From Flavobacterium fryxellicola (lineage in GTDB: Bacteria; Bacteroidota; Bacteroidia; Flavobacteriales; Flavobacteriaceae), in assembly GCF_900143245.1 (NCBI RefSeq), contig NZ_FRDK01000001.1:682001-746000 (forward strand): DNA of 64,000 bases. The letters are read 5' to 3'. The stretch's first letter is position 1. Each line of letters opens with the position of its first letter. The notes beneath the pieces were generated by a model that was given only the letters and a program-made list of their open reading frames with translations, did not search any database and was not told where the DNA came from. Position numbers and translations under genes: made by a program. Shown here piece by piece: positions 1 to 64,000 of the stretch.

Positions 1-714
1 ATATTCAAAATGATTCTGTGGGAAATGCAGCAGATCTCTTATTGTAAGGAGATCAATACAGTGTTTTTTACAGAAAGATTGATGCGAATTAGTCGTTATT
101 TCGATATGTTAACCACCTCCTTCAGTATTATGGGCGATGGGATGGAAGTTGAACAATACATGAAGTTTAGAAATACGTTAACTCCTGCTAGTGGTTTTCA
201 AAGCGCACAATACCGTCTGATAGAATTTTCGTCCACAGACCTAATAAATCTGATCGATCATCGTTATAGAGATTCAATTGATAGAAATACACCTTACGAA
301 TTTGCCTTAGAGCATTTGTACTGGCAAGCAGCGGGAAAAGAGTATCATACCGGAAAGAAATCTTTTCTATTAGAGGAGTTCGAAAGAAAATATAAAAAGA
401 TATTCTTATCACACATGGAAGAATACAACACCATTAATATTTGGCAAAAATTCAAGCAATTGCCTGAATTAGATCAAAAAAATCCAGAGCTAATTCAAGC
501 CATGCGTCAGTATGATCATACGGTCAATATCACTTGGGTAATGCAACATTTGAATACGGCAAAAAAATATATTGATCAAAGCGGAAAAGGAGATGGCGAA
601 GCTACGGGTGGAAGTGATTGGAAGAAATACATGCATCCTAAATACCAAAGAAGAATTTTCTTCCCGGATTTATGGAGTAGCCATGAATTAGAAAATTGGG
701 GAGTAGAAATGTAG
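1..714 (+). CDS. tryptophan 2,3-dioxygenase family protein, 5' partial
   Basis: Heme dioxygenase that opens the indole ring of L-tryptophan to N-formylkynurenine, the first step of the kynurenine pathway in the cytoplasm. The reading frame is open to the window edge, so the true start lies upstream; from family length roughly 60-75 residues are missing. The first ATG at base 10 is internal. Visible family motifs are LWEMQQI near the left end, ASGFQSAQYRLIEF (substrate-binding Arg region), the MQHLNTAKKY stretch that should carry the proximal heme His, and GEATGGSDWKKYMHPKYQR near the C terminus. It ends in FFPDLWSSHELENWGVEM. The M23 gene follows after 20 bp on the same strand. Confident of the family; kynurenine degradation is inferred from it. 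Confidence 0.88.
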   Translation: MFKMILWEMQQISYCKEINTVFFTERLMRISRYFDMLTTSFSIMGDGMEVEQYMKFRNTLTPASGFQSAQYRLIEFSSTDLINLIDHRYRDSIDRNTPYEFALEHLYWQAAGKEYHTGKKSFLLEEFERKYKKIFLSHMEEYNTINIWQKFKQLPELDQKNPELIQAMRQYDHTVNITWVMQHLNTAKKYIDQSGKGDGEATGGSDWKKYMHPKYQRRIFFPDLWSSHELENWGVEM

Positions 715-734
715 GTTGAACTAAAAAACAAGGT

Positions 735-1955
735 TTGAAACAAATATTTATAGTTGTTATAGCGCTATTTTCTTTAGTATCATGTAAAAAAGTAGAGAAA
801 ATAAAGGAGGAAAAGATCGTAAAATTAGTCCCTAAAAAAAGTGAGTTTGGGTTTGTGTATGCTGATTTTAATGTAGTTCAGGACACTGTGAAAAGAGGGG
901 ACACTTTTGGCACGTTGCTAGAAGAGCAAAATATTGGAGATCGAAAAGTATTTGATATTGTCGCTAAAGTAAGAGATAGTTTTGATGTAAGAAGCATCAG
1001 GATAAATAAGCCTTTTACATTGCTTCGGTCCAAAAATAAAAAGAATGACTTACAGGTTTTTATATATCAACCGGATGCGTTAACCTATTACGTAATTGAT
1101 ATGCGAGATAGCGCAGTGGTTGTTTACAAAAAAATAAAACCCATTACGATTAAACGCCGAACCATTGGCGGAGTTTTAAAAGAATCATTGTCTGAAACCT
1201 TAGGCAATGCAAAGATAGAAGGAGCGCTAGCCAGCAAAATTGCTAAAATTTATGCCTATTCTATTGATTTTATGAAGCTCAAAAAAGGCGATCGGTTTGC
1301 AATAACTTTTACGGAACGATTCATAAATGATAGCATCTATGACGGCGTGGAAGAGTTGGAAGCTTCCTTTTTTGAATACAGAGGTAAAATTATCTATGCA
1401 TTTCCTTTTGCGAAGAATCTAAATTCAGATAAAAAAGAGTACTATGATGAGCAAGGAAAAACCCTAAAAAATTTCTTTCTTAAATCACCCATCAAATTCA
1501 GCAGAATTTCGTCCCGATTTTCATCCAGTCGCTTTCATCCAGTGCAACACCGATGGAAAGCGCACAAAGGAACGGATTATGCTGCTCCACGAGGTACTCC
1601 TATTACGACCACTGCGGGAGGGATTGTAGAGCAAAGCGGTTTTACTGCTGGGAACGGAAATTTTGTAAAAGTGAAACATAACGGCACCTATTCTACTCAA
1701 TACCTGCACATGTCTAAAATATTAGTAAGACGTGGGCAACGGGTCAATCAAGGACAAGTTATAGGTTTAGTGGGAAGTACAGGTCTCGCTACTGGACCTC
1801 ATGTGTGTTATCGATTCTGGAAAAATGGCAGGCAAGTAGATGCCCTTAAGCTTAAATTACCAACCGGAGAACCGATGAGTGGTGCCAGTAAAAATCGTTT
1901 TATTAAAGCAATTACGCCGTTGAAATTTGTATTGGACAGTGTTGCCAATTTATAA
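735..1955 (+). CDS. M23-family peptidase, lipoprotein
   Basis: Likely cell-wall endopeptidase or cell-wall-binding protein of the M23 (LytM-like) family, anchored as a lipoprotein. It starts at TTG, because this start gives a clean type II signal peptide with lipobox LVSC and acylated Cys17. Residues 50-65 (VKRGDTFGTLLEEQ) look like a LysM or OapA-type segment. The C-terminal beta-barrel carries HKGTD (His277, Asp281), YLH (His325) and GPHVCYRF. In the last motif the usual HxH is HxC: His356 is kept, but position 358, normally a zinc ligand, is Cys. Cys can bind zinc, so activity is still possible. 406 aa. It follows tryptophan dioxygenase after 20 bp and precedes pgi. Confidence 0.85.
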   Translation: MKQIFIVVIALFSLVSCKKVEKIKEEKIVKLVPKKSEFGFVYADFNVVQDTVKRGDTFGTLLEEQNIGDRKVFDIVAKVRDSFDVRSIRINKPFTLLRSKNKKNDLQVFIYQPDALTYYVIDMRDSAVVVYKKIKPITIKRRTIGGVLKESLSETLGNAKIEGALASKIAKIYAYSIDFMKLKKGDRFAITFTERFINDSIYDGVEELEASFFEYRGKIIYAFPFAKNLNSDKKEYYDEQGKTLKNFFLKSPIKFSRISSRFSSSRFHPVQHRWKAHKGTDYAAPRGTPITTTAGGIVEQSGFTAGNGNFVKVKHNGTYSTQYLHMSKILVRRGQRVNQGQVIGLVGSTGLATGPHVCYRFWKNGRQVDALKLKLPTGEPMSGASKNRFIKAITPLKFVLDSVANL

Positions 1956-2097
1956 TTGGGGCCTTTTTTCTAGACTTTGGATTGTTTTTGCTTATAAATC
2001 ACCATCCTTTGGTTTATTTCGTACTTCACAAATTAACTGTTTTGCCACAAAATTGTGATATAATTCAAAACTCATTTTTCATTAAAACTAATTTGAG

Positions 2098-2105
2098 TAT
2101 TTTTG
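2098..2105 (+). promoter_or_regulatory. candidate -7 element upstream of pgi
   Basis: TATTTTTG matches the Bacteroidetes -7 consensus TAnnTTTG and lies 34 bp before the pgi start codon. No TTG is found 17-23 bp upstream, so only half of the promoter is supported. Confidence 0.4.
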
Positions 2106-2139
2106 GCAGAATTTAAATACTACTACAAATCCTTTATAA

Positions 2140-3798
2140 ATGGCTTTAAATACGATAAACCCGACGGAAACAATTGCTTGGAAGAAACTAGAAATGCATT
2201 TCAACAAGATGCAAAAAGTGTCTATGCAGGAATTATTTCAACTGGATCCTACGAGAATTGATAAATTTAATCAGCAGTGGAATGATTTTTTACTTGATTA
2301 TTCTAAAAATTGTATTGATCAGGAAACCATGCAATTATTAATAGAACTAGCTGATGAAATGGGGCTTAAATGTGCTATTGCGGATTATTTTGATGGTGCC
2401 ATAATCAATCAAACTGAACACCGAGCCGTATTGCATACTGCCTTGCGTGCTAAGGAATCAGCGGTTGTTACTGTTGATGGAATTAATGTAATTTCTGATG
2501 TGTATAATGTAAAACGTAAAATAGAGACATTTACAAACGAAGTTATCTTAGGCAGTAGAACCGGTTTTACAGGGAAACCGTTTACAGATGTTGTGAATAT
2601 AGGTATTGGCGGTTCAGATTTGGGACCCGCTATGGTGGTAGAGGCATTACAGTTTTATAAAAATCATTTAAATGTTCATTTCGTTTCCAACGTTGATGGT
2701 GATCATGTCAATGAAATCATTAAAAAGTTAAATCCTGAAACAACCTTGTTTGTTATTGTTTCTAAAACGTTTACCACACAGGAAACCTTGACTAATTCTG
2801 AAACCATTAGAAAATGGTTTTTGTCCCCAGATTTTGGAACAACTCAAGCGGATGTAGCGAAACATTTTGTTGCGGTTTCCACCAATATGGATAAAGTAAC
2901 TGAATTTGGTATAAATCCAGACAATGTTTTTCCCATGTGGGACTGGGTTGGAGGTCGATTCTCATTGTGGAGTGCAGTTGGCCTTACGATAAGTTTAGCG
3001 GTAGGATACGATAGTTTTAATGATTTGTTGAAAGGAGCAAATGAGATGGACGAACATTTTAAAACAGCCGATTTCGATAAAAACATGCCCGTGATTTTAG
3101 CTTTGTTAAGTGTTTGGTACAACAACTTTTATGGTGCCGAAAGTGAAGCTTTGATTCCGTACACACAATACTTGCAAAAATTAGCACCTTATTTGCAGCA
3201 AGGAACAATGGAAAGCAATGGTAAAAGTGTGGGTCGTGATGGCAAGCCGGTCCACTATCAAACCGGAACTATTATCTGGGGAGAACCAGGAACGAATGCA
3301 CAACATGCTTTTTTTCAATTAATGCATCAAGGAACAAAATTGATTCCAACTGATTTTATTGGATTTGTGAATCCTTTATATGGAGATGAAGATCATCATA
3401 ATAAGCTGATGTCTAACTTTTTTGCGCAAACCGAGGCATTACTTCATGGTAAACCGGAAGCACAAGTACAAGCGGAATTTGATAAGCAAGCGCTTGCAGC
3501 AGAGAAAGCTAAATTTCTTTTGCCTTTTAAAGTATTCGCAGGAAACAAACCAACGAATACTATTTTAATTCAAAAACTAACACCAGCAACCTTGGGATCT
3601 TTAATTGCGTTGTATGAACACAAAATTTTTGTTCAAGGTATTATTTGGAATATTTTTAGTTTTGATCAATGGGGAGTCGAGTTAGGTAAACAATTGGCAA
3701 ACTCTATACTAGAGGAAATTAATACGGAAAAAGTTCAAAGTCATGATAGTTCTACGGCATTTTTATTGAATCATTTTTTAAGAAATAAAAAGAACTAG
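2140..3798 (+). CDS. pgi: glucose-6-phosphate isomerase
   Basis: Interconverts glucose 6-phosphate and fructose 6-phosphate in glycolysis and gluconeogenesis (cytoplasm). Both PGI family signatures are present: [14 protein letters not shown] in the middle and [10 protein letters not shown] near the C terminus, plus the sugar-phosphate-binding [10 protein letters not shown]. 552 aa is the normal length for the long bacterial/eukaryotic type. The ATG start is preceded by an A/T-rich leader with no clear Shine-Dalgarno, as is usual in this phylum. A hairpin with a T-run about 80 bp after the stop closes the transcript. It is one of three glycolytic genes in the window, with a PfkB-type phosphofructokinase and pyk. 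Confidence 0.97.
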
Positions 3799-4171
3799 AA
3801 AATTTATATTTTTCATAAATTTTCACATAATTTGAATTGATAGCTCTTTTTAGAGCGGTAAATATAGTTTTTAAGGCCCTGATTGGAGTGAAATCAGGGC
3901 TTTTTTATGGCTAAGTGTCTCTTTTTTAATAGTTTTATTGATTTTTTTGAGTTTTTTTTAATGGTTGCAATTTGATAAATAGTGACAATAGTTTAATAAA
4001 AACAGGTATTTATTGATACAAAACCTTTTTATTGTTAAAAATACCGATAGAATTATTTTTAATTGAATTCCTCATTTTTTCAAAAACAGGAATTCTTAAC
4101 GTTGTATTAACTTATTAAACTAAAAATGTTATAATTTTGCCAAATATTTTTAAACTAAACAAAAAACAAAA
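3799..4171. other. pgi to TonB-receptor intergenic region
   Basis: 373 bp, very A/T-rich. It holds the pgi terminator and, at 4132-4139, TAATTTTG, a match to the -7 consensus TAnnTTTG 32 bp before the receptor start. No TTG lies at the proper spacing upstream. The leader just before the receptor gene is A-rich and nearly lacks G. I see no gene here. Confidence 0.5.
3876..3906 (+). terminator. rho-independent terminator of pgi
   Basis: A 9-bp stem (GCCCTGATT with AATCAGGGC, loop GGAGTGA) is followed by six T residues. It lies about 80 bp past the pgi stop codon. Confidence 0.8.
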
Positions 4172-7100
4172 ATGAAAAGAATTATTTTTATTTTGATTAT
4201 TTTTTTATCAGTTGTAGGTCATTCGCAGGTTACTAGTTCTGCTATGTCTGGTACTGTTAAATCAAATGCTGGAGAAACTCTTCCGGGAGCTTCAGTTGAG
4301 GTTGTTCACAAGCCAACAGGAACTAAATACTATTCTACTACGGATGGTAATGGACGGTATGCAGTGCAAGGAATTAGACCAGGAGGTCCTTATACAGTAA
4401 AGGTGACTTACGTTGGTTACAAAACAACAGAAATCACAGAAATTACCGCTCCTTTAGGTAATAACTTAACTGTAAATGTTGTTGTAGAAGAAGAATCAAA
4501 TGCTTTGAGTGAAGTAATTGTTTCTACAAAATCAAAAGGTAATTTCAATAAAGGAAGAACCGGAGCTTCTCAGCAATTTTCTAATAGAGAAATAACAGCG
4601 GTGCCAGTAACAGGTGCACGTTCTATAAATTCAATCACAAAGTACAATGCCAATGCAGGTAGTAATGGTACTTTTGGAGGACAGGATTCAAGATTAAATA
4701 ACTTTACTATTGATGGTTCTGTATTCAATAATGGTTTTGGTTTAGGTAGTGATTCACAAGCAGGAGGTAGAACAGGTTCTACAGCAATCTCTTTAGATGC
4801 TATCGAACAATTACAAGTAAGCATTGCTCCTTATGATGTGCGTCAATCAGGATTTTTAGGGTCTGGAATAAATGCCGTTACAAAAAGTGGAACAAATGAA
4901 GTAGAGGGATCAGTATATAATTCATTCCGTAGCAATAAAAAAGATTTTATTGGTACTAAAGCGGGAGAAAGAGTTATTGTTCCTGGAAAATTTGAAGAAA
5001 AAATCTGGGGTGCTAGAATTGGAATGCCAATCATTAAAGATAAATTGTTTTTCTTTGGAAATTTTGAAACTGTAGAAAATTTAAGCCCAGCTACAACATG
5101 GACATCTACAGGTTCTCCTCAGCCAAGTGCTCAGGTCTCTCGACCTACTTATGCGCAAATGGAAACGCTTTCTAATTTCTTGCAAGAGAAGTTTAATTAT
5201 ACAACTGGACCATGGGAGAACTATGATGCAGAAAGACTTTCAAAAAAATACCTTGCTAGAATTGACTGGAATATTAATGCCAATCATCAATTAACAGCAC
5301 GTTATGTTCATCACGATTCTAATTCTGATGAGCTAACTTCAAATTCAAGATCATTAGGTTTTGGTGACAGAAGAACAAGTCCATTAGCAATGTCTTTTAA
5401 AAATAGTGGTTATGTTATTCAAGATAACACAAGATCAGTTGTTTTAGAATTGAATAGTAAATTAAGCAATTCTTGGTACAATAACTTTATCGCAGGATAT
5501 GACAAACAAATTGAAGATAGAGCTTTACAAGGTGGAGGTTTGTTCCCGACAATTGATATATTAGACGGATCTACTACTGCTATTTCAGCTGGTTTAGATC
5601 CATTTACGCAAGGAAATAAATTGTCTTATTCTACTTTGCACTTTACCAACAATCTGACTAAAACTATAGGGAAGCATTCATTATTATTCGGTAGCAATTT
5701 TGAATATTTTAAATCAAGTAACTTGTTTTTCTCTGGGTCGAACGGTGTTTACATATTTAATTCGTTAAATGATTTCTACGCTGCAGCAAATCAATCAGCT
5801 AATAGTGGAGGGATGCCATCAACTACGGCTCTTCCTGCACGTTTCCAATTTAGATATTCAGCTTTACCGGGTGCTCAAGAGCCATTACAAATATTTAAAT
5901 CAAATAAACTTGATTTATATACGCAAGATGAAATGAAATTGAGTGACAGATTCAAATTAACAGTAGGTATTCGTGCGTCAGCAGTTTGGTTTGCTGATAC
6001 AGCTCTTGAAAATCCTGCAGTTACTGCATTGACATTTGCACAAGGACAAAAGTTCAATACAGGTGACATGCCTGACACACAATATTTATTTGAGCCTAGA
6101 GTTGGTTTCAACTTAGACTTAAATGGTGATGCATCTACTTTACTTCGTGGAGGTAGTGGTATATTTACAGGTAGAGCCCCTTCAGTTTATTTGTCCAACG
6201 CTATTGGAAATAATGGAGTACTTACAGGTTTTGTTGATGTTAGTGGACCTGCATTATCAGCTGGTGGATATGGTTTTACTCCTAATCCTAATGATTATTT
6301 TATTCCAGCTACTCCAACTCTTCCTACTACGTTTGAATTGGCTTTTTCAGATAAAAAATTTAAGTTTCCTCAAGTTTGGAAAACAAATATAGCTGTTGAT
6401 CAAAAACTTCCTTTAGGTTTTGTTGGTACAGTTGAAGGAATTTTTCAAAGAAACATTAATGCAATCAATTATTACAATGCTAATTTTGATGCTCCAGTTG
6501 GAACTTTTAGTGGACCGGATAACAGACCTAGATATGCTCGTAACGATGCGGGTGTACGTGTAAATGATAATGTTTCAAGTGCAGTAGTTTTGAGTAATAC
6601 AGATAAAGGATATTTTTATTCTACCACTTTTAAATTAGAGTATCCATATAAAAAAGGTCTTTGGGGATCTTTCGCATACACGCACTCAAGTGCTAATGAT
6701 TTATTATCTGCTGGTTCTATTGCTTCTGGTTCATGGACTGGTGCCAGATCAGTAAATGGAAATAACGATTTGCCATTAACATTATCTAACAATAATACAC
6801 CACATAGATTAGTAGGTATCGTAGGTTATAAAATTGAATATGGTAAAAATGTAGGAGCAGCTACTTCAATCAACTTAGGATACATAGGTGAGCAATCAGG
6901 ACCGTTTTCATATTCTTATGGAGGTGATATGAATGGGGACCGAGTGTCGAACAACGACTTGATTTATGTTCCAAACAGCGCTACTGAAATTCGTTTCCAA
7001 CCACTGTCAGTAACAAATGGAACTGTTGTGACAGCTTACACAGAAGCGCAACAACAATTGGCTTATGATGCTTACATCAATCAAGATAAATATCTTTCTA

Positions 7101-7465
7101 CAAGAAGAGGACAATATGCTGAAAGAAATGGAGGAGTTTTGCCAATGTTACATAGATTAGATTTATCTGCAACTCAAGATTTTTATATTACGATTGCTGG
7201 TAAAAAGAATAACTTCCAATTTAGAGCTGATATTTTAAACTTTACCAATTTTATCAATAAAGATTGGGGTGTAACGCAAAGAGTTACTAATGCGAATGTT
7301 TTAAATTACAGAACTACGACATCAAATGTTCCTTTTTACCAATTAGCAACTCAAGTAGAAGCTAACGGAACTAGAGTTCTAATTAAAGATACTTTTCAGA
7401 AAAATGCGTCAACATTTGATGTTTGGCAAGCACAGTTTACTTTGAGGTATATTTTTGGAAAATAA
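4172..7465 (+). CDS. Oar-like TonB-dependent receptor with CarboxypepD-regulatory domain
   Basis: Outer-membrane beta-barrel receptor of the Oar-like branch found widely in Bacteroidetes; the substrate is unknown. 1097 aa. Residues 1-18 are a signal peptide ending in GHSQ. Residues about 22-105 are a carboxypeptidase-regulatory-like domain (GTVKSNAGETLPGASVEV ... VKVTYVGYKT). A plug-like region follows (ITAVPVTGARSINSITKY, LNNFTIDG, IEQLQVSIAPYDVRQSGF, INAVTKSGTN), then a long barrel ending in an aromatic-rich strand (QFTLRYIFGK). It is a lone gene with its own terminator and no SusD partner, which fits Oar rather than a SusC polysaccharide system. Role in adhesion or uptake cannot be told from the sequence. 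Confidence 0.85.
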   Translation: MKRIIFILIIFLSVVGHSQVTSSAMSGTVKSNAGETLPGASVEVVHKPTGTKYYSTTDGNGRYAVQGIRPGGPYTVKVTYVGYKTTEITEITAPLGNNLTVNVVVEEESNALSEVIVSTKSKGNFNKGRTGASQQFSNREITAVPVTGARSINSITKYNANAGSNGTFGGQDSRLNNFTIDGSVFNNGFGLGSDSQAGGRTGSTAISLDAIEQLQVSIAPYDVRQSGFLGSGINAVTKSGTNEVEGSVYNSFRSNKKDFIGTKAGERVIVPGKFEEKIWGARIGMPIIKDKLFFFGNFETVENLSPATTWTSTGSPQPSAQVSRPTYAQMETLSNFLQEKFNYTTGPWENYDAERLSKKYLARIDWNINANHQLTARYVHHDSNSDELTSNSRSLGFGDRRTSPLAMSFKNSGYVIQDNTRSVVLELNSKLSNSWYNNFIAGYDKQIEDRALQGGGLFPTIDILDGSTTAISAGLDPFTQGNKLSYSTLHFTNNLTKTIGKHSLLFGSNFEYFKSSNLFFSGSNGVYIFNSLNDFYAAANQSANSGGMPSTTALPARFQFRYSALPGAQEPLQIFKSNKLDLYTQDEMKLSDRFKLTVGIRASAVWFADTALENPAVTALTFAQGQKFNTGDMPDTQYLFEPRVGFNLDLNGDASTLLRGGSGIFTGRAPSVYLSNAIGNNGVLTGFVDVSGPALSAGGYGFTPNPNDYFIPATPTLPTTFELAFSDKKFKFPQVWKTNIAVDQKLPLGFVGTVEGIFQRNINAINYYNANFDAPVGTFSGPDNRPRYARNDAGVRVNDNVSSAVVLSNTDKGYFYSTTFKLEYPYKKGLWGSFAYTHSSANDLLSAGSIASGSWTGARSVNGNNDLPLTLSNNNTPHRLVGIVGYKIEYGKNVGAATSINLGYIGEQSGPFSYSYGGDMNGDRVSNNDLIYVPNSATEIRFQPLSVTNGTVVTAYTEAQQQLAYDAYINQDKYLSTRRGQYAERNGGVLPMLHRLDLSATQDFYITIAGKKNNFQFRADILNFTNFINKDWGVTQRVTNANVLNYRTTTSNVPFYQLATQVEANGTRVLIKDTFQKNASTFDVWQAQFTLRYIFGK

Positions 7466-7490
7466 TATTTTAAGATTTTGAATATTTTAA

Positions 7491-7519
7491 AAACCACGTT
7501 GAGAGACGTGGTTTTTTTA
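7491..7519 (+). terminator. terminator of the TonB-receptor gene
   Basis: A 9-bp stem, AAACCACGT with ACGTGGTTT, and a 6-nt loop are followed by a T-run. It begins 26 bp after the receptor stop. Confidence 0.85.
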
Positions 7520-7532
7520 TGCCTTTTTTTGT

Positions 7533-7540
7533 TATATTTG
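7533..7540 (+). promoter_or_regulatory. candidate -7 element of the small membrane-protein gene
   Basis: TATATTTG fits TAnnTTTG and lies 20 bp before ATG 7561, just after the upstream terminator. No well-spaced TTG is seen upstream. Its position supports starting the gene at 7561, because the ATG at 7519 lies upstream of this element. Confidence 0.45.
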
Positions 7541-7560
7541 TTAAAACAAAAATAATAAAT

Positions 7561-7995
7561 ATGTACGATTTTATTCAAAAATTTCATTCTGGCTGGGCTT
7601 ATTTGGCACTTCTAGTATTGGTGGTTGCGGTGGTAAATTCCTTAATTGGAATGTTTTCTAAAAAAGAATTTTTTTCCAAAGATCGAAAAATTGCCTTGTT
7701 TGCCTTGATTGCAATTCACATTCAATTTTTAGTGGGTATCATTTTATATTTTGTTTCTCCTAACGGATTAAATATGATAAAAGCGGTGGGAATGGGAGGT
7801 TTAACAACGGAAAGCCGATTGTTAGCGCTCGAGCATCCGTTAATCAATGTTATTGCTATTGTATTAATCACTATAGGTTGGTCTAAACATAAAAAATTGA
7901 TGACTAGTGAGTCAAAGTTTAAAACCTTTTCTATTTTCTATGGTTTGGGATTATTGCTTATATTGAGTAGAATTCCATGGAAAATATGGTTATAA
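7561..7995 (+). CDS. small four-helix membrane protein, cytochrome-b-like
   Basis: A 144-aa integral membrane protein of unproven function. Four hydrophobic helices lie at about residues 12-32, 45-68, 95-115 and 125-143. Histidines sit in or beside three of them (HSGWAY, AIHIQFLVG, LEHPLIN), the pattern of a b-type heme protein; heme binding is an inference. An in-frame ATG exists at 7519, but it lies inside the terminator of the previous gene and upstream of the -7 element, so 7561 (MYDFIQKFHSG) is preferred. It has its own terminator and precedes an RlpA-like gene. Confidence 0.7.
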   Translation: MYDFIQKFHSGWAYLALLVLVVAVVNSLIGMFSKKEFFSKDRKIALFALIAIHIQFLVGIILYFVSPNGLNMIKAVGMGGLTTESRLLALEHPLINVIAIVLITIGWSKHKKLMTSESKFKTFSIFYGLGLLLILSRIPWKIWL

Positions 7996-8005
7996 AAAAC
8001 CTAAT

Positions 8006-8035
8006 AAAAAGCTCTAGAAATAGAGCTTTTTTTTT
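8006..8035 (+). terminator. terminator after the small membrane-protein gene
   Basis: Stem AAAGCTCTA with TAGAGCTTT, loop GAAA, then a run of T. It starts about 11 bp after the stop codon. Confidence 0.85.
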
Positions 8036-8079
8036 CTAGGTATGGTTTTTGTAAAATAGGTTTAACTAACACAAGATAT

Positions 8080-8556
8080 ATGAAAAAATCAATTACTTTA
8101 TTTTTTTTACTGGTAATAATTTGCGCAGCTTATAGTCAAAGTTCAGTAAGACAGAAAACCTTAGTTCAAAAAGACTCCATCAAAAAGAGTAAAATGGGAA
8201 TTCAAATTGAGGAAAAAAAATTGGATTCTTTAGTAACGGTATTGGGCGTTTTTAAGCCTTTCAAAAAAGCAGCCCATGCTTCTTATTATGCAGATAAATT
8301 CAACGGAAGACGCACTACTAGTGGTACAAAATTTGACAATAACAAATATACGGCTGCACATAAAAAACTTCCTTTTGGGACAAAAGTTAGAGTCACTAAT
8401 GAAAAAAATGGAAAATGGGTAATTGTGGAAATCACAGATAGAGGACCTTTTGTAAAGTCTAGGGAAATTGACCTCTCAAAACGGGCATTTATGGATATTA
8501 CTTCTAATAGAGGGAGTGGAGGAATGCTGGTAACTATTGAAGTGTTGAGCAAATAA
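8080..8556 (+). CDS. rlpA: RlpA-like double-psi beta-barrel protein
   Basis: Probable septal-ring lytic transglycosylase of the RlpA family, which cuts glycan strands without stem peptides in the periplasm. 158 aa: signal peptide 1-19 (ends AAYSQ), a short linker, then the double-psi beta-barrel at about 66-155 (ASYYADKFNGRRTTSG, KLPFGTKVRVTN, VEITDRGPF, REIDLSKRAF). The Asp in ITDRGPF matches the catalytic Asp region of the family. It lacks the SPOR domain of E. coli RlpA, which is common in this phylum, so septal targeting is not implied. Its stop codon abuts that of the convergent CYTH gene with no spacer. Confidence 0.82.
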   Translation: MKKSITLFFLLVIICAAYSQSSVRQKTLVQKDSIKKSKMGIQIEEKKLDSLVTVLGVFKPFKKAAHASYYADKFNGRRTTSGTKFDNNKYTAAHKKLPFGTKVRVTNEKNGKWVIVEITDRGPFVKSREIDLSKRAFMDITSNRGSGGMLVTIEVLSK

Positions 8557-9024
8557 TCACCATTTCTGGAAGGGAATTTTGCTTAAATAAGCATTGTAAT
8601 AGCGGATATCACCGGTTACTTCATCACCAAGCCATTCTGGTTTATCAAAAGAATCCGTCTCAGCGTTAAGTTCGATTTCTGCAACAATTAACCCTTCATT
8701 TTTACCGTAAAACTCATCTACCTCAAAAGTGTGATTCCCAGATTTTATTTCAAAACGGGTTTTCTCAATGACGCCTTCTTCACATAATAGTAGTAATGCT
8801 TTAGCCTCAGCAATAGGGATTTCTTTTTCCCATTCAAATCGGGACATCCCTGTTTTATTTGAATTCCCTTTTATAGTCAAAAATCCTTTGTCACCTTTGA
8901 TGCGTATGCGAACCGTACGTTCGGGAACGGAACTCAAATAGCCTTGCGCAATAGGATTCTGAGCAAAAGCGAGTGCCTTGAACGATATATTTTTAACCAA
9001 AAATTTTCTTTCTATTTCAATCAT
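8557..9024 (-). CDS. CYTH domain protein, probable triphosphatase
   Basis: A 155-aa single-domain CYTH protein; such bacterial proteins usually hydrolyse inorganic triphosphate or related triphosphates with a divalent metal. The hallmark ExExK motif is at the very start (MIEIERKFLV). Further basic and acidic strands typical of the tunnel fold follow: TVRIRIKGDKGFLTIKG, RFEWEKEIP, KTRFEI, FEVDEFYGKNEGLIVAEIEL. An ATG 27 nt upstream would add nine residues; I chose the inner one because family members begin directly at ExExK. It converges with the RlpA-like gene without spacing. The actual substrate is not known. Confidence 0.85.
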   Translation of the reverse strand: MIEIERKFLVKNISFKALAFAQNPIAQGYLSSVPERTVRIRIKGDKGFLTIKGNSNKTGMSRFEWEKEIPIAEAKALLLLCEEGVIEKTRFEIKSGNHTFEVDEFYGKNEGLIVAEIELNAETDSFDKPEWLGDEVTGDIRYYNAYLSKIPFQKW

Positions 9025-9446
9025 ATCGTTTTGAGTTTTTACTGCTTGCAATTGTTTGTTTGGTCAGCAATAGTAAGTTTATTTGCTGAAACAGATATTT
9101 CCTAATATTCTTTTTACTATTAAAAAAAAACAGCTTTAGTATTGGAAGATTTTCTTTGTTATTGTTTCTAATCTCAGAATTCAAAGGTATTAAATATTTT
9201 TACTTTAGTCGGTTTCTATCTTTTTACTGCAAACGAATTGCTACTTTAGTTTGTAGATGCGAAGTTGCGTTTCATTTACTAAGGTTGTGCAGCACTATAA
9301 TTATAATCTCGAAAATATAAAAGAAGGCAATTCAAAAAAGTAATGGTATTTATTTACTTTTTTGCCCTTACGTATCAATTTTTTATGAATAAGTTCGCTG
9401 AATTTGTTTGGCCTATTTGTATTTTTACAAAAATTGAACTAAAAGA
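9025..9446. other. intergenic region upstream of the recombinase-family gene
   Basis: 422 bp between divergently transcribed genes, A/T-rich. A 10-bp stem AAAAAAGTAA with TTACTTTTTT (9334-9363) resembles a weak terminator. I see no convincing full promoter, gene or RNA. Confidence 0.3.
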
Positions 9447-11534
9447 ATGAAGGAATTTTTCAAAGCGAAGCCTAAGGCCACTATTGCAGGACTTTTAACT
9501 GAATTTTTTGGTGAGGCACAATCTTGGCGCGAGACAAACGACAGCTTGGAACCTTTAGTTGAGTTAATTCGTCTGATACGCCCTTTAAAAGTCAAAAAGG
9601 GACAAAAGGTAGATTTGCAAGAAATTATTTCTTTTTTAAAAGAAAATTATGCGTGTAGGAAACAGTTTTCTATCTACCTCAAAGAGATCTTAAAAGACAG
9701 GAAATTTAATAAAATTCTTTCTGATGCTGCTATTTTGCAAGATGTAGATTTTCTTTTTGAAGTAAAAAAGAGAATTTTCGCTAAGTTCTTGCCTTATCAG
9801 CCACAGATTGATACTTTAGAATATGTGCTGAATCAGGTTTTTTATCTTGCCAATGATGGGATTTGGATTAACCAAATACCATTGAACCAATTAGGTGAAG
9901 TTTACGATCTTTTGGGATTCAAGTCGATTTATGAAAGTGCGGAGCCTGATTCTATTATGTCGGAGTTATTAGTTGCTATGCATTTGATTACGCAGCGCAT
10001 CAGTGGTCGCGCTATGGAAACGGATGTAATCAAAATGGTGCCCGAATTTGATGATCTCGAAAGTCCATTTTCTGCTTTTGAAAAGGAATTGTTTTTGTTG
10101 GAAGATCGAATTAGAATGTCAGACAGGCATTACATTACGTCAAATGATTTATCATATGCGCAGTTATTAGTTTTGCACAAGCAATGCGAAGAATTTGTGG
10201 AGAAAGCATTTCATAATAGTTCAAAATACGGTATTTCACTTCGTGTAAACCAGAATTTATTAAAAATTAGACAGCAATTAAAGCGCCTGAAATTTTTAAT
10301 TTCATTACTGATAGTAGACAGTGAGAAAGATAAAAAGAACAATGGGATTATAGTAGCTTCGCGATTAATAAAGTTTAATTGCTACAAAAACAATGTTCGA
10401 AAATTTGTAGCAGAAAGTACCCAATTGATTTCATACGAGATTACACAGCATACGGCTAAAACAGGCGAGCAATATATTACAGAAGGTCGTAATGAATATT
10501 TTAAGATGTTCAAAACAGCGTTAGGAGGTGGTTTGATAGTAGGAATTTTGTGTGTTATCAAAGTATTGCTTTCTAAGGCCGACACCAGTTTTTTTGGACA
10601 TGCTTTTCTTTACAGTATGAATTATGCTTTTGGTTTTATAGCAATTTATCTGTTAGGCTTTACTTTGGCAACTAAGCAACCTGCAATGACTGCTGCTGCT
10701 TTGATTAAAGCACTTGAAGAGGGCGTGCTGAAGCAGGGTAGAGATGCTGAAAAGTATAAAGCTTTTGCTATTTTATTTGCACGGGTATTTCGGTCTCAGT
10801 TTATCGCTTTCGTAGGAAATGTAATTATGGCTTTTCCAGTTTCCTTATTGGGAATCTGGCTTATTGATTACACGATGCAGTACAATATTGCTGCAACTAA
10901 ATGGGAAGGTTTACTTATTGATTTGAGTCCCATTCACTCTTTAGCCATACTTCATGCAGCTATAGCTGGGGTCTTTCTATTTTTATCGGGGATTATCTCT
11001 GGCAGTGTGGCCAATAGAGACAAACACAATCAGGTTTATTTTAGAATTACAGAACATCCTTTCCTTAAAAGGAATTTAGGAAAAATAAAAACTTTGAAAC
11101 TAGCAAAATTGTATGAAAAAAGATGGGCAGGAATTATTTCTAATTTCTGGTTTGGAATATTCATGGGTAGCACGGCATCCATTGGGTTGTTTTTAGGATT
11201 AAATCTTGATATTAGACACATTACTTTTGCCAGTGGGAACCTTGCTTTAGCTTTGTATGGAGCCAATTATGAAGTTAGTGATTCGATGTTATTTTGGGGT
11301 ATTTTTGGCATTGGAATTATAGGTTTGGTCAACTTTATGGTAAGTTTCAGTCTTTCATTAGGCTTGGCATTCCGTTCGCGAGCGATCTCATTATTTGAAC
11401 TTCGATTCGTAACCGTATCGATTTTAAATCATTTCAAGTCAAGACCCTTTAGTTTCTTTTTTCCAACAGAAATTAAAAATAAATCAGCTGTAGCCGAAAA
11501 TTATTTGCATGTAAAAGAGGTTAAAAATTTGTAG
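9447..11534 (+). CDS. Gcr-type 'site-specific recombinase' family membrane protein
   Basis: Resembles the COG4389 / SpecificRecomb family named after gonococcal Gcr. 695 aa. The N-terminal half (about 1-340) is soluble and helical. The C-terminal half has at least five or six membrane helices, for example GGGLIVGILCVIKVLL, YSMNYAFGFIAIYLLGFTL, FIAFVGNVIMAFPVSLLGIW, LAILHAAIAGVFLFLSGII and FGIFMGSTASIGLFLGLNL. I see no tyrosine- or serine-recombinase catalytic motif, so DNA recombination activity is doubtful and the family name may be historical. dinB follows after 47 bp on the same strand, and the two may be cotranscribed. Family assignment is moderately sure; function is open. Confidence 0.7.
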   Translation: MKEFFKAKPKATIAGLLTEFFGEAQSWRETNDSLEPLVELIRLIRPLKVKKGQKVDLQEIISFLKENYACRKQFSIYLKEILKDRKFNKILSDAAILQDVDFLFEVKKRIFAKFLPYQPQIDTLEYVLNQVFYLANDGIWINQIPLNQLGEVYDLLGFKSIYESAEPDSIMSELLVAMHLITQRISGRAMETDVIKMVPEFDDLESPFSAFEKELFLLEDRIRMSDRHYITSNDLSYAQLLVLHKQCEEFVEKAFHNSSKYGISLRVNQNLLKIRQQLKRLKFLISLLIVDSEKDKKNNGIIVASRLIKFNCYKNNVRKFVAESTQLISYEITQHTAKTGEQYITEGRNEYFKMFKTALGGGLIVGILCVIKVLLSKADTSFFGHAFLYSMNYAFGFIAIYLLGFTLATKQPAMTAAALIKALEEGVLKQGRDAEKYKAFAILFARVFRSQFIAFVGNVIMAFPVSLLGIWLIDYTMQYNIAATKWEGLLIDLSPIHSLAILHAAIAGVFLFLSGIISGSVANRDKHNQVYFRITEHPFLKRNLGKIKTLKLAKLYEKRWAGIISNFWFGIFMGSTASIGLFLGLNLDIRHITFASGNLALALYGANYEVSDSMLFWGIFGIGIIGLVNFMVSFSLSLGLAFRSRAISLFELRFVTVSILNHFKSRPFSFFFPTEIKNKSAVAENYLHVKEVKNL

Positions 11535-11581
11535 TGTAAGGAGTCGTTGAAAAAGCAGAATTATTATTCAATTCGATTAAG

Positions 11582-12664
11582 ATGCAGGATTTAATTCCAA
11601 TTAGGAAAATTATACACGTTGACATGGATGCTTTCTATGCTTCTGTTGAGCAACTGGACAATCCGGCTCTACGCGGAAAACCCATTGCCGTTGGAGGTTC
11701 TGAAACCCGTGGAGTCGTTGCTGCAGCAAGTTATGAGGCTAGGAAATTTGGAGTTCGTAGTGCCATCAGTGGAGTTATGGCTAAAAAAAATTGTCCAGAG
11801 CTCCTCTTTATACAACCACGATTTGAGAGGTACAAGCAAATATCTAGCAAGATTCAAAAAATATTTTATGAGTATACGGATCTTGTAGAGCCTTTATCGC
11901 TTGATGAAGCGTACTTAGACGTCACTGTTAATAAAAAAGGAAATCCAAGTGCAACCTTATTGGCAAGGGAAATCAGAGAACGCATTTTTGATGAAGTCGG
12001 TTTGACCGCCTCGGCTGGAATTTCAGTTAATAAGTTTGTGGCTAAAATTGCCAGCGATTACAACAAGCCGAATGGTCAAAAAACAGTTAATCCAGAAGAG
12101 GTTGTTTCTTTTTTAGAGGAACTAGCCATCCGGAAATTTCATGGCGTTGGAAAAGTCACAACCGAAAAGATGTACCAGCTAGGAATTTTTACAGGACTAG
12201 ATTTAAAAAATAAGTCTTTAGATTTTTTAGAGAAACACTTTGGCAAATCTGGTAATTTTTATTACAATGTGGTGAGAGGCATTCACAACAGTGAGGTTAG
12301 ATCAAATCGAATTACTAAATCAGTTGCCGCAGAGCATACTTTTGATGTTAATCTTTCTTCGGAAATTTTTATGATGGAGAAATTGGAGAGCATAGCGAAT
12401 GCTTTAGAAAAAAGATTAAAAAAACACACTGTTGCTGGTAAAACAATAACTTTAAAAATAAAGTACAGCGACTTTTCACAGCAAACTCGTAGTAAAACGA
12501 TGCCTTATTTTATATCTGATAAAATCTTACTATTAGAAATTGTTAGCGAGCTTTTGTATCAAGAACGAATGAAGGATTCTGTACGATTGCTTGGTATTTC
12601 AGTAAGCAATTTGAATACAGAGCAGAAGAAATTCGTTGTGGTACAGTTAAAATTCGATTTCTAA
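11582..12664 (+). CDS. dinB: DNA polymerase IV, Y family
   Basis: Error-prone translesion DNA polymerase. 360 aa. Catalytic carboxylates are in HVDMDAFYASVE (Asp14, Asp16) and SLDEAYLDV (Asp108, Glu109). Tyr19 sits at the steric-gate position. A helix-hairpin-helix (VGKVTTEKMYQLGIFTGLDL) and a little-finger domain follow. The C terminus VQLKFDF resembles a sliding-clamp-binding peptide, an inference from motif shape. It may be transcribed with the upstream Gcr-family gene. No LexA-type operator was recognised. Confidence 0.95.
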   Translation: MQDLIPIRKIIHVDMDAFYASVEQLDNPALRGKPIAVGGSETRGVVAAASYEARKFGVRSAISGVMAKKNCPELLFIQPRFERYKQISSKIQKIFYEYTDLVEPLSLDEAYLDVTVNKKGNPSATLLAREIRERIFDEVGLTASAGISVNKFVAKIASDYNKPNGQKTVNPEEVVSFLEELAIRKFHGVGKVTTEKMYQLGIFTGLDLKNKSLDFLEKHFGKSGNFYYNVVRGIHNSEVRSNRITKSVAAEHTFDVNLSSEIFMMEKLESIANALEKRLKKHTVAGKTITLKIKYSDFSQQTRSKTMPYFISDKILLLEIVSELLYQERMKDSVRLLGISVSNLNTEQKKFVVVQLKFDF

Positions 12665-12758
12665 ATGATACGCATTGCGTTCAACAAGGGTTAAAGTTTG
12701 AAAAGTATTATTTTATTGTCGTAAATAAAATTACATTTGATCTTTAAATCAATATATC

Positions 12759-13274
12759 ATGAGTGATTTTAGACAATATGAAGAGGCTATTGCGATGTAC
12801 CACAGCAATTTAACAATTAAGACTGTGCCAGTATATTCGTGGGATTTTCACAGTGATTTTTTGTCTGCAATTAAAAACTTTTTTGCAGATTTGAGTAAAT
12901 TGAATGCAATCGCAGTACAAAATAAATGGGCTCAAAACAATTGGGATCTTAAAAAAAGCCTTAAAGAGGAAGTAATTGTAGTAACGGATGTAAAATTACA
13001 AATTGTTTTTGCATCACATAACATGATGACAATGAATGGATATTCTGCAGCAGAAGTGCTGGGTAAAAGTCCAAAGATGTTTCAAGGTGAAGCCACAAAC
13101 CAGATTACGTCAAATGAAATTCGTAAGGCAATATTACACCAACAGCCTTTCGAAAAAACAGTTATGAATTATAAAAAGAATGGTGAGGTCTATGTTTGTT
13201 TGATAAAAGGATTTCCCGTTTTCAACAGTAAGGGTGAATTAAGGCATTACATAGCTTTTGAAAAAGCTGCATAA
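12759..13274 (+). CDS. single PAS-domain protein, LOV-like without the flavin-adduct Cys
   Basis: A 171-aa cytoplasmic protein with an N-terminal helical part (1-70) and one PAS domain (about 72-168). The stretch GKSPKMFQGEATNQITSNEI aligns with the LOV motif GxNCRFLQG, but lacks the photoactive Cys and the Arg that follows it. The end (VCLIKGFPVFNSKGELRHYIAF) is also LOV/PAS_9-like. It carries no output domain, so it probably acts by binding a partner or ligand; light sensing by the usual adduct is unlikely. TACATTTG at 12732-12739 is a possible -7 element, 20 bp before the ATG. Confidence 0.75.
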   Translation: MSDFRQYEEAIAMYHSNLTIKTVPVYSWDFHSDFLSAIKNFFADLSKLNAIAVQNKWAQNNWDLKKSLKEEVIVVTDVKLQIVFASHNMMTMNGYSAAEVLGKSPKMFQGEATNQITSNEIRKAILHQQPFEKTVMNYKKNGEVYVCLIKGFPVFNSKGELRHYIAFEKAA

Positions 13275-13331
13275 TATAAAAATCCTTTTGATTTAAAGGC
13301 GCAGTCATACTTTACTTTTCCTTCCTTAAAA

Positions 13332-13370
13332 AGTGCCCCAAGTAGTTTCTAACTTTTTGGGGCATTTTCA
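13332..13370. terminator. bidirectional terminator, PAS gene / Bax-inhibitor gene
   Basis: TGCCCCAA pairs with TTGGGGCA. T-rich sequence follows on the plus strand and an A-run precedes it (U-run on the minus strand). It lies between the two convergent stops. Confidence 0.75.
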
Positions 13371-13411
13371 TTCTGTAAAGGGTTTTCCTTTTTTAAATTT
13401 TTGCATGAGTG

Positions 13412-14182
13412 TTAATTTCTGCTATTCATTTTAGAAAGCAGCCTTAAAAATTCAATGTACAGCCAAACTAACGTTATCATCAATCCCATGGCGCTGTACC
13501 ATTCCATGTATTTTGGCATTTTTTGCTCAGCTCCTTTTTCAATTCGGTCAAAATCTAAGAATAAGTTTAAAGCGGCTATGACGATTACAAAAATACTGAT
13601 TCCAATACTCATCAGTGAGTTCCCATAATGCACGGGTGTAAAACTGCTAAACATCGAAAAAACCCACGAAATAAGGTAGTATGTTGCAATTGCAAGTGTT
13701 GCAGCCACAACGACTGATTTGAATTGTTCTGTTACTTTTACAATTTTGTATTTATACAATATTAGGCAAACCATAAAAGTTACAAATGTTGCACCAACGG
13801 CTTGAATTACGATTCCGGGATACTTTGCTTCAAATAAAGCTGAAATTCCACCAATAAATAAACCTTCAAACAAAGCATAACCAGGAGCAAGGTAAGGGGA
13901 ATAGTGTGGTTTGAAAGCAGCAATGAGAACTAAAACTAATCCCATGACGGCACCTCCAATCGCTGGAGCCATTGGGTTCATACCATTAAATGTCATCCAC
14001 CAAATTACGGTTGCGGAAGCTGTGAGAAGTAAGAATAAAATCAAACTTCTATTAATAGTTCCTGATAATGTCATCTCGTCATTATAATCGATAATAGTGG
14101 CTGGATGTACTTGGTCTTTTTTTGAAACTGCAGTCGAAAAAGTTTTATTATTTAAAAATGGATTTTTAGAACTAAAATTCAT
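13412..14182 (-). CDS. Bax inhibitor-1 / YccA family membrane protein
   Basis: A 256-aa multi-pass inner-membrane protein. After a soluble N terminus of about 45 residues, seven hydrophobic helices follow, ending with a basic tail (FLRLLSKMNSRN). Family landmarks include GYALFEGLFIGGISALFE and the acidic FLDFDRIEKGAEQ segment near the last helices, where TMBIM/BsYetJ-type proteins hold the Asp pair of the pH-dependent calcium leak. Whether this member transports calcium or interacts with FtsH as E. coli YccA does is not visible. A -7-like element (TATATTTG on the minus strand, 14206-14213) lies 23 bp upstream of the start. It is a single gene between convergent neighbours. Confidence 0.85.
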   Translation of the reverse strand: MNFSSKNPFLNNKTFSTAVSKKDQVHPATIIDYNDEMTLSGTINRSLILFLLLTASATVIWWMTFNGMNPMAPAIGGAVMGLVLVLIAAFKPHYSPYLAPGYALFEGLFIGGISALFEAKYPGIVIQAVGATFVTFMVCLILYKYKIVKVTEQFKSVVVAATLAIATYYLISWVFSMFSSFTPVHYGNSLMSIGISIFVIVIAALNLFLDFDRIEKGAEQKMPKYMEWYSAMGLMITLVWLYIEFLRLLSKMNSRN

Positions 14183-14284
14183 AATTATAGTGATTTTTTG
14201 TTAGTCAAATATAAATTTTATTTTGCACAAGAGTGTTTAATTGTTCTTAATTTTTTTTGCAAAAGAGCGGTCTTTCATGAAAAT

Positions 14285-14319
14285 AAAAAACCGTCTTGCA
14301 ACATTAGCAAGACGGTTTT
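14285..14319 (-). terminator. terminator of the pyk operon
   Basis: A perfect 9-bp stem, CCGTCTTGC with GCAAGACGG. An A-run on the plus strand gives a U-run on the minus strand. It lies about 25 bp past the pyk stop. Confidence 0.85.
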
Positions 14320-14344
14320 ATAATGGTCTCCATAAACGGATAAC

Positions 14345-15775
14345 CTATTCTATTTCTGAAACTCTTAAGGTGTTAACCATTCCTTTATCCTTAATTGGCA
14401 TTGCTGCTAAATTAATAAGAAAATCTCCTTTTTTGACAAATCCTTTTTCTTTTACAATTTCGTTAACGTCAGTAACAGTATCATCCGTACTTTCGTCTTT
14501 ATTGTAAATAAAAGATTTCACTCCCCATAGTAGATTAAGTTGGGTAAGGATTCTTTTGTTTGAGGTAAATACTAAAATATGTGCATTTGGTCTCCAAGCT
14601 GAAATTTGAAAAGCAGTATACCCACTGTTTGTCAATGTACAAATGGCTTTTGCTTTGATTACATTTGCCATAGTGGCCGCATGATGACAAATCGTTTTAG
14701 TTATAAACCGCTTTGTTTTTATTTGTGGGGTGTTTTGTGGCACTTGAATAAGTGGAGAATCTTCAACTGCTTCTATGATTTGTGTCATTTTTTGGATTAC
14801 TTGAACGGGATAATTACCAGTCGCGGTTTCTCCAGAAAGCATGACAGCATCAGCACCATCCATAACAGAGTTCGCCACGTCATTTACTTCGGCACGTGTC
14901 GGTGTCAAGCTAGTGATCATTGTTTCCATCATTTGTGTGGCAACAATTACAGGAATACGAGCAGTTTTGGCTCTGCGAATCAATTCTTTTTGTACTAAAG
15001 GTACTTCATGAGCAGGAAGTTCCACACCTAAATCACCACGTGCTACCATCAAACCATCGCAGTAGGCAACGATTTTGTCGATATTCTCTAGTGCTTCAGG
15101 CATTTCGATTTTGGCAATTATTGGAATTTTATAGTCCGAATGTTTAGCAATTAATTCCTGCAAGTCTTGCAGGTCTTCTGGTGTTTTTACAAATGATAAT
15201 GCAATCCAGTCGACATGTTGTTCTATAGCAAATATCGCATCTGCAATATCTTTCTCCGTCATTGCAGGGAGAGATATTTTAGTGTTTGGTAAATTAACTC
15301 CTTTTTTAGATTTCAATTCACCACCTTGAATTACTCGTGCAATAACTTCTGATTTTTTATCAGTTTCCACAATTTCAAAGATAAGTTTACCGTCATCAAG
15401 TAAAATTCTTTCGCCAGGATTTACATCATTTGGAAAGTTTTTATATTTCATGAAAACTTTTTTGGCAGTACCAAGGAGGTCTTCGGCGGTAGTAAAAGTA
15501 ATTAAATCGCCATCTTGCACTACAACTCCTTCTTCCATTACTCCAACTCGAAGTTTAGGGCCTTGTAAATCGCCAAGGATAGCAGTGGTATAACCAAACT
15601 CTTCATTTAAACCTCTTATAAGGTTTATCTTTTCTTTTACATCTTCGTAGTCAGCATGTGAAAAATTTACTCGGAACACATTTACACCTGCGTCAATCAT
15701 GTCTTTTATGATTTCTCTTGTACTACATGCGGGCCCAAGTGTGGCTACAATTTTAGTTTTTTTGTTTGTAAGCAT
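14345..15775 (-). CDS. pyk: pyruvate kinase
   Basis: Makes pyruvate and ATP from phosphoenolpyruvate and ADP, the last glycolytic step. 476 aa. N terminus TKIVATLGPAC and RVNFSHAD; active-site signature IPIIAKIEMPEA with its catalytic Lys and metal-binding Glu; MVARGDLGVELP; TRAEVNDVANSVMDGADAVMLSGET. The C-terminal allosteric domain is present, so the enzyme is full length. It is the last gene of a minus-strand set; the IPExxxVDY gene ends only 5 bp upstream, so the two are almost surely cotranscribed. Confidence 0.97.
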   Translation of the reverse strand: MLTNKKTKIVATLGPACSTREIIKDMIDAGVNVFRVNFSHADYEDVKEKINLIRGLNEEFGYTTAILGDLQGPKLRVGVMEEGVVVQDGDLITFTTAEDLLGTAKKVFMKYKNFPNDVNPGERILLDDGKLIFEIVETDKKSEVIARVIQGGELKSKKGVNLPNTKISLPAMTEKDIADAIFAIEQHVDWIALSFVKTPEDLQDLQELIAKHSDYKIPIIAKIEMPEALENIDKIVAYCDGLMVARGDLGVELPAHEVPLVQKELIRRAKTARIPVIVATQMMETMITSLTPTRAEVNDVANSVMDGADAVMLSGETATGNYPVQVIQKMTQIIEAVEDSPLIQVPQNTPQIKTKRFITKTICHHAATMANVIKAKAICTLTNSGYTAFQISAWRPNAHILVFTSNKRILTQLNLLWGVKSFIYNKDESTDDTVTDVNEIVKEKGFVKKGDFLINLAAMPIKDKGMVNTLRVSEIE

Positions 15776-15780
15776 TTGTA

Positions 15781-16269
15781 TTAAAAAATTAAATTGTTTT
15801 TAGATTTTATTTTATTTGTTTCTACTATGTAAACTGCGGATATGCTGTCTATGGTATTTAATAGTAGTTGTATTTTGGATATGTCCATAGCATCGTTGTT
15901 CTTTTCAATTTTCAAAAAATAATCTACTTTTTTAAATTCAGGAAGTAAAAAAACTTTTGTTGCTACTTCTACAGTCACATTTGAAAATAGATTGTGAGTG
16001 ATTCCTTTATTAAATTGGAGCACCTCATTTTTATTCTGAATTAAATTCCAGGAAATGCTACTTTCTTGAACATTATAATAAAATCTGGAAAAATTTGTTT
16101 GTCCTTCTTTTATAGTGATCTGAATTTCATTTTCACTTTTACTAAGATTCACTGGTAATTTTTGATTAATAAAAAAGGCCAATCGATAGTCCTCTAATGA
16201 AGTATGAATTGCAAAAAGATAGTAATCTATTTCGTCAAATTCGCCAAGATCCAGTTTATGAATAGCCAT
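15781..16269 (-). CDS. IPExxxVDY family protein
   Basis: A 162-aa protein of the Bacteroidetes-specific IPExxxVDY family, of unknown function. The naming motif is LLPEFKKVDYFLKIE near residue 110. No signal peptide or membrane helix is seen, so it is probably cytoplasmic. It lies between rnc (114 bp upstream) and pyk (5 bp downstream) on the same strand; I recall this arrangement as common in Flavobacteriaceae. The linkage to pyk suggests coexpression but does not reveal a role. Confidence 0.85.
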   Translation of the reverse strand: MAIHKLDLGEFDEIDYYLFAIHTSLEDYRLAFFINQKLPVNLSKSENEIQITIKEGQTNFSRFYYNVQESSISWNLIQNKNEVLQFNKGITHNLFSNVTVEVATKVFLLPEFKKVDYFLKIEKNNDAMDISKIQLLLNTIDSISAVYIVETNKIKSKNNLIF

Positions 16270-16383
16270 TTTATGAAAAAATAAGATGTAAATATAGTAT
16301 TTCTAGCGAAGTATTGGTCTCTTGAGAGAGGATGTTTTTGTTAATTTATGAACGATAACGTTATAGTTTTAAGAATAGTGAAG

Positions 16384-17124
16384 TTATTTTCTGTCCATTT
16401 TTTCTTGAAATGCAAAATAAGCACGCTGTGATGCTTTTTCTTCTGCTTTCTTTTTTGAAGTGGCTCTGGCTTTCGCAATTACTTTATCATCGATACTAAG
16501 CTTAACACCAAAAAGGCGTTGTCCATCGATGGCATTGTCTTCGAAAATATCAAAATGAAATATTTTTTTTTCTTTTTGGCACCATTCGATGACTAAGCTT
16601 TTATAGCTGATTACTTTGCCTTCCAATCTGACAATGTCCACGTACGGAATTATAACTCTCTTTTGAATGAATTTTTCGCAATATACATAACCACGGTCTA
16701 AGTATATGGCTCCCACTAGTGATTCGAAAATATTGCCATGAATGTTTTCGCCAAAATGCTGAAGAGGCACTTTACTTTCGATATATTGGATTAAATTTAG
16801 ATCTTTTCCCAATTCGTTTAAGTGTTCTCTGCTTACAATTTTAGAGCGCATTTTGGTAAGATAACCTTCATCACCGGCTGGGGCTTTGTTAAATAAATGA
16901 GCAGCAATGACAGAACTTAGCATGGCATCTCCTAGGAATTCTAAACGTTCATAATTAATAGGATTTCCTAGTATATCCAAACGATTCGAAGAGCGATGGG
17001 TAAACGCTTTTTTATAACAATCAAGATTTACTGGAGCAAATCCTAAAATTTTTTGAATAGAATCAAAAAAAATCCCGTCTTCTAGAGAACGGGATTTTGA
17101 AAATATTTTTCTGATTATACGCAT
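16384..17124 (-). CDS. rnc: ribonuclease III
   Basis: Double-strand-specific endoribonuclease that processes rRNA precursors and structured mRNAs. 246 aa. The RNase III signature is NYERLEFLGDAMLSS (Glu62, Asp66), with the second catalytic acidic pair in GNIFESLVGAIYLDRG. A double-stranded RNA-binding domain occupies about 170-242 and ends in SKKKAEEKASQRAYFAF. The gene begins 6 bp after the fabF stop, giving the conserved acpP-fabF-rnc order seen in many bacteria. Confidence 0.95.
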   Translation of the reverse strand: MRIIRKIFSKSRSLEDGIFFDSIQKILGFAPVNLDCYKKAFTHRSSNRLDILGNPINYERLEFLGDAMLSSVIAAHLFNKAPAGDEGYLTKMRSKIVSREHLNELGKDLNLIQYIESKVPLQHFGENIHGNIFESLVGAIYLDRGYVYCEKFIQKRVIIPYVDIVRLEGKVISYKSLVIEWCQKEKKIFHFDIFEDNAIDGQRLFGVKLSIDDKVIAKARATSKKKAEEKASQRAYFAFQEKMDRK

Positions 17125-17130
17125 CTATAA

Positions 17131-18384
17131 TTAGATTTCTAATTTTTTTACTAATACACAAGCATTGTGACCTCCAAAACCAAAAGTATTACTCATAACA
17201 ACGTTCATGTCTCTTTTCTGAGCTTTGTTAAAGGTAAAGTTTAGTTTAGAATCAATGTTTTCATCATCTGTAAAATGATTGATGGTAGGAGGTACTATTC
17301 CATGTTTTAACGAAAGAATAGAAGAAATGGTCTCTACTGCTCCCGCTGCGCCAAGTAAATGACCCGTCATGGATTTAGTAGAATTCAGGTTCATCGTGTA
17401 TGCATGTTCACCAAAAACATGCAATATTGCTTTGGATTCTGCCATATCACCAAGGGGAGTAGAAGTTCCGTGCATATTTACACCATCTACATCAGTTGCT
17501 TGAAGACCAGCATCTCTCAAACAATTTAGCATTACGTTTTTAGCGCCTAATCCATCAGGATGTGGAGCCGTAATGTGATAAGCATCAGCAGACATACCGC
17601 CACCGCCTATTTCACAATAAATTTTAGCGCCACGTGCTACAGCGTGCTCGTACTCTTCAAGTATTAACGCGCCAGCACCTTCGCCTAAAATAAAACCATC
17701 TCGGTCTTTATCCATAGGACGAGAAGCTGTTTTAGGATCGTCATTTCTGGTTGATAAGGCATGCATGGCATTAAAACCGCCCATTCCTGCAATGGTTACT
17801 GCAGCTTCTGAGCCCCCAGTTACCATAGCATCTGCATGACCTAATCTGATGTAATTAAAAGCATCTATAATTGCATTGGTGGAAGAGGCACAAGCAGAAA
17901 CCGTTGTGAAGTTTGGGCCTCTAAAGCCGTATTTTATAGAAATGTGTCCACCGGCAATGTCAGAAATCATTTTAGGTATAAAAAAGGGATTGAATTTTGG
18001 TGTGCCATCTCCCGCTGCAAAGTTCAACATTTCGATTTGAAAGGTTTCCAAGCCTCCAATTCCGGAACCCCAAATAACACCTACTCTATCTTTGTCTAAT
18101 TTTTCGAAATTAAAACCAGCATCAATCACCGCTTCATCCGATGAAACCATTGCGTATTGTGCATAGCGGTCCATTTTTCTGGCTTCTTTTCTGTCTAAAA
18201 AATCTTCAGCATTAAAGTTTTTTAATTCACAAGCAAACTGAGTTTTAAACTTTGAAGCATCAAAATAAGTTATTGGTGCGGCTCCACTAACGCCGTTAAT
18301 AAGTCCGTTCCAATATTCTTCAATGTTATTTCCAATAGGTGTAAGAGCGCCTAAACCTGTTACTACAACTCGTCTTAATACCAT
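17131..18384 (-). CDS. fabF: beta-ketoacyl-ACP synthase II
   Basis: Condensing enzyme that elongates acyl-ACP with malonyl-ACP in fatty-acid synthesis. With the chosen start it is 417 aa, the usual FabF length. Catalytic triad: Cys165 in TTVSACASSTN, His305 in NMHGTSTPLGD, His342 in SMTGHLLGAAG. A further in-frame ATG 30 nt upstream would add an A-rich-coded MFKDNKNKDF tail; family members start at MVLRRVVVTGLG, so the inner ATG is preferred. acpP lies upstream and rnc 6 bp downstream, all on the minus strand. Confidence 0.96.
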   Translation of the reverse strand: MVLRRVVVTGLGALTPIGNNIEEYWNGLINGVSGAAPITYFDASKFKTQFACELKNFNAEDFLDRKEARKMDRYAQYAMVSSDEAVIDAGFNFEKLDKDRVGVIWGSGIGGLETFQIEMLNFAAGDGTPKFNPFFIPKMISDIAGGHISIKYGFRGPNFTTVSACASSTNAIIDAFNYIRLGHADAMVTGGSEAAVTIAGMGGFNAMHALSTRNDDPKTASRPMDKDRDGFILGEGAGALILEEYEHAVARGAKIYCEIGGGGMSADAYHITAPHPDGLGAKNVMLNCLRDAGLQATDVDGVNMHGTSTPLGDMAESKAILHVFGEHAYTMNLNSTKSMTGHLLGAAGAVETISSILSLKHGIVPPTINHFTDDENIDSKLNFTFNKAQKRDMNVVMSNTFGFGGHNACVLVKKLEI

Positions 18385-18525
18385 AAAATCTTTATTTTTG
18401 TTATCTTTAAACAAATAAAACCCACGCTTTCTTTACTGTATTATGTTACAAAAGAGCCATGGGTGTTACAATAAATATAGTTTTGATTGAATTTCAATCT
18501 CGAATTTAATTTTAAAAAAATAATA

Positions 18526-18555
18526 ACACCCGTTTACAGGATTGCAAACGGGTGT
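18526..18555 (-). terminator. hairpin between acpP and fabF, possible attenuating terminator
   Basis: A perfect 10-bp stem, ACACCCGTTT with AAACGGGTGT, lies 8 bp past the acpP stop. The U-tract on the minus strand is interrupted. Partial termination here would give more acpP than fabF mRNA; that is an inference. Confidence 0.55.
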
Positions 18556-18563
18556 GTACTTTA

Positions 18564-18800
18564 TTACTTTTTAGCTTCCTCGATGTAAGAGATTGCTTGA
18601 CCTACAGTAGCGATGTTTTCTGCTTGATCGTCTGGAATTTGAATGTCAAATTCTTTTTCGAATTCCATAATAAGCTCAACAGTGTCTAATGAGTCAGCTC
18701 CTAAATCATTAGTGAAGCTTGCTTCTGTTACAACTTCGTTTTCGTCAACACCTAATTTGTCTACGATAATCGCTTTTACTCTTGATGCAATGTCTGACAT
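18564..18800 (-). CDS. acpP: acyl carrier protein
   Basis: Small acidic carrier of growing acyl chains. 78 aa. The 4'-phosphopantetheine attachment Ser37 is in [17 protein letters not shown]. Helices and the recognition helix II acidic residues are all present. It is the first gene of acpP-fabF-rnc. A full Bacteroidetes promoter lies directly upstream and a strong hairpin directly downstream, so it is probably made in excess over fabF, as expected for a stoichiometric carrier. Confidence 0.97.
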
Positions 18801-18830
18801 AATCTTTAATTTTAGAATTTAATTTGTTGG

Positions 18831-18859
18831 CAAAAATAAAAAACTTTATTTTAAAACAA
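18831..18859 (-). promoter_or_regulatory. promoter of acpP
   Basis: On the minus strand TTG (18857-18859) is followed after 18 bp by TATTTTTG (18831-18838), matching the Bacteroidetes sigma-A consensus. The -7 element lies 30 bp before the acpP ATG. Confidence 0.7.
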
Positions 18860-18976
18860 CTATTTAGTTAATAAATGTGACATCTAATTTATGAAATTTA
18901 TTTTAACAAAGCAGACGCAATGTTATTTATTTTCATTTATTATGCTTTTTTTTGTGCAATTAAAAGAGACTAGGTT

Positions 18977-19552
18977 ATGAAAAGAATTGTTGTTTTTGCT
19001 TCTGGATCGGGTACTAACGCTGAAAACATCATGCATTTTTTCGAAAAAACCGAAAATAGAAGTGTCGTGGCTGTTTTTACAAACAACCCAAATGCTGGTG
19101 TAATTGATAAAGCAAAAAAGTATAGCGTACCATTAGAAATTTTCTCAAAAGAAGACTTAAATGAAGGCGAAGTATTACAAAAATTAAATAATTTCAAAGC
19201 GGATTGGATTGTTTTGGCGGGGTTTTTATTGAAATTTCCCCAAAACATCATAAACGCTTATCCCAATAAGATCATAAACATTCATCCCGCCTTGTTGCCT
19301 AAGTATGGCGGAAAGGGAATGTTTGGCATGCATATTCACAGATCAGTTGTAGAGAATAAGGAAAAGGAAACGGGAATTACCATTCATTTTGTAAATGAAA
19401 ATTATGATGAAGGGAATATCATTTTTCAGCAAAAAGTGGTTTTGACGGCTGTTGAAACTCCAGAAGATGTAGCAGCAAAAATCCATAAATTGGAGCAAGA
19501 GTTTTTCCCCAAGGTGATTTCGAGGTTAATAAACGGAGACTGTTTTCAATGA
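18977..19552 (+). CDS. purN: phosphoribosylglycinamide formyltransferase
   Basis: Transfers a formyl group from 10-formyl-tetrahydrofolate to GAR in purine synthesis. 191 aa. Catalytic residues match the E. coli enzyme: Asn101 and His103 in NIHPALLPKYGG, Asp144 in NENYDEGNI. The N-terminal phosphate-binding loop is FASGSGTNAEN. It is divergent from acpP. rnhA follows after 63 bp on the same strand. purF lies about 1.7 kb downstream on the same strand. Confidence 0.95.
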   Translation: MKRIVVFASGSGTNAENIMHFFEKTENRSVVAVFTNNPNAGVIDKAKKYSVPLEIFSKEDLNEGEVLQKLNNFKADWIVLAGFLLKFPQNIINAYPNKIINIHPALLPKYGGKGMFGMHIHRSVVENKEKETGITIHFVNENYDEGNIIFQQKVVLTAVETPEDVAAKIHKLEQEFFPKVISRLINGDCFQ

Positions 19553-19615
19553 GAGTTTGCCGCAATTTTGACTAAACAATAATAAGCTAAAGACTTTATG
19601 GTCTAAAAATTAAAA

Positions 19616-20095
19616 ATGGAACACGACGTACATATTTATACAGATGGTGCCGCCAAAGGAAATCCGGGAAATGGTGGCTACGGAGTTGTCATGGAATGGG
19701 TTGGAAAACCGTATAAAAAAGAATTCTACGAAGGCTTTCGGCGAACCACTAATAACAGAATGGAGCTGCTAGGCGTTATCGTTGGGCTAGAAAAACTAAA
19801 AAATCCAAATACTAGCGTTTTAATAGTCTCGGATTCTAAGTATGTTGTAGATTCAGTGGTCAAAAAATGGGTTATGGGCTGGGAGAAAAAAGGATTTGTA
19901 GATCGGAAAAATTCTGACTTATGGAAACGTTTTTTGGTGGTTTACCGCAAACATAAAGTTGATTTTAAATGGATTAAAGGACATAATAATCATGTTCAAA
20001 ACGAAAGATGTGATGAATTAGCCGTGATGGCTTCGATGCAAAAACAACTTTCTGTAGATTATTTTTATGAAAAAGAAGAGGCAAAGCTATTGTAA
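19616..20095 (+). CDS. rnhA: ribonuclease HI
   Basis: Cleaves RNA in RNA-DNA hybrids (primer removal, R-loop control). 159 aa, the size of E. coli RNase HI. The four active-site carboxylates are in place: Asp10 (YTDGAAKGNPG), Glu50 (NRMELLG), Asp73 (VSDSKYVVDS) and Asp133 (NERCDELA). The catalytic His loop is KGHNNH. The gene follows purN by 63 bp and may share its transcript. Confidence 0.95.
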   Translation: MEHDVHIYTDGAAKGNPGNGGYGVVMEWVGKPYKKEFYEGFRRTTNNRMELLGVIVGLEKLKNPNTSVLIVSDSKYVVDSVVKKWVMGWEKKGFVDRKNSDLWKRFLVVYRKHKVDFKWIKGHNNHVQNERCDELAVMASMQKQLSVDYFYEKEEAKLL

Positions 20096-20135
20096 TTGAG
20101 GGTTGTAAATTGGCAAAATTTTACAGTTTAAACCC

Positions 20136-20167
20136 TTTGCAACTTTACTAGTTATAAACTATCTTTG
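20136..20167 (+). promoter_or_regulatory. promoter of the PfkB-family kinase gene
   Basis: TTTG (20136-20139), 20 bp, then TATCTTTG (20160-20167): a full match to the Bacteroidetes consensus, 23 bp before the ATG. Confidence 0.75.
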
Positions 20168-20190
20168 CGCCTTAATTCGAAACGTATATA

Positions 20191-21114
20191 ATGAATAAAT
20201 TATTGATTGTTGGAACAGTAGCTTTCGACGCAATTGAGACTCCATTTGGAAAAACTGATAAAATTTTAGGTGGTGCAGGAACTTACATTGGTTTATCTGC
20301 TTCTTTTTTTAACTTGCAATCTGCTATTGTTTCCGTAGTTGGCGATGATTTTCCACAAGAATATTTAGATTTATTGACGGCAAGAAATATTGATATTACT
20401 GGTCTTGAAGTTGTAAAGGGCGGAAAAACTTTCTTTTGGAGTGGACGTTATCATAACGATTTAAATTCCAGAGATACATTAGACACTCAATTAAATGTTT
20501 TGGCGGATTTCCAACCGAAAGTCCCACAAGACTATAAAAATTCAGATATAGTGATGTTAGGGAATTTGCACCCGCTAGTGCAAAGTAGTGTTTTAGATCA
20601 GATGGACACCCAGCCAAAACTAATAGTATTAGATACGATGAATTTTTGGATGGATTGCGCTTTGCCTGAGTTGTTAGCAGTAATCAAACGTGTTGATGTA
20701 ATCACTATCAATGATGAAGAAGCAAGACAGCTTTCTGGAGAATACTCTCTAGTAAAAGCGGCTGCAAAAATTCACACCATGGGACCTAAATATGTAGTGA
20801 TTAAAAAAGGAGAACACGGAGCGCTTATCTTTCATAATAAAGAAGTTTTCTTCGCGCCAGCTTTACCACTTGAAGAAGTTTTTGATCCAACTGGGGCAGG
20901 CGATACTTTTGCAGGAGGATTTGCGGGCTATTTAACTCAGAGTGAAAATATTTCATTCGAAAACATGAAAAATGCAATAATTCAAGGATCGAATTTGGCC
21001 TCCTTTTGTGTAGAGAAATTTGGAACCGAGAGAATGGTTGATTTAGATAAAGAGGAAGTAGTATCCAGACTACAACAATTCAAATCACTGACACAATTTG
21101 ACATAGAATTATAA
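20191..21114 (+). CDS. PfkB-family sugar or nucleoside kinase
   Basis: Ribokinase-fold kinase, substrate unknown. 307 aa. N-terminal substrate region LGGAGTYIGLSASFF and the C-terminal PfkB signature DPTGAGDTFAGGFAGYL with catalytic base Asp238. It differs from the PfkB phosphofructokinase elsewhere in this window: it lacks the GGGGINV substrate loop, so a sugar-phosphate role is not supported. Its place between rnhA/purN and purF makes a nucleoside or ribose substrate possible, but this rests on context only. It has its own promoter and a downstream terminator. Confidence 0.8.
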   Translation: MNKLLIVGTVAFDAIETPFGKTDKILGGAGTYIGLSASFFNLQSAIVSVVGDDFPQEYLDLLTARNIDITGLEVVKGGKTFFWSGRYHNDLNSRDTLDTQLNVLADFQPKVPQDYKNSDIVMLGNLHPLVQSSVLDQMDTQPKLIVLDTMNFWMDCALPELLAVIKRVDVITINDEEARQLSGEYSLVKAAAKIHTMGPKYVVIKKGEHGALIFHNKEVFFAPALPLEEVFDPTGAGDTFAGGFAGYLTQSENISFENMKNAIIQGSNLASFCVEKFGTERMVDLDKEEVVSRLQQFKSLTQFDIEL

Positions 21115-21121
21115 TATATTG

Positions 21122-21148
21122 AAACCTCGGAAACGGGGTTTTTTTTGT
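21122..21148 (+). terminator. terminator of the PfkB-family kinase gene
   Basis: AAACCTCG pairs with CGGGGTTT (one G-U pair) around a GAAA loop, followed by a T-run. It lies 8 bp past the stop. Confidence 0.8.
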
Positions 21149-21250
21149 TTAAAAAAAAGCAAGTAATTGCATCTGGTTTGATTATTGTTATCAATAAGAA
21201 TCAGTTAAATTCATTTTTTAGAATAACACAACAACACAAACAACTTTACA

Positions 21251-23149
21251 ATGAGCGATGCTTTAAAACACGAGTGTGGTATAGCCTTAATTAGACTACT
21301 TAAACCGCTTGAATTTTACAAAGAAAAATACGGAACCGCTTTTTATGGAATCCAGAAAATGTATCTTTTGATGGAAAAACAGCACAATCGCGGACAAGAT
21401 GGTGCTGGTTTTGCAAGCATAAAATTAGACGTGGAACCAGGGGAACGATATATCAGTCGCGTAAGATCTAATCACGCCCAACCTATTCAAGATGTTTTCG
21501 CTCAAATTAACGACAGAATAAATGAGGAAATGGCGGCTCATCCCGAGTACGCAGATGATGTAGCACTTCAAAAACATAAGATACCGTATTTAGGCGAATT
21601 GTTTTTAGGACATGTGCGGTATGGTACTTTTGGAAAAAACAGTATAGAAAGTGTGCATCCTTTTTTACGTCAAAATAATTGGATGCATCGAAACCTGATT
21701 TTAGCTGGAAATTTCAACATGACCAATGTGAAAGAGCTTTTTCAAAGCTTGGTTGAACTCGGCCAGCATCCAAAAGAAATGGCAGATACCGTTACTGTGA
21801 TGGAAAAAATCGGGCACTTTTTAGATGATGAAGTAACCGATTTGTACCAAGAATGTAAAAATGAAGGTCTCACCAAAAGAGAAGCTTCACCAGTAATTGC
21901 AGAGCGATTAGATGTAGCAAAAATCTTGACCCGAGCTTCAAAAAACTTAGATGGTGGTTACGCAATGGCAGGCCTTTTAGGTCACGGAGACTCGTTCGTT
22001 TTTAGAGATCCAGCCGGAATACGTCCCGCCTATTTTTATCAAGATGATGAGATTGTGGTAGTAGCTTCTGAAAGACCCGTTATTCAAACTGTTTTTAATG
22101 TGCCTTTTGACAAAGTACAAGAAATTGAACCAGGAAATGCCTTAATAATTAAGAAGAACGGAACCATTTCTATGAAGGAAATTCTTCCACCAACGGTTAA
22201 AAAAGCCTGTTCTTTCGAACGTATTTATTTCTCCAGAGGAAGTGATGCTGAAATTTATCAAGAAAGGAAAACATTGGGAAGGCTTATTCTTCCTGCGGTT
22301 TTAAAATCAATAGATCAAGATACGGACAATACGGTTTTCTCTTATATTCCAAATACGGCTGAGACTTCTTTCTACGGATTGGTAGAAGCGGCACAAGATT
22401 TTTTGAATCAAAGAAAGAACAATTACATTCTGCAAAACAGAAATACCTTAACAAAGGAATCGCTACAAGAATTACTGTCCGTAAAAATACGTACCGAAAA
22501 AGTAGCGATTAAAGACGCAAAACTCAGAACCTTTATTACGGAGGATAGCAGTCGGGATGACTTAGTTGCCCATGTTTATGATGTTACGTACGGCGTAATA
22601 AAACCAACAGATAATCTGGTTATTATTGACGATAGTATCGTTCGAGGAACTACCTTGAAAATGAGTATCATCAAAATGATGGATCGTTTAAATCCTAAGC
22701 GAATTGTTGTCGTATCATCGGCGCCGCAAATACGATATCCGGATTGTTATGGAATTGACATGGCTAAACTAGAAGGTTTAGTGGCGTTCAAAGCAGCATT
22801 AGAATTGTTGAAGGAAAGAAACTTGTATTATATTGTTGATGAGGTGTATGCGAAATGTAAAGCACAGGAAAATTTCAAGGATAGTGAGGTTGTAAATTAC
22901 GTGACGGCGATATATGCTCCTTTTGAAGCGCAAGAGGTTTCGGATAAGATTGCTGAAATGTTGAGTTCACCAGAAATCAAAGCCGAAGTAAAAATTATTT
23001 TCCAAACGGTAGAAGATCTGCATATTGCTTGTCCAAAAAATTTAGGTGATTGGTATTTTACAGGAGACTATCCTACTCCAGGAGGGAATCGAGTAGTAAA
23101 CCGTGCCTTCATGAACTTTTATGAAGGAAAAGACGCAAGAGCGTACTGA
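21251..23149 (+). CDS. purF: amidophosphoribosyltransferase, long form
   Basis: First committed step of purine synthesis: PRPP plus glutamine gives phosphoribosylamine. 632 aa, over 100 residues longer than typical PurF. The Ntn-type glutaminase nucleophile is Cys9 in KHECGIAL, so an eight-residue leader must be cut off first. RPAYFY and the PRPP-binding loop NLVIIDDSIVRGTT are clear. Extra length lies mainly in the glutaminase half and in an inserted segment around FLNQRKNNYILQNRNT. Two of the four Fe-S cysteine positions of the B. subtilis type appear kept (KACSFE, PDCYG), but the CxxC before the FTG-YPT motif reads GDWYFTGDYPT. A strong terminator follows. Confidence 0.9.
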   Translation: MSDALKHECGIALIRLLKPLEFYKEKYGTAFYGIQKMYLLMEKQHNRGQDGAGFASIKLDVEPGERYISRVRSNHAQPIQDVFAQINDRINEEMAAHPEYADDVALQKHKIPYLGELFLGHVRYGTFGKNSIESVHPFLRQNNWMHRNLILAGNFNMTNVKELFQSLVELGQHPKEMADTVTVMEKIGHFLDDEVTDLYQECKNEGLTKREASPVIAERLDVAKILTRASKNLDGGYAMAGLLGHGDSFVFRDPAGIRPAYFYQDDEIVVVASERPVIQTVFNVPFDKVQEIEPGNALIIKKNGTISMKEILPPTVKKACSFERIYFSRGSDAEIYQERKTLGRLILPAVLKSIDQDTDNTVFSYIPNTAETSFYGLVEAAQDFLNQRKNNYILQNRNTLTKESLQELLSVKIRTEKVAIKDAKLRTFITEDSSRDDLVAHVYDVTYGVIKPTDNLVIIDDSIVRGTTLKMSIIKMMDRLNPKRIVVVSSAPQIRYPDCYGIDMAKLEGLVAFKAALELLKERNLYYIVDEVYAKCKAQENFKDSEVVNYVTAIYAPFEAQEVSDKIAEMLSSPEIKAEVKIIFQTVEDLHIACPKNLGDWYFTGDYPTPGGNRVVNRAFMNFYEGKDARAY

Positions 23150-23280
23150 TAATCGAGGGCTGTAAGTTTTTAATCGGTTTTCTAAGTTGTTCATCTAATT
23201 TATTTGGTGGCAACCAAGAACTAGTATAAATTTGTCTCACCATAAAATTAGTAGGTTAAGTTTATGGTAGATTTGGGGCA

Positions 23281-23309
23281 AAAAAGGTGGAAGAAATTCC
23301 ACCTTTTTT
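23281..23309 (+). terminator. terminator of purF
   Basis: A 12-bp perfect stem, AAAAAGGTGGAA with TTCCACCTTTTT, closes a GAAA loop. Confidence 0.9.
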
Positions 23310-23350
23310 ATTGGAATAAAGTGAGGTAAATGAGGTTAAGGCTTAAATAT

Positions 23351-23391
23351 AAAAAAAGTCGAATGAACTAGTTAGCTCATCCGACTTTTTT
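23351..23391 (-). terminator. terminator of the superoxide dismutase gene
   Basis: A 14-bp stem lies about 60 bp past the sod stop. On the minus strand its two imperfect positions become G-U pairs, while on the plus strand they are A-C mismatches. The strand choice therefore follows from the pairing, and seven U residues follow on that strand. Confidence 0.75.
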
Positions 23392-23449
23392 ATTTTTAAA
23401 GGAAAAGGAAAGCAATTTACAAATCAAAAGCGACCTTCTAACCCTTTGT

Positions 23450-24058
23450 TTATTTCTCTGAAGCGAATCTTCTCGCTACTTCCGTCCAGTTAATTACATT
23501 GAAAAAAGCTTCGATATAATCTGGTCTCCTATTTTGATAATGCAAATAGTAGGCATGTTCCCAAACGTCCATTCCTAAAATTGGAGTTCCACCGCAACCT
23601 ACACCTGGCATTAATGGATTGTCTTGGTTTGGAGTGCCACAAACATCTACTTTTCCGCCTTTATGAACGCACAACCAAGCCCATCCAGAACCAAATTGAG
23701 TCGCTCCAGCTTTACTGAAACTTGCTTTAAATTCTTCAAAAGTTCCAAAAGCAGCTTCAATTGCAGCCAACAAATCTCCTGTTGGAAGTCCGCCACCGTC
23801 TGGTGTCATTACAGTCCAAAATAAGCTGTGATTGTAAAAACCACCACCGTTGTTGCGAACAGGCATGTTGTTCATATCAAGGTTAATCAAGATATTTTCA
23901 ATCGTCTTACCTTCCATATCCGTCCCTGCAATAGCAGCATTTACGTTGGTAATGTAAGCGTTATGATGTTTTGAATGATGGATTTCCATCGTACGTGCAT
24001 CAATATAAGGTTCTAATGCGTCATACGCATAAGGTAATTGTGGTAATTCAAAAGCCAT
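23450..24058 (-). CDS. sodA: superoxide dismutase, Mn-type by sequence
   Basis: Converts superoxide to oxygen and hydrogen peroxide. 202 aa. Metal ligands are in the signature [11 protein letters not shown] and in the N-terminal [12 protein letters not shown] and NHSLFW. Mn rather than Fe is suggested by the Gly-rich [10 protein letters not shown] and by Gln in PNQDNP, the position of the metal-tuning Gln in Mn enzymes; cambialistic use cannot be excluded. No signal peptide, so it is cytoplasmic. A -7-like TAAATTTG on the minus strand (24098-24105) lies 40 bp upstream of the start. Confidence 0.93.
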
Positions 24059-24414
24059 AATATGATTGTTTAAATTAATTTATGTTATTATTTTATCCAA
24101 ATTTAAACATTAAACTTTGGAAACGGAAATTCTATTTCGTTATAATTTCATTAAATTAACTGATAGTGCGTTTTATTTAATTTGCAGTTCGTTGCTAGTC
24201 AGGAGCTAATTGCTGCTTTCCAATGCAGTCTTTTTGTTTTTTAAAGAAAAAAATAAAAAGGATTTCCATTTTAAACAAAGTTAACGGAACTCCTCTGAGA
24301 ATAAAAGGTAGGTGAAGAAATCAGATTTGAAATCGAATTGTATTTTATACCAATATTTAATTTCCGAAATAAAGTAGCATCGAAAATTACTTTTTGCCAC
24401 CTTAAAAGTGTCTT
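24059..24414. other. sod to comF intergenic region
   Basis: 356 bp. It holds only a possible sod -7 element (24098-24105). No terminator for comF or coding signal was recognised. Confidence 0.3.
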
Positions 24415-25098
24415 TCAAGATTGTGCCATTGCCATACAAACAACGCTGATTTTTGCCCCCGGAATTTTAAGTATAGCTCGGGAACATGCTTCAAGTGTGG
24501 CTCCAGTGGTGATAACATCATCAATCAATAAGAAATGTTTGTTGTGATCTTTCTCCGTATACGAAACATCAAAAACCGTAGCGATGCCTTCCGTTCTGCC
24601 TAAAAGATTTTTCTTGGATTGCGTTTTTGAATACACATTGCGAAGCAAGAGCGAATCGTTATAGGTTAAATTTAGAGTTAAAGATAGTGCTCTCCCAAAA
24701 GCAGTTACTTGATTGTACCCTCTTTCTTTTAATTTTCGGCGATGCAAGGGAACGGGAATGATTTCATCTACTGAGTGTAATAATTCGATGCTTTTTAAAT
24801 CTTCGGCATACCATTCGCCTAGAATTGTTCCTATTTCCTCGTGTCCTTTGTATTTTAAATTGTGGATAAGTTCCTGGACAATTCCCTTTTTATGAAAGTA
24901 AAACAATGCCGAAGTGTGAATGACAGGAATTCTTCCATAGAATTTTTTGAAAGCATCATTATCTGGATTAAGGTGATGATTTGTTAACGGAATATCATGT
25001 CTGCAAACGGTACAAATCACATTTTCATTGGTCAATAAAAAAGAGCTGCAACCGGAACAGACTTTTGGAAAAAATAGATTAATAAGGCTTTCGAACAT
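24415..25098 (-). CDS. comF: ComF family phosphoribosyltransferase-like protein
   Basis: 227 aa. The N-terminal four-Cys zinc finger (Cys14, Cys17, Cys29, Cys32) is joined to a type I phosphoribosyltransferase fold with the PRPP loop FLLIDDVITTGATLEAC. The middle has the ComF-typical VPLHRRKLKERGYNQ. Relatives are needed for DNA uptake in naturally competent bacteria (ComFC/GntX group); no other competence gene is in this window, so that role is only inferred. It is divergent from glyS, with about 97 bp between the starts. Confidence 0.9.
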   Translation of the reverse strand: MFESLINLFFPKVCSGCSSFLLTNENVICTVCRHDIPLTNHHLNPDNDAFKKFYGRIPVIHTSALFYFHKKGIVQELIHNLKYKGHEEIGTILGEWYAEDLKSIELLHSVDEIIPVPLHRRKLKERGYNQVTAFGRALSLTLNLTYNDSLLLRNVYSKTQSKKNLLGRTEGIATVFDVSYTEKDHNKHFLLIDDVITTGATLEACSRAILKIPGAKISVVCMAMAQS

Positions 25099-25180
25099 GT
25101 AATCAGAGATTTATTTATAAAAATAGACAAATCAATGCTTCAATCTTTAACAATTTTCTTTTTTTTAAGTTCGCTTTTTA

Positions 25181-25188
25181 TATTTTTG
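25181..25188 (+). promoter_or_regulatory. candidate -7 element of glyS
   Basis: TATTTTTG fits TAnnTTTG just 7 bp before the glyS ATG, which predicts a very short or absent mRNA leader. No properly spaced TTG is visible. Confidence 0.4.
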
Positions 25189-25195
25189 CAGTACT

Positions 25196-26737
25196 ATGGC
25201 AAAACAAGAAGATTTATTTAAGAATGTAGTTTCGCACGCAAAGGAATACGGATTTATTTTTCCGTCAAGCGAAATATACGATGGTTTAAGTGCAGTCTAT
25301 GATTATGCACAAAACGGAGTGGAATTAAAAAAGAACATACGCGAATACTGGTGGAAAGCAATGGTTCAAATGAACGACAATATTGTAGGTCTTGATGCAT
25401 CCATTTTAATGCATCCTACGACTTGGAAAGCATCAGGCCACGTAGATGCCTTTAATGATCCATTGATAGACAATAAAGATTCGAAAAGAAGATATAGAGC
25501 CGATGTTTTGATTGAAGATTACGCTGAAAAGCTAAATCAAAAAGCAATTAAAGAAATCGAAAAAGCCCGTGCTCGTTTTGGTGAGGCATTCAACGAACAG
25601 GAATTTGTAACCACAAATGCCCGTGTGATGGAGTACAAAGCCAAAGAACGAGAAATTCTAGAAAGAATGGCGCGTTCTTTAGGGAATGAAGACCTCGAAG
25701 ACGTAAAAGCATTAATTGAAGAATTAGAAATTGCTTGTCCAGAATCAGGTTCTAGAAATTGGACCGAAGTGCGGCAGTTCAACTTGATGTTTGGTACTAA
25801 ACTAGGGGCTTCAGCGGATTCAGCAATGGATTTGTATTTGCGTCCAGAAACGGCTCAAGGTATTTTTGTAAATTTCCTGAATGTGCAAAAATCAGGACGA
25901 ATGAAAGTTCCTTTTGGAATTGCACAAACGGGAAAAGCGTTTCGAAATGAAATTGTAGCTAGACAATTTATTTTTAGAATGCGCGAGTTTGAACAAATGG
26001 AAATGCAATTTTTTGTTCGTCCAGGCGAGGAAATGAAGCATTACGAATTTTGGAAAGACGCTCGTTTAAAGTGGCATTTGTCTCTTGGTTTAGGAAGAGA
26101 GAACTACCGTTTTCACGACCATGAAAAACTAGCGCATTATGCCAATGCAGCTGCTGATATTGAGTTTAATTTTCCTTTTGGATTCAAAGAATTAGAAGGA
26201 ATTCATTCCAGAACTGATTTTGACTTGAAAGCGCATGAACAGTTTTCTGGTAGAAAATTACAGTATTTTGATGCGGAATTGAATCAGAACTACGTTCCGT
26301 ATGTAGTAGAAACTTCGGTAGGATTAGATAGAATGTTTTTGGCAGTTTTTGCTACTTCATTAAAGGAAGAGACCTTGGAAGATGGTTCGACACGAACAGT
26401 ATTGAAATTACCATCCGTTTTAGCGCCAACTAAAGCGGCCATTTTACCATTGGTTAAAAAAGATGGTTTGCCTGAAATTGCACATAAAATAATCGATGAT
26501 TTACGATGGGATTTTAATGTAGCTTATGATGAGAAAGATGCTGTAGGTAGGCGTTATAGAAGACAAGATGCTTTAGGAACTCCGTTTTGTATTACGGTGG
26601 ATCATCAAACAATCGAGGATCAAACCGTAACGATTCGTCATAGAGATACCATGAAACAAGATCGTGTTGCCATTGCAGATTTGAAAACCATTATAGACAA
26701 TGAAGTTTCAATGAAAAACTGGTTGATGAAAATGTAA
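25196..26737 (+). CDS. glyS: glycyl-tRNA synthetase, single-chain type
   Basis: Charges tRNA-Gly. 513 aa, the dimeric class II form found in Bacteroidetes, not the alpha2beta2 GlyQ/GlyS form. It starts EDLFKNVVSHAKEYGFIFPSSEIYDG. Class II motif residues are in MYLRPETAQGIFVNF-like YLRPETAQGIF and GIAQTGKAFRNEI, with motif 3 in VETSVGLDRMFLAVF. A C-terminal anticodon-binding domain begins near LPSVLAPTKAAILPLV. It ends at a bidirectional terminator shared with the next, convergent gene. Confidence 0.97.
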   Translation: MAKQEDLFKNVVSHAKEYGFIFPSSEIYDGLSAVYDYAQNGVELKKNIREYWWKAMVQMNDNIVGLDASILMHPTTWKASGHVDAFNDPLIDNKDSKRRYRADVLIEDYAEKLNQKAIKEIEKARARFGEAFNEQEFVTTNARVMEYKAKEREILERMARSLGNEDLEDVKALIEELEIACPESGSRNWTEVRQFNLMFGTKLGASADSAMDLYLRPETAQGIFVNFLNVQKSGRMKVPFGIAQTGKAFRNEIVARQFIFRMREFEQMEMQFFVRPGEEMKHYEFWKDARLKWHLSLGLGRENYRFHDHEKLAHYANAAADIEFNFPFGFKELEGIHSRTDFDLKAHEQFSGRKLQYFDAELNQNYVPYVVETSVGLDRMFLAVFATSLKEETLEDGSTRTVLKLPSVLAPTKAAILPLVKKDGLPEIAHKIIDDLRWDFNVAYDEKDAVGRRYRRQDALGTPFCITVDHQTIEDQTVTIRHRDTMKQDRVAIADLKTIIDNEVSMKNWLMKM

Positions 26738-26744
26738 AAAAATA

Positions 26745-26782
26745 AAATCCCAAATTCCAATAGGTAGGAATTTGGGATTTTT
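26745..26782. terminator. bidirectional terminator, glyS / DUF3575-like gene
   Basis: A 14-bp perfect stem, AAATCCCAAATTCC with GGAATTTGGGATTT, has T-runs on both sides between the convergent stops. Confidence 0.88.
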
Positions 26783-26788
26783 ATATTT

Positions 26789-27319
26789 TTAGAATCTATA
26801 ACCAACTGTAATTCCACCTCTGCCGATTAATTCAAAATCTCTGTCGTATTTATTGTTGAATAAATTTCGGCCAACTCCTGCATTAACTTCTAATAATAAT
26901 CCTTTATTAGTAATCCATTTTCCACCGAGTCCAATTCCTAAAGCAAAATCAGTTAGCTTTTCGGGCGTCCAGGAGTAGTTGTTAGGTGTTTCTGAGTAGA
27001 CATAATCGTCCACATTATTTAACATTCCAAAGGCTTCACCAAAAAATCCAGCAGCAGGTTTTTTTCCAAAATAATAACGATAATAGGCGGTTGCAGCAAA
27101 ATTAATATCCCAGTTGTATTTATCAACAGGTACACTGACCGTAATACCAACACCTGATTCTTCGTTTAAAAGACGTTCGTAAGTAGCCTCTAAGCTTCCT
27201 AGAACTAATAACAATGCATTTCCTTTCAGCTCGTTTCTCTTAAAATCAATTGTTTCTTTTTCTTGGCTAAAACCAGATAAAAAAGAAGCCAAGCACAATA
27301 CAATAAATAGTTTTTTCAT
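26789..27319 (-). CDS. small outer-membrane beta-barrel protein, DUF3575-like
   Basis: A 176-aa exported protein. Residues 1-18 are a signal peptide (ends SGFSQ). Alternating hydrophobic strands follow (GVGITVSVPV, FAATAYYRYYFG, FALGIGLGGKWIT, LLLEVNAGVGRNL) and the last residues are VGYRF, with the C-terminal Phe typical of outer-membrane barrels. The pattern resembles DUF3575 proteins. Its function is unknown. It is a lone gene that shares a terminator with glyS. Confidence 0.7.
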   Translation of the reverse strand: MKKLFIVLCLASFLSGFSQEKETIDFKRNELKGNALLLVLGSLEATYERLLNEESGVGITVSVPVDKYNWDINFAATAYYRYYFGKKPAAGFFGEAFGMLNNVDDYVYSETPNNYSWTPEKLTDFALGIGLGGKWITNKGLLLEVNAGVGRNLFNNKYDRDFELIGRGGITVGYRF

Positions 27320-27800
27320 AGAATTAGTTTTTTTGCATAAAAGTAAGATAAATTTGTAAAAAAAGTGTTTTTTGTGAAATTTTTTTACATGTTAATTCGG
27401 ACAAGTTTTATTTAAGGGATAAAGTGCCATTACTGAGCAGTGTGAATACAAGAAATAATTACTAGCGGATCTTTTTTTTTTATTCCTGATACACAGTTTT
27501 TTAAGTAGGTTTGACGCTAAATCTTCGATTTTCAATTTCTTGTAAGACAGTAAAAATGCTCTTTAACGGATATATTTGCATTTCATCTTAATATATCAAC
27601 ATTTGTTAAAAACATATTAACAACCCCTACTGAAAAATGGTTAAATGCTTATTTTTAGAATGTTGAATAATAGTTTTTTGGCTAATATATTAAGCTTTTA
27701 TTTGATAATTTCTCAAATCTATCCTAATAAGTTAATGTTCTGAAGTGTGTTTTGCTTCAGATATTTAATATAATGCCTAACAATTCCTGGAAAACTGTTG
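27320..27800. other. long intergenic region before the LytTR gene
   Basis: 481 bp, very A/T-rich, between divergent genes. TATATTTG at 27571-27578 matches the -7 consensus, but lies 222 bp before the LytTR start and has no well-spaced TTG. If it is used, the mRNA would have a leader of about 200 nt. No gene or clear RNA structure was found. Confidence 0.35.
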
Positions 27801-28613
27801 ATGAATTATTCGTACATTATTATTGATGCTAATCAAGAAGATGTTTTGAAAACAAAAGGCATTGCTGATCGTTTTTCGGAGCTTGAATTTCTAGCATCCG
27901 CAAATAATTATTCGGAGGGACTAAATCTTATATTGGAACACACGCCTGCACTAGTATTTCTAGAAATAGATCCTGCTACAACAACTAGTAATTTGTCTCT
28001 AGCACTTATTAATGAGTTGCACCGATATTTAAAAGTGATTCCTAAAATTATTGTTACAACCAGCAAAAAAGACTTAGCCTTTGAGGCAATACAGCACGGA
28101 GTCACAGATTATTTATTAAAACCGTTGTTGCGTATCGATTTAATCAAATTAACTTTAAAATTGAATAAGTCGAAAGTTGAAAAAGCAGAGGATTTAAATG
28201 AGCCTATTTTTAATGATGTGAAGCCAGTATTTCTGCCTCAACAGGAAACAGTAAGTCAAGGTCAATCGTTGACTTTATGTATTAAGTCTTATGGGGATTA
28301 TCGCTACATCGATGCAAAAGACATCTGTTACCTTCGAGCGGATAATAACTCAACGGACCTTCATTTGTACAATGGAGAAATGATAACGGCATTTAAGACA
28401 TTAAAACACTTTGAAGGGGTGTTGTCCTACCCCTTTATCAGAATCCACAACAGTTACATTGTCAATCGCAATTATATTTCAAGAATTCATAGCGGAAATT
28501 CAGTTTGTTATATTAAAAACAGTGCTGTAAAACTTCCTTTTTCTAAATCGTACAAGGTAAATATTGATCTTATTATCTCAGAATTTGCCAACGGAAATTA
28601 TCTTGAAATCTAA
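27801..28613 (+). CDS. LytTR response regulator with a Glu-substituted receiver domain
   Basis: A 270-aa DNA-binding regulator. The N-terminal receiver-like domain spans about 1-120; the LytTR domain spans about 160-265 (LTLCIKSYGDYRYIDAKDICYLRAD, FIRIHNSYIVNRNYI). In the receiver the phosphoacceptor Asp is replaced by Glu55 (ALVFLEIDP), and the N-terminal acidic pair is reduced to one Asp (YIIIDANQ). The switch Lys is kept (LLKPL). Phosphorylation is therefore unlikely; Glu may mimic the active state. A TTG one codon earlier could also start the gene. It lies upstream of the repeat-peptide gene and TPR kinase on the same strand; no cognate LytS-type kinase is adjacent. Confidence 0.85.
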   Translation: MNYSYIIIDANQEDVLKTKGIADRFSELEFLASANNYSEGLNLILEHTPALVFLEIDPATTTSNLSLALINELHRYLKVIPKIIVTTSKKDLAFEAIQHGVTDYLLKPLLRIDLIKLTLKLNKSKVEKAEDLNEPIFNDVKPVFLPQQETVSQGQSLTLCIKSYGDYRYIDAKDICYLRADNNSTDLHLYNGEMITAFKTLKHFEGVLSYPFIRIHNSYIVNRNYISRIHSGNSVCYIKNSAVKLPFSKSYKVNIDLIISEFANGNYLEI

Positions 28614-28789
28614 AAAATAGTCATCTACTTTAATTTGGCGGTCATTCACTCTTAAACGACCCCATTCTACCATAAACGCTGTTTTTTAGAGAATAAACTG
28701 ATGTTGTCTGTGTAGTTTTACAAAAGATTTAACGCTAATGTGATTCTAAAACAAACAAACAAATAACAAAAATACAAAATCCCCAAATT

Positions 28790-29074
28790 ATGAAAAAAGC
28801 AATTTTAACAATCGGTTTATTCTCCTTAGTAATGGTGTTGACTTCATTCACAACTCCAAACACAGATCCTATAATACTAATTGATGCGAATGGTAATGTA
28901 GAATTAATAGGCTCGGGTTCAATCGGTGGAAACAAAAAAGTAGATCTAATAGGTTCGGGATCAATAGGAGGAAATAAGAAAGTAGATTTGATTGGTTCAG
29001 GATCTATTGGTGGTAATAAAAAAGTTGATCTTATTGGATCTGGTTCAATAGGAGGAAATAAAAAGGTGGACTAA
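28790..29074 (+). CDS. small exported protein of 14-residue tandem repeats
   Basis: 94 aa, not recognised as a known family. Residues 1-21 are a signal peptide (MKKAILTIGLFSLVMVLTSF). A short spacer ending in IDANGN leads into four repeats of VDLIGSGSIGGNKK (residues 37-50, 51-64, 65-78, 79-92) and a final VD. Repeat 1 has Glu for Asp; repeats 2-4 are identical in protein. Their DNA differs at 8-11 positions per pair, all silent, so the peptide is under strong selection. Glycine-serine-rich units ending in two Lys suggest a precursor cut at basic sites, or a surface repeat. The leader is A-rich and almost lacks G, as in well-translated genes of this phylum. It has its own terminator, so it is monocistronic ahead of the TPR kinase. 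Confidence 0.75.
   Translation: MKKAILTIGLFSLVMVLTSFTTPNTDPIILIDANGNVELIGSGSIGGNKKVDLIGSGSIGGNKKVDLIGSGSIGGNKKVDLIGSGSIGGNKKVD
28898..29071 (+). repeat. 42-bp coding tandem repeats, four copies plus 6 bp
   Basis: Units at 28898-28939, 28940-28981, 28982-29023 and 29024-29065, then GTGGAC. Pairwise differences among units 2-4 are 9, 11 and 8 nt, none changing an amino acid. Unit 1 differs from unit 2 by seven silent changes and one Glu/Asp change. Confidence 0.95.
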
Positions 29075-29102
29075 GAAGTTTTTAAGTTTTATAAAAATAG
29101 TT

Positions 29103-29137
29103 AAAGGATGTCAATTTTATTGATATCCTTTTTTTTT
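29103..29137 (+). terminator. terminator of the repeat-peptide gene
   Basis: A 13-bp stem with one G-U pair (AAAGGATGTCAAT with ATTGATATCCTTT) is followed by T residues. An ATG for the downstream kinase ORF lies inside this stem, which argues against that start. Confidence 0.85.
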
Positions 29138-29150
29138 GTGAATACTTTTG
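29120..29150 (+). promoter_or_regulatory. promoter of the TPR histidine kinase operon
   Basis: TTG (29120-29122), 20 bp, TACTTTTG (29143-29150). A second -7 match, TATTTTTG, overlaps downstream (29152-29159). The TTG lies in the 3' arm of the preceding terminator hairpin. The start codon at 29180 is 29 bp downstream of the first -7 element. Confidence 0.6.
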
Positions 29151-29179
29151 CTATTTTTGATAAAAATCAAAAGGAACTA

Positions 29180-31204
29180 TTGAAAAGTATTTATCCTATA
29201 TTTTTGCTTCTAGCATTGTTTTTTTTCGGGTGCACCCAAAAAAAGAACTTTAACACCACGATTAATTCCTCAGAGGACAGTCTTTCGTCCTATCTTTCTT
29301 TAGCAAATGATTTTAATTTACCACAAGAAAAAAGAAAACAATTCAATCAGAAAGCCTTTTCTATCATTATTGATCAACCTAATGATTCATTAAATAAAGT
29401 CAATTTATTTAAAGTAGCGAATCGCTACTACAATATGGACAATTGGTCCGATTTTAAAAACACCGTAGATATTATTTTAGAAAAGACAAATCTTACTGGA
29501 GATACAATCAGTAAAACCAAAGCCTATACTTATTTAGGCGATTTTTATGTATCGCAGGCAATTTCTGATAGTGCTTTTATGTATTATTCCAAAGCAGAAA
29601 AGATGTATTTGCAAAGTAATGACAATTATAATTTGGCTAGAATTCGTTTAAACAAATCCATTCTACAATTTAACGAAGGCGATTTTTTAGGCAGTGAGAT
29701 CGCAGTTTTTAATGCTTTGCGTGCCGTAAAAGGAGAAAAGGCTAGTGATATAGTTTATGATTCCTATAGTTATTTGGGTCTAATACATAATGAATTGGGG
29801 AATTATGATCGAGCAATTGAATACAATTCGAAAGCGTTGACCAGTATCGATGATAAAACTTTGCCCTCTGTTTTTCAATCAAAAGCTACTTCCTTGAATA
29901 ATATGGGATATATTTACCAGAATATGAATCGCCACGATAAAGCAATTACTTATTTCCGAGAAGGATTAAAACAGGATAATTTAAAAACAGACAAGCCTTC
30001 TTTATATGCCATGCTAATAGATAATATAGCGTTCTCCAAATTTAAAAGCGGGGATTCTAGAGGTTTACCTGAATTATTTTATCAAGCGCTTCAACTTCGG
30101 GATAGCTTGCAATTAACCTCTGGAATCATCGCAAATAAAATGCATCTTTCAGAATATTTTGCTTTTAAAAAGGATACAGTAAAATCATTGCAGTATGCAA
30201 AGGAAGCATTGAATGAATCTGTGAGTTCTAAAAATTACAGGAGTGTATTAGCAGCACTAAAACGGTTGGCAATAATAGAGCCAAAAAATGCTTCAAATTA
30301 TACCAAACAATACATTGACATTAATGACAGTCTCCAAACGGCAGAGCGTAAAATGGGGGATAAATTCACCCGTATAGAGTATGAAACAGATGAAATAAAG
30401 GATGAAAATACCGATTTAGTAGCGCAAAATAGAAATTTAGTGTTTCTTTTTACTGCTTTAGGCGTATTGGGGTTGTTTATTTTTGTTATTAAAACCCAAA
30501 AGGCAAAAAACAGGGAGTTGCTATTCAAGCAGCAGCAACAAATTGCCAATGCAGAAATCTACAATTTGATGATCTCACAACAGAATACGATCGAAACGGG
30601 CAGAATTGAAGAGAAGAAAAGAGTAGCAAGGGAGCTGCATGATGGTGTGTTGGGAAGAATGTTTGGTGTGCGAATGAACTTAGATGGCTTAAATGGATTT
30701 CAAGATGAATTAGCGGTAAACCAGCGAACGAACTATTTGTCGGAATTGAAAAATATAGAGCAAGACATTCGTGAAATTTCGCATGATCTAAATAGAGAGA
30801 AGTCGGAATTAATTAATAACTTCGTCGCCATTATTGACGGCTTATTCGAAGAGCAAAAAAAGACCTATAAATCAAAACTAATTTCAATTGTGGATTCTGG
30901 TATTAAATGGGAAGTTGTTAGTAATTCTGTAAAAATTAATTTGTACCGGATTCTTCAAGAATCGCTTCAAAACATTAATAAATATGCTCAAGCTAACACC
31001 ATTCGCATCGAATTTAAAAAGGCGGAAGATCACTTGATTTTGAAAATGAGCGACGATGGAATAGGTTTTAATGTAAAAACAGCTAAGAAAGGAATTGGAT
31101 TACAAAACATCCTTTTTCGAACCAATGAATGTGATGGAGTTGTCGATATAAAATCAAAAAAAGGAGAAGGAACAATCATAACAGTTACCTTGCCAATAGA
31201 ATAA
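29180..31204 (+). CDS. TPR-containing sensor histidine kinase (HisKA_3 type)
   Basis: Membrane sensor kinase. I start it at TTG 29180, which has AAGGA just upstream and yields a perfect lipoprotein-like signal peptide (MKSIYPIFLLLALFFFGC, Cys18). The ATG at 29108 lies inside a terminator stem. 674 aa: TPR repeats at about 100-365 on the outer face (NNMGYIYQNMNRHDKAITYF is one), a membrane helix at 420-439 (LVFLFTALGVLGLFIFVI), a coiled coil, the phosphoacceptor His487 in KRVARELHDGVLGRMFG, and an HATPase domain (DDGIGFNV, KKGIGLQNI). The response regulator follows 18 bp later. Being TPR-based, it probably senses a peptide or protein ligand; the adjacent repeat peptide is a candidate, by context only. 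Confidence 0.88.
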   Translation: MKSIYPIFLLLALFFFGCTQKKNFNTTINSSEDSLSSYLSLANDFNLPQEKRKQFNQKAFSIIIDQPNDSLNKVNLFKVANRYYNMDNWSDFKNTVDIILEKTNLTGDTISKTKAYTYLGDFYVSQAISDSAFMYYSKAEKMYLQSNDNYNLARIRLNKSILQFNEGDFLGSEIAVFNALRAVKGEKASDIVYDSYSYLGLIHNELGNYDRAIEYNSKALTSIDDKTLPSVFQSKATSLNNMGYIYQNMNRHDKAITYFREGLKQDNLKTDKPSLYAMLIDNIAFSKFKSGDSRGLPELFYQALQLRDSLQLTSGIIANKMHLSEYFAFKKDTVKSLQYAKEALNESVSSKNYRSVLAALKRLAIIEPKNASNYTKQYIDINDSLQTAERKMGDKFTRIEYETDEIKDENTDLVAQNRNLVFLFTALGVLGLFIFVIKTQKAKNRELLFKQQQQIANAEIYNLMISQQNTIETGRIEEKKRVARELHDGVLGRMFGVRMNLDGLNGFQDELAVNQRTNYLSELKNIEQDIREISHDLNREKSELINNFVAIIDGLFEEQKKTYKSKLISIVDSGIKWEVVSNSVKINLYRILQESLQNINKYAQANTIRIEFKKAEDHLILKMSDDGIGFNVKTAKKGIGLQNILFRTNECDGVVDIKSKKGEGTIITVTLPIE

Positions 31205-31222
31205 AAAAGTAAACCAGAGAAG

Positions 31223-31918
31223 ATGATGATTGATTTAGCTACTAAAGAAACTGTTAAAAATAAAATACTAATTGTTGATGACCATCCTTTTATTATTGAA
31301 GGATATAAAAATGCAATCACAAGATACAATCCTAAAGAATTTGAATTTGTTATAACACAAGCTAAAGACTGTGAATCAGCGTATCGCATTATTACAAATC
31401 CCGCCATTGCTCCGTTTGATATTGCTTTCTTAGATATTAGCATGCCTCCTTATGAAGAAAAAGGCATGTTTTCCGGGGAAGATTTAGCAAAATTATTGTC
31501 GGACTACATGCCAAATTGCAAAATTATTTTGCTTACCATGTACACAGAGTTGCTGAAGATAAAAACAATTATTAAAACGATAGACCCAAACGGGTTGGTC
31601 ATAAAAAACGATTTAACTTTTGATGAATTGCTTTTTGCCTTTGATAAAGTTATAAAAAACGAAAAATATTACAGTGAATCTGTCCTTAAAATGTTAAAGC
31701 AATCCGAAGCGGATGCTATCGAAATAGATCAATTTGACAAGCAAATTTTATTTCACATTTCTAAAGGAACGACGTTACAGGATATGACGCAATACATTCC
31801 AATTTCAGTAGGTGCAATAGAAAGAAGGAAAATAAATTTAAAAGAATTATTAAAAATAGAAGAAGGCAGCGATGCTGACTTAGTGAAAGAAGCTAAAAAT
31901 AAAGGATTACTTTTTTGA
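31223..31918 (+). CDS. response regulator, NarL/LuxR-like, partner of the TPR kinase
   Basis: 231 aa. The receiver domain has all key residues: acidic pair Asp19-Asp20 (LIVDDHP), phosphoacceptor Asp71 (IAFLDISMP), Thr105 and Lys128 (LVIKND). The C-terminal helix-turn-helix (about 165-215; FDKQILFHISKGTTLQDM, YIPISVGAIERRK) is the LuxR-like variant I associate with flavobacterial regulators paired with HisKA_3 kinases. It begins 18 bp after the kinase stop with AGAGAAG upstream, so the two form an operon. ATG codons at 31223 and 31226 are both possible. A bidirectional terminator follows. Confidence 0.9.
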   Translation: MMIDLATKETVKNKILIVDDHPFIIEGYKNAITRYNPKEFEFVITQAKDCESAYRIITNPAIAPFDIAFLDISMPPYEEKGMFSGEDLAKLLSDYMPNCKIILLTMYTELLKIKTIIKTIDPNGLVIKNDLTFDELLFAFDKVIKNEKYYSESVLKMLKQSEADAIEIDQFDKQILFHISKGTTLQDMTQYIPISVGAIERRKINLKELLKIEEGSDADLVKEAKNKGLLF

Positions 31919-31941
31919 CGCTCTTGAAATTCAAATAAAAA

Positions 31942-31977
31942 ACAAAAACGACATTTTGATAAATGTCGTTTTTGTTT
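31942..31977. terminator. bidirectional terminator, response regulator / thiL
   Basis: A 15-bp perfect stem, ACAAAAACGACATTT with AAATGTCGTTTTTGT, with loop TGAT, lies between convergent stops. Confidence 0.88.
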
Positions 31978-31989
31978 TAGTAGTAATTT

Positions 31990-33036
31990 TTACTCACTCA
32001 AAGCATTCCACCCGCGCGCTTTAAGAGCAATTTTAGTATTTGCTCGAGTAACTAAATGAATCCCTTCACTTTCTTGAGTCATATGTCCAATAATGGTAAA
32101 ATTTGGATTCCCCTTTATTTTTTCAAAATCCTCCATTGCAATGGTGAAAAGTAGCTCATAATCTTCGCCGCCGTTTATGGCCACCGTTGTGCTATCAATA
32201 TTGAATTCTTCACATACATTGATAAACTGCGGATCGATTGGTAATTTGTCTTCGTATAAATTACAACCTACTCTAGATTGTTTGCACAAATGCATAATTT
32301 CTGATGACAGTCCATCAGAAATATCAATCATTGACGTAGGTTTTATCTCTAGAGCATGTAATAATGTTCGTACGTCTTTTCGAGCCTCCGGTTTCAGCTG
32401 ACGTTCTATTAAATAAGTATATCCGTCTAAGTCGGGTTGAGAATTTGGGTTTACTTGAAATACTTGTTTTTCTCTCTCTAAAACTTGTAAACCCATATAT
32501 GCAGCGCCAATATCACCGGTTACAACCAATAAATCTGTCTCTTTAGCGCCATTTCTATAAACAATTTCATCTGCATCAGCTTCGCCAATTGCGGTAATAC
32601 TTATAATTAATCCTTTTTGTGATGAGGTAGTGTCTCCGCCAATAACATCAACATTATATTCAATAGCCGCATGCGTGATTCCTGCAAACAACTCGTCTAA
32701 TGCCTCTAGTGGAAATCGATTAGATACTGCAACGGATACCGTAATATGAGTCGCTTTGGCATTCATGGCACAAATATCCGAAATGTTTACTACCACTGCT
32801 TTGTATCCCAAATGTTTTAAAGGCATGTAAGCCAAATCAAAATGCACGCCCTCAATTAATAAGTCAGTTGAAACTACTACTTTCTTATCCTTAAAATCCA
32901 AAACAGCAGCATCATCACCAATTCCTTTTAAAGTGGAAGGTTGGTTGATTTCGAAGTTTTTTGTCAAATGTTCTATCAATCCAAATTCGCCTAATTGTGC
33001 TATGCTAGTGCGCTGCGGGTTTTTATCTTCAATCAT
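31990..33036 (-). CDS. thiL: thiamine-monophosphate kinase
   Basis: Phosphorylates thiamine monophosphate to the active cofactor thiamine diphosphate. 348 aa, AIR-synthase fold. Key motifs are LGEFGLIEHL, GIGDDAAVL (nucleotide/metal loop), STDLLIEGVHFDL, NISDICAMNA, VIGGDTTSS, MIDISDGLSSE and GGEDYELLFT. It is a single gene, with no other thi gene near. A -7 match (TATATTTG on the minus strand, 33103-33110) lies 66 bp upstream of the start without a well-spaced TTG. Confidence 0.95.
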   Translation of the reverse strand: MIEDKNPQRTSIAQLGEFGLIEHLTKNFEINQPSTLKGIGDDAAVLDFKDKKVVVSTDLLIEGVHFDLAYMPLKHLGYKAVVVNISDICAMNAKATHITVSVAVSNRFPLEALDELFAGITHAAIEYNVDVIGGDTTSSQKGLIISITAIGEADADEIVYRNGAKETDLLVVTGDIGAAYMGLQVLEREKQVFQVNPNSQPDLDGYTYLIERQLKPEARKDVRTLLHALEIKPTSMIDISDGLSSEIMHLCKQSRVGCNLYEDKLPIDPQFINVCEEFNIDSTTVAINGGEDYELLFTIAMEDFEKIKGNPNFTIIGHMTQESEGIHLVTRANTKIALKARGWNALSE

Positions 33037-33187
33037 GATTTTTGTGGGGAATGAAGCAATTGCTCCATTCGTTTATGTTAATTTAAAACGGTTTTCAGAT
33101 TGCAAATATACAAAGAAATTTTCGCCTTGATTTCTACCAATTTTTATGAATTTTAAACGACCTTTAGAGGAGTTAAATAGGAATAAA

Positions 33188-34120
33188 ATGAAACCATTTG
33201 ATATAGTTACCATCACGGTAAATCCGGCCTTGGATAAAAGCACCCATTTTAAGGGATTAGTTCCCGAGCAAAAAATTAGATGCGATGAACCGCGCTATGA
33301 CGCTGGCGGGGGCGGAATAAATGTATCTAAAGCAATTTCTCGTTTGGGAGGAACATCGTTAGCGGTTTGTACTTCTGGCGGGCCAATAGGGGAGATGCTG
33401 GAGAAATTAATAAAAAAAGAAACAATCGAATATACAGCAATAAAGGTTCAAACCTGGACCAGAGAAAGTTTTGTTGCTGTAGATGACAATACCAATTCAC
33501 AATACCGATTTGGTTTTGCCGGGGGTAAAATTTCTGAGCAAGAAGAACAAAAGATACTCGAAATCCTATCAAATCTGACTCCGCAGTTTTTAGTAGCAAG
33601 CGGCAGTTTAAACGAAGGTTTATCGACGGATTTTTATCAAAAAATAGCTAAAATAGCCAAAAAATCGAATTCTAAATTAATTGTTGATACTTCTGGCGAA
33701 GCTTTAAAAAAGGTTTTAGAAATTGGTGCGTACCTTATTAAACCTAATGTGGGTGAACTCGCTAAATTAATAGGTGTGGAGCGACTAGAACTAGAAGAAG
33801 TAAATGAAGCCGCCAAACAAATCATTGCCAAGGGCGGAGCCGAAATTGTAGTGGTTTCTCTTGGTCCACAAGGAGCGGTCTTAGTTACCAAAGATTCTTG
33901 TGATTTTGTTCCAGCTCCAAATGTGGTCAAAAAAAGTACTGTTGGCGCAGGAGATAGTATGGTTGGAGGAATGGTTTGGGCACTCTCACAAAATAAATCA
34001 TTAAAAGAAGTAATTCGTTGGGGCGTAGCTTGCGGTTCTGCAGCTACCATGAATGAAGGAACGCAGTTGTTTAAACGAGAAGACGCACAACGATTGTTTG
34101 GGTGGTTGAAGGGTAAATAA
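33188..34120 (+). CDS. pfkB: 6-phosphofructokinase, PfkB type
   Basis: Ribokinase-fold kinase that phosphorylates fructose 6-phosphate (or a related hexose phosphate). 310 aa from ATG 33188, which has AGGA upstream and begins like E. coli PfkB; an ATG at 33146 would add 14 odd residues. It resembles E. coli PfkB along its whole length: RCDEPRYDAGGGGINVSKAI, WTRESF, SGEALKKVLEIG, KPNVGEL, VVVSLGPQGA, STVGAGDSMVGG (catalytic Asp) and CGSAATMNEGTQL. A 1-phosphofructokinase or tagatose-6-phosphate kinase is the alternative, but no sugar-uptake genes are near. Confidence 0.87.
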   Translation: MKPFDIVTITVNPALDKSTHFKGLVPEQKIRCDEPRYDAGGGGINVSKAISRLGGTSLAVCTSGGPIGEMLEKLIKKETIEYTAIKVQTWTRESFVAVDDNTNSQYRFGFAGGKISEQEEQKILEILSNLTPQFLVASGSLNEGLSTDFYQKIAKIAKKSNSKLIVDTSGEALKKVLEIGAYLIKPNVGELAKLIGVERLELEEVNEAAKQIIAKGGAEIVVVSLGPQGAVLVTKDSCDFVPAPNVVKKSTVGAGDSMVGGMVWALSQNKSLKEVIRWGVACGSAATMNEGTQLFKREDAQRLFGWLKGK

Positions 34121-34180
34121 ATTTAATTAAGTCCAATAGAGGTATGATGCAGTGATGCACTGCATGATTCTCTACTATAC

Positions 34181-34215
34181 AAAAAAAACCTGATAATTTT
34201 TACATTATCAGGTTT
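34181..34215 (-). terminator. terminator of lepA
   Basis: A 12-bp stem, AAACCTGATAAT with ATTATCAGGTTT. Eight A on the plus strand give U8 on the minus strand, so it best serves lepA; it may also stop pfkB. Confidence 0.75.
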
Positions 34216-34228
34216 CTCTATATTGTGG

Positions 34229-34253
34229 TTCCCCCTTCGGGGGTTCAGGGGCT
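34229..34253. repeat. GC-rich UUCG-type hairpin next to the lepA stop
   Basis: CCCCCTTCGGGGG (34231-34243) forms a stable cUUCGg hairpin inside an A/T-rich region, directly beside the lepA stop. It looks like a short genus-specific intergenic repeat; a second copy is not present in this window. Confidence 0.4.
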
Positions 34254-36050
34254 TTAATCATTCAACTTTAAAACAGCCATAAAGGCTTCTTGTGGAATCT
34301 CAACATTCCCCACCAGTCTCATGCGTTTTTTACCTTTTTTCTGTTTTTCTAATAATTTACGTTTACGAGAAATATCTCCACCATAACATTTTGCAGTTAC
34401 ATCTTTACGCAAGGCTTTTATGGTTTCACGCGAAATTACTTTTACCCCAATAGCAGCTTGAATCGGAATATCAAATTGTTGACGTGGAATCAATTCTCTC
34501 AATTTTTCACACATTTTTTTACCTATGGAATATGCATTATCTGTGTGCATCAAAGATGATAAAGCATCGACAATGGTGGAATTTAACAATATATCCACTT
34601 TTACCAAGTTAGAAGTTCGCAGCCCAATTGGCGTATAATCAAAGGAAGCGTACCCTTTAGAAACCGTTTTTAAACGATCGTAAAAATCAAATACGATCTC
34701 TGCCAGTGGCATGTCAAAAGTCAATTCAACACGTTCTGTAGTCAAATACGTTTGGTTGGTAATCAATCCCCGTTTTTCGATACACAAACTCATTACGTTT
34801 CCAACGTAATCCGATTTAGTAATGATGGTGGCTTTTATAAAAGGTTCTTCAACATGATCTAAACGGGAAGGTTCCGGCAAATCAGATGGATTATTGACAA
34901 TTAAAACCGTAGTTGGATCTTTTTTAGTAAAAGCATGGTAGGAAACGTTTGGAACTGTTGTAATAACAGTCATGTTAAACTCACGCTCTAATCTTTCTTG
35001 GATAATTTCCATGTGTAGCATTCCCAAGAATCCACAACGGAAACCAAATCCTAACGCCGCTGAACTTTCTGGTAAAAATACCAATGAAGCATCATTCAGT
35101 TGTAGTTTTTCCATTGAGTTTCTTAACTCTTCGTAATCTTCAGTATCTACAGGATAAATTCCAGCAAAAACCATTGGCTTCACATCTTCAAAACCTTTAA
35201 TTGTATTGATTGTAGGCGTTTTTGCATCCGTCAACGTATCTCCTACTTTTACTTCTTTGGCTTCTTTAATTCCAGAAATCAAATACCCAACATCACCCGC
35301 TGAAATTACATTTTTCGGAACTTGATTTAATTTTAAAGTCCCAATTTCGTCCGCAAAATATTCGTTTCCGGTAGCCATGAATTTAATCTTCTGCCCTTTT
35401 TTAATCTGTCCGTTTTTTACACGGAAAATAACTTCAATTCCACGAAAAGGATTATAGTGAGAGTCAAAGATTAAAGCCTGCAGTGGTTCATCGACATTTC
35501 CTTTGGGAGGCGGAATTCTTTCGATTATTGCGGCCAAAATATTTTCAACGCCAAGTCCTGTTTTGCCTGAAGCATGAATGATGTCTTCTAATTTACAACC
35601 TAATAAATCTACAATGTCATCACTTACTTCCTCAGGATTTGCACTTGGTAAATCCACTTTATTCAAAACCGGAATAATTTCCAAGTCATTTTCAAGAGCC
35701 AAATATAAATTTGAAATTGTTTGTGCTTGTATGCTTTGAGCAGCATCTACAATCAAAAGTGCACCTTCACAAGCAGCAATAGATCGAGAAACTTCATAAG
35801 AGAAATCGACGTGACCTGGAGTGTCAATCAAATTCAAGATGTATTCTTGACCTTTGTAGGTGTATTCCATCTGGATTGCATGACTCTTAATGGTAATCCC
35901 ACGCTCACGCTCTAAGTCCATGTTATCCAGCAATTGTGCCTTCTCTTCACGAGCCGTAACGGTTTGAGTCGCCCCAAGTAAACGATCCGCAAGCGTACTT
36001 TTCCCGTGATCAATATGGGCAATAATGCAAAAATTCCTTATGTGTTTCAT
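34254..36050 (-). CDS. lepA: elongation factor 4 (LepA)
   Basis: Ribosome-associated GTPase related to EF-G that acts on stalled or early-assembly ribosomes. 598 aa. G1 is [10 protein letters not shown]2/switch [17 protein letters not shown]3 DTPGHVDF, G4 NKVDLP. The LepA-specific C-terminal domain is present ([49 protein letters not shown]). The region upstream of the start holds an unusual GC-rich block, so its promoter is uncertain; TACATTTG on the minus strand (36246-36253) is a possible -7 element beyond that block. Confidence 0.97.
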
Positions 36051-36477
36051 GTTCTGTATATGTCAATATTAGATGTCATGCTGAGCATAGTCGCAGTGTG
36101 GGCGTGCCCTCACTTACACTATCGTTCCAGCTCGGTCGGGCTATTCGTTACAAGTCCTCATAAAGTTGCGCTATCGCTACACTTTATTGTGGGCTTTCCT
36201 CTTCTATCCCTCACGCGCAAACCCGTCAGTACGACAATTAATTTGCAAATGTAAGTTAAAAGTTTTGATTGGAGATTGAACAGAAGCTAATGTTAAGAAT
36301 CTGAAATCTATTTTTTTTAAAGGTTTCTTAATTAGCAGCTTCCTGTTTTTTAATAGCATAGATAAAGCTGCGTTGCGTGCAATAAATGAAACTTAAATAC
36401 AATTTTATTTTACCTTCGTTCCTAGACAATTTTGTACTTTTGAGCATCACCAGAGGTTCAGTTCCTAACACATAAAA
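36051..36477. other. intergenic region with a GC-rich block upstream of lepA
   Basis: 427 bp between divergent genes. Bases 36061-36240 are about 48% G+C (87 of 180), against 27% in the next 60 bp. The block has self-complementary parts: GGGC-GT-GCCC near 36100 and ATAAAGT with ACTTTAT around 36170-36187. An 82-codon open frame crosses it but shows no protein-like features. It looks like a noncoding repeat inserted between lepA and its likely -7 element. Confidence 0.5.
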
Positions 36478-37125
36478 ATGCTTTGTATGAAAAAACAAGA
36501 TGACGACTTTATAACTTACAATGACACCAAATACAATTTGCAGGGTATAGAGTCGTTGGCTTGGAAAAAATTAGTCAATGGATCCGTTAAGAAAAAAAAT
36601 GGTTTTAGAACCATGTGTGTGGGAACTATCGATGAAAATAATGCCGCTGCGTTACGAATTGTGGTAAATAGGAAAGTAGACGAAGTTCAAAAAACTATTT
36701 TCTTTCACACCGACAATCGCTCCCGAAAATATAATGACTTAATCAAAGACAATCGTATTTCGCTGTTGTTTTATGACGCACGGCAACGTGTTCAAATTGT
36801 TGCGAAAGCATATGCTACCATGCATACTACTAATGAGTTGGCAAATGATAGATGGAAAGCGACAAGCCCACAAGCTCGATTGGGCTATATGGCAAATGAG
36901 CCTCCAAACACAAAGTCAGACCAACTAACTCTAGGATATGAAGGACGCTTTGCCACCACAAAACCAACGGATGATGAAAGCAATCTTTTCGAAAAAAACT
37001 TTTCTGTGGTGGCTTGTACAGTTTACGAACTTGAATTTTTATATTTAGATTTTCACGGCAACCGCAAGGCTAGTTTTTATTATAAGAACAACGTTTTAGT
37101 GGATGGGAATTGGGCAGTTCCGTAA
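36478..37125 (+). CDS. pyridoxamine 5'-phosphate oxidase-like flavoprotein
   Basis: A 215-aa FMN-binding split-barrel protein. Landmarks are FRTMCVGTIDENNAAALRIVV, FFHTDNRSRKYNDLIKDNR (typical S/TDxxSRK FMN-phosphate region), LLFYDARQRVQIVAKA and a C-terminal LDFHGNRKASFYYKNN. It resembles general-stress-type PNPOx homologues, not the PdxH enzyme of B6 synthesis, because the PdxH substrate motif at the C terminus is not seen. Start is either ATG 36478 or ATG 36487 (MKKQDDDF); the second looks more natural. It is a single gene. The substrate is unknown. Confidence 0.75.
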   Translation: MLCMKKQDDDFITYNDTKYNLQGIESLAWKKLVNGSVKKKNGFRTMCVGTIDENNAAALRIVVNRKVDEVQKTIFFHTDNRSRKYNDLIKDNRISLLFYDARQRVQIVAKAYATMHTTNELANDRWKATSPQARLGYMANEPPNTKSDQLTLGYEGRFATTKPTDDESNLFEKNFSVVACTVYELEFLYLDFHGNRKASFYYKNNVLVDGNWAVP

Positions 37126-37143
37126 AAGTAGAACTAGTACTGA

Positions 37144-37502
37144 TTATCTCCTGTTGAATTTTGCCTTATTAAAAGTGGTATCTGCAGTGGCGAAATTAAT
37201 TCCTCGGTTTTCTTCGTGCTCAAATTCTAAACTATCATTAGTACAAATTTAATTTTAGTAAGATTGTATCCAGTTTCAAATGTAGTTGTTAGTTCATACC
37301 AGCAATCGTTTTTTAAGGTTTTCATATCAGTGGCATAATCCCATGAAAAAGGCTTTTCTTTTCCTTTTAATTCGACTTCTGAAATTGCACTGATTTTAGT
37401 CTTGTTCCGTTTAAAAATAACTGTTTTTTGATGTGTTTTATGCATGCAACTCGTTAGAACTTCCATTTAAGATAAGGCGATGATGATGATTGTAGCTTTC
37501 AT
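37144..37502 (-). pseudogene. decayed small lipoprotein gene
   Basis: Remnant read on the minus strand. An ATG at 37502 gives MKATIIIIALS, then an in-frame TAA (37467-37469), then MEVLTSCMHK with a lipobox-like LTSC. The frame runs on to ETGYNLTKIKFVL, where one missing base near 37238 shifts it. In the shifted frame it continues as NDSLEFEHEENRGINF and FATADTTFNKAKFNRR to a TAA at 37144. The strand pattern and Trp/aromatic spacing suggest a secreted beta-sandwich, but I do not recognise the family. The signal-peptide reading is less sure than the 3' frameshift. Two lesions make a single sequencing error unlikely. Confidence 0.55.
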
Positions 37503-37579
37503 AATTAAGATTTTTTTCGTGTAAGTAGGTAATCAATTCCAAATCGCTCTCTACTTAACATAAGGTAGAAAAGAGAAAC

Positions 37580-37939
37580 CTATAAGAAAGCCTTGTCGTC
37601 ATTTCGGGGATAGAATGCAGATATTTTTTTTTTACTAAATCTAAAATCAGCGTTCAATAGACTTTTAGTGTAATAGTAGAGTACTGGTCCAATAAATAAA
37701 AAATATTGAAATGGAGTATAAAAAAGAACATCTCTATACGGTTGATTGTCATACCAATCAGCAAATCCAAGCATCCACAGGGCAATAAACAACGAGCATA
37801 AAAAGATGAAAAAGCGCAACCAATAATTGGATTTCTTCTCAGTTTTTAAGCTTTTAAACACTCCTAAAAAGGTATAGCGTATTCCTTGCGAAAAAGGAAT
37901 TAGGTATAAGTAAAATTTAAACCCGAATTGGAATTGCAT
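37580..37939 (-). pseudogene. truncated membrane-bound AraC-type regulator, N-terminal fragment
   Basis: 119 codons that resemble the start of multi-helix membrane AraC regulators of flavobacteria: YLYLIPFSQGIRYTFLGVF, RFFIFLCSLFIALWMLGFADW, WYDNQPYRDVLFYTPFQYF and FIGPVLYYYTKSLLN. After SKKK, at a run of ten A, the frame goes wrong; shifting by one base gives KKYLHSIPEM, close to what the family has next, but this soon stops as well. The later membrane helices and the whole DNA-binding domain are gone, so it cannot act as a regulator. It lies beside another decayed gene, in a 0.9-kb stretch with no intact gene. Confidence 0.6.
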
Positions 37940-38029
37940 ACTGTGATTTTGATAGAGATGACTATTTTTATAGATTGGGAACTGTGAATGCTTTTGGCTC
38001 TTTTACTTTTATAACCGCTTCTTATTTAG

Positions 38030-38037
38030 TATTTTTG
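38030..38037 (+). promoter_or_regulatory. candidate -7 element of dusB
   Basis: TATTTTTG fits TAnnTTTG, 17 bp before the TTG start of dusB. No TTG lies at proper spacing upstream. Confidence 0.4.
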
Positions 38038-38054
38038 CAAAAAAAAACTACGCT

Positions 38055-39047
38055 TTGATAAAAATTGGCAACATAGAACTCCCTGATTTCCCTTTACTGC
38101 TAGCACCTATGGAAGATGTGAGTGATCCTCCATACCGCAGATTGTGTAAAATGCATGGTGCCGATATGATGTACTCCGAATTTATATCCTCAGAAGGATT
38201 AATTCGCGATGCTATAAAAAGCCGAATGAAGTTAGATATTTTTGATTACGAACGTCCTGTGGGAATACAAATTTTTGGCGGTGACGAGGAAGCTATGGCA
38301 ATGTCCTCTAAAATCGTTTCAGCCGTAAATCCTGATATTATTGACATCAATTTTGGTTGTCCAGTAAAGAAAGTCGTTTGTAAAGGTGCTGGAGCTGGAG
38401 TTTTAAAAGATGTTGACTTAATGATTCGTTTAACAAAAGCCGTAATCGATAGCACGCATTTACCAGTAACCGTAAAAACCCGTTTGGGTTGGGACGATAA
38501 TTCAATCAATATTGATGAGGTTGCGGAGCGCTTACAAGATATTGGTGTGGCTGCGTTAAGCATTCACGCGCGAACAAGAGCCCAAATGTACAAAGGCCAT
38601 TCGGATTGGTCTCACATTGCCCGAGTAAAAAATAATCCTAGAATTACAATGCCAATTTTTGGTAATGGAGATATTGATTCCCCAGAAAAAGCATTAGAAT
38701 ATAAAAATAAATATGGTATTGACGGCATTATGATTGGTCGCGCTGCTATTGGTTATCCGTGGATTTTTAACGAAATCAAGCATTACTTCAAAACGGGGGA
38801 ACATTTAGCTAAGCCTACGATTATGGATAGAGTTGAAGCCGTGCGAAATCATTTGACGTGGGCAATGGAGTGGAAAGGAGAACGTCTTGGAATTGTAGAA
38901 ACAAGGCCCCATTACACTAATTATTTCAAAGGAATTCACTCTTTTAAACCCCACAAACAGCAATTAGTTACTTTAGACCGACCTGAAGAATTATTTGCTG
39001 CTTTAAATGAAATTGAAGACGTGTATGCTGGTTATGAGGTAGTATAG
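38055..39047 (+). CDS. dusB: tRNA-dihydrouridine synthase
   Basis: FMN enzyme that reduces uridine to dihydrouridine in tRNA D-loops. 330 aa, TTG start chosen because the family begins MIKIGNIELPDFPLLLAPM. Motifs: LAPMEDVSDPPYRRLCK, NFGCPVKKVVCKGAGAGVL with the catalytic Cys, VKTRLGWDD, IHARTRAQMYKGHSDW and NGDIDSPEKA. DusB-like by overall pattern. A -7 element lies just upstream. It is a single gene downstream of the decayed region. Confidence 0.92.
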   Translation: MIKIGNIELPDFPLLLAPMEDVSDPPYRRLCKMHGADMMYSEFISSEGLIRDAIKSRMKLDIFDYERPVGIQIFGGDEEAMAMSSKIVSAVNPDIIDINFGCPVKKVVCKGAGAGVLKDVDLMIRLTKAVIDSTHLPVTVKTRLGWDDNSINIDEVAERLQDIGVAALSIHARTRAQMYKGHSDWSHIARVKNNPRITMPIFGNGDIDSPEKALEYKNKYGIDGIMIGRAAIGYPWIFNEIKHYFKTGEHLAKPTIMDRVEAVRNHLTWAMEWKGERLGIVETRPHYTNYFKGIHSFKPHKQQLVTLDRPEELFAALNEIEDVYAGYEVV

Positions 39048-39110
39048 TGGAATTCGTTTTTTGTTTTGTAAAATCTGAAATCAAAAATCGTTAATCATCA
39101 ATCAAAAATC

Positions 39111-40310
39111 TTACTCCAACAATTTTTTACTCACGCGACTGCTCGCAATCAATGAAGCTATAAATCCAAGCGTGATAATAGTGCCCATAACGATGAGTAC
39201 ATTTTCGAAAGAGAAAATCACCGGATAAGCAAGAGTAGGTGTAATCATGACCAGTTGAAAATATTCTTGTAGCAAAACGATTATAATTCCTAAAACTAAT
39301 CCAATAAGTCCGCCAAAAACACTCAATAAAGTACCTTGTAGCAGGAATATTTTACGTAAATCTTTGATTTCGGTTCCCAGATTAAAAAGCGTTTTTAGGT
39401 TTCCTTTTTTGTCTAAAATCATCATAATTAACGCGCCAATCAAGTTAAAAAGAGCCACAATAATCACCAAAGTAAATATTAAATAAACCGCAATATTCTC
39501 GGTATTCAACATTTTATAAAGCGATTCGTTGAGTTGTGCCCTGTTTTTTACCGTGATTTTATTCTTGAAAATTGTTTGTAGTTGGTTGCTAATTTCCGTT
39601 TCATTAGCACTAGTTTTGGTTTTGATTTCAATTCCTGAAACCTGATTGGGTTTGTATTCCAATAATTCCTGAGCTAAACCTAGATCGGCAAAAACATATT
39701 TGGAATCCAAGTCTTCACTAATGGCATAGATTCCAACAGGAATTACATCCGTTTTGTTAAAAGCCTGTTCTGGATTTTCGATAGCGCCTTTACCTGGTTT
39801 GGGAACCAAAACTTCTAATTGACGATTAAAATCCAATAATCCCATTGAAAATTTTTGAGCAATACCATAGCCCACCACCACTTGATACGTATCTGGTTTC
39901 AACCATTGGCCGTTGAAAAGTTTGGTTTCAATAGCATTTACTTGATTAAAATTAGAATCAACACCTTTCAAATACGTAACTTCCTGTTTGCCATCAAAAG
40001 TGAATAAAACCCGCTCTTCTATAATTTTGGTATAGGATGCAAGCCCTTCAATTTTCTCGATTTTACTTTCCTGATCTGGAGAAATAAGAAAGGATTTACC
40101 TAAAATACTACTAATTTTTAAATCGGGATCAATGTCATTGGTAAACGAAAGACTAAAATCTTTCAAGCCGCTAAAGACGGATAAAACGATAAACAAAGCC
40201 ATGGCACCAACAATAATTCCCATGCTGGCAATGCGATTGATGATATTGATAGCGTTGTTTTTGCTGTTGCTAAGAATATAGCGTTTGGCTATGTAAAGGG
40301 GGAAATTCAA
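39111..40310 (-). CDS. LolC/LolE-type ABC transporter permease
   Basis: Inner-membrane permease of the FtsX/MacB/LolE superfamily. 399 aa with the standard plan: one N-terminal helix (about 27-48), a large periplasmic MacB-like domain (50-270), and three C-terminal helices (VYLIFTLVIIVALFNLIGAL, LLSVFGGLIGLVLGIIIVL and FENVLIVMGTIITLGFIASL). The start NFPLYIAKRYILSNSKNNAINII is typical of Bacteroidetes LolE-like proteins, so lipoprotein release from the inner membrane is likely. No ATPase gene is adjacent. rbfA ends 3 bp upstream, so the two are cotranscribed. Confidence 0.85.
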   Translation of the reverse strand: MNFPLYIAKRYILSNSKNNAINIINRIASMGIIVGAMALFIVLSVFSGLKDFSLSFTNDIDPDLKISSILGKSFLISPDQESKIEKIEGLASYTKIIEERVLFTFDGKQEVTYLKGVDSNFNQVNAIETKLFNGQWLKPDTYQVVVGYGIAQKFSMGLLDFNRQLEVLVPKPGKGAIENPEQAFNKTDVIPVGIYAISEDLDSKYVFADLGLAQELLEYKPNQVSGIEIKTKTSANETEISNQLQTIFKNKITVKNRAQLNESLYKMLNTENIAVYLIFTLVIIVALFNLIGALIMMILDKKGNLKTLFNLGTEIKDLRKIFLLQGTLLSVFGGLIGLVLGIIIVLLQEYFQLVMITPTLAYPVIFSFENVLIVMGTIITLGFIASLIASSRVSKKLLE

Positions 40311-40313
40311 ATT

Positions 40314-40706
40314 TTATTGGAATCTGCGTTTGTCCAGCAGCTCTCTATTTTCTATAGGATTGTCTCTATTTGCCAAGGCAGTATCGATTTTTTCAATGTA
40401 GTCTAAAGAGTCGTCAATAAAGAAAACCAAATTTGGAACTTTTCTCAATTGCAAACGCACTCTTTGTGATAAGTCATGTTTTATTGTTTTAGAATTCGAC
40501 TTTACGGCCTCCAAAATTTCTTTTGCTTTATCCTGAGGGAAAACACTTAAATGAACCGTCGCTACAGATAAATCTGAAGTAACAACAACCTTGGATACCG
40601 AAATTATCAAATTACTAACTCCGTTTTTTCTCACTTCACCTTGCAGAATATCCACCAAATCTTTTTGGATCACCCCACCTATTTTTTTCTGTCTATTTGT
40701 TTCCAT
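40314..40706 (-). CDS. rbfA: ribosome-binding factor A
   Basis: Small KH-fold protein for late 30S subunit assembly and 16S rRNA maturation. 130 aa. Typical start METNRQKKIGGVIQKDLVDIL, then VSKVVVTSDLSVATVHLSVF, LRKVPNLVFFIDDSLDY and an end rich in charged residues. It lies 3 bp upstream of the permease gene on the same strand, a pairing I recall from flavobacterial genomes. Confident. Confidence 0.92.
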   Translation of the reverse strand: METNRQKKIGGVIQKDLVDILQGEVRKNGVSNLIISVSKVVVTSDLSVATVHLSVFPQDKAKEILEAVKSNSKTIKHDLSQRVRLQLRKVPNLVFFIDDSLDYIEKIDTALANRDNPIENRELLDKRRFQ

Positions 40707-40797
40707 GCTGCAAAAATACTACTTTTAAGGTTTATCCCGAAGTTTCAGGACAAATTTTAAAAGTAACCTGTTAATAGTTGTGTTTTTAGGAGCTATT

Positions 40798-40863
40798 TCC
40801 TGCTGTTCACTATATCTTTCCTGCCGAACACCGGCAAGAAAGGATGTCGTTTCCATCAGGGCT
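40798..40863 (-). repeat. 66-nt two-box intergenic element, copy 1
   Basis: Read on the minus strand it starts AGCCCTGATGG (40863-40853) and ends GAACAGCAGGA (40808-40798). Between them is a GC-rich hairpin, about 12 bp with one imperfect pair (stem CTTTCCTGCCG region with CGGCAAGAAAG). It lies between the divergent rbfA and addA-like genes. The same two boxes with almost the same spacing recur at 52829-52895. Confidence 0.7.
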
Positions 40864-40937
40864 AGGAGATTTAGGAAATTAGAACGCTAATCCTAAATCA
40901 TAAATCTAAAATCATTAATCAGAAATCTAAAATCTAG

Positions 40938-43900
40938 ATGCAAAGACCATCCTTCTCCATATACGACGCATCGGCGGGCTCCGGAAAAACCTATGCCTTA
41001 GTCAAAGAATATTTAAAAATTATTCTTGTTGCCAAGAAAAATGACGCGTATCGTAACATTCTCGCCATTACTTTCACGAACAAAGCCGTTCACGAAATGA
41101 AAAGCCGAATCGTAGCCAGTCTTTCTGAATTTGCTAAAGAAGAACCAAGTGCAAAAGCGCAGGATTTAATGAAGGATTTGGTAGAGGGTAAAAGAAAAAT
41201 AGACAATCCTGAGGAGTGGAGCGAAGAGCCAATTGGGCTTTCTATCATTCAAATAAAAACCAAATCACAACAAATCATCAAGCATATTATTCATAATTAT
41301 GCCGCTTTTGATATTTCGACCATTGATAAATTCACCCATAAAGTAATTCGGGCATTTGCTCATGATTTAGGGTTGCCTATGACTTTTGAAGTCACTTTGG
41401 ATACTGAAAATTTGTTGGTAGAAGCCGTTGATGCCATAATCGCTCAAGCCGGGGAAGATGAAATATTGACAAAGTTATTGATTGATTTTACGATGGAAAA
41501 AACCGATGACGACAAATCTTGGGATATTTCACGGGAAATTCTTGAAACAGGTCGTTTGGTTTTAAACGAAAATAACCGAAACGAAATTACGCATTTCCAA
41601 GACAAGTCAATAGCTGATTTTGTTGCAATTAAAGCAAAATTGAACGAGGCCTGCAAAGTTTTGGAGATAGAAAGTGTAGCTTTTGCCGAGGAAGCACTTT
41701 TGCTAATAGAAAAAAACGGAATCGATAGTAAGTCTTTTTCGGCAGGACATTTCCCAAAACATTTGATCAGCATTCAAGAAGGGAAATTCAATCCAAAAAA
41801 TAAAACGTATCACGAATTTGATGCTATAAAAATCAATAAAACGGCAAAAGACCGTGCAATCATTGAAAATATAATCCCGGAATTATTACAGATTTTGGAC
41901 CGGATTTACAAGACTTTCGAAAAAATAAACTTCTACAAAGCATTCTTGAAAAACATAACGCCTTTGTCACTATTAAATACCGTTAGTAATGAATTGGCAA
42001 AAATCCAAAGCGAGCAAAATGTGCTTTCTATTTCCGAATTTAATGCAATAATTCATAGGGAAATTCAAAATCAACCCGCTCCTTTTATATACGAGCGATT
42101 GGGAGAACGGTACCGTCATTTTTTTATAGACGAATTTCAGGACACCTCCGAAATGCAATGGCAGAATTTGATTCCGTTAATTGATAATGCCACTTCCAGC
42201 GAAATTGATGGTGAAAAAGGGACTTTAATGATTGTGGGCGATCCAAAACAGTCAATTTACAGATGGCGTGGCGGCAAAGCAGAGCAATTTATCGATCTGA
42301 GTAAAAATCAAAATCCGTTTAATAATCCAGAGAAAGTCCTCGAACATTTAGATAAAAATTACCGCTCTTATTCGGAAGTAATTGAATTCAACAACGATTT
42401 TTTTCAAATGCTGTCGAATGAATTCGAGCATTTAGATTATAAAGATTTATACGCCAATCACAGTCATCAGAAGTTGAATGATAAAAAAGGAGGTTACGTA
42501 AATATTTCTTTCATTCCAAAAACAGAAAAGACAGAGGATAAGCCCGAAGGTTTCCCGGAGGAAGAGGCGTTGGATAAAACAGAATTGTATGTTTTGGCAA
42601 CATTAAATACCATTCAAAAAGTAATTCGGGAGGGCTTTGAATACAAAGACATTGTAATTTTGACCAGAAAACGAAGTCAAGGAATTGCGATTGCTACTTA
42701 TTTGACCGAACAACAAATTCCGCTGTTGTCATCAGAAACTTTGATGATACATAATGCTACTGAAGTACGCTTAATTATTCATTTATTAAAATATTTAAAG
42801 AATAACTCTGATTTAGAAGCCAAAGCTAATTTTCTTCAATATTTGGCTCAAAACAGTCAGGATCAATTAGCAATTCATGATTTTATTGCGCAAGGAATGG
42901 AGCAAAAACAAGAAGCCGATTTTGAAAAATGGCTGATGGGTTTTAATGTAAAACTGTCATTTCAAAACATCAGGAAAAAATCGCTGTATGAGGCGGTTGA
43001 AACGATTATAACTAAATTCCTAAATCCAAGTGTAAGTAATGCTTACATTCAATATTTCCTCGACATCGTTCTCGAGCGTGACATTCGGAATCAAGCTGGG
43101 ATTTCGGATTTCTTGAATTTTTGGGATAAAAATGCCGAGAAGTTCAGCATTCCGTCACCCGAAGGAAATAATGCGGTTCGGATTATGACGATACATAAAT
43201 CCAAAGGATTGGAATTTCCAGTGGTAATTTTTCCTTTTGCCGAGGAAGATTACAATAGAAAACCAAAAGATAAATTATGGCTTAATGCGGAAGAACAAGA
43301 TTTTGGTTTGCCCAAAGTATTGATTGATAATAGTAGTGCAGTTGAAGGTTTTGGGATGGAAGCTGCTGTCGTTTACAATCAAAAAAAGCAGGAAGAGTTA
43401 TTGGACAATATCAATGTTTTGTATGTAGCTTTAACTCGTGCGGAAGAGCAATTATATGTGATTTCCAATATGAATTTATCTCGAAAAGGGGAAGTTCCTA
43501 AAAATAACATGTGCGCCTTTTTTATCAATTATTTGGAAAGTAAAAACGGATTTAAGGCGGATCAGTTACAATATGAATTCGGGAAAGAGACTAAATTGTC
43601 AGCAAATAAAAAGCATGTTGATACTTCTAAAACAATTCCTTTGGTTGCGGAAATTCTGAATCCAAAAAATATAAAAATTGCGCAACGAGAGGCTTTGATG
43701 TGGGGTACACTTCAACAAGAGGCGATAGAATATGGAAATGTTATTCACGAAATTCTGTCTTTTGTAAAGACTAAAAATGACATTGATTTAGCAATTACAA
43801 AATCAATTGAAAACGGCTTAATTATTTTTAGTCAAAAAGAAACGGTTTATAAAACGATTTGGGAAATTGTTAATCACAGGGAATTAGAAATTTGTTTTGC

Positions 43901-44147
43901 TGAAGGGAATGAAGTATGGAACGAGCAAACCATTATTCAAAAGCAAGGAAAAACCATCAAACCAGATAGAATGGTTCTGACCAAAGATAATGAAGTGTTT
44001 TTATTGGACTATAAAACGGGAACGCACAATTCAAAATACCAATTGCAATTGGAAAATTACCAAAGTGCAATTGAATTAATGGGCTATAAAGTGATAAAAA
44101 AAGCACTTATTTATATCGGAAAAGGAATCGAAGTCGTAAATTTGTAG
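40938..44147 (+). CDS. AddA-like UvrD-family helicase-nuclease
   Basis: Large helicase-nuclease subunit for double-strand-break end processing (RecBCD/AddAB type). 1069 aa. Walker A is ASAGSGKT (11-18), followed by AITFTNKAVHEMK, the Walker B-like HFFIDEFQDTSEMQW, VGDPKQSIYRWRGG (motif III/IV), MTIHKSKGLEFPVVIF (motif V) and ALTRAEEQLYV (motif VI). The C terminus has a RecB/Cas4-type nuclease core: DRMVL, then FLLDYKTGTHN and QLQLENYQ. The partner (AddB-like) gene lies 2.9 kb downstream, past kbl and ompA. It starts with ATG 40938. Function by homology; name AddA-like because RecB is the alternative. Confidence 0.88.
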   Translation: MQRPSFSIYDASAGSGKTYALVKEYLKIILVAKKNDAYRNILAITFTNKAVHEMKSRIVASLSEFAKEEPSAKAQDLMKDLVEGKRKIDNPEEWSEEPIGLSIIQIKTKSQQIIKHIIHNYAAFDISTIDKFTHKVIRAFAHDLGLPMTFEVTLDTENLLVEAVDAIIAQAGEDEILTKLLIDFTMEKTDDDKSWDISREILETGRLVLNENNRNEITHFQDKSIADFVAIKAKLNEACKVLEIESVAFAEEALLLIEKNGIDSKSFSAGHFPKHLISIQEGKFNPKNKTYHEFDAIKINKTAKDRAIIENIIPELLQILDRIYKTFEKINFYKAFLKNITPLSLLNTVSNELAKIQSEQNVLSISEFNAIIHREIQNQPAPFIYERLGERYRHFFIDEFQDTSEMQWQNLIPLIDNATSSEIDGEKGTLMIVGDPKQSIYRWRGGKAEQFIDLSKNQNPFNNPEKVLEHLDKNYRSYSEVIEFNNDFFQMLSNEFEHLDYKDLYANHSHQKLNDKKGGYVNISFIPKTEKTEDKPEGFPEEEALDKTELYVLATLNTIQKVIREGFEYKDIVILTRKRSQGIAIATYLTEQQIPLLSSETLMIHNATEVRLIIHLLKYLKNNSDLEAKANFLQYLAQNSQDQLAIHDFIAQGMEQKQEADFEKWLMGFNVKLSFQNIRKKSLYEAVETIITKFLNPSVSNAYIQYFLDIVLERDIRNQAGISDFLNFWDKNAEKFSIPSPEGNNAVRIMTIHKSKGLEFPVVIFPFAEEDYNRKPKDKLWLNAEEQDFGLPKVLIDNSSAVEGFGMEAAVVYNQKKQEELLDNINVLYVALTRAEEQLYVISNMNLSRKGEVPKNNMCAFFINYLESKNGFKADQLQYEFGKETKLSANKKHVDTSKTIPLVAEILNPKNIKIAQREALMWGTLQQEAIEYGNVIHEILSFVKTKNDIDLAITKSIENGLIIFSQKETVYKTIWEIVNHRELEICFAEGNEVWNEQTIIQKQGKTIKPDRMVLTKDNEVFLLDYKTGTHNSKYQLQLENYQSAIELMGYKVIKKALIYIGKGIEVVNL

Positions 44148-44193
44148 CCATAAAAATGAATAATTCGCAATAGCAAAATTTAAAACATAAAAA

Positions 44194-45387
44194 ATGTACG
44201 GAAAAATAAAAGAACATCTTCAAGCAGAAATACAAACTATTGAAGATAACGGAATTTTCAAAAAGGAACGAATTATTACCTCGCCTCAAGGATCAGAAAT
44301 AACTATTTCTACTGGAGAAACTGTTTTAAATTTTTGTTCGAACAATTACTTAGGATTGTCATCGCATCCAGAAGTGATTCAGGCCGCAAAAGACGCTTTG
44401 GATACGCATGGTTTCGGTATGTCGTCGGTTCGTTTTATTTGTGGTACACAAGATATACACAAAACATTAGAAAAGAAGATTTCGGAATTTTACGGAACAG
44501 AAGATACAATCCTATATGCTGCTGCTTTTGACGCGAATGGTGGGGTATTTGAACCATTATTGGGAGAGCAAGATTGCATTATTTCGGATAGTTTGAATCA
44601 TGCTTCCATAATTGACGGTGTTCGTTTGTGTAAAGCTGCCCGTTATCGCTACGCTAACAGCGACATGCAAGATTTAGAACAACAGTTAATCAAAGCCACA
44701 GCCGCGGGGACGCGTTTTAAATTAATCGTAACTGATGGTGTGTTTTCTATGGATGGACTAGTTGCGCCATTGGACAAAATTTGTGATTTAGCAGACAAAT
44801 ACGATGCGTTAGTAATGGTTGATGAATGTCATGCCGCAGGATTTATAGGTGCAACAGGAAAGGGAACTCCAGAAGCAAAAGGCGTAATGGGGCGTGTAGA
44901 TATCATAACCGGAACATTAGGTAAAGCATTAGGCGGTGCTATGGGAGGTTACACAACAGCAAAAAAAGAAATTATCGAAATTTTACGTCAACGTTCTAGA
45001 CCTTATTTGTTTTCTAATTCGTTAGCACCTGCAATTGTTGGTGCCTCCATCAAAGTATTTGAATTATTAGAAAAGGACACCACGTTACGCGATCAACTAG
45101 AATGGAATACCAATTATTTTAAAGAAGGAATGAAAAATGCAGGATTTGACATCGTTGATGGGGACTCTGCTATAGTTCCGGTGATGCTTTATGATGCAAA
45201 GTTATCACAAACTATGGCTGATGAGCTGTTAAAAAAAGGGATATATGTGATTGGCTTCTTTTTTCCGGTAGTGCCTAAAGACAAGGCGAGAATTAGAGTG
45301 CAACTGTCTGCAGCGCATACGAAAGCTCAGTTAGATAAGGCAATAAAGGCATTTATTGAGGTCGGAAAAGCCCTGAATGTTATATAA
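44194..45387 (+). CDS. kbl: glycine C-acetyltransferase (2-amino-3-ketobutyrate CoA ligase)
   Basis: PLP enzyme that cleaves 2-amino-3-ketobutyrate with CoA to glycine and acetyl-CoA, in threonine breakdown. 397 aa. The PLP Lys is Lys244 in [14 protein letters not shown], the same number as in E. coli Kbl; [10 protein letters not shown] and [12 protein letters not shown] are also typical. Other alpha-oxoamine synthases (BioF, serine palmitoyltransferase) share the fold, but length and sequence fit Kbl best. No threonine dehydrogenase gene is adjacent. It lies 46 bp after the addA-like gene; TAAATTTG (44137-44144) inside the end of that gene is a weak -7 candidate. Confidence 0.93.
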
Positions 45388-45432
45388 TTCCCACTTTTAT
45401 ATGCGTAAGAAGATTTTTTTTAACATTAAATT

Positions 45433-45462
45433 TTGTAGTTTAAAATTTACGTACTACTTTTG
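45433..45462 (+). promoter_or_regulatory. promoter of the ompA-like gene
   Basis: TTG (45433-45435, within TTTTG), 19 bp, TACTTTTG (45455-45462). Full consensus, 37 bp before the ATG, as expected for an abundant outer-membrane protein. Confidence 0.75.
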
Positions 45463-45499
45463 CATATAATTAACTAAATTGTAATTAAAAAAATTAAGT

Positions 45500-46948
45500 A
45501 TGAAACATCTTAACAAAATTTTAGTTGCTGTGATGATGGTGATGGGTTTAAGCTCGCACGCACAAGACAGTAACAATCCTTGGGCTATTGCTTTTGGAGT
45601 TAATGCCGTCGACACCAAAGCTGGTGCAGAGGGAGGACATAACTGGCTTGATCGTCATTTTTCTCAACCTTTTGCGGTTAAAGACAATTGGAATATTCTT
45701 CCATCGGTATCTTATTTAAGCGTTTCTAGATATGTAGGAGATAATTTCTCTTTCGGTCTTTCTGGAACTGTGAACAAAATAGATAAATTTGTAACATTCG
45801 CTCCAGAGCCAGCATCAGTGATGCACGATAGCCGCGGTTATATTGTTACTAATCCAGGTGATTTAATGTATTATGGTGTTGATGCAACTATTAAATATAG
45901 CTTCATGAACCTAATTAAATCTAAAGTTATTGATCCATCTTTATCTGTTGGTGGAGGTTATACTTTCTTCGGAGATAGTAGTTTTGGGACATTCAATCCT
46001 GGTGCAGGTTTGACTTTCTGGTTTACTGACAATGTAGGTTTAGAACTTGCTACAAGATACAAAAAAGCTTTTGGTGATAGAACGGAAGGTAATGTTGATT
46101 TTGCTACTCCAGATGCTCCTTCTCTTTTTCAACACACTGCTGGTCTTATCTTCAAATTTGGAGGAAAAGATACAGATGGTGATGGAATTTACGATAAAGA
46201 TGATGCTTGTCCAGAAGTTGCTGGTTTGAAAGAATTCAACGGTTGTCCTGATACTGATGGAGATGGGATTCAAGATAGTGCTGACGAATGTCCAAATGAT
46301 TTTGGTCTAGCTGCATTAAACGGTTGTCCTGATACTGACGGAGATGGTGTTGCTGATAAAAATGATGCATGTCCAACTGTTTTTGGTTTAGCTGCATTAA
46401 ACGGTTGTCCAGATGCTGACGGTGACGGAGTTGCTGACAAAGATGACAAATGTCCTACTGTTGCCGGTCCTAAAGAAAATGGTGGATGTCCTTGGCCTGA
46501 TACTGACGGAGACGGTGTAGCAGACAAAGATGATGATTGTCCTACTGTAGCTGGTCCAGCTAGTAACAGAGGATGTCCTGAAGTAACTACTGAAGCGTTA
46601 GATAACCTTAAAATTCAAGCTAGAGCAATCTACTTTAATTCAGGTAAAGCTACTTTCAAAGTTGGTGATGTTCCAGCTCGATTAGATGCTATGGCAAATA
46701 TTCTTAAAAACTACCCTAATGCTAAATTCAGTGTTGAAGGACATACTGATAGCGATGGTTCAGATGCATTCAACCAAACACTTTCTGAAGATAGAGCTAA
46801 CGTTGTTAGAGAAGCTTTATTAGAAAGAGGTATTAAAGGTGAAAATCTAAATGCTGTTGGTTTTGGTGAAGGAAGTCCAGTTGAAACGAATAAAACTGCT
46901 GCTGGTAAAGCTAAAAACAGAAGAACAGAAGTTATTTTACAAAAATAA
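45500..46948 (+). CDS. OmpA-family protein with thrombospondin type 3 repeats
   Basis: Abundant outer-membrane protein that links the outer membrane to peptidoglycan. 482 aa. Signal peptide 1-21 (ends SSHAQ); beta-barrel about 25-220; five calcium-binding thrombospondin type 3 units at 224-360 ([15 protein letters not shown] and relatives, each with DxDxDG and a CP pair); OmpA C domain at about 377-480 ([41 protein letters not shown]), which should bind diaminopimelate. The repeats form a stiff calcium-loaded spacer. It has its own promoter and terminator, so it interrupts the addA-kbl...addB stretch transcriptionally. Confidence 0.95.
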
Positions 46949-46971
46949 TTTTATTCAAAATATTTTTAGAA

Positions 46972-47003
46972 AACGCCTCGATTTATCGGGGCGTTTTTTT
47001 ATT
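46972..47003 (+). terminator. terminator of the ompA-like gene
   Basis: A 12-bp stem with one G-U pair (AAAACGCCTCGA with TCGGGGCGTTTT) around loop TTTA, then T7. Only 9 bp separate it from the next ATG. Confidence 0.88.
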
Positions 47004-47011
47004 TTTATAAA

Positions 47012-49777
47012 ATGATAAACACTTCTTTTTTAGATAAAATTGCTACCGTTATACTTGAAAATTATTCTAATACCCTTTCGAATACCATTGTTGTTTTGCC
47101 AAACAAACGGGCTAAAATATTCTTAATTGAAGCATTAAAAAATCAAGTCACAAAAAACATTCTTTCTCCTGAAATTATAAGTATTGAAGATTTTGTGCAA
47201 AACATAGCGGGGATCCGCACTGTTGATCCAATTGAGTTATTATTTGAATTCTACGAAGTCTATCTGTCTATCACCGATAAAGGGAACCAACAAACTTTTG
47301 AGTTATTTGCCAATTGGGCCAAAACACTGCTACAGGACTTTAATGAAATTGATCGCTATTTATTAGATCCAGCGCATGTACTTTCGTACTTGAAAGACAT
47401 TGAAGATATCAAAAAATGGGGAATTGAGGTCGAAAATAAGACTACCTTATTAGAAAAATATATTGATTTTTGGAAATTGCTACCTAATTATTATCAATCG
47501 CTTTATACTCATTTATTGAATAAAGGAATAGGATATCAAGGTCTTATTTACCGAGAAGCAGTAAACAATCTCAATCATTTTACGGATTCAGTGCAAGACA
47601 AAAAATTTATTTTTGCAGGATTTAATGCTTTGAATGCAGCCGAAGAAAAAATAATTCAACACCTTATTGCCGCCGATCAAGCCAAAATATATTGGGATGT
47701 GGATCAAACCTTTTTAAATGATCCCTATCATGATGCCGGATTGTTTGTTAGGCGTTTTAAAGAAAACTGGAAGCACTATAAATTGCATCCGTTTGAATGG
47801 ATTGTCGACGATTTTTCGGAATCAAAAAATATTCAAGTTATTGGAACACCAAAGACTATTGGTCAGGCAAAAATAGCGGGAAGTCTTATCGAGCATGTTA
47901 TCCAAGAAAATCCAGAGGGGAAGCTTGATAAAGTGGCTGTTGTTCTTGGAGATGAAAATCTTTTAGTGCCGCTTTTATATTCGTTACCGTCAAGCGTTGG
48001 TGCTTTGAATATTACGATGGGGTATTCTAGTAAGAACAATCCAGCTCAAATTTTGATTGCCAAATTATTTAAGATGCACACAAATGCGTTGTCTAGAAAC
48101 GCTAAAAGTTATGTGTTGTATTACAAAGATGTGTTGGATATTTTGACACATCCTTTGGTAGAACCTTATGCTAAAACGAGCAAACTTGTTCATGTCATCA
48201 ATCAAAATAACTATACTTTTATTCCGCATCATAAGCTGATAGAATTGAATCTGATTCCTACTGAGCTGTTCCTTTTGTTATTCCAAAAATGGGAAAAAGG
48301 TTCTATTCCTGTCTTGGAGACTATCTCTAAATTATTGCAAACCATAAAAGAAAATTTAAGCAACGATAATGAAGAAGAAAAAATCACAAAAGCTTTTGTT
48401 TTTGCGATTTTCAAGGTCATCAATAAACTGATTAATTACTACTCAAAACACGAACATATTGATAAAATAGAGACACTTTATGCCATTTACAAGCAAGTGA
48501 TTGATTTAGCTGAAGTTTCTTTTGAAGGAGAACCTTTAAACGGTTTGCAAATTATGGGTGTGCTTGAAAGTCGGGTTTTAGATTTTGACACTATCATTGT
48601 CACCTCCATGAATGAAGGAAAATTTCCAGCCGGAAAATCTCAAAATTCCTTTATTCCTTATGATGTGAAACGCGAATTAGGTTTGCCCACGTTCAAAGAG
48701 AAAGACGCCATTTATACCTATCATTTTTATCATTTGCTGCAGCGGGCTAAAAACATCTACTTACTTTATAACACCGAAAGTGAAGGTTTAGATGCAGGTG
48801 AAAAAAGCCGCTTCATCACCCAACTTGAAGTAGAAAAACAGGCTAGTCATAATTTGACACACGAAATTTTTAACGCCGTTTTACCTGAAACAGCTTATCA
48901 GGCAATGGTGATTCCAAAATCGGAAAGTGTGATGGTTCGATTGAAAGAAATTGCAGGTAAGGGGTTTTCTCCGTCTGCATTAACAAGTTATATTCGGAAT
49001 CCGATTCAGTTTTATTTCCAAAAAATATTACGCATTAGTGAAGTAGAAGAAGTCGAGGAAAATATCGCTTTAAACACCTTGGGAACCATTATTCATGAAA
49101 CTTTGAGAGTTTTGTATGAACCTTTTATTGGTAAATTTATTTCGGAAAGTAGTATTCAAGATTGTTTTAAGCAAATTGATCAAGAGGTTTTAAAACAATT
49201 CAAATTGGTTTATAAAGAAGGTGAAATCAAAAAAGGTAGAAATTTGTTAGCGTTTGAAGTCGCCAAACGTAATGTTTCTAATTTCCTAAAAGTAGAATTA
49301 GAAAGCATTAGGAGCGGTGATGCCATTAAAATTTTAGCGTTGGAAAAAACTTTTGAGCGCCAATTACAACATCCTAGTTTGCCTTTCCCAGTATTGATAA
49401 GAGGAAATGTGGACCGAATTGAAGAGCGCAACGGAATCATTCGAATCATTGATTATAAAACAGGAAAGGTAGAAAAAGCAAGTGTTACGCTGAAATCATG
49501 GAACGGATTAACAGAAGATATAAAAAGTGATAAAATCATTCAGGTGCTTGCGTATGCGTATATGTACGAATTGGAAGCCAAAGGAAAACCCATCGAAGCA
49601 GGAATTATCTCCTTCAAAAATTTAAAAGCAGGTTTTCTTCCGTTTAATTTTAAAGAAGATAAAGAAGGGAATACCGTTATAGACGAAACAATTTTGAGTA
49701 ATTATCTCGAGCAAATGGTTCTTTTACTGCGTGAAATTTTAGACGATACTATTCCTTTTGAAGAAAAATTAATATAA
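47012..49777 (+). CDS. AddB-like PD-(D/E)XK nuclease
   Basis: Second subunit of an AddAB-type break-repair complex. 921 aa. The N-terminal UvrD-like fold lacks Walker A (IVVLPNKRAKIFLIEAL in its place), so this subunit is not a motor, as in AddB. The C terminus holds a nuclease core: TLGTIIHETLRVLYE, RGNVDRIEERNGIIRIIDYKTG and IQVLAYAYMY. In B. subtilis AddB an Fe-S cluster staples the nuclease domain; here the matching LTSYIRNPIQFYFQ has Asn where the first cluster Cys is expected, so the cluster is probably absent. The start follows the ompA terminator by 9 bp; its promoter is not evident, and readthrough is possible. Confidence 0.82.
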   Translation: MINTSFLDKIATVILENYSNTLSNTIVVLPNKRAKIFLIEALKNQVTKNILSPEIISIEDFVQNIAGIRTVDPIELLFEFYEVYLSITDKGNQQTFELFANWAKTLLQDFNEIDRYLLDPAHVLSYLKDIEDIKKWGIEVENKTTLLEKYIDFWKLLPNYYQSLYTHLLNKGIGYQGLIYREAVNNLNHFTDSVQDKKFIFAGFNALNAAEEKIIQHLIAADQAKIYWDVDQTFLNDPYHDAGLFVRRFKENWKHYKLHPFEWIVDDFSESKNIQVIGTPKTIGQAKIAGSLIEHVIQENPEGKLDKVAVVLGDENLLVPLLYSLPSSVGALNITMGYSSKNNPAQILIAKLFKMHTNALSRNAKSYVLYYKDVLDILTHPLVEPYAKTSKLVHVINQNNYTFIPHHKLIELNLIPTELFLLLFQKWEKGSIPVLETISKLLQTIKENLSNDNEEEKITKAFVFAIFKVINKLINYYSKHEHIDKIETLYAIYKQVIDLAEVSFEGEPLNGLQIMGVLESRVLDFDTIIVTSMNEGKFPAGKSQNSFIPYDVKRELGLPTFKEKDAIYTYHFYHLLQRAKNIYLLYNTESEGLDAGEKSRFITQLEVEKQASHNLTHEIFNAVLPETAYQAMVIPKSESVMVRLKEIAGKGFSPSALTSYIRNPIQFYFQKILRISEVEEVEENIALNTLGTIIHETLRVLYEPFIGKFISESSIQDCFKQIDQEVLKQFKLVYKEGEIKKGRNLLAFEVAKRNVSNFLKVELESIRSGDAIKILALEKTFERQLQHPSLPFPVLIRGNVDRIEERNGIIRIIDYKTGKVEKASVTLKSWNGLTEDIKSDKIIQVLAYAYMYELEAKGKPIEAGIISFKNLKAGFLPFNFKEDKEGNTVIDETILSNYLEQMVLLLREILDDTIPFEEKLI

Positions 49778-49830
49778 AAAGAAACCAAATCAGAAAACTA
49801 GCCAACCTATTTGAGTTCTACAAAAGTACT

Positions 49831-50082
49831 TTGACATTAAATATGTCAATTAGTGTTTTGGCTTGCGTATTTGGAGGATTTGAGTTGTTTAAGTATGTGC
49901 TTGTTCTTTTTGGTTTCTTTATTAGTTTGTTAATTAAAGAAGTGAACTCGAAAAACGAGTATTTGTTTTATTACAACAATGGAATCTCTAAAATGCAACT
50001 TTTCATTTATAGTTTTCTGCTCAATTTCGTCTTTTCGTTGGTGCTGATTTTAGTCATTAATCTAATTTTGAAATGGACATGA
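49831..50082 (+). CDS. small membrane protein paired with an ABC ATPase
   Basis: Hypothetical membrane protein with two long hydrophobic stretches (SVLACVFGGFELFKYVLVLF and on to ISLLI; FIYSFLLNFVFSLVLILVIN). It is drawn from TTG 49831 (83 aa). The open frame reaches back to 49762, and the in-frame upstream part (KRNQIRKLANLFEFYKSTLT) reads like genuine protein, so the true start may be a rare ATT at 49768 or ATA at 49774 just before or at the end of the addB-like gene. It overlaps the ATPase gene by 10 bp, which implies coupled translation and a shared complex. The family was not recognised. Confidence 0.55.
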   Translation: MTLNMSISVLACVFGGFELFKYVLVLFGFFISLLIKEVNSKNEYLFYYNNGISKMQLFIYSFLLNFVFSLVLILVINLILKWT

Positions 50083-50750
50083 CAAAAAGTGTTTTAGAAG
50101 TAGATAGCGTTCAAAAACAATATGATGGAAAAATCATTATTTCGGATGTTTATTTAAAATGTGAAACTGCTGATATAATTGGTGTTTTAGGCAGAAATGG
50201 TTCTGGAAAATCGACTTTGTTAAAAATCATCTTCGGAATTGTAGCTGCTGATTTTAAGTTTGTTCGTGTTGATGGTGCCGTGAAATCAACAACTAGCGAT
50301 CTGCTGAACGAAATTAGTTATTTGCCTCAAGAGAATTTTATTCCAAATTCATTTTCAGTTAAAAAAACAATTCTACTGTCTCTTGCTAAAGATAAAATAC
50401 AAGACTTTTGCGCCGATGAAATGATTCAATCGATATTAGCCAAAAAAATAAAGCATTTGTCTGGCGGAGAATTGCGGTATTTAGAAATTAAATTAATCCT
50501 AAATAACACATCCAAATTTGTGCTTCTAGACGAGCCTTACAATGGTTTATCACCGTTAATGATTGATAAAGTCAATGATATGATCACAGCAATGTCCCTG
50601 ACAAAAGGCATTATTATTACCGACCATAATTATGAAAACGTGATAAAAGTATCGACAAAACTAGCGTTAATGAAAGAAGGTAAACTGCATCACGTAAACG
50701 ACAAAAAGGAATTAGTGGAGAAAGGATATCTCAAAGCCGGAATGATTTAG
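50073..50750 (+). CDS. ABC transporter ATP-binding protein
   Basis: A 225-aa nucleotide-binding subunit. Walker A GRNGSGKST (40-48), Q-loop LPQENF, signature LSGGE (129-133), Walker B FVLLDEP (to 155) and H-loop Asp-His in IITDHNYE. It overlaps the small membrane protein gene by 10 bp; ATG 50079 (MTKSV) is an alternative start. No large permease is nearby, so the pair may be a minimal exporter or regulatory ATPase. The helical part is short (ILLSLAKDKIQDFCADEM), about 15-20 residues less than usual. Its 3' end overlaps that of the convergent hydrolase by 4 bp. Confidence 0.88.
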   Translation: MDMTKSVLEVDSVQKQYDGKIIISDVYLKCETADIIGVLGRNGSGKSTLLKIIFGIVAADFKFVRVDGAVKSTTSDLLNEISYLPQENFIPNSFSVKKTILLSLAKDKIQDFCADEMIQSILAKKIKHLSGGELRYLEIKLILNNTSKFVLLDEPYNGLSPLMIDKVNDMITAMSLTKGIIITDHNYENVIKVSTKLALMKEGKLHHVNDKKELVEKGYLKAGMI

Positions 50751-51529
50751 ATGCTCTTGAAGAAAGCCAGCAATACAATTAGTAATTGGTCTTGGTTTTC
50801 AATGTGGCTCATGTGTCCGTCCGGAAAAGTGACTAGTTTTACGCTCGTATTTTCGGTTTGATCTTTGGTTTCTTCGAAATTTAAAACAGGATCTTTTTCG
50901 CCTAGTACTAATAATTTAGGAAAAGGAGTGAGATGTAATAAAACTTCTCTATCCGGTCTAATTTTCATTCCTTCCAGTGACGCAACAATTCCTTGAAGCG
51001 GCGTTTTTAAAGCCTCTTTTTTTACACGTTCAATTGCTGAGGAGAGGCGCTCTCTGTTATCTTCACTGAATAAATTAGCGATAGACAGCGAGACAAAATT
51101 CATATACGATTGTTTTACTGCTTTTATCGCTCTATCTCGATTGATTTTTCGTTCAGTGCTATCAGCTCTTGCAGTCGAGTTTAATAAAACCAAACCTTTG
51201 ATGGTGTCTGGATACAATTCTGCATACGCCAGTGCGACATAGCCACCCATAGAATGCCCAACAAAAATAGCTTTTCGGATGCGTAGTTCTGATAAAACAG
51301 CGTGTACGACATCGGCATTATCCTCCATCGTTTGCACATATCCCAAACATTCCGTTTCGCCGTGACCTAATAAATCAATGGTGATGACACGGTTTTTTTG
51401 CGCCAATTCTGGAATATAAAAATCCCACATCCCTTTGTTTTCCAAGAAACCATGAAGCAAGACAATAGCGGTTCCTTTCCCGGTATCGGAATAGGAGATT
51501 TGTGTATTTTTGAATTGAATGTGTTTCAA
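50747..51529 (-). CDS. alpha/beta hydrolase
   Basis: A 260-aa alpha/beta-hydrolase-fold enzyme, cytoplasmic, substrate unknown. Oxyanion loop LLHGFLENKGMW; nucleophile elbow GHSMGG with Ser93; catalytic Asp213 (LGEKDPVLN); His239 or His242 (FPDGHMSHIENQ). Shape and length match small esterase, haloperoxidase-like or MenH-like enzymes; no menaquinone genes are adjacent. It converges with the ABC ATPase gene (4-bp overlap of stops). Confidence 0.85.
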   Translation of the reverse strand: MKHIQFKNTQISYSDTGKGTAIVLLHGFLENKGMWDFYIPELAQKNRVITIDLLGHGETECLGYVQTMEDNADVVHAVLSELRIRKAIFVGHSMGGYVALAYAELYPDTIKGLVLLNSTARADSTERKINRDRAIKAVKQSYMNFVSLSIANLFSEDNRERLSSAIERVKKEALKTPLQGIVASLEGMKIRPDREVLLHLTPFPKLLVLGEKDPVLNFEETKDQTENTSVKLVTFPDGHMSHIENQDQLLIVLLAFFKSI

Positions 51530-51730
51530 AATAGCGAATTAGATTTTTTGTAAAAATAAGGCATTTATTTTTAAGCCTTGATTAATGTACAAGTAGGTTG
51601 AACATGTTATTTTTTTTGAAACATATCAGTCATATAAGTTTTTAGAATTGCTGTGGCGAATTAGCCTAAAAACAAGAATAAAGATTAAAAATAGTTGAAC
51701 AGAATTATTAAACAAAAAGTGTTTTTCAAC

Positions 51731-51779
51731 CATATAAGTCATTTAATTGTTACTTCTATTTGCTTAAATGACTTATATG
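51731..51779. repeat. perfect 15-bp inverted repeat
   Basis: CATATAAGTCATTTA (51731-51745) and its exact reverse complement (51765-51779) flank a 19-nt spacer, in the 295-bp gap between the hydrolase and TIGR00266 genes. TCATATAAGT occurs once more nearby, around 51630. There is no adjacent T-run, so it is not a standard terminator; an operator for a dimeric regulator or a transcript-end hairpin is possible. Confidence 0.6.
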
Positions 51780-51785
51780 TTAAAA

Positions 51786-51818
51786 TAAAAAACGGCTCCC
51801 TTTATTGAAAGCCGTTAG
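51786..51818 (-). terminator. terminator of the TIGR00266 gene
   Basis: AACGGCT pairs with AGCCGTT. An A-run on the plus strand gives a U-run on the minus strand. It lies just past the stop codon. Confidence 0.7.
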
Positions 51819-51824
51819 TAAAAC

Positions 51825-52625
51825 TTAAAACCGTCGATCTCCATTAAGCATGCTTCCTAATCCACCGAGTAAGCTGCCTTCATCTTGACTACTACCACCA
51901 GCTCTTGGTGCTGAAGCGATGATTCTATCGGCAAGTCTGCTAAAGGGCAAGGACTGAATATAAACAGTTCCTGGTCCGCGAAGTGTAGCATAAAATAATC
52001 CTTCGCCACCAAAAATGGAATTCTTGATGCCACCAATGAACTCAATGTCATAATCGACCCCTTTTGTGAAACCCACAATACATCCTGTATCCACTTTTAG
52101 GATTTCGCCTGCAACTAATTCTTTTATGGCTAACGTTCCGCCGGTGTGTACAAACGCCATTCCGTCGCCTTCGATTTTTTGCATGATAAAACCTTCGCCA
52201 CCAAATAAGCCACGACCGAGTTTTTTAGAAAACTCAATTCCTACTGAAACGCCTTTGGCCGCGCATAAGAAAGCATCTTTCTGGCAAATGAATTTACCGT
52301 CAAATTGTGTTAGGTCAATTGGAATAATTTTTCCTGGATATGGAGCGGCAAATGAGACTTTGCTTTTAGTAATATTTTGATTGATAAACGCGGTCATGAA
52401 TAAACTTTCGCCGGTTAACACGCGTTTACCAGCACTTAAAAGCTTACCAAAAAGTCCGTTTTCCTGACCGGAACCGTCTCCAAAAATAGTTTCCATTTGG
52501 ATGTTGTTGTCCATCATCATGAAACTTCCCGCTTCGGCAATTACAATTTCCTGTGGGTCTAATTCTATTTCTACATATTGCATTTCCTCCCCAAAAATGT
52601 GATACTCTATTTCGTGTGCTTGCAT
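51825..52625 (-). CDS. TIGR00266 / AIM24 family protein
   Basis: 266 aa, cytoplasmic by lack of a signal peptide. Glycine-rich double beta-sandwich of the AIM24 (TIGR00266) family: [63 protein letters not shown], and a Gly/Ser-rich tail. The biochemical function is not established in bacteria. It is a single gene with its own terminator; upstream is a gap that holds copy 2 of the two-box element. Confidence 0.88.
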
Positions 52626-52987
52626 GATTTCTATTTTTTAAGTTTTTTTTGAATTATTAATCATTAGGGAATTAAGGTTCATTAAGAATCTATACTTAAT
52701 TTCTCTTAATTCCTTACTGATTTTTATGTATCTATGACCATTTAAATAGGTATGGTGATTACTGATAAAGTTACAGTTTTATTTTTGATTTAACATTTTA
52801 GTTCTTCTGAAAAAAAGATGTTGTGTATAGCCCTGATGGCAGTGATATCCTCTTGTGGAGTGGTAACGCAACAAGAGATTTAACGAACAGCAGGAGGAAA
52901 CGTTGTTTTGAAAAGCGATACGTTCTGCTCCAAAAAAAAGCATCCTAGATTGCTCTAGACTGCCTGTTTTTTATCGATTTTATAATA
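52626..52987. other. pepP to TIGR00266 intergenic region
   Basis: 362 bp. The part at 52829-52895 is a two-box element. The following stretch to about 52950 is richer in G+C than usual, but I see no gene. The rest is A/T-rich. Confidence 0.4.
52829..52895 (+). repeat. 67-nt two-box intergenic element, copy 2
   Basis: It starts AGCCCTGATGG (52829-52839) and ends GAACAGCAGGA (52885-52895), both identical to copy 1 at 40798-40863. Between them TCTTGT pairs with ACAAGA. The hairpin sequence differs from copy 1 but still pairs; ATCCT before it is shared. Confidence 0.7.
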
Positions 52988-54280
52988 TTATGCGTTCATT
53001 AATTCTTCGATTTCCTCCACTTCAATAGGAATGTTGCGCATCATGTTGAACGGCTCGCCGCTTTCCTGAACAATGATGTTATCCTCCAGACGAATCCCGA
53101 AACCTTCAGCAGGAATGTAAATACCAGGCTCTACGGTGAACACCATATTGGCTTGCATGGGTTCGGTCAGGATTCCGTAATCGTGCGTGTCCAATCCCAT
53201 GTGGTGTGATGTTCCGTGCATAAAATATTTTTTGTAAGCAGGCCATTCCGGTTTTTCATTTTGCACATCAGCAGTATCAATAAGTCCCAAACCTAACAGT
53301 TCTGAAGTCATTAATTTCCCTACTTCGATATGGTATTGTTTCCATAATGTTCCGGTTGTCAGCATTTTTGTCGCTTCATTTTTAACGCGCAAAACAGCAT
53401 TGTAAACCTCTTTTTGTCTTTTGGTGAAAGTGCCTGAAACTGGAATTGTTCGCGACATATCACTACTGTAATTTGCATACTCTGCTGCAACATCTAGCAA
53501 AATTAAATCACCAGCTTTACATTGTTGGTTATTTTCAATGTAGTGCAACACATTAGCATTGTTGCCAGATGCAATAATTGGCGTGTAAGCAAAACCTCTA
53601 GAACGGTTGCGAATGAATTCGTGAATCAACTCGGCTTCAATTTCATACTCAGTAACATTGGGCTTTACGAAAGATAGAAGTCTTCTAAAACCCAGTTCCG
53701 TGATGTTACATGCTTTTTGGATTAAATCCAATTCTTCGGTTTCTTTTACAGAACGAAGGCGTTGTAAAATAGGATTGCTTTTTGCGACAGCGTGTGCTGG
53801 ATATTTGTCTTTCCACCATTTTACAAAACGGGCCTCACGTGTTTCAGTGGCTACTGTTGCACGATAATGCTCATTGGTATTGATATAAATCGTTTCAGAG
53901 TGCGTCATCATTTCGAATAAAACTTTTTCAAAATCCTGCAACCAATACACGGTTCTAATTCCAGTTACCTCAAAAGCGCGTTCTTTGGTCAGTTTTTCAC
54001 CTTCCCAAACGGCAATGTGTTCGCTAGTTTCTTTTAGAAACAACATTTCTCTTTGATGTTCATAAGGAGCATCTGGAAAAAGCAATAAAATACTTTCTTC
54101 TTGATCTACTCCGCTTAAATAAAAAATGTCGCGGTGCTGCGCAAACGGCAGCGTACTGTCTGCCGAAACAGGATAAATATCATTGGAATTGAAAACAGCA
54201 ACGCTTTTTGGCTTCATTTGAGCCATGAACTTTCCTCTATTTTTTATAAATAAATCGCGGTCAATTTGATGGTATTTCAT
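52988..54280 (-). CDS. pepP: Xaa-Pro aminopeptidase (aminopeptidase P)
   Basis: M24B metallopeptidase that removes the residue before proline at peptide N termini. 430 aa. N-terminal domain YHQIDRDLFIKNRGKF ... PFAQHRDIFYLSGV, then the pita-bread catalytic domain with its dinuclear-metal ligands: LLDVAAEYANYSSDMSRTI (two Asp), FMHGTSHHMGLDTHD (His), VFTVEPGIYIP (Glu) and GIRLEDNI (Glu). Cytoplasmic. It is divergent from the BNR-repeat gene; TATTTTTG on the minus strand (54384-54391) is a possible -7 element. Confidence 0.93.
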   Translation of the reverse strand: MKYHQIDRDLFIKNRGKFMAQMKPKSVAVFNSNDIYPVSADSTLPFAQHRDIFYLSGVDQEESILLLFPDAPYEHQREMLFLKETSEHIAVWEGEKLTKERAFEVTGIRTVYWLQDFEKVLFEMMTHSETIYINTNEHYRATVATETREARFVKWWKDKYPAHAVAKSNPILQRLRSVKETEELDLIQKACNITELGFRRLLSFVKPNVTEYEIEAELIHEFIRNRSRGFAYTPIIASGNNANVLHYIENNQQCKAGDLILLDVAAEYANYSSDMSRTIPVSGTFTKRQKEVYNAVLRVKNEATKMLTTGTLWKQYHIEVGKLMTSELLGLGLIDTADVQNEKPEWPAYKKYFMHGTSHHMGLDTHDYGILTEPMQANMVFTVEPGIYIPAEGFGIRLEDNIIVQESGEPFNMMRNIPIEVEEIEELMNA

Positions 54281-54480
54281 TTGTTGAGTTTTGTTTTTTT
54301 AGGTTCGAATGCAATTAGAATCCATTATTTTCTTAATAACCATAATTTTTTGATCCTCTTGCCCTCTTTTTATATTGATTATTCAAAAATACTAACTTTG
54401 AAAGAAACGGATGTTAATTACACTATAAAATTTTCAGATAAGTCTTTTTATGATTAATTTTCCGATTCAAATTAGTTTCC

Positions 54481-57318
54481 ATGAAAAAATTAGTACTATT
54501 CTCTGCCCTTATTTTGCAAAGTGTCTCTTATGGGCAAGTTTCCACCGAAGCCATTCAGCAAGCATTAGTTGCTAAAAAGCAAATGGAAAATCAATCTCTT
54601 TTTCAGAATGTTACTTTCGAAAATGTGGGTCCAACGGTGATGAGTGGACGAGTGGTTGATGTAGATGTGAATCCTGAAAACCCAACCGAATTCTATGTGG
54701 GCTATGCTTCAGGCGGACTGTGGTACACGAATAATAACGGAATGAGTTTTTCGCCGGTTATGGATGCAGCGCCTACGCAAAATGTGGGCGATATCGCGAT
54801 AGACTGGAAACGAGGAACCATTTGGGTAGGTACAGGCGAAGTCAATTCGTCCCGATCTTCATATGCGGGAATTGGAATCTTAAAATCCGAAGATAAAGGA
54901 AAAACATGGCAAAATATGGGATTGCAGGACAGCCATCACATTAGTAGAATCCTTATAAATCCTGCTAATTCCAACGAAATTGTTGTGGGAGCAGTGGGTC
55001 ATTTGTATTCTAAAAATGAAGAACGAGGAATTTTCAAAACGACTGATGGTGGTAAAACTTGGAATAAAACATTATATATTGACAATGAAACCGGTATTAT
55101 AGATGTGGCTGTTTCGCCAAAAAATTTCAAAGTTCAATTTGCGGCTTCTTGGAGTAAAGACAGGAAAGCGTGGGATTTTATAGGAAGTGGCGTCACATCA
55201 GGAATTTATAAAAGTGAAGATGCAGGACTGACATGGAAGCTTTTTTCAACAGCTGAAAGTGGATTTCCTGTTGGCGAAGGTGTTGGCAGAATTGGTTTAG
55301 CGGTGTATGATGATACTACTGTTTATGCCGTTTTAGACAATCAATTCAAAAGACCGTTGCAATCCAAAAAAAGCAATTGGTTACCCATTGCTTTTTCCAT
55401 GCCGGGAGACGAATTCTTGAAATTGCCCAATAAAAGTCTGAATTCTATTTTAAAGAATTACGGGTTAACCGAAAAATACAGAGCCGAAAATATCAAACAT
55501 TGGGTTCAAAACGGGTATTTGCAACCTAATGAAGCGGCCAAAGTAGTTTTGGAAACAATTAATAGTTTAGCGGAAACTGAAGTTATTGGTGCCGAAGTGT
55601 ACAAATCAAGTAACGGAGGGAAAAATTGGACGAAGACACATAAGGATTTTATTGATGATTTCTTTTATTCATACGGATATTATTTTAGTGTTATTTCAGT
55701 GGATCCAAACGATGTCAATAAAATTTATTTATCGGGTGTACCCATTATAAAATCGAATGATGGCGGAAAAACATTCGCCTCCATAAGCGATGAAAATGTT
55801 CATGCAGATCATCACGTAGTTTGGGTGAACCCAAATAAATCTGGGCACTTAATTAATGGGAATGATGGTGGGTTGAACATTTCGTACGATGACGGAGCGC
55901 ATTGGTTCAAAGGGAATTCCCATAGCGTAAGTCAGTTTTATGCAGTGAATGTGGATGAGCAAGAACCTTATAATATCTATGGTGGCATGCAAGACAACGG
56001 TGTTTGGGTTGGTCCAAGTGACTATAAGTATTCCTCAGAGTGGTATCAAACTGGAAAATACCCGTATGAAAATTTGATGGGTGGCGACGGAATGCAAACT
56101 CAAATCGACAAAAGAAATCCAAATATTGTTTTTACAGGATTTCAATTTGGAAATTATTATAGAATTGATCGTGCGAATAACAAGCGAGAGTACATTTCGC
56201 CAAAGCCAAAAAAAGACGAAAAACCATTCCGATTCAATTGGCAAACGCCTATTTTATTGTCTTCGCACAATCAAGATATTTTGTACATGGGATCCAATTT
56301 CTTGCACCGTTCGATGAATCAAGGACAAACTTGGACTGCGATTTCGCCTGATTTGACACAAGGAGTTAAGGAAGGTAATGTCGCTTTTGGAACCATTGCT
56401 GCGGTAAGCGAAAGTCAATTGCAGTTTGGTTTACTGTACACAGGAAGTGATGATGGATTGATTCATGTTTCCAAAGACGGTGGTGCGACTTGGAATAAAA
56501 TTTCGGGGAATTTACCTCAAAATCGTTGGGTTTCTAGGGTCGTGGCGTCGGCACACAAGAAAGAAAGAGTGTATGCGACTTTAAACGGTTATCGAAATGA
56601 TGATTTCACGAGTTATGTGTATGTGTCGGATGATTTTGGACAAACCTGGAGAAATATAGCTGCTAATTTACCTGCAAGTCCAGTAAATGTAATTGTGGAA
56701 GATTATGTCAACGAGAATATTTTATATCTGGGAACGGATAACGGTTTGTATGTTTCATTAAACAAAGGTGCAAGTTGGGATGATTTTTCTAACGGAATGC
56801 CAAACGTGGCAGTTCACGATGTGGTAATTCAAAAGAAAGCGAAAGATTTAGTGGTAGGAACTCATGGTCGTTCCATTTATAAAGTTAATTTGGATCAAGT
56901 GCAACAATTGAGCGATAAAGTGGTAGCGGAAAATCTTCATATTTTTGAACTTAAAAAGATAAAAAAATCAAGAGAATGGGGAAACAGCTGGAGTTCTTGG
57001 GCTAAGGCTTCAGAGCCAAAAGCAGAGATTTGGTTCTATTCCAATACGGATTCAGAAGTGCTTTTGCAAATTGAAAACAGCTTGAAAGAAGTCGTTTATT
57101 CTCAGAAAGTGAAAGCGTCAAAAGGAGTAAACAAACACGTTTATGATCTTTCCATAAGTAAAGCAACTGCTGATAATTGGAAAAATAAAGACAAAAAACT
57201 AAAACTGGAAGCAGCAAAAAACGGCAACTATTATCTTCCAATTTCAGTGAATAAAATCAGCATTCAAAAAGGAAAAGTGAAAGTAGTTACTGATCTTGAG
57301 ATTATAGAATCTAAATAA
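54481..57318 (+). CDS. secreted BNR/VPS10-like beta-propeller protein
   Basis: A 945-aa exported protein. Signal peptide 1-19 (ends VSYGQ), then one or two beta-propellers built of sortilin/BNR repeats with Asp-box motifs: SEDKGKTWQNMG, TTDGGKTWNK, SEDAGLTWKLF, SNGGKNWTKT, SNDGGKTFASI, SKDGGATWNKI, SDDFGQTWRN and LNKGASWDDF. A C-terminal beta domain of about 130 residues follows (after VGTHGRSIYKVN). Such proteins are often annotated as glycosyl hydrolases, but Asp-boxes are structural and no catalytic site is evident. I see no typical T9SS C-terminal domain. TAACTTTG at 54393-54400 is a possible -7 element. The role is unknown. Confidence 0.8.
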   Translation: MKKLVLFSALILQSVSYGQVSTEAIQQALVAKKQMENQSLFQNVTFENVGPTVMSGRVVDVDVNPENPTEFYVGYASGGLWYTNNNGMSFSPVMDAAPTQNVGDIAIDWKRGTIWVGTGEVNSSRSSYAGIGILKSEDKGKTWQNMGLQDSHHISRILINPANSNEIVVGAVGHLYSKNEERGIFKTTDGGKTWNKTLYIDNETGIIDVAVSPKNFKVQFAASWSKDRKAWDFIGSGVTSGIYKSEDAGLTWKLFSTAESGFPVGEGVGRIGLAVYDDTTVYAVLDNQFKRPLQSKKSNWLPIAFSMPGDEFLKLPNKSLNSILKNYGLTEKYRAENIKHWVQNGYLQPNEAAKVVLETINSLAETEVIGAEVYKSSNGGKNWTKTHKDFIDDFFYSYGYYFSVISVDPNDVNKIYLSGVPIIKSNDGGKTFASISDENVHADHHVVWVNPNKSGHLINGNDGGLNISYDDGAHWFKGNSHSVSQFYAVNVDEQEPYNIYGGMQDNGVWVGPSDYKYSSEWYQTGKYPYENLMGGDGMQTQIDKRNPNIVFTGFQFGNYYRIDRANNKREYISPKPKKDEKPFRFNWQTPILLSSHNQDILYMGSNFLHRSMNQGQTWTAISPDLTQGVKEGNVAFGTIAAVSESQLQFGLLYTGSDDGLIHVSKDGGATWNKISGNLPQNRWVSRVVASAHKKERVYATLNGYRNDDFTSYVYVSDDFGQTWRNIAANLPASPVNVIVEDYVNENILYLGTDNGLYVSLNKGASWDDFSNGMPNVAVHDVVIQKKAKDLVVGTHGRSIYKVNLDQVQQLSDKVVAENLHIFELKKIKKSREWGNSWSSWAKASEPKAEIWFYSNTDSEVLLQIENSLKEVVYSQKVKASKGVNKHVYDLSISKATADNWKNKDKKLKLEAAKNGNYYLPISVNKISIQKGKVKVVTDLEIIESK

Positions 57319-57339
57319 ACACTGTTATCTTAAAAAGTA

Positions 57340-57374
57340 AAAAGCACGATTTCATTTGAAATCGTGCTTTTTTT
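57340..57374. terminator. bidirectional terminator, BNR gene / aceA
   Basis: A 14-bp perfect stem, AAAAGCACGATTTC with GAAATCGTGCTTTT, with flanking T-runs on both strands between convergent stops. Confidence 0.88.
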
Positions 57375-57389
57375 ATAATACTTATGTCA

Positions 57390-58670
57390 CTAAAACTGCG
57401 CTACTTCTGTAGAATCTTTCATGGCAGTTGTAGATGATTTTCCTATTGTCACGGTATTTTGTACCGCATCAAAATAAGAAGTTCCTACGAAACCTTGGTG
57501 TTTTACTGCTTTGAATCCGTGTTGTTGCAACGCAAATTCTCTTTCTTGTAATTCAGAATATCCGGCCATACCTCTTTCTTTGTAGGCTTTAGATAATTCG
57601 AACATACTAGTGTTTAATGCGTGGAATCCTGCTAATGTGATGAATTGGAATTTGTATCCCATTGCTGCAAGATCTTCTCTGAACGTTTCCATTTCGGCTA
57701 CTGATAATTTTGCAGCCCAGTTGAAAGATGGTGAACAATTGTAAGCCAACATTTTCCCTGGGAATTTTGCGTGAATTCCTTCAGCAAATTTTCTTGCATA
57801 ATCTAGGTCCGGATTGCTAGTTTCCATCCAGATTAAATCAGCATAAGGCGCATAACTCAACCCTCTGTCAATTCCTTGCTCTACACCACAATTTACATAG
57901 AAAAAGCCTTCTCCTGTTTTTTCTCCCGTGATGAATTTGGCATCTCTTGGGTCAATATCGCTGGTTAATAAGTTAGCAGCGTCCGCATCTGTGCGAGCAA
58001 CCACAATGGTTGGTGTTCCCATAACGTCAGCTGCTAAACGAGCTGCAACTAGTTTGTTGATGGCTTCTTGTGTTGGAACCAATACTTTTCCGCCTAAATG
58101 TCCGCATTTTTTAGCAGAACTCAATTGGTCTTCAAAGTGAACACCAGCAGCTCCCGCTTCAATCATGGCTTTCATCAATTCAAAAGCATTAAGGTTTCCT
58201 CCAAAACCAGCCTCTGCATCAGCAACGATAGGTACTAAGTAGTCTTTCTTGTCTGTAGTTCCATTTACCACTTGTATTTGGTCTGCACGTAAAAGCGCAT
58301 TGTTGATTCTTTTTACTACCAATGGAACACTGTTCGCAGGGTATAAAGATTGGTCAGGATACATTTCTCCAGCTACATTTGCATCAGCAGCAACCTGCCA
58401 TCCGCTCAAATAAATCGCGTCTAAACCTGCTTCCACTTCTTGAATGGCTTGATTTCCAGTTAGCGCGCCAAGTCCGGCCACAAAATCCTGAGAATTTAGT
58501 TTGCTCCACAATGTATTGGCTCCAATTCTGGCGACACTGTGCTCAATTTGATACGATCCTTGTAATTTTACCACTTCTTCAGCAGTGTAAGGACGCTCAA
58601 TACCATTCCATCTTGGGTTTGTAAGCCAGTCGGTAACTAATTCTTGAATTCTTGTTTCTGTAGTTTTCAT
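57390..58670 (-). CDS. aceA: isocitrate lyase
   Basis: Splits isocitrate into glyoxylate and succinate, the entry to the glyoxylate shunt needed for growth on acetate or fatty acids. 426 aa, bacterial (short) form. The active-site loop is KKCGH (187-191, catalytic Cys189); substrate and metal residues are in [19 protein letters not shown] and [11 protein letters not shown]-like YNCSPSFNW. It follows aceB by 50 bp on the same strand and ends at a bidirectional terminator. Confidence 0.97.
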
Positions 58671-58720
58671 CTTTTTTCTTCTTTTTTAGTTGCTTGTTTA
58701 TAGGTTTTGTATTTGGTATT

Positions 58721-60322
58721 CTAAATGTATTTGTATCCAGGAATAGTAAAAAATTCGATAAAATTGTCGTTTACGACTAGAATGTCTAATAATTGCTCCG
58801 CTAGTCTGTATTTTTGTTTTTCATGATTTTCATCTCCAACCTGCTTCCTGATTTTTTCAAATTCCTCCATAGCTAAGCGGTGATAGTATTTTTCATTCAG
58901 TACTTTTTGATTGTCTAAAACCACTTTGTTTTGGAGCCATTGCCACAATTGTGATCTCGAAATTTCAGCAGTCGCGGCATCTTCCATTAGATTATGTAAA
59001 GCTGCAGCACCTTGGCCATTGAGCCATGAAGCGATATATAAAACTGAAATACTAATATTTTTGCGAACCCCTTCTTCAGTAATGGTTCCTTTTGGAGTTT
59101 CCAATAAATCACTTTCGGAAACGTGTACGTCTTCTCTTTTTACAGCAATTTGATTTTTTTCTGGCATGTATTGGTCGAATACCGTCATGGCAAGTGAAAC
59201 TAAATCTGGATGTGCAACCCAAGTACCATCATGACCATTTTTTACTTCTCGCTCTTTGTCGGCTATTACTTTATCGAAAGCTACTTTGTTGGCTTCTTCA
59301 TTATTCTTAATCGGAATTTGTGCGGCCATTCCACCAATTGCATGAATATTTCGCTTGTGGCATCTTTGAATTACTAGTTGGGAATAGGCACTCATAAACG
59401 GTGCATTCATGGTTACCTGATCTCTGTTTGGAACTATAAACTTTGGATTATTTCTAAGTTTTTTGATGTAAGAGAAAATATAATCCCATCGTCCGCAATT
59501 AAGCCCTACAATATGATCTCTAAGTTCGTATATGATTTCGTCTAGCTGAAAACTGGCAGTTATTGTTTCTATTAAAACGGTGGCTTTGAATATTCCATTT
59601 TTTACACCTAAATACTCTTGTGTGAATTCAAAAACTTCATTCCACCATCTTGCTTCCAGGTAATGTTCTAGTTTCGGAATATAAAAATATGGCGCCGTTC
59701 CATCTTCAATTAGCTTTTTATGATTGTGAAAAGCATACAAGCCGAAGTCAATTAACGAACCTGAAGTTGTTTCTCCATTTGCTAAAAGATGTTTTTCTGG
59801 TAGATGCAATCCTCTTGGGCGAACAAGTAATACGGCTGTTTGATTGTTGAGGCTGTATTTTTTATTTTTTACTGTGTCCTCTAATGTGATGGTTTTGTTT
59901 ACAGCATCTTTAAGATTCTGTTGGCCGGTCATTAAGTTGCTCCAAGTTGGTGATGTGCTGTCTTCAAAATCGGCCATGAACGTTTTTGCTCCAGAATTCA
60001 AGGCGTTGATGACCATTTTTCTATCGACGGGTCCCGTTATTTCGACTCTTCGGTCTAATAAATCGGTTGGTGTTGTGGCTGCTTCCCAATTGCTTTGTCG
60101 AATACTTTTTGTTTCAAGTGGAAAAGTGGGTACTGCACCTGCATCGAATAATGCTTGTTGCTTCTTTCTTTCCTCCAAAAGCGCTAGTCTTTTTTCGTTA
60201 AAATTCTCATGAAGTAAAGACAAAAAAGTCATTGCTTCGTCAGTTAAGATCTCTGGGAAACGTTCCGTGGTTTCTTCTGAAAAATTTAACAAATTTTCCG
60301 AATATACTTCTTTAAATTTCAT
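58721..60322 (-). CDS. aceB: malate synthase A
   Basis: Condenses glyoxylate and acetyl-CoA to malate, the second step of the glyoxylate shunt. 533 aa, the A-type length. Signature KTFMADFEDSTSPTWSNLM; further conserved parts are LLVRPRGLHLPE, ATVLIETITASFQLDEIIYEL, GLNCGRWDYIFS and GMAAQIPIK. First gene of an aceB-aceA operon, divergent from a ScfR/RamB-type regulator with 161 bp between them. I found no consensus promoter for it in that gap, in line with activator-dependent expression, though that is inference. Confidence 0.97.
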   Translation of the reverse strand: MKFKEVYSENLLNFSEETTERFPEILTDEAMTFLSLLHENFNEKRLALLEERKKQQALFDAGAVPTFPLETKSIRQSNWEAATTPTDLLDRRVEITGPVDRKMVINALNSGAKTFMADFEDSTSPTWSNLMTGQQNLKDAVNKTITLEDTVKNKKYSLNNQTAVLLVRPRGLHLPEKHLLANGETTSGSLIDFGLYAFHNHKKLIEDGTAPYFYIPKLEHYLEARWWNEVFEFTQEYLGVKNGIFKATVLIETITASFQLDEIIYELRDHIVGLNCGRWDYIFSYIKKLRNNPKFIVPNRDQVTMNAPFMSAYSQLVIQRCHKRNIHAIGGMAAQIPIKNNEEANKVAFDKVIADKEREVKNGHDGTWVAHPDLVSLAMTVFDQYMPEKNQIAVKREDVHVSESDLLETPKGTITEEGVRKNISISVLYIASWLNGQGAAALHNLMEDAATAEISRSQLWQWLQNKVVLDNQKVLNEKYYHRLAMEEFEKIRKQVGDENHEKQKYRLAEQLLDILVVNDNFIEFFTIPGYKYI

Positions 60323-60415
60323 TTTATGGCTTATTTAATTTAACACTAATTGACTTTTGATAGGAATATGTAATTATTCAACACTGCAATACTACAAAAA
60401 GTTTTTTATAAAACA

Positions 60416-60429
60416 AGCGAACGTACGCT
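60416..60429. promoter_or_regulatory. candidate operator in the aceB/regulator gap
   Basis: AGCG-AACGTA-CGCT is a small inverted repeat, 20 bp upstream of the regulator's -33 element and about 94 bp upstream of aceB. It is a guess for the regulator's own binding site. Confidence 0.25.
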
Positions 60430-60448
60430 AAAAGTGAAAAATAATTTT

Positions 60449-60479
60449 TTTGACGCAAATATTTTTTAATGTATCTTTG
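60449..60479 (+). promoter_or_regulatory. promoter of the glyoxylate-shunt regulator gene
   Basis: TTTG (60449-60452), 19 bp, TATCTTTG (60472-60479). The ATG is only 4 bp past the -7 element, so the transcript is probably leaderless or nearly so. Confidence 0.7.
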
Positions 60480-60483
60480 AAAT

Positions 60484-61965
60484 ATGAACATAGAAAAGGA
60501 TTACATCAAGCTAATTTTTGGCCTAAAACTCAAGCAGGCGCGTACGAATAAGAATTTATCTTTATTTGGCTTAGCCAAAATTACAGACCTTTCAAAATCG
60601 TATTTAAATGAAATTGAGAAAGGGAAGAAGTATCCTAAAACAGATAAAATCATTCTTTTGGCTGAAAAATTAGAAGTTTCGTATGATAATATGGTGTCTT
60701 TAAAACTGGATAATAATCTAGCACCCATTGGAGAAATTCTAAAATCTGGCATTTTGAAAGAAATTCCGTTAGAAATTTTCGGAATTCAGGAAAACGATCT
60801 GATCGATATTATTGCTAATGCTCCTGCAAAAGTCAATGCCTTTATCAGTACGATTATTGAGATTGCACAACATTATAATCTGACTAGAGAGAGTTTCTTT
60901 TTGGCTTCCTTGCGTTCGTATCAAGAGGCGCACAATAACTACTTTGAAGATTTAGAGCAAAAGGTGTTGGAGTTCTCCAAAGCTTTTTATGTAAATATTG
61001 ATACTAAAATTTCTATTGAGGAGCTCACGGCAATATTAATTGAGGAATATGGATACACAATCCAAGAGCTGATTTTTTCTGAACAAGAACAGTTAGGGGA
61101 CTTGCGATCGATATTTGTGCCAAAAAGTAAGACGTTATTACTTTCGCTTGATATTGATGAACCTCAAAAAGCATTTATTCTAGCCAAAGAAATTGCCTAT
61201 AATTATTTAGAAATTACAGAGCGGTTGTATACCTTTAGCTGGATTAAATTTGATAATTTTGATCAGGTTTTAAATAATTTTTATGCCTCTTATTTTGCAG
61301 GAGCCTTACTTATACCGAGACAAAAATTGATTGATGAATTGAATATTTTTCTAGCAAAAACAGATCCAAAACCACAAGAGATGATCGCGCTAATGAGTGG
61401 ATTTAATGTTTCTCCAGAATCCTTTTATCAAAGGTTGACGAATATTTTGCCAAAAGATTTTCAATTAAAAAATCTCTTTTTTCTAAGATTGTCTCATAAA
61501 ATTGGAGCTGATACGTACCAGATAAAAAAGGAACTGCATATTACCAATCAGCAGGAACCACATGCGAATGAAATGAATGAGCATTATTGCCGCCGCTGGG
61601 TTTCTATTCGGACTATTGAAGAATCTTTGAAGCAAAAGAAAAATCACTTTTTTGATGCGCAAATCTCCAGTTACGAAAACAGTAAAAATGAATACTTGGT
61701 TTTTTCATCAGCAACTCCCGACCCGTTCAAGGTAGATTGTATTCGTAGTATTTCAGTAGGGATTTTGATCACGCCAGCGGTTAAAAAGAAATTTAAATTT
61801 ATGGAAACCAATTCCATTAAGAAACAAGTGGTTGGAGTTACTTGTGAAACCTGTGCGGTTAAAAATTGTTTGGAAAGAGCTTCTCCACCAATTCAATTGG
61901 AGCAGAAAACACGCAATGAAAATACAGATTTGATTGTGCAGCAGTATATGGCCAAGTTTAGTTAG
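60484..61965 (+). CDS. ScfR/RamB-type XRE transcriptional regulator
   Basis: 493 aa. The N-terminal XRE helix-turn-helix spans about 9-64 (LKQARTNKNLSLFGLAKITD, LSKSYLNEIEKGKKYP). The middle (about 160-290) follows the IrrE-like layout, but the zinc motif HExxH is absent: the equivalent helix reads LAKEIAYNYLEI. The C-terminal part is the short-chain fatty-acyl-CoA-regulator type domain, with CxxCxxxxC (Cys454, Cys457, Cys462) followed by ERASPP. Relatives (RamB, ScfR) control acetate, propionate or glyoxylate genes. Divergence from aceB-aceA makes it their likely regulator, probably sensing an acyl-CoA. Likely leaderless mRNA. It ends at a strong terminator. Confidence 0.87.
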   Translation: MNIEKDYIKLIFGLKLKQARTNKNLSLFGLAKITDLSKSYLNEIEKGKKYPKTDKIILLAEKLEVSYDNMVSLKLDNNLAPIGEILKSGILKEIPLEIFGIQENDLIDIIANAPAKVNAFISTIIEIAQHYNLTRESFFLASLRSYQEAHNNYFEDLEQKVLEFSKAFYVNIDTKISIEELTAILIEEYGYTIQELIFSEQEQLGDLRSIFVPKSKTLLLSLDIDEPQKAFILAKEIAYNYLEITERLYTFSWIKFDNFDQVLNNFYASYFAGALLIPRQKLIDELNIFLAKTDPKPQEMIALMSGFNVSPESFYQRLTNILPKDFQLKNLFFLRLSHKIGADTYQIKKELHITNQQEPHANEMNEHYCRRWVSIRTIEESLKQKKNHFFDAQISSYENSKNEYLVFSSATPDPFKVDCIRSISVGILITPAVKKKFKFMETNSIKKQVVGVTCETCAVKNCLERASPPIQLEQKTRNENTDLIVQQYMAKFS

Positions 61966-61988
61966 GTGGATTTTGTGTTAAAATAAGG

Positions 61989-62029
61989 AAGCGACGCAAA
62001 ATTCATATTAGAATTTTCGTCGCTTTTTT
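61989..62029 (+). terminator. terminator of the regulator gene
   Basis: AAGCGACG with CGTCGCTT and AAAATTC with GAATTTT form a stem with one bulged C, then T6. It lies 24 bp past the stop. Confidence 0.85.
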
Positions 62030-62043
62030 ATTTTAGGGTTTGA

Positions 62044-63405
62044 TTATTCGGCCCACTTGTAATAGCGTGCCCCTAATAAATTCGGATTCTCAGTTTCAAT
62101 ACGATGCAGAGTCCATTCGTTTTTTGGAGTTTGAATGCTGGTTCTTTGTTCCTTTTTATGAAGTTTTTCGTAGGTCTCAAAATCAATCTCGAGGCTTTTT
62201 TCTAGGGTTTCAAAAAGGTGTACGCCTGTCATAGCTGATTTCCAATTGGGTTGAATCGTTCCTTCAAAAACTTTGGATTTAGATCCGCTTCCGTAAGCTA
62301 AAAAACCAAATGTAGTTCCAGAAATTTCTTTTTCAGTATCGTAAAAATGAGCTAAAGTCGACAATAATCCCATAAAAATAGATCCCGTGTATAGATTTCC
62401 TATCAATGACGAAGCGATTTCGGCAGGCATCAGTTTTTCAGCAACAAATGCTTTGTAGGCTTCAGATTTACTGACTTCTTTCAGTTTGTTTTGGTATTCC
62501 ACAGCATCTTCGTTTCCTGAGATGGTGGTTATGGAGGCGTCCAAAGCATAAATTTCAGATAACATGCGGCGTCCTTGAAAGGCATAAGGAAGGTGCATGA
62601 CAATGCTGTTCCAAGAATCATATACCGTCTCAGGAGTTTTTTTTAATTTTTTAAAGCAGAAATACGCATCTCGAGTCCTGTCCATATAACACTGATTGGA
62701 ATATTGACCGTCAAAAACGGGTTGGTCTTTGTGAATTTCTATCTCACTCTCTAGATTTTCAAACCAAGGTTCGTTGGTTGCATTTCCAGTTATGGCAGTT
62801 TTAGAAATGGAACGATACGGTTTAAAAAAATCAAAAACGCCTTTGGTGCTGGTTGCCCAATGGTTCTCGATAGCAATAATTCTCGGGTTTGCAGTAATCA
62901 ACATGGCTAATGCGCCTGCTCCTTGCGTGTATTCTCCGGTAGAGTTTAAATCGTATTTAGCAAAATCAGTTGCAACCACAATTGCTTTTTTAGTTGGGTT
63001 TAAGTGTATGAAATCAATACAGTTTTGCATCGCATCTACCGCGCCGATGCAGGCAAAAGTAAAATCGACCACATCGCATTCGGATAACGTGTTTTCTCCA
63101 AAATTTTGTTCCATCAAAGTGACTAAAAAAGAGCTTAGTGGTTTTGAGCCGTCAATAGCACTTTCGGTACCTACATAAATTCGAGCTATTTCTGTAAGAT
63201 CAATTGCATGGTCCGTAATTAATTTTGTCAAGGCATTAGCACCAAAAACGACTGTATCTTGATGGGTATCCGGGAGGGTCATTTTGAGCAGTCCCAGTCC
63301 TTTTTCTAATTTTTCGGGGTCGATATTTCTGGCTTTTGCCAAAGTTTTGATTGGTAAATGTATTTTTGCAACATCAAAAGTGATGGCGTCAATTCCTATT
63401 TTCAT
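62044..63405 (-). CDS. mvaS: hydroxymethylglutaryl-CoA synthase
   Basis: Condenses acetyl-CoA and acetoacetyl-CoA to HMG-CoA in the mevalonate route to isoprenoids. 453 aa. Active-site residues match the HMGCS family: Glu81 (YVGTESAID), Cys119 (DFTFACIGAVDAM) and His271 (VMHLPYAFQGRRM); SLIGNLYTGSIFMGL and FLAYGSGSKSKVFEG are also typical. Family relatives act in polyketide beta-branching, but no polyketide genes are near and the length fits MvaS. A full promoter lies directly upstream. Single gene. Confidence 0.92.
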   Translation of the reverse strand: MKIGIDAITFDVAKIHLPIKTLAKARNIDPEKLEKGLGLLKMTLPDTHQDTVVFGANALTKLITDHAIDLTEIARIYVGTESAIDGSKPLSSFLVTLMEQNFGENTLSECDVVDFTFACIGAVDAMQNCIDFIHLNPTKKAIVVATDFAKYDLNSTGEYTQGAGALAMLITANPRIIAIENHWATSTKGVFDFFKPYRSISKTAITGNATNEPWFENLESEIEIHKDQPVFDGQYSNQCYMDRTRDAYFCFKKLKKTPETVYDSWNSIVMHLPYAFQGRRMLSEIYALDASITTISGNEDAVEYQNKLKEVSKSEAYKAFVAEKLMPAEIASSLIGNLYTGSIFMGLLSTLAHFYDTEKEISGTTFGFLAYGSGSKSKVFEGTIQPNWKSAMTGVHLFETLEKSLEIDFETYEKLHKKEQRTSIQTPKNEWTLHRIETENPNLLGARYYKWAE

Positions 63406-63423
63406 TCTTTAAGTTTTAAAACA

Positions 63424-63453
63424 CAAAGTTAAAATCATAGCGTGCTACAGCAA
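63424..63453 (-). promoter_or_regulatory. promoter of mvaS
   Basis: On the minus strand TTG (63451-63453), 19 bp, then TAACTTTG (63424-63431), 18 bp before the mvaS ATG. Confidence 0.65.
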
Positions 63454-63711
63454 GTAATTTGGAGTTGTAAAATGGCAAGACTTGTTCTTTTTGGTGAATT
63501 GGAAATTTAGAGCGATAAAAATTATTAAATTGCTATTTTTGGACTATTTACAGCTTGCTTTTTTAGCAATATCATGATGAGTTATTTAAGATTTTTTTCT
63601 TTTTTGTTTAACCGCTTTTCCGTCTATTTTAGGGCTTATCTTAGATTTTTAAGGATTTCTTGGTGTTTTGTGTAAAACACTTTAAATTCATTATAAATAA
63701 CAGCGAAAAGG

Positions 63712-63742
63712 TTGTAGTTGCTGTCTAATTGCTTTATTTTTG
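63712..63742 (+). promoter_or_regulatory. promoter of the succinate dehydrogenase operon
   Basis: TTG (63712-63714), 20 bp, TATTTTTG (63735-63742), 32 bp before the ATG. Full consensus. Confidence 0.7.
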
Positions 63743-63774
63743 TACAATTCTTTAAAATCAATTATTTAAATCTT

Positions 63775-64000
63775 ATGGCAAAATCTGCATTATTGAAATC
63801 GTCAATAGCAAAAAAAGTAGCTATGGCACTTTCAGGCCTTTTTCTGGTGTTGTTTCTAGCACAGCATTTTTTTATCAATATGACATCGGTTTTCAGTGCC
63901 GATACTTTTAATTCCATTTCCCACTTTATGGGGAATAACCCGCTAGTACAATTTGTTATACAGCCAATACTAATTGTAGGGGTAATTTTTCACTTTATCA
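63775..64000 (+). CDS. sdhC: succinate dehydrogenase cytochrome b subunit, 3' partial
   Basis: Membrane anchor and heme-binding subunit of succinate dehydrogenase/fumarate reductase, b558-type single-chain family. Only the first 75 codons are inside the window. It starts MAKSALLKSSIAKKVAMALSG, then a first helix FLVLFLAQHFFINM with a His placed as a heme ligand, and a second helix starting VQFVIQPILIVGVIFHF with another His. Flavoprotein and iron-sulfur subunit genes would be expected beyond the window. The frame runs off the end without a stop. Confidence 0.85.
   Translation, partial: MAKSALLKSSIAKKVAMALSGLFLVLFLAQHFFINMTSVFSADTFNSISHFMGNNPLVQFVIQPILIVGVIFHFI

Follow-up and report, generated by a model that had tools for sequence, protein, structure and literature searches.

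In the agr, ComC/ComD and ComX/ComP pherotypes, the ligand and the sensor domain diversify together and the kinase core is conserved. The yeast alpha-factor precursor (MFalpha1) is exported and holds several identical copies of a short peptide with processing sequences between them. The receptors of the RRNPP systems (Rap-Phr, NprR-NprX, PlcR and arbitrium) need peptide import, and they are described as intracellular. A published detector looks for TPR receptors of 250-500 aa beside a propeptide and has been applied to Firmicutes and viruses (PMC10075063). The signal of the kinase FimS is reported as unknown (PMC11053733).

Here, a locus in the window (the whole stretch of 64,000 nucleotides of Flavobacterium fryxellicola DNA that was analysed) is compared with these systems. 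The precursor peptide encoded at this locus and the adjacent TPR kinase are proposed to be a cognate ligand/receptor pair, whether the peptide acts between cells or not, and the probability of this reading is put at about 0.77. A wider proposal, considered slightly better than an even bet, is a pheromone system of the whole family Flavobacteriaceae, with multi-copy, lineage-specific linear peptides, TPR kinases outside the cytoplasm and pherotypes that switch by recombination of the module.

The precursor gene and its repeat units

The peptide-precursor ORF (28790-29074, 94 aa) lies on the + strand, as do all features described below unless stated otherwise. Its hydrophobic leader, MKKAILTIGLFSLVMVLTSFTTP (28790-28858), is of Sec type by inspection, in line with the signal peptide that a sequence-only reading had placed before four 14-residue units. 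A linker of 15 residues (28859-28903) connects the leader to unit 1 (28904-28945), unit 2 (28946-28987), unit 3 (28988-29029) and unit 4 (29030-29071), each of which is LIGSGSIGGNKKVD, and the stop codon (29072-29074) follows directly. The precursor has no match in Pfam; in NCBIfam only a chance match at 0.053 was obtained and none near the cut-off. The leader protein is unusually conserved for a signal sequence, since the window and locus L062 differ at 1/23 amino acids yet at 8/20 silent codons, and its conservation as protein may reflect a role beyond export.

The register of the units was set by homologues. The sequence-only reading used the register V[ED]LIGSGSIGGNKK, in which each unit ends in KK and unit 1 has VE where the others have VD. 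In single-unit homologues the stop codon stands directly after ...GGNKKVD or ...GGNKKMD; the natural unit in the window is thus LIGSGSIGGNKKVD, and its C-terminus is corrected from KK to VD. In this C-terminal register all four units (28904-29071) are the same peptide, and they are pairwise 7-12 nt apart with no protein change. The earlier observation that units 2, 3 and 4 are protein-identical also holds in its own register, with 9 (2-3), 8 (2-4) and 11 (3-4) nucleotide differences, all silent.

The identity of the units is maintained by purifying selection within the genome. When silent and replacement changes are compared between the window's units, as the sequence-only reading had suggested, the minimum number of codon changes is 23 silent and none that alters an amino acid; the chance of 23:0 under a neutral silent fraction of 0.27 is about 7e-14. 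Silent sites are saturated: two units differ on average at 9.33 of 14 codons, and a random choice among synonymous codons would give 8.3 (95% range 6.5-9.8). Divergence at this level marks the units as old copies whose peptide sequence has been preserved by selection, which bears out the earlier claim that the exact peptide matters. The argument that had been made against recent duplication or gene conversion stands for the same units, which are silent-saturated though protein-identical, and gene conversion alone was rejected as a misfit with them. Among the 35 genomes with tandem units, the units are fully protein-identical in 22, silent differences being present in 22/22 of those, and pooling all 35 gives 273 silent changes and 36 that replace an amino acid. 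Imperfect units occur in the other 13/35 arrays, so unit identity is a strong tendency and not a law. In F. xanthum, units 1-3 are only 0-2 nt apart, a recent amplification.

The peptide gene was followed across the genus. A match at E up to 1 was obtained in 64 of 150 related genomes, the strong matches all lying within the same genus, and 29 loci were taken from named records, mostly of Flavobacterium. The regions analysed numbered 69 (L033-L101), or 64 after five duplicates were dropped, since peptides with identical DNA were counted a single time. A LytTR gene is present in 63 of the 64 regions and the kinase in 61; the four without one or the other sit at contig ends, and L079 has its LytTR match at a distance of some kilobases. 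The peptide gene was recovered in 62/64 regions, or 63 loci with the window, L098 (no peptide ORF by the patterns used) and L068 (start missing) being left out.

Homologues had been expected to vary in unit number and to keep the unit sequence, freely changing units being taken as evidence against the sequence-only reading. Unit number does range from 1 (L055, L057, L060) to 6 (L048), and the units are identical or nearly so within a genome; between species the sequence changes, so this part of the expectation formally fails. The unit is LIGSGATGGNKKVD in F. xanthum, IIGAGATGGNKKVD in F. omnivorum, IVGAGSAGGNKKVD in F. weaverense (last unit KID) and LTGGASVGGNKKID in F. rhamnosiphilum. A unit that is near-fixed within a genome and changes between species points to a species-specific signal. 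Identical cores with unrelated spacers between them occur in L056, L072, L073, L074 and L078, the last of which carries the core IDGGGSAGGGRKQD three times.

Neighbouring genes and the sensor kinase

The gene order LytTR - peptide - kinase recurs across Flavobacterium. In the window, a LytTR response regulator (27798-28613, with ATG at 27801 as a possible alternative start) lies directly 5' of the peptide gene; it matches Pfam LytTR at 5.7e-15 and Response_reg at 4.6e-5, the latter below that model's cut-off. It is followed by a conserved element of two half-sites (28643-28677), a candidate LytTR-type direct repeat that we take to resemble LytTR sites. ACT at 28648-28650 and AC at 28669-28670 are invariant in 63/63 aligned loci, the AC pairs being 21 nt apart. 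A TAGTTTTACA block (28713-28722), conserved across the 63 loci, is a putative promoter element. The gap between the peptide and kinase genes holds an intrinsic-terminator-like hairpin and T-run (29103-29138), the fold of 29075-29150 having -19.4 kcal/mol; such hairpins occur in 57/63 loci, and mononucleotide shuffles, which are a weak control when the DNA is AT-rich, give 23.6. By separating the two genes, the hairpin could allow more peptide than receptor to be made.

The sensor histidine kinase (29180-31204) probably starts at a TTG that opens a lipoprotein-like leader, MKSIYPIFLLLALFFFGC. The mechanical ORF in the window is 29108-31204; the start is placed at TTG 29180 because the first start of the frame in an 87% identical orthologue (L175) is the equivalent TTG. 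The protein comprises a TPR sensor domain (29231-30427; Pfam TPR) and a HisKA_3 and HATPase_c kinase core (30593-31201; Pfam 5e-7 and 1.7e-9). A lipobox-like Cys and a later TM-like segment were recognised by eye, and the succession of lipoprotein-like leader, TPR, TM-like segment and HisKA_3 core places the TPR domain in the periplasm as a prediction from topology read by eye. AF2 models the TPR domain as a confident superhelix, in blocks mostly with pLDDT above 90. In a Foldseek and VIA-align ranking the first fold was LGN (Z 27.7), a eukaryotic scaffold, and the peptide-binding TPR proteins NprR (5dbk, Z 25.1), RapI (4i1a, Z 24.6) and Rap with competence and sporulation factor (4gyo, Z 24.5) also scored highly. 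This likeness is not proof of peptide binding, since other, non-pheromone TPR proteins score like Rap.

The response regulator of the kinase (31223-31918; Pfam Response_reg 1.1e-9) is a conserved neighbour. Beyond it and beyond LytTR, the neighbours in the 64 distinct regions, some of which stop at contig ends, are of housekeeping type: GlyRS in 58, ComFC in 55, a ThiL/AIR-synthase-like gene in 53 and PfkB in 25. A DUF3575-type outer-membrane-like gene (26789-27319, - strand) forms another variable islet: its identity to F. xanthum is 64-79%, with 87-98% in the GlyRS gene on one side and 93-97% in the DNA that follows. Near 31946, silent divergence from F. xanthum jumps: it is 12% in the response regulator and 48% in the ThiL/AIR-synthase-like gene behind it, and a recombination boundary is likely there.

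The association of a small exported-type ORF with the kinase is not confined to the genus. With a limit of E 1e-60, kinases were found in 160/249 sampled genomes of the family and in 136/202 genera; in the order-wide sample, at 1e-50, they were found in 21/118 genomes, one (G106) from a second family, and in the phylum-wide sample, at E 1e-45, in 19/198 genomes, all of the window's own family. Of 87 loci, which comprise the best-scoring part of the family kinase matches plus loci from further samples, 83 have a small ORF with an exported-type leader immediately before the orthologous kinase on the same strand, against 2 on the opposite strand and 2.3 in shuffles. Outside the genus the count is 73/76. 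Export type was judged by inspection and a home-made hydropathy filter; L166 was omitted for too little upstream DNA, and L157 and L184 are the same gene. Among the four loci that did not score, a peptide gene is nevertheless present in L175 and a 58-aa candidate in L140, and L153 and L193 show no leader-like ORF 5' of the kinase. At 21 distant kinase relatives (E 3e-33 to 1e-20, 15 genomes), some of which match only the kinase part of the query and need not all be TPR kinases, a small exported-type ORF was found upstream in 0/21. Multi-copy arrays of other sequence were seen by eye in other genera (STDGDDVPTDTRDS in L124, STDGDDTPTDDRQ in L126, CDDCSHDKDEREAVA in L170 and CDDCAHDSDDRETLA in L186). 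Together with the pairing of ORF and kinase, these arrays indicate that the pairing is family-wide and that the core was apparently multiplied more than once.

Other kinase loci also have small upstream frames. A second TPR kinase of the window's own genome (L172, C35:174439-176040) is 25-27% identical and has a small lipoprotein-like upstream ORF ending in KGPGDEIIIITPPKNPQ; at another own-genome kinase match (L173) a frame passes the leader filter but is unlike these peptides. Three small leader-bearing ORFs lie 5' of one TPR kinase in L182, two of them ending alike in ETDPIIIPKKD.

Co-variation of the mature peptide and the sensor domain

Comparison with F. xanthum in 150-nt windows reveals an islet of divergence. 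The units are 79% identical in DNA, and the TPR region is 78-87% identical in six of eight windows and 93% in the last two. Upstream, identity is 96-100% in the last five windows (mid-LytTR through promoter), an earlier LytTR window being at 84%, and downstream it is 91-97% across the TM segment, kinase core and response regulator. At the protein level, 59/399 TPR residues and 7/203 kinase residues differ. Further pairs were chosen for close kinases and distant TPR domains, or the reverse. In L039/L053, L036/L044 and L090/L092 the mature peptide is 64-75% and the TPR halves are 67-74% identical, against 88-99% for LytTR, promoter, leader, kinase and response regulator (leader 90-99%, TM and kinase 91-93%). 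A similar islet with lower flank identity is present in L055/L062 (81-90% vs 60-63%), and L090/L091 is the reverse case, with more distant kinases (83%), TPR at 87% and peptide at 87%. The edge of the islet lies within the peptide gene, where the leader gives way to the mature part: in four pairs the leader DNA has 90-99% identity and the mature part 60-75%. No islet was seen in L073/L074 (TPR 11.0 vs kinase 7.9% different) or L042/L043 (14.8 vs 11.8%). Parallel change of all four units since the split from F. xanthum was considered, as the units are silent-saturated and the flanks close; an islet that spans peptide and TPR makes replacement by recombination the simpler account. The islet pattern is that of the agr and comCD pherotype modules.

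How might such a module work? In the proposed mechanism, the leader would export the multi-copy precursor and proteolysis would free identical peptides of about 14 residues (LIGSGSIGGNKKVD in the window). Each peptide would then bind the predicted periplasmic TPR superhelix of its own kinase and alter kinase activity, and the response regulators would act on target genes, the LytTR regulator probably controlling the peptide promoter. Each lineage would have its own peptide and a matching TPR domain, a pherotype; the two would be exchanged or diversified jointly against a conserved background of leader, promoter, kinase core and regulators. The sequences show the gene order, the purifying selection on the units and the co-variation of mature peptide and TPR domain; export, cleavage, binding and an effect on the kinase are inferred from there, as is action between cells.

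That last step separates the proposal from an account in which the peptide is a cognate ligand acting only inside its producer, as a periplasmic reporter of, for example, export, proteolysis or envelope state. All of the co-variation evidence fits such a reporter equally. In other genera many of the small proteins are lipoprotein-like by eye, and most are single-copy; lipoprotein-like proteins would stay in the envelope. A reporter, however, has no obvious need for lineage-specific sequences, for replacement of ligand and sensor, or for multiplication of the core in several genera, and it is considered rather unlikely.

The cognate-pair reading itself would be undercut if a diversifying exported protein and a sensor domain were chance neighbours that co-vary only through closeness, within one recombination tract. 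The variable parts are indeed adjacent, so that one tract can carry both. The nearest relative by kinase and by TPR is discordant in 22/58 genomes; in 20 of these the peptide sides with TPR, in the other 2 with the kinase. Among all discordant triplets it sides with TPR in 1278 and the kinase in 564, with 246 tied, counts that are not independent because the genomes are related. When TPR was set against other segments as the peptide's match in 56 genomes, it prevailed by 16:2 over the C-terminal half of LytTR, 17:4 over the N-terminal half, 20:2 over the kinase and 15:2 over the response regulator. The C-terminal half of LytTR is equally near the peptide gene yet tracks the peptide worse. In a joint rank regression (56 genomes), significance is reached only by the far TPR half (residues 241-440; beta 0.506, p 0.001) and not by the half nearer to the peptide gene (-0.162, p 0.93). 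Both results argue against closeness as the explanation, as does the pairing that holds across the family and the 0/21 at the distant kinase relatives. Other measures are less discriminating. Simple correlations with peptide distance hardly differ between the six segments (0.48-0.59, the near TPR half lowest and the far half highest), and in a first partial Mantel test on C-terminal 14-mer distance (49 genomes) TPR (0.195) had no advantage over the kinase (0.187). With whole-mature-peptide distance, chosen afterwards, the values were 0.31 for TPR and 0.139 for the kinase (kinase p 0.019). A sliding-window profile was too noisy to place a binding region, kinase windows reaching +0.36 and -0.32. 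L069 (contig end) was omitted from the Mantel, triplet, segment and sliding-window analyses, and the first Mantel test also omitted L061, L065 and peptides not ending in D. Taken together, the mature peptide co-varies with the TPR domain, and chance neighbourhood is held to be quite improbable.

Structure prediction bears on whether the units form a structural or adhesive repeat protein, stacked into a beta array at the cell surface or within a biofilm matrix and regulated by the neighbouring genes. In an AF2 model of a four-unit fusion, the array does form stacked strands, one strand per unit, at pLDDT of about 65-86. AF2 is reported to give confident but unrealistic beta-solenoids for perfect repeats (PMC11795689), and the array is not used as evidence on that ground. 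A single unit tethered to the TPR domain was disordered, with pLDDT 30-39 and values of 50 or more at residues 13-15 only. No docking is supported by this model, and a disordered lone unit also sits poorly with a stacking repeat. Single-unit homologues exist, as do cores with unrelated spacers, and a structural role would leave the co-variation with the sensor domain unexplained; it is judged very improbable. The peptide might instead be a toxin, bacteriocin-like or serving self-recognition, and the kinase its sensor for immunity or induction. Such a toxin would account for a multi-copy exported peptide, strong diversification and ligand/sensor pairing, but with no immunity gene, dedicated exporter or modifying enzyme seen between LytTR and the response regulator, housekeeping-type genes further out and a precursor that lacks a Pfam match or a near-cut-off NCBIfam match, it is the least probable of these accounts.

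Comparison with known peptide signalling systems

The sequence-only reading had offered two roles for the precursor. The precursor of a repeated signal peptide is the best fit to the gene order, to the 1-6 units, to the spaced cores and to the co-variation with the sensor domain; for a repeated surface ligand, nothing pointing to surface display was found. Among the matches listed from the open-access literature, where few subscription papers or preprints were covered, the available text describes no peptide pheromone system in Bacteroidota. If the proposal is true, this would be the first such system in Bacteroidota as far as the literature searched shows, and a dominant Gram-negative phylum would use peptide signals in dialects that differ by species. 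It would become possible to test the ligand class of TPR-type sensor kinases, with the locus as a model for what periplasmic TPR kinases sense, and ligand/receptor co-evolution would be open to study in natural pairs such as L036/L044 and L090/L091/L092.

Among described kinases, FimS of Porphyromonas gingivalis is alike in being a histidine kinase with a periplasmic TPR sensor domain. The NCBIfam model NF053520 (FimS) matches residues 126-444 of the kinase at 2.6e-7, and with 29.3 bits against a cut-off of 600 the kinase is not a member of the FimS family. With the RRNPP systems the locus shares a TPR superhelix and an exported-type precursor gene beside it, the likeness of the TPR domain being one of fold only. 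Unlike the receptors of those systems, the TPR domain is predicted to be periplasmic and to be joined through a TM helix to a histidine kinase, and a cytoplasmic receptor with HTH or Rap/NprR architecture was not found at the locus. With MFalpha1 the precursor shares several identical copies of a short peptide behind an exported-type leader. The yeast system is eukaryotic with a GPCR receptor, the arrays here often run head to tail without spacers, and no sequence relation is claimed.

The closest parallel is with the Gram-positive agr, ComC/ComD and ComX/ComP systems, where a short exported-type peptide is likewise encoded beside a sensor kinase and a regulator. As in pheromone two-component systems, a small exported-type precursor lies beside the kinase, and ligand and sensor co-vary with a conserved kinase core. 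No AgrB-like or ComQ-like modifier was seen adjacent, the neighbours being LytTR, kinase and response regulator, and the locus differs further from agr, ComC and ComX in its linear multi-copy precursor, its HisKA_3 kinase and its predicted periplasmic soluble TPR sensor in a Gram-negative bacterium. Since there is no AgrB-like neighbour, the receptor is predicted to lie outside the cytoplasm and the precursor belongs to no Pfam or NCBIfam family, the system is a member of none of these groups. Most likely, it works like the Gram-positive pheromone two-component systems, with a precursor like that of the alpha-factor and a sensor fold like that of the RRNPP receptors.
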